This document shows, one piece after another, positions 1-12,282 of a stretch of 12,282 nucleotides of DNA (within the stretch, counting starts at the first letter, position 1; the number at the start of each line of letters is the position of its first letter). Position numbers and translations under genes: made by a program. Source of the DNA: Chloroflexota bacterium (GTDB lineage: Bacteria > Chloroflexota > Anaerolineae > UBA4142); the NCBI GenBank assembly GCA_023380675.1, contig JAMCRS010000239.1, positions 1-12,282 of the forward strand, in the 5' to 3' direction. The notes under the pieces are model-generated. The model was not told where the DNA came from and made no database searches. It worked only from the letters and a program-made list of their open reading frames with translations.

Positions 1-80
1 TCCGGTTTCGTTTGGAACGATCGGATGGAGCCGGCCGCCTCTGCTTTACACCTGACGTCAAGCTCGAGATGGTGTCGGCC

Positions 81-737
81 TCAGGAAAGCTCGATGATGC
101 CCTTTTGGATCGCGTACTTGATCAGCTCTCCCCGGTCGTGCATGCCGAGTTTTTCCATGATGTGCGCCCGATGGTTCTGGACGGTGCGCACGCTCAGATT
201 CAACAGGTCGGCAATGGCCTTGTTCGTGTGTCCCTCGGCGATCAACTGGAGGACCTGCCGCTCGCGGTCCGTCAGGCCGTCGAACGACGCGCGCTCCTGG
301 CCGGTTTCGACGCGGCGGAGATAGTCTTCCACCAGACGTTTGGTGATCGACGGGTAGAGGAACGCCTCACCCTGATGGATCGCGCGAATGGCATACGTCA
401 GCTCGCTGCCGGCGACTTTTTTCAAGACGTAGCCTGCGGCACCGGCCTCGAGCATTTGTGAGACGTATTCGTCGCTCTCGTACATCGTGAGGACGAGCAC
501 GCGTGCGTCGGGCCACTCGCGCCGGATCTGTCGAGTGGCTTCCAGCCCGTTCAGCATGGGCATGGCGATGTCCATCAAGATCACGTCCGGCCTGACCGCG
601 CGGGCTTTCTCGACGGCGTCGCGCCCGTCGACCGCTTCGGCTACCACTTCCAGGTCTGGCTGGGAATTCAACAGCAGCCGAATTCCCTCACGCAGGATGG
701 TATGGTCGTCACACACAAGAACGCGAATCTTGGCCAT
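81..737 (-). CDS. NarL/FixJ-family DNA-binding response regulator
   Basis: This is a 218-residue two-component response regulator. The receiver domain occupies about residues 3-120, with the acidic pair D10/D11, phospho-acceptor D56 in MDIAMP and the conserved lysine K106 in YVLKK. A LuxR-type helix-turn-helix follows at about 155-215 (LTDRERQVLQLIAEG, then TNKAIADLLNLSVRTVQNH). Length and order are normal for the family, which binds DNA after phosphorylation. The ATG at 737 was chosen because MAKIRVLVCDDH is the canonical start of the receiver. No good Shine-Dalgarno precedes it, and the frame stays open to a TTG at 851 that overlaps the kinase stop, so a longer form is possible. The partner kinase lies 110 bases upstream. 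Target genes cannot be read from the sequence; control of the adjacent formate dehydrogenase operon is an inference from position. Confidence 0.93.
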   Translation of the reverse strand: MAKIRVLVCDDHTILREGIRLLLNSQPDLEVVAEAVDGRDAVEKARAVRPDVILMDIAMPMLNGLEATRQIRREWPDARVLVLTMYESDEYVSQMLEAGAAGYVLKKVAGSELTYAIRAIHQGEAFLYPSITKRLVEDYLRRVETGQERASFDGLTDRERQVLQLIAEGHTNKAIADLLNLSVRTVQNHRAHIMEKLGMHDRGELIKYAIQKGIIELS

Positions 738-847
738 GTTAAGACAGCAGCGTTCTTCGGCAGCCCGTCCGAACGTGCGGAATCCACCGCACATCGCGCG
801 CCGATCAAAGAATCCAGTCTTCGCCTTGCGGCTCGCTTTACAGGAAT

Positions 848-1891
848 TCAAGCCAGCGGGACCTGAACGCGCAAAAGGGTTCCCCGGCCGATCCCGGAAT
901 CGACGTTAAGGGTGCCCCCAAGCAGTTGCACGCGCTCCGCAACGCCAAAGAGTCCCCAGTGCTGCGGCGTGCTCGCGGTCACTTCGGGACCCTCGGCCTG
1001 AAAACCGGTCCCGTCGTCTTGCACGAGGAGCACCACGTTCGTCTCCTCGCGTGTGAGCTGCACGCGGACGTGCCGCGCGCTGGCATGGCGGACGACGTTC
1101 GTCATCGCTTCCTGCGCGATGCGGAAGAGCGCGGTTTCGATCGTCGGTGCGGCGCGGCCGAGATTGCTGCTGGCGTCGAATTGCACCTGGATGCCCGCCG
1201 GCTCCAGGCTGCTCTTGGCATACCACCGGACGGCGGCCGCGAGGCCGAGATCGTCGAGCAGCGCCGGGCGCAAACCAAAGATCATCTGGCGAACGTTGTC
1301 CAGGGTCTGTTCGACGATCACGCGCGTGTCCTGCATCTTGCCGCGAACCGAATCCGCGTCCGCTGGCAGCGCTTCTTCGCACATTTCGATGTTGAGCAGG
1401 ACTCGCGCGAGCGAACCGCTGGTGTCGTCGTGCAGTTCGCGCGCGATGCGCTTGCGCTCGTCTTCCTGCGCGCTGAGGACCTGCCCGGAAAGACTGCGGA
1501 GCTGCACCTGATTCGCCTCGATCATGCGCGTGTGAGCCGCCAGGCGCTCTAGCATGGTGTTCAGTGCCTGCGCGAGGCGCTTGAGCTGCGGATCGCCGAT
1601 CTCGTCGACGGGTGCGCGCACCGCGGCATCCCCGCGGTCGATCTCCTCGACGGTGCGCTGCAAGACGTGCATGGGCTGCAGCGCGCTCTGGAGGATGTAG
1701 GAATTGATGAGGAGGCTGAGCAGGATCCCCACGGTGGAAAAGAACAGCGCGAGCGCGATTCCCGATACGTGGACCAGGGCGCTCGTAATGAACGTCCCGC
1801 CGATCGCGCCGACGAGAATGACGACGGCATTGCCGATGAGGACTCTCTCAAGGATGGGCGCGTGTTCCCACGCCCTTTTGATTTCGATCAC
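848..1891 (-). CDS. Membrane sensor histidine kinase, NarX/DegS-like (HAMP, HisKA_3, HATPase_c)
   Basis: This 347-residue kinase has two hydrophobic segments (about residues 17-40 and 43-65) with almost no loop between them. A HAMP-like linker follows (about 66-120), then a HisKA_3 dimerisation helix with phospho-acceptor His154 in ARELHDD. The ATPase domain shows the N box EAMTNVVRHA (261-270), DDGTGF (292-297) and GLFGVAER (313-320). There is no periplasmic sensor domain, so any signal is sensed in the membrane, in the HAMP region or through a partner. It starts at GTG 1891, 19 bases after the formate dehydrogenase stop, with only a weak ribosome site. That spacing suggests it is co-transcribed with fdhA and followed by its cognate regulator. 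The signal is unknown; a redox or formate cue is only a guess from context. Confidence 0.92.
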   Translation of the reverse strand: MIEIKRAWEHAPILERVLIGNAVVILVGAIGGTFITSALVHVSGIALALFFSTVGILLSLLINSYILQSALQPMHVLQRTVEEIDRGDAAVRAPVDEIGDPQLKRLAQALNTMLERLAAHTRMIEANQVQLRSLSGQVLSAQEDERKRIARELHDDTSGSLARVLLNIEMCEEALPADADSVRGKMQDTRVIVEQTLDNVRQMIFGLRPALLDDLGLAAAVRWYAKSSLEPAGIQVQFDASSNLGRAAPTIETALFRIAQEAMTNVVRHASARHVRVQLTREETNVVLLVQDDGTGFQAEGPEVTASTPQHWGLFGVAERVQLLGGTLNVDSGIGRGTLLRVQVPLA

Positions 1892-1910
1892 AGGTCTTGT
1901 CCAATGTCGC

Positions 1911-4595
1911 TTACGACTGCTTGCGCTCCACCTTTACGGCGCACACTTTGAGCTCCGGAATCTTGGCGACCGGATCGACGGCTGGGTTGGTGAGGAAATT
2001 GCTCAAAGCCTCGGCGTAGTGAAAGGTCATGAAGACAACGCCATGTCCGACGCGGTCGGTCACCCACGCGCGCGACTCGATCGAGCCGCGGCGAGACGTT
2101 ACCCGCACCCAATCGCCGTCGGCAACCCCGAGGCACGCCGCATCGTCCGGGTTCACTTCGACGCGTTCTTCGGGCGCGAGCTCGTTCAGGCCGGCGACCC
2201 GCCGCGTCATCGCACCGGTATGGTAGTGCTGGAGGATGCGGCCGGTGGTGAGCGCGAACGGGAACGTCGTATCGGGCGACTCCGCCGGTTCCTGGTGCTC
2301 GACCGGGGAAAAGAGGCCCTTGCCGCGTGAGAATTTCTGCGTGTGCAGGATCGGGGTCCCCGGATGGTCCAGCGCGGGTACCGGCCACTGCAGGCCGGTC
2401 GTCTCGATCCTCGGATACGTGATGCCGGCGTACGACGGCGTGAGCGCGGCGATCTCCCGCATGATCTGCTCGGGGGAGTCATAGTCCCATCCGCCGGTCT
2501 GCCCCATTCGCTTGGCGAGCTCGCCGACGATCTCCCAGTCCGCGCGGACCTGTCCGATCGGCTCGATCGCCTTGCGGACCCGCTGGACCCGGCGCTCGGT
2601 GCTGGTAAACGTTCCGTCCTTTTCGGCGAACGACGCCACGGGCAGGACGACGTCCGCCAATTGCGCCGTTTCCGTCAGGAACAGCTCCGAGACGACAAGA
2701 AAGTCAAGATGCTGCAGTGCTTCGCGCACGTGCTGCGCGTCCGGGTCGCTCATGGCAACGTTTTCGCCGATGATCCACATTGATTTCAATGTGCCGCTAT
2801 GTGCCGCAGTGAGCATCTCGCCGACGGTTAAACCCGGCTTCGATGGAAGAGTCGCTCCCCAAGCCTTGCCGAACTTGTCGCGCGCGGGCTCGTCGATCAC
2901 ACGCTGATATCCCGTGTAGACGTTGGGCAGCCCGCCCATGTCGCACGCGCCTTGAACGTTATTCTGCCCGCGCAGCGGATCGACCCCTGCGCCGGGCTTG
3001 CCGATGTTGCCGGTGACCATGGCGAGGTTGGCGACCGCGAGGACGTTGTTGTGCCCCACGGTGTGCTGCGTGATCCCCATGGCGTACAAGATCGCACCCG
3101 GCTTGTTGCCGCCGTACAGGCGGGCCGCCGCGAAGAGATCGTCGACCGGCACCCCGGTGATCTCGCTGACCCGAGCCGGCGTGTACGTCTCGACCACCTT
3201 GCGCCACGCATCGTACCCCTCCATGCGCTCGGCAATGAATTCTTTGTCTTCGAGCCCTTCTTTCAGGATGATGTGCGCCAGACCGTTCAGCAGCGCAATG
3301 TCCGTCCCGAGCCGCTGCCGGATGTGCAGCGTCGCGATATTCGCCAGGTCGATCGAGCGGGGGTCGGCGACGATCAGCTTGGCGCCGCGGCGCACCGCCC
3401 GGCGTATGCGCGTCCCGATCACGGGATGCTGCTCGGTGGTATTCGACCCGATGACGAGCATCGACTGACACTCGTCGAGATCGGCTATGCTGTTGGTCAT
3501 CGCGCCCGAACCGAATGCTGTGGCCAGACCGGTCACGGTGGCAGCGTGTCAGAGGCGGGCGCAGTGATCGACGTTGTTCGTCCCCATCACTGCACGGGCG
3601 AATTTCTGAATGAGATAATTCTCTTCGTTCGTCGCCTTGGCCGAGGCCAGGACGGCGAACGAGTCCCCTTTGCTCTCTGCAAATTTCTGCGCGACCAAGC
3701 TCAGCGCTTCATCCCAGCTCACCTCGACCAGTTGGCCGTCCTTCCGCACGAGCGGCTGGGTCAGCCGGTCCTTGTGGTGAATGAACTCAAAGCCGTAGCG
3801 CCCCTTGACGCAGAGCGCCATACCGTTGACCGGGGCTTTGGGATTGGACGTGACTTGAACGATCTTTCCGTTGAGCACGTTCAAATCGAACTGGCAGCCG
3901 ACGCCGCAGTAAACGCACGTCGTCGTGACCTTTTTCATGTCGTAGGCCCGGCCGATGCCGCGGGACGGCTTGTCGGTCAAAGCCCCCGTCGGGCAGTACG
4001 CCGCGCACGCGCCGCACGATTCACAACCGGCCTCGAGCATCGTCACGTCCGCGCCGGCGACGATGCGATCGTTAAAGCCGCGATAGGCGACGCCCCAGAC
4101 GTTTCGTCCCTGTATCTCGGCGCACGCGCGAACGCAGCGCGTGCAGAGAATGCACTTGTTGAAATCGGTGAAAACGAACGGATTCGCGTCCGACCCGACG
4201 ACGTAGTTGTGCCGCTTGCCCTTGTGCTGCGGCCATTGGACCTGGTATCTGTAGACGTGGTCCTGGAGCTCGCAATTGCCGTTGGCCTGGCACGTCATGC
4301 AGTCGTTAGGATGGTCGGTCAGGAGCATTTCCAGAACGAATTTGCGCTCGTCGACGACCTTGGGCGTCTCGGTATGGACGACCATGCCCTCGCTGACGGG
4401 AAGCGTGCACGAGGCCACGAGCCCGCGCATCTTTTCGACCTCGACCACGCACAGGCGGCAGGCTCCGACCGGCTTGAGATCGGGGTGATGGCACAGCGTT
4501 GGAATGCTGACGCCGTTCGCCCGCGCCGCGTCGAGAACGGACTGACCCTCGCGCGCTTGAATCGGTTTGTCATCAATCGTCAGGTTTATGGGCAT
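1911..4595 (-). CDS. fdhA: Selenocysteine-containing NAD(P)-linked formate dehydrogenase, catalytic alpha subunit (UGA read as Sec349)
   Basis: This subunit catalyses interconversion of formate and CO2 at a molybdenum or tungsten bis-pterin site. The 894-residue product requires read-through of an in-frame TGA at 3551-3549, giving CARL-U-HAATV. The same place carries Sec in E. coli FdhF (CARV-U-HG) and Cys or Sec in homologues. Domains: NuoG-like [2Fe-2S] (C35, C46, C49, C63); His-Cys3 [4Fe-4S] (H95, C99, C102, C108); two ferredoxin-type clusters (C148/151/154/158 and C191/194/197/201); the molybdopterin-oxidoreductase cluster (C227, C230, C234, C262) followed by K264; the catalytic domain with Sec349 and His350; and a C-terminal molydopterin dinucleotide-binding domain. 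The N-terminal chain is that of soluble FdsA/HydA-coupled enzymes. ATG 4595 is preceded by AGGAG at good spacing; a TTG at 4619 is less likely. No Tat signal is visible, so the enzyme should be cytoplasmic. NuoF lies upstream, so it is probably the direct partner. Confidence 0.95.
3517..3551 (-). promoter_or_regulatory. Bacterial SECIS element (selenocysteine insertion hairpin) in fdhA
   Basis: Counting the U of UGA as 1, the mRNA carries GGUCU at 22-26, the same offset as the GGUCU loop of E. coli fdhF, and U17 is also present. Hand folding gives GUG/CAC (16-18 with 30-32), an A-C mismatch, and CC/GG (20-21 with 27-28) closing the GGUCU loop. A lower GCU/AGC pairing (7-9 with 33-35) is possible. 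An alternative register bulges U17, as in E. coli. Known bacterial SECIS elements sit directly after the UGA and bind SelB through this loop. The match in place and loop sequence is seen directly; the fold was not computed and the stem is less perfect than that of E. coli. Confidence 0.75.
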
Positions 4596-4614
4596 CCGGG
4601 ACTCCTTATGGGAC

Positions 4615-4646
4615 GTCAATTAGTCAACTAGTCAATCAGTCAATCG
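4615..4646. repeat. Octamer array, GTCAAYYR type (4 units)
   Basis: Four consecutive 8-bp units run GTCAATTA, GTCAACTA, GTCAATCA, GTCAATCG. They end 20 bases before the fdhA start codon, just outside its ribosome site. On the minus strand each unit reads as TTGAC pointing towards fdhA. The units resemble those of the other arrays in the window. Function is unknown. Confidence 0.85.
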
Positions 4647-4657
4647 GAACGCTTAAG

Positions 4658-4705
4658 GTTGGAACGTTGGAGCGTTTAAACGTTCGAACGTTCCAACGTT
4701 TGAAC
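4658..4705. repeat. Octamer array of palindromic GTTNNAAC units (6 units)
   Basis: Six contiguous 8-bp units run GTTGGAAC, GTTGGAGC, GTTTAAAC, GTTCGAAC, GTTCCAAC, GTTTGAAC. All but the second fit GTTNNAAC, so the outer six bases are self-complementary while the middle two vary. The array overlaps the 3' end of the upstream NuoF gene and supplies its last codons and stop. It is a different unit from the neighbouring GTCAAYYR array but has the same period. Confidence 0.88.
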
Positions 4706-6364
4706 ACCCCTGCGTTTGCTGGTCGGAACAGCCGGCTCGCTGCGCATTGGGCAGACGCTGCTTGGGCATTTGCGGTCGTGTGTGTGTGCGACGAATTCGT
4801 CACGGAAAAAGCGCAGGCCGGTCAGGATGGGCACCGCTGCCGCCTGACCCAGACCGCAGAATGAAGCAAGCTGCATCTCGGTCGCGATGCGCTCCAACCA
4901 AGCAATGTCGTCCATCGTCGCGCGCCCGTCGGCCACCAGGTCCAAGGTCTCTTTCGCCCGCGTGGTCCCGATCCGACACGGGACGCACTTGCCGCAGCTC
5001 TCGGCTGCAAAAAAGCGGAGCAAGACGCGCGTTAGATCGACCACGCACGTTCCTTCGCCGCAGATCAATAGTGCGCCCGATCCAAGCGCGCCGCCGCGTG
5101 CGGCCAGCTCGGCATAGTCCATCGGTACGTCGAGAAACGACGAATCCAAGAGCGAGCCGGATGCTCCGCCGGTCTGCGCCAGCTTGAAACCGCGGCCGTC
5201 CCGCATCCCGCCGCCGTACACCTCGACGACAGTGCGCAGGGTTGTGCCCATTGGCACCTCGATCAAGCCGGTGACGTTCACATCGCCGAGCATCGTGTAA
5301 ACTTTGGTCCCCGGGCATTTGGCGGTCCCGAGCGTCCGATACCACGGCGCGCCTTTGAGAATGATCGGCGGCAGGTTGGCTAAGCTTTCCACGTTGTTCA
5401 CCGCGGTCGGATTGCCCCAGATGCCCCAAGTGACCGGATAGGGTGGACGGATACGCGGCTCGCCGCGTTTCCCCTCCAGCGATTCGATCAATGCCGTCTC
5501 CTCGCCGCACACGTACGCACCGGCGCCCGAATGGATATGCACCTCGAACGAGAAATCCGACCCGAAAATCCCCTTGCCGAGCAGGCCGAGCGTGTGCGCC
5601 TGCGCGATCGCGCCTTCGAGGCGTTCCCGCGCAAGACGGTATTCACCTCGAACGTAAACGTACCCTTCGCGCGCGCCGATCGCATATCCGGCAAGCAGCA
5701 TTCCTTCGAGGATGGAATGCGGATCGCCCTCGAGCATGAGCCGGTCTTTGAACGTTCCGGGCTCGGATTCATCGGCGTTGCACAGGACGAACTTGCGCTC
5801 GCCGCGAGCTTCGGACACGAACTTGAGCTTGCTTCCGACCGGGAAACCGGCTCCGCCGCGCCCCTGCAAGCCGGCGTCGGAAATCTCTTGAATGACCTGT
5901 GCGGGCGTCATCAGCGTGAGCGCCTTGCCGAGCGCGGCGTAGCCGTCGTGCGCGATATACTCTTCGATGGACTCTGGATTGATGATGCCGGGGCGCGCGA
6001 GGACCACTCGCTGCTGCGCAAATACGGCACCCTGACGTGCTGGCACGCGCACGATCGCGCCGCTGAGAGGCTTGGCCGTCACCCGCAAGCCGTCGACGAT
6101 GCGCCCTTTGTAAAGATGTTCGGACACGATCAGGAGCGCGTCGTTCGGTCCGACCGGTCCGTAGACCGTGCCTTCGGGGTACACCGTCACGGCCGGCAGC
6201 TGCAACGCCGCAACGCGCAAATCGCCGGTCAAGGCGACGCCTACTTCGTCGCTCAATCCGTAGAACGCGATCTCGGCTTCCAGGGCGGACTTGACCGCTT
6301 CCGCGCCGCGCGAGAGGCTGACGGGGTCACCGGAAATGAGGACGTGCGAGCGTTTCACAGGCAT
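4676..6364 (-). CDS. nuoF: NuoF-like NAD(P)/FMN-binding diaphorase subunit with a cysteine-free N-terminal domain
   Basis: This 562-residue flavoprotein subunit passes electrons between NAD(P)(H), FMN and a [4Fe-4S] cluster. It shows the FMN/NADH-site motifs GRGGAGFPVGSK (168-179), CNADESEPGTFKDR (195-208) and GAGAYVCGEETAL (280-292). Cluster ligands are C457, C460, C463 and C503. The N-terminal 90 residues align with the thioredoxin-like [2Fe-2S] domain of the other NuoF here (both keep VYPEG and SEHL-KGR), but every cluster cysteine is missing, so no cluster is expected there. It lacks the two C-terminal ferredoxin motifs of its paralogue. About ten final residues (GVQTLERSNV) are encoded by the GTTNNAAC array. 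ATG 6364 has GGAG seven bases upstream. It lies between the membrane-protein gene and fdhA, which makes it the likely FdsB-type partner of FdhA. Confidence 0.93.
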   Translation of the reverse strand: MPVKRSHVLISGDPVSLSRGAEAVKSALEAEIAFYGLSDEVGVALTGDLRVAALQLPAVTVYPEGTVYGPVGPNDALLIVSEHLYKGRIVDGLRVTAKPLSGAIVRVPARQGAVFAQQRVVLARPGIINPESIEEYIAHDGYAALGKALTLMTPAQVIQEISDAGLQGRGGAGFPVGSKLKFVSEARGERKFVLCNADESEPGTFKDRLMLEGDPHSILEGMLLAGYAIGAREGYVYVRGEYRLARERLEGAIAQAHTLGLLGKGIFGSDFSFEVHIHSGAGAYVCGEETALIESLEGKRGEPRIRPPYPVTWGIWGNPTAVNNVESLANLPPIILKGAPWYRTLGTAKCPGTKVYTMLGDVNVTGLIEVPMGTTLRTVVEVYGGGMRDGRGFKLAQTGGASGSLLDSSFLDVPMDYAELAARGGALGSGALLICGEGTCVVDLTRVLLRFFAAESCGKCVPCRIGTTRAKETLDLVADGRATMDDIAWLERIATEMQLASFCGLGQAAAVPILTGLRFFRDEFVAHTHDRKCPSSVCPMRSEPAVPTSKRRGVQTLERSNV

Positions 6365-6377
6365 TTTCAGACTCCGA

Positions 6378-7091
6378 TCAGAGCGCAGCGGCGTAGAGGA
6401 TACCCATCTGCCCGATCACGTACGTTAGCCAGACCCAATCGTTCGCATTCTTGAGCGAGAGGCCGCGAATCTCCGTGACGCCGATAATGAAATCCGAAGC
6501 GACGAACGCCAGTCCGCCGAACGCGGTCAGCCAGAATGCGCCGCCCAGTGTGTAAGCTAGAGCGAGCGCGAACGACGCCATCACCCCGATCCACATTCCG
6601 TACAGCAGCGCTCCCACGTTGACCGAGCGGCTCTTTTCCGGATTGCGGATCACGAGGAGCCAGCCCAGGACCGATATCACGCCGTAAAGACCGACGCCGA
6701 ACGAAAGCCCCGTGACGAGGCGGTCGAGCGACAGAGTAAACGATGCCCGGTTGATCGTGACAAGGTAGGCCGTGATGTAACAGGCGTGAGCGACGGCAAA
6801 GGCGGCCATTCCGCCGATGAGCCGATTCGGTAACGGGATCAGCCGCGCCATGATGAGATCGCCGACAAAGGATGCGAACATGCCCCAAAGCACCCACTGC
6901 GCATAGGCGGGCGACCGGGCGCCGCTGGCCCAAATCACGCTGACAGCGGCGAGCAGGGATAAACTGAGCAGAATCCTGACCGGCCGCGGCAGCCGTCCGT
7001 TGGTGCTGCGCTCGGGCGGGTCCCGCCAGGGGCCAATAAGGCCTATCGCGAAGAGAATGACTTGAAATGCGATAAAGATCAGGACTGCCAT
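6378..7091 (-). CDS. YhhN/TMEM86-family integral membrane protein (putative lysoplasmalogenase)
   Basis: This 237-residue, very hydrophobic protein has about eight membrane segments (roughly 3-20, 38-56, 63-82, 93-112, 128-147, 158-180, 183-205, 219-236). Family features are visible: SFVGDLIM with D78, GGMAAFAVAHACY (93-105), GGLAFVASDFIIG with D200, and a terminal YVIGQ. Members hydrolyse the vinyl-ether bond of lysoplasmalogens, although bacterial members are mostly untested. ATG 7091 was chosen because the hydrophobic first helix begins there; the ribosome site is weak and the frame is open upstream. It ends 13 bases before the NuoF start, and the NuoF ribosome site lies in the overlap zone, so the two are probably co-transcribed. 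Its role beside a formate dehydrogenase is unclear. Confidence 0.82.
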   Translation of the reverse strand: MAVLIFIAFQVILFAIGLIGPWRDPPERSTNGRLPRPVRILLSLSLLAAVSVIWASGARSPAYAQWVLWGMFASFVGDLIMARLIPLPNRLIGGMAAFAVAHACYITAYLVTINRASFTLSLDRLVTGLSFGVGLYGVISVLGWLLVIRNPEKSRSVNVGALLYGMWIGVMASFALALAYTLGGAFWLTAFGGLAFVASDFIIGVTEIRGLSLKNANDWVWLTYVIGQMGILYAAAL

Positions 7092-7193
7092 ATTGGGTAA
7101 CCGACCGAACCTCGGGCCTCTTTCTTCTATAGAGACCGGAACCAGGATGGCAGACGTTGCGTGTGACAAGCCTTCCCGGTAAGTTCCGAGTTC

Positions 7194-7222
7194 TTGACAA
7201 GCTCTCGCGATACTGCTATGCT
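7194..7222 (+). promoter_or_regulatory. Sigma70-type promoter for the DUF4258/YgiT-like pair
   Basis: A perfect -35 box TTGACA (7194-7199) is followed, after exactly 17 bases, by TATGCT (7217-7222). Transcription would begin near 7229, about 12 bases before the ATG at 7241, leaving a very short leader. This is the clearest promoter in the window. It shows that the plus-strand pair carries its own expression signal, independent of the surrounding minus-strand operon. Confidence 0.72.
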
Positions 7223-7240
7223 TTGACTCGGCACCGTCCA

Positions 7241-7579
7241 ATGAGCCATAAGCGGGCACTACGATTCAGCGAGTTGATCGAACAGATTCGCGAAAAGATC
7301 GCGCAGGATCAATTTGAATATACTCGCCACGCGGTCGACCAGAGCATTCTACGACACATTACGGTCGAAGAACTGCGCCAAGCCATCTCAGGCGGCGAGA
7401 TCGTCGAGGACTACCCTGACGACAAGTACGGACCCCGTTGCCTCGTTTTTGGGATCACTTCGTCCGGGAAGCCTCTTCACATTCAGTGCAGTTATCCCTC
7501 TCGACGTCTAGTCAAGATCGTAACAGCCTACGTTCCCGATCCGAACCAGTGGACAGAATTCCGATTCGGGAGGACATGA
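7241..7579 (+). CDS. DUF4258 domain protein, likely toxin-like partner of a YgiT-type gene
   Basis: This is a 112-residue small basic protein. It carries the DUF4258 pattern: FEYTRHAVDQSILRHIT (26-42), a GEIVEDYPDDKYGPR stretch (52-66), hydrophobic strands with KPLH (77-80), VKIVTAYVPD (91-100) and a terminal W-x(3)-F-x(3)-R. Such proteins resemble RelE/BrnT-like folds and are often encoded just before YgiT-type zinc-finger genes, as here, so a toxin-antitoxin-type pair is the working idea; activity is not established for the family. ATG 7241 was chosen over one at 7157 because the promoter lies between them and the homology starts after it. It is on the opposite strand to all neighbours, convergent with nuoE and divergent from the membrane-protein gene, which suggests an inserted module. 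Confidence 0.82.
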   Translation: MSHKRALRFSELIEQIREKIAQDQFEYTRHAVDQSILRHITVEELRQAISGGEIVEDYPDDKYGPRCLVFGITSSGKPLHIQCSYPSRRLVKIVTAYVPDPNQWTEFRFGRT

Positions 7580-7580
7580 T

Positions 7581-7805
7581 ATGTCAATGCAATCGTCGGA
7601 AGAATCACTCGTCGAACGAAAGGTTACGTATACTCTAGAACAGAACGGCAAGCTCATTGTCATCGAAAACGTGCCCGCAAGGATCAACCTCGAAACCGGC
7701 GATCAATTGTTTGCGCCCGAAACCGTCGAACGTTTGCAGAATATGATTTGGGAGGAGAAAAAACCAACCCGCGTTATGCAAGTTCCGGTGTTCGAGTTCT
7801 CGTGA
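7581..7805 (+). CDS. YgiT/MqsA-N-like small protein lacking the zinc-binding cysteines
   Basis: This 74-residue protein starts one base after the DUF4258 stop, with GGAGG seven bases upstream, so the two are translationally coupled. The core ERKVTYTLEQNGKLIVIENVPARI with GDQLFAPETVERLQ is the YgiT-type pattern. The zinc ligands, normally a CxxC at the N-terminus and a CxxC after VPAR, are absent: the second site reads I-N-L-E-T-G, with Asn36 and Thr39 where Cys is expected, and no Cys occurs anywhere in the protein. No HTH domain follows, unlike full MqsA. It may act as an antitoxin-like partner that folds without zinc. The family assignment rests on pattern recognition, not a search. Confidence 0.78.
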   Translation: MSMQSSEESLVERKVTYTLEQNGKLIVIENVPARINLETGDQLFAPETVERLQNMIWEEKKPTRVMQVPVFEFS

Positions 7806-7945
7806 ACTGCAATCGGGAAGGACTCTTGCTCAACACATGGCGTAGCTTTCGCTAGCGTCAGGTTCCGTTCCATTCCTCTTTGAGTTTGCCGCCGATCTCC
7901 TTGCGCTCGACCGGCCGCGGCGCCGATCACGATTCCGTTTCACCC

Positions 7946-8356
7946 CTATTGCGTACGCGCCAGTATCTCCGCTGCCCGTTCCGGCGTCAGGTTGCCGTAC
8001 ACGTCGTCGTCCACCATCATGACCGGCGCCACGCCGCAGAGTCCCAGGCAGCTCGTCATCTCAAACGTCCACTGGCCGTCCTCCGAAGTGCCGCCGGGCT
8101 CTACGCCCAGGGTCGACCGGATGGCATCGTAGACCTCGCGGCCGCCGGCGATGTGGCAAGGCGCGTCCTCGCAAAATCGCACCACGTGCGCGCCGTGAGC
8201 TCGAATGCTCAACATCGAGTAAAACGTCGCCGCGCCGAACACACGAGCCGGCGGCATTCGCAGCTCTCGAGCCAGCTCTTCAACCTGCGCCCGCGGGATA
8301 AACCCTAGCCGACTCTGGATCTCGGTCAGACGCTCGACGATGTCTTCGCTACTCAC
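7946..8356 (-). CDS. nuoE: NuoE-like [2Fe-2S] subunit (24 kDa type; HydC/HndA/FdsG family)
   Basis: This 136-residue subunit has a helical N-terminus (about 1-50, including GAATFYSML, a NuoE hallmark) and a thioredoxin-like [2Fe-2S] domain. The ligands are C62 and C67 (FCEDAPC) and C103 and C107 (SCLGLCG), followed by APVMMVDDDVYGNLTPE. It hands electrons between the flavin of a NuoF partner and other clusters. It begins at GTG 8356, supported by GAGGTGG four bases upstream. It is somewhat short for the family but complete. It lies downstream of the HydB-type NuoF, separated by 532 bases of repeat-rich DNA. It is the only NuoE in the window and could serve either NuoF. Confidence 0.93.
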   Translation of the reverse strand: MSSEDIVERLTEIQSRLGFIPRAQVEELARELRMPPARVFGAATFYSMLSIRAHGAHVVRFCEDAPCHIAGGREVYDAIRSTLGVEPGGTSEDGQWTFEMTSCLGLCGVAPVMMVDDDVYGNLTPERAAEILARTQ

Positions 8357-8396
8357 TAGACCACCTCAAAGGCACGCCTGGTCACTCGGTCGAATC

Positions 8397-8476
8397 GGCA
8401 ACCGGGCAATCAGGCAACCGGGCAATTCGGCAACTAGGCAACCGGGCAATTCGGCAACCGGGCAACCAGTCAACCG
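8397..8476. repeat. Octamer array, GGCAAYYR type (10 units)
   Basis: Ten uninterrupted 8-bp units form this array: GGCAACCG occurs four times, with GGCAATCA, GGCAATTC (twice), GGCAACTA, GGCAACCA and a last GTCAACCG. It lies about 40 bases upstream of the nuoE start. The last unit is of the GTCAAYYR kind, which links it to the other arrays. No coding frame or CRISPR-like spacer is present. Confidence 0.9.
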
Positions 8477-8803
8477 GGCGTTTCGTTACGTGCACAGAGC
8501 ATTACCGGCCACCAGGCAACGAGTTGACCTCGTCGTGCCCAATTGGAGAGTGTGGAGCAAGTCGGAAGCACGTGTCACTACGAGGGCGCGGAGCGCCCGA
8601 AGAGGTTCTCGCGCGTTGATTCCGGCGCTTGCGTTGACACGAGTCGCGCGTTTTTGTTTCTCCGCGCGAAATCGCGCGCCTCGCTTGCGAGGCGACGTCG
8701 GCGGACACCGCCTCCTCACGACCCTGGCATGACTGTGGCGCACTTCACCACAGCCACGGACCCGCCAGCAGGTGTGACACGATGTTTCTCAACACTCTCG
8801 CTT
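8477..8803. other. Gene-free spacer between two opposed octamer arrays, with several hairpins
   Basis: No convincing gene is seen on either strand. The segment holds several perfect hairpins: GGGCGC/GCGCCC at 8584-8598, CGCGCG/CGCGCG at 8663-8678, CGCCTCG/CGAGGCG at 8677-8694 and CTGTGG/CCACAG at 8732-8752. None is followed by a T-run on the minus strand, so they are not textbook terminators for the upstream NuoF gene, although they could slow or protect the transcript. The segment is bracketed by arrays 8397-8476 and 8804-8882. Confidence 0.6.
8571..8641. repeat. Possible REP/MITE-like palindromic element
   Basis: A 71-base segment is bounded by a 7-base inverted repeat (CGTGTCA and TGACACG). 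It contains the GGGCGC-GGA-GCGCCC hairpin next to CACTACGAG and CGAAGAGG. The layout recalls dispersed bacterial repeats of the form TGTCA-TTGCGAG...GAAGCAATCTC. Only one copy is present here, so dispersal cannot be shown. Confidence 0.35.
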
Positions 8804-8882
8804 AGTCGACCAGTTGCCCAATTGACTAGTTGACCAATTGACCAGTCGACTAGTTGACTAATTGACCAATCCCCAATTGACC
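8804..8882. repeat. Octamer array, ARTTGACY type (10 units)
   Basis: Nine 8-bp units and one 7-base unit (AATCCCC at 8868) follow ARTTGACY, for example AATTGACC, AGTTGACT and AGTCGACC. The array ends six bases from the stop codon of the HydB-type NuoF. It is the reverse complement in kind of the GTCAAYYR arrays, so it faces the opposite way to the array at 8397. Confidence 0.9.
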
Positions 8883-8888
8883 GCCCTT

Positions 8889-10670
8889 TCACTCCACCAC
8901 GATCGCGTCGAATTTGCAGACCGACATGCAGATGCCGCAGCTTTCGCAAATGTTTGGATCGATCCGATGGACCTTTTGCCGTTCGCCGGTGATCGCCTTG
9001 GACGGGCAGTTGCGGGCGCACACCATGCAGCCGGGACAGGTGTCCAGTATGCGGTACGTGATCAGCTCCTTGCACACTTTGGCCGGGCAGCGTTTCTCTT
9101 TGATGTGGGCTTCGTACTCGGAGCGAAAGTGCTTGAGCGTCGTCAACACCGGATTCGGCGCGCCCTGCCCGAGGCCGCAGAGACTGCCGGCGACGATATA
9201 GCGCGATAGGTTTTCCAGGCGCTCGATATCCTCTTCCTCACCCTCGCCGGCGCAGATCCGTTCCAGGATCTCGAGAATCCGCCGTGTGCCGATCCGGCAG
9301 GGGACGCATTTTCCGCAGCTCTCGTCTTGCGTAAACTCCATAAAAAAACGTGCGATGTCGACCATGCACGTGCCTTCGTCCATCACGACGAGACCGCCCG
9401 ATCCCATGATCGAGCCCACCTTGCCGAGCGACTCGTAATCCATCGGCGTATCGAGGAGGCTTTCGGGAATGCATCCGCCCATGGGGCCGCCCGTCTGAAT
9501 CGCTTTGAACGCCTTGCCGTCCTTGATGCCGCCGGCGACGTCGAACACGACCTCGCGCAGCGTAATGCCGAGCGGGACTTCGATGAGTCCAGAGCGCACG
9601 ACGTCGCCGGCGAGCGTAAAGGTCTTGGTCCCCTTGTTCTTTTCGTTACCGATCGAGGCGAACCAATCGGCGCCCCGGCGAATGATCTGTCCCACATTCG
9701 CCAACGTCTCGACGTTGTTGATGATAGTCGGCTTGCCCCACAGGCCGGCGACGGCCGGAAATGGAGGTCGCGGACGCGGTTCGCCGCGCCGGCCCTCGAT
9801 CGATGCCATCAGCGCGGTCTCTTCGCCGCACACGAATGCGCCGGCCCCCATGCGCAGCTCGACGTCGAATCCGAATCCGCTCCCCATGATATCCGGGCCG
9901 AGGAAGCCGAACTCGCGCGCCTGACGCATCGCGATCTTGAGCGTTCGGACGGCGATGGGGTACTCGGCGCGGCAGTAGATGTAACCCTGGTGCGCGCCAA
10001 ACGCATAACCGGCGATGATCATTCCCTCGAGCACCGAGTGCGGATCGCCTTCCAACACGCGGCGATTCATGAACGCACCCGGGTCGCCCTCGTCGGCGTT
10101 GCAGATGATGAATTTCTGGTCCGATTTCTGGGCGGCCGCGAATTCCCATTTCTTGCCGGTCGGAAACCCGGCGCCGCCGCGGCCGCGCAGGCCGGATTTC
10201 AAGACCTCGTCGATCACCTGGCGAGGCGTCATTTCGAGCAGCGCCTTGCCGAGCGCACCGTAGCCGTCCTCGGCGATGTAATCCTCGATGTTCTCCGGGT
10301 CGATCACGCCGCAGCGCGCCATGATGACGCGCATCTCCTTGGCGGTCGGCGCGCGCAGCTCTTCGTCCTTACGGATCTGGCCCTTGTATTCGTATTTTTT
10401 CGCCACGCGGCCCTTGAGCAAGTGCTCGCTGACGATCTCCGCGACCGCATCGGGCGTCAGGTTGACGTAGGTGACCCCTTCGGGATAGACGACCATCTCC
10501 GGGCCGGTCTGGCAGTGCCCGAGCCGCGAAGTTTCGAGGACGTTCACCTCGTCGCGAAGCCGGTTCGAATCCAGCTCGCGCAAAAGCGCCTGCTCGATAT
10601 CATTGGCACCTTTCGCCACGCACTCGGGATCGGTGCAGAGCAAGACATGGGATCGGAAAAACTCTGACAT
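8889..10670 (-). CDS. nuoF: HydB/HndC-type NuoF subunit: NAD(P)/FMN-binding, with N-terminal Trx-like domain and two C-terminal [4Fe-4S] motifs
   Basis: This 593-residue diaphorase subunit belongs to the soluble, often electron-bifurcating, hydrogenase/formate dehydrogenase family. Order: thioredoxin-like [2Fe-2S] domain (about 1-90); FMN/NADH domain with GRGGAGFPTGKK (163-174), CNADEGDPGAFMNR (190-203) and GAGAFVCGEETAL (275-287); the N3-type cluster C452, C455, C458, C498; then two ferredoxin motifs C545/C548/C551/C555 and C575/C578/C581/C585. The N-terminal site retains C12, C17 and C53, but the position where the fourth cysteine is expected (four before C53) is Arg49. ATG 10670 has GAGGT five bases upstream. 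It is separated from its usual HndB-like neighbour by the four-helix bundle insertion. In homologues it pairs with NuoE and accepts electrons from NADH and ferredoxin. Confidence 0.94.
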   Translation of the reverse strand: MSEFFRSHVLLCTDPECVAKGANDIEQALLRELDSNRLRDEVNVLETSRLGHCQTGPEMVVYPEGVTYVNLTPDAVAEIVSEHLLKGRVAKKYEYKGQIRKDEELRAPTAKEMRVIMARCGVIDPENIEDYIAEDGYGALGKALLEMTPRQVIDEVLKSGLRGRGGAGFPTGKKWEFAAAQKSDQKFIICNADEGDPGAFMNRRVLEGDPHSVLEGMIIAGYAFGAHQGYIYCRAEYPIAVRTLKIAMRQAREFGFLGPDIMGSGFGFDVELRMGAGAFVCGEETALMASIEGRRGEPRPRPPFPAVAGLWGKPTIINNVETLANVGQIIRRGADWFASIGNEKNKGTKTFTLAGDVVRSGLIEVPLGITLREVVFDVAGGIKDGKAFKAIQTGGPMGGCIPESLLDTPMDYESLGKVGSIMGSGGLVVMDEGTCMVDIARFFMEFTQDESCGKCVPCRIGTRRILEILERICAGEGEEEDIERLENLSRYIVAGSLCGLGQGAPNPVLTTLKHFRSEYEAHIKEKRCPAKVCKELITYRILDTCPGCMVCARNCPSKAITGERQKVHRIDPNICESCGICMSVCKFDAIVVE

Positions 10671-10686
10671 TTATACCTCGGAAAAA

Positions 10687-10774
10687 GTCAACTGGTCGAT
10701 CAGGCAATCAGGCGATCAGGCGATCAGGCGATCAGGCGATCAGGCGATCAGGCAACTGGTCAATTAGGAATTAG
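10687..10774. repeat. Octamer array with five identical GGCGATCA units (11 units in total)
   Basis: The units run GTCAACTG, GTCGATCA, GGCAATCA, then GGCGATCA five times in a row (10711-10750), then GGCAACTG, GTCAATTA, GGAATTAG. The array sits 16 bases upstream of the NuoF start codon, just outside its ribosome site. The identical core inside diverged flanks is what recent unit duplication by slippage would leave. Confidence 0.92.
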
Positions 10775-10850
10775 GGATCGGGCACTCGATCAGCGAGCAC
10801 CGCGTGAGCACGTATCAGGTATGGCGCAGGCAAGCTCAGGCGCCGCAGTA

Positions 10851-11309
10851 TCACTCGCGTTCGTCAACATTCTGGGCTTGACTCTGCCCCGGGTCATCGG
10901 CGCACTCTCGGACCGCCAGCCGGGCGCCAGGTTCATTCTCACCTTGTTTGGATTTCTTGAGGTAGATGATGTATCCATTTAGCATCCGTGCCACCTGATC
11001 AGCTAGTTGCCGGACCTCGGCGTAGTGGTCGACGGAGACGTATTCGAGGTCGCGCGCATCAATCATGTGGCCGATTGTTTCGAACAAAGACCCACGAGCC
11101 TGGTAACAAAAGTGCACCGAGTCCATGTAGTAGTACCGTCCGTAGCCCTCGGCGATGTTGGCCGTGACGCTCTTGGACGAGTTTCGAAGCTGCGAAGCCA
11201 GTCCGTACTTTTCCACGGTGGGAAGTCGAGGGAGAATTTGGCGGTGGATCACCAGGACGAGTTCGTGAGCCTTGCGCCAGACTTCGAGCCCCTCGAATCC
11301 CTCAGCCAT
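10851..11309 (-). CDS. Four-helix bundle protein (S23/TIGR02436 type)
   Basis: This 152-residue protein is mostly helical. Family hallmarks are GLEVWRKAHELV (7-18), YGLASQLRNSSKSVTANIAEGYGR (positions 35-58) and ARGSLFETIGHMIDARDLEYV (positions 71-91). The fold is that of the ORF often found inside 23S rRNA intervening sequences, and stand-alone copies are common; the molecular function is unknown. The core ends near residue 120, and a polar tail of about 30 residues follows. ATG 11309 has GAGGAG at good spacing. The gene interrupts the usual HndB-NuoF gene pair and is bracketed by octamer arrays at 10687-10774 and 11405-11491. It has no obvious tie to formate metabolism, so it looks like an inserted cassette. 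Confidence 0.9.
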   Translation of the reverse strand: MAEGFEGLEVWRKAHELVLVIHRQILPRLPTVEKYGLASQLRNSSKSVTANIAEGYGRYYYMDSVHFCYQARGSLFETIGHMIDARDLEYVSVDHYAEVRQLADQVARMLNGYIIYLKKSKQGENEPGARLAVRECADDPGQSQAQNVDERE

Positions 11310-11404
11310 CTCTCTCCTCTCAAGACCAACTACAGCCTCGCTGACGCACAGCGTATCACCGCGTAAGTGGCGACAGACACGGTCAGTGGCCCGTCATGTC
11401 GCCT

Positions 11405-11491
11405 ATTTGACCAATTGACTACTTGACCGGGTGACCCGTCGGCTGATTGACTAATCGACCAATCGCCCAATCCCCGATTGCCCAATCGACT
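11405..11491. repeat. Octamer array, ARTTGACY type, degenerate (11 units)
   Basis: Units include ATTTGACC, AATTGACT, ACTTGACC, GGGTGACC, GATTGACT, AATCGACC, AATCGCCC and AATCGACT, with one 7-base unit at 11477. It stops one base before the stop codon of the HndB-like gene, the same placement as the 8804 array beside the NuoF stop. It is the most diverged array in the window. Confidence 0.8.
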
Positions 11492-11792
11492 CTACCGCGC
11501 CACCACCCACTCTTCGATTACCTTGCCGCCGGTCACGTGTTCGGTAACGATCGCGCGGGCGCGTTCCGGCGTCACCTTGCCGTACGTCACTTTGGGCGCG
11601 TCGCCAACTTGGACGTCGACGATGGGCTCGAACTCGCACAGGCCGATGCATCGCATCGCGGGCGCCGGCGGCGATCCCGCACGTGCCCATGCCGACCGTG
11701 ATATGCGCTCGCGCGGTCGCATCGCGAATTCGACGCTTTTCCAGCGCTTGCTCTTTGATCTTTTTCAGTTCTTCAAGCGATTTCACTGCCAT
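11492..11792 (-). pseudogene. HndB-like thioredoxin-type [2Fe-2S] protein, broken by internal deletion and frameshift
   Basis: The first frame starts at ATG 11792 (GAGGT five bases upstream) and reads MAVKSLEELKKIKEQ through GMGTCGIAAGARDAM, the family N-terminus with the first cluster cysteine. Near 11645-11660 the homology jumps to another frame: RCIGLCEFEPIVDV, then KVTYGKVTPERAR and GGKVIEEWVVAR, ending at TAG 11492. Intact relatives have roughly 22 more residues between these parts, so about 65-70 bases seem to be lost, with a net frame change. The junction lies in the short direct repeat GATGCGATGC, which suggests slippage or recombination; an assembly error is the alternative. In homologous clusters this small protein sits beside HydB-type NuoF as an electron-carrying component. 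If the break is real, that component is missing or supplied elsewhere. Confidence 0.78.
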
Positions 11793-11869
11793 GGCAACCT
11801 CGATTGGGTCTGTGCTCGATAGACAATCAGTTCAGATGTCCGCGCTGTTCGGCCTGACCAATGCCGCAT

Positions 11870-12282
11870 TCACGCGGCCGTTTCGACGAGAGCCTGTTTG
11901 AGATACGCGATTACCGCCGGCTCCGAGAGCGACATGCCTCCGAGCTCCGCCTTGACGGGGCGCGTATCGAACTCGAGCACCTTGCCGTCCACGGCGTGTC
12001 GATAGACAAAGTCGGTCGCCGGGTAGCCGACGACGAGCGCCAAAATCGTGGCCGGAAGATCGCCCAGCGGCATCCGGTCGATATGGCTGGCCTGGAAAGT
12101 CGCCTCGACGCGAGTGCCCTTGCCCGGCGTAGACTCGATGGTTAGAGACCCGCCGCACTGTTCGGCAGCCTGCTTCAGAAATGGCAGACCGAGACCGACG
12201 CGCCGGGTCGTCCGGGTCGTGACGAACGGGTCGGCCGCTTGGGCCGCGAGCGCCGGGTCCATTCCGCTCCCGTTGTCCGCAA
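11870..12282 (-). CDS. GHKL/HATPase_c-domain protein of hydrogenase/formate dehydrogenase clusters (5' end outside the window)
   Basis: Only the C-terminal part is present; the frame runs into the window edge. It reads ADNGSGMDP (the ATP-lid D-x-G-x-G motif), then FVTTRTTRRVGLGLPFLKQA and GGSLTIESTPGKGTRVEATF, the second half of a histidine-kinase-type ATPase domain. After this comes an extension of about 70 residues (DRMPLGDLPATILALVVG, then FVYRHAVDGK and LGGMSLSEPAVIAYLKQAL). The same combination of ATPase domain and short tail is familiar from genes leading HndB/HydB-type clusters, where its role is not established. No phospho-accepting histidine can be judged from this fragment. It ends 77 bases before the HndB-like start. 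Confidence 0.85.
   Translation of the reverse strand, partial: ADNGSGMDPALAAQAADPFVTTRTTRRVGLGLPFLKQAAEQCGGSLTIESTPGKGTRVEATFQASHIDRMPLGDLPATILALVVGYPATDFVYRHAVDGKVLEFDTRPVKAELGGMSLSEPAVIAYLKQALVETAA

Follow-up and report, generated by a model that had tools for sequence, protein, structure and literature searches.

The window, which is the whole 12,282-nucleotide stretch of Chloroflexota DNA analysed here, contains the formate dehydrogenase gene fdhA and genes for NuoE-like and NuoF-like subunits (Table 1). The fdhA frame lies on the minus strand, starts at ATG 4595, and ends with a TAA that finishes at 1911. It holds exactly two stops, the terminal TAA and a TGA at codon 349, with HCARL before the TGA and H after it. 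An earlier note on this DNA proposed that two open frames join in phase across this single TGA into a full-length formate dehydrogenase, and the read-through product bears this out. It scores 860 bits against the TIGR01591 Fdh-alpha model (cut-off 666.25), covering model positions 1-672 of 672. Its Pfam domains are Molybdopterin, Molydop_binding, Molybdop_Fe4S4, Fer2_4, and NADH-G_4Fe-4S_3.

Table 1. Features of the fdhA locus in window coordinates; nucleotides of the hairpin element are counted from the U of the UGA.
Feature	Positions	Strand	Basis
fdhA, 894-residue formate dehydrogenase alpha chain including Sec349, NuoG-like in its N-terminal part	1911..4595	-	TIGR01591, Pfam, AAGGAG
In-frame TGA, predicted to be read as selenocysteine 349	3549..3551	-	Alignment with relatives and with E. 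coli FdhF residue 140
Putative SECIS-type hairpin, nucleotides 16-32, GUGACC-GGUCU-GGCCAC, A-C mismatch at 19:29	3520..3536	-	Family covariation; 5/6 pairs in the window
GGUCU apical loop, nucleotides 22-26	3526..3530	-	Conservation in TGA loci; same offset as in E. coli fdhF
Second NuoF-like subunit, lacking a C-terminal ferredoxin domain	4676..6364	-	Pfam Complex1_51K, NADH_4Fe-4S
NuoE-like thioredoxin-type [2Fe-2S] subunit	7946..8356	-	Pfam 2Fe-2S_thioredx, 143 bits
NuoF-like subunit ending in a 4Fe-4S ferredoxin domain, resembling HylB in its domain content	8889..10670	-	Pfam Complex1_51K, NADH_4Fe-4S, Fer4

The genes upstream of fdhA on the same strand encode, in order, a NuoF-like subunit, a YhhN protein, a NuoE-like subunit, a NuoF-like subunit with a ferredoxin domain, a four-helix-bundle protein, a broken HydD-like frame, and an ATPase domain. 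A histidine kinase and a response regulator are found downstream. The two NuoF paralogues are 49% identical and flank the one NuoE beside FdhA. Relatives were taken as the best 80 of 213 confirmed loci from a scan of genome contigs, and neighbouring genes were printed for 37 of these 80. Gene order in the window is mostly common to relatives L003 and L008, and the two regulators also occur in L003. The NuoF-NuoE-NuoF arrangement upstream of FdhA recurs in L002, L003, L008, and L032. Of the printed loci, 27 lie beyond the close clade. In 16 of them FdhA is directly preceded by one NuoE-NuoF pair and in L032 by the double arrangement; the others show neither arrangement or are truncated where the contig ends. 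The window proteins scanned did not include a separate HylA-like subunit, and the NuoG-like clusters lie inside FdhA.

Several other elements were observed in and around the cluster. The small HydD-like protein at 11451-11792 is split at 11649/11650, where its two pieces, which are in different frames, adjoin, and the piece that was scanned has no Pfam match. In L003 and L008, 63 nucleotides lie between the pieces matching this frame, and the break is either a real deletion with a frameshift or an assembly fault. The four-helix-bundle gene at 10851-11309 is a 23S_rRNA_IVP member by Pfam. Tandem arrays that repeat every 8 bp, or in some cases every 16 or 24 bp, lie between genes or at gene ends, at 4615-4705, 8397-8479, 8803-8882, 10697-10753, and 11453-11488. 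On the plus strand, opposite to the cluster, a DUF4258 gene is followed by a small frame (7157-7805); a matching pair occurs in L001, and we would guess that the two are toxin-antitoxin-like. In L006, a second match to the last 40 FdhA residues follows the full gene (4959-5078) and is possibly an assembly duplicate.

The codon aligned with 349 is readable in all of the best 80 loci, and the peptide patterns used to find these loci leave that codon out. It is TGA in 53 loci, TGC in 20, and TGT in seven. Ten loci are 77-82% identical to the window (L001-L009 and the partial L018), and all ten carry TGA and belong to Chloroflexota, which makes this the most likely phylum for the window too. The earlier note placed the TGA at the catalytic residue (CARL-U-H) and suggested aligning the joined protein with Sec and Cys forms. 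The alignment agrees, pairing codon 349 with the TGA-encoded E. coli FdhF residue 140, and 27 of the 80 relatives have Cys there. Translation with table 11 cuts the enzyme at this catalytic residue, and standard gene calling would miss Sec349, as had also been pointed out. On a quick tree of 85 rows (the window, the 80 loci, and 4 proteins) with an arbitrary root, the Sec/Cys label needs 16 changes, at least 12 of which are forced by well-supported branches.

One of the proteins that group with the ten close loci, the metagenomic P0002, is 78% identical to FdhA and has Cys at the Sec site. This close Cys form, together with the broken look of the HydD-like frame in the same window, could point to a nonsense mutation or sequencing error at a Cys codon. 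A broken gene is nevertheless very unlikely, as TGA occupies the same codon in 53 of the best 80 relatives, including all ten of the closest, and GGTCT is held together with it. The frame beyond the TGA is also still under protein constraint. Differences to the ten close kin are third-position heavy on both sides of the TGA, and after it they amount to 0.07-0.12 at second positions versus 0.42-0.54 at third positions. Another possible reading is that of two genes, the first of which would stop at the TGA and encode an N-terminal chain, while the second would start from GTG 3536, 12 bases past the TGA codon. The 25 bases before this GTG contain no recognisable ribosome-binding site, whereas ATG 4595 has AAGGAG upstream, and the split would fall inside the Pfam molybdopterin domain (residues 277-696). 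Two separate genes are thus extremely improbable. Both readings were rejected on the relatives' TGA, the frame constraint, the ribosome-binding site, and the domain split.

The frame stays open with any residue at the TGA, as it would if TGA were a sense codon (e.g., Trp or Gly) throughout the organism's code. Against this, six of the nine minus-strand window frames checked end in TGA, fdhA uses TGG 11 times and has no in-frame TGA besides codon 349, and the aligned codon is Cys in 27/27 non-TGA loci. Global reassignment of TGA has a negligible probability and was rejected, as far as the window goes, by the codon and stop counts.

Selenocysteine at codon 349 was also considered in light of the Sec genes of the relatives' genomes. 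Five of 14 control genomes also reach the gathering score of the tRNA-Sec model, so tRNA-Sec was counted only at 66 bits or more; many matches of ~35-58 bits are presumably other tRNAs. SelB and SelD were counted only over cut-off because both searches give below-cut-off signals in every genome. Among the 20 TGA genomes searched, tRNA-Sec (at least 66 bits) was found in 17, SelB in 17, SelA in 17, and SelD in 18. The corresponding numbers for the ten Cys genomes searched are 4, 5, 5, and 4. The genomes of the ten closest loci contain tRNA-Sec (at least 69 bits) in nine cases, SelB in eight, SelA in eight, and SelD in nine. All 22 SelD matches over cut-off carry one in-frame TGA, and SelD is therefore probably a selenoprotein itself in these genomes. 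The genome of L003, which has TGA in fdhA, gave no SelA, SelB, or SelD over cut-off and a best tRNA-Sec match of 43.6 bits; it may be an incomplete bin or a case of loss. Within the window, an Rfam scan at the gathering threshold gave no matches and ARAGORN found no tRNA genes. No SelA, SelB, or SelD was among the families shown for the window proteins scanned (eight in one scan and ten in another).

The GGUCU loop coincides with Gly-Leu codons 356-357. GGTCT is present there in 52/53 TGA loci versus 5/27 Cys loci (Fisher p 6e-14, with loci that share ancestry and are not independent). Gly-Leu pairs elsewhere in the same TGA genes are written GGTCT in 54 of 329 cases. The codon for Gly356 ends in T in the window and all ten of its close kin (11/11). 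Across the 46 further Gly codons that these sequences share, GGT averages 13%, and 15 of 164 comparable fourfold positions are invariant. Constraints of a bacterial SECIS consensus model are given in a figure legend of PMC13188914, in the part of that source drawn on here. The spacing from the UGA to GGUCU is 18 nucleotides (nucleotides 4-21), which lies within the model's limits of 16-37, and the five-nucleotide GGUCU loop, if the family hairpin forms, agrees with its loop constraint.

The earlier note placed GGUCU and U17 at the same offsets as in E. coli fdhF. The offsets hold (nucleotides 22 and 17), but the likeness to the E. coli U17 structure does not. Almost every sequence has A31 or G31 facing nucleotide 17, and 53/54 have a standard pair at 17:31, so the parallel with the E. 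coli bulge is good for offset and not for structure. U17 was also rejected as evidence for a SECIS, since this nucleotide falls at the second position of a codon that mostly encodes Val, and 26/27 Cys loci have U there too.

The only TGA locus without GGTCT is L054 (10397-10446), where the loop codons are GGCCTC. Its 50-nucleotide strand folds at -14.1 kcal/mol, with nucleotides 21-26 paired to 32-37 at probabilities of 0.91-1.00 around a CGUGC loop. This alternative hairpin is about 5 nucleotides farther from the UGA, and the SECIS of L054 may therefore have moved. All four Sec genes are present in its genome, G019.

A SECIS hairpin after the TGA was the other structural claim of the earlier note. 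It stands for the family stem and fails for the window's own fold. RNAalifold found the stem 16-21/27-32 unguided and returned no structure for the 27 Cys loci. Over 53 sequences, 95.6% of the cells in this stem are paired, 33 cells have changes on both sides, and compensatory changes occur at four of the six pairs. None of 500 shuffles matched the observed covariation score, the percentage paired, or the number of double changes; 3/500 matched the number of pair types, and 48/500 had as many pairs carrying double changes. As the tool used for this test warns, relatedness among sequences can by itself give values above those of shuffles, even where there is no structure. Slid controls, which keep relatedness, reached 19-54% paired versus 95.6% for the stem. 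Folded as 45-mers, 45/53 TGA relatives give the pair 20-28 a probability of at least 0.5 versus 5/27 Cys loci, and the numbers are 43/53 and 3/27 when folding starts from nucleotide 15. The Cys locus L043 (9162-9206) keeps GGTCT and a full six-pair hairpin of -6.8 kcal/mol, perhaps a remnant SECIS after a change from Sec to Cys.

The window strand prefers another fold. RNA folding had been proposed as a check, and the expected hairpin is not the minimum fold of the window strand; three stretches folded alone gave z-scores of -0.17, -0.07, and -0.69. The expected stem pairs have a probability of about 0.01 in the 45-nucleotide strand and 0.00 in shortened strands, and they stayed at 0.00 when the strand was trimmed at its 5' end, at seven start points between nucleotides 4 and 16, to imitate coverage by the ribosome. 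Folding of the lone strand thus failed as proof of the hairpin. The window strand avoids the family hairpin because of the A-C mismatch at 19:29 and competing pairings, namely ACCG with CGGU in the 40-nucleotide strand and ACCGG with UCGGU in the 45-nucleotide strand. In the window, the upper stem consists of five pairs split 3+2 by the mismatch, where the SECIS model asks for 4-16 bp. Hairpin 16-32 has an energy of -2.9 kcal/mol, which misses the model's limit of -7.5 kcal/mol or lower. The best 40-nucleotide fold with GGUCU open reaches -5.3, and the minimum, -10.0, is the other fold, which pairs part of the loop. Some putative SECIS elements fail the consensus constraints, according to a portion of PMC13188914.

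Selenocysteine could also be inserted through an RNA fold other than the family hairpin as drawn, with SelB reading either a different structure or a GGUCU hairpin that is short and dynamic. Position 19:29 is mismatched in 10/54 sequences (A-C in nine, U-C in one), nine of which are the window and its close kin L001 and L003-L009 and the tenth L029, and the lone strand of L001, like that of the window, folds otherwise. However, the mismatch sequences also keep the loop and the remaining five stem pairs, and the close kin L002 and L018 have U-G at 19:29 and a full stem. The 45 TGA relatives with a stem-pair probability of at least 0.5 also include most of the mismatch-bearing kin. Insertion by a different fold is improbable. 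A further proposal is that SelB of this Chloroflexota clade recognises a SECIS variant without a bulged U17. Its short symmetric stem would be opened at 19:29 in 9 of the 11 clade sequences (the window, L001-L009, and L018, the other two having U-G) and would be weak as the window's lone strand, so that SelB would rely chiefly on the GGUCU loop or would itself induce the fold. This proposal is speculative and rather unlikely.

From sequence comparison, UGA 349 of fdhA is predicted to be read as selenocysteine, with a probability of roughly 0.96. This reading is supported by the Sec/Cys alternation, the loop held with TGA, the stem covariation, and the presence of Sec genes in the majority of the relatives' genomes that were searched. 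In the proposed mechanism, fdhA would encode the catalytic subunit of a formate dehydrogenase that is linked to NAD and may be electron-bifurcating. SelB with Sec-tRNA(Sec) would bind the hairpin, whose GGUCU loop begins 18 nucleotides after the UGA, and would deliver selenocysteine at UGA 349 in this organism. Sec349 would replace the active-site Cys and would act as a metal ligand, as selenocysteine does in the formate dehydrogenase family. Electrons would then pass to NAD and ferredoxin via the adjoining NuoE and NuoF subunits.

The locus is a clean comparative case, in which TGA with a held GGUCU is set against Cys with a drifting codon pair, and Sec/Cys changes are repeated. The reading of one enzyme is corrected, and knowledge of selenoproteins is unchanged. 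Formate dehydrogenase is the most widely distributed bacterial selenoprotein family in a section of PMC13188914, and the most widespread, with SelD, in an excerpt of PMC1794560. Part of PMC4959059 describes Sec-annotated formate dehydrogenases, beside kin without Sec, in the Anaerolineales single-cell genomes An-B16, An-B22, and An-K11 (2016). The window shares with these, as far as they are described there, the phylum, a Sec-annotated formate dehydrogenase, and kin without Sec. FdhA of the window is thus an ordinary addition to a known Sec family, because such enzymes are widespread and already reported in Anaerolineales.

E. coli K-12 FdhF (fdhF, NC_000913.3) has its only internal in-frame TGA at the aligned residue 140 and is 42% identical to FdhA over residues 220-890. 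The two elements share the UGACACG start, GGUCU at nucleotide 22, U17, and 21 of the first 36 bases. Unlike the window, the E. coli element folds into a longer hairpin that leaves one of the two U residues at 17/18 unpaired; in the window the stem is symmetric, A31 faces nucleotide 17, and the chain has a NuoG-like N-terminal part. The E. coli apical pairs 19-28 and 20-27 have probabilities of 0.99-1.00 in the 45-nucleotide strand and from nucleotide 4, and of 0.59-0.95 when shortened to nucleotides 12-15. The best solved relatives by sequence are PDB 6tg9 and 9wxb, formate dehydrogenase alpha chains with a NuoG-like part that match residues 2 to 889/890 at over 820 bits. Both differ from the window in having Cys at the Sec site in the printed alignments.

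With its two flavin modules, this formate dehydrogenase locus could merit its own study. The electron-bifurcating HylCBA-FdhA of Clostridium acidurici and Desulfotomaculum consists of HylC, HylB with a ferredoxin domain, HylA, and FdhA, as set out in a portion of PMC5736913. Compared with that description, the window likewise has a NuoE-like subunit, a NuoF-like subunit with a ferredoxin domain, and a Sec FdhA in one locus. It differs in showing no separate HylA-like gene among the proteins scanned and in having a second NuoF. The gene content suggests an NAD-linked, perhaps electron-bifurcating, complex resembling HylCBA-FdhA.
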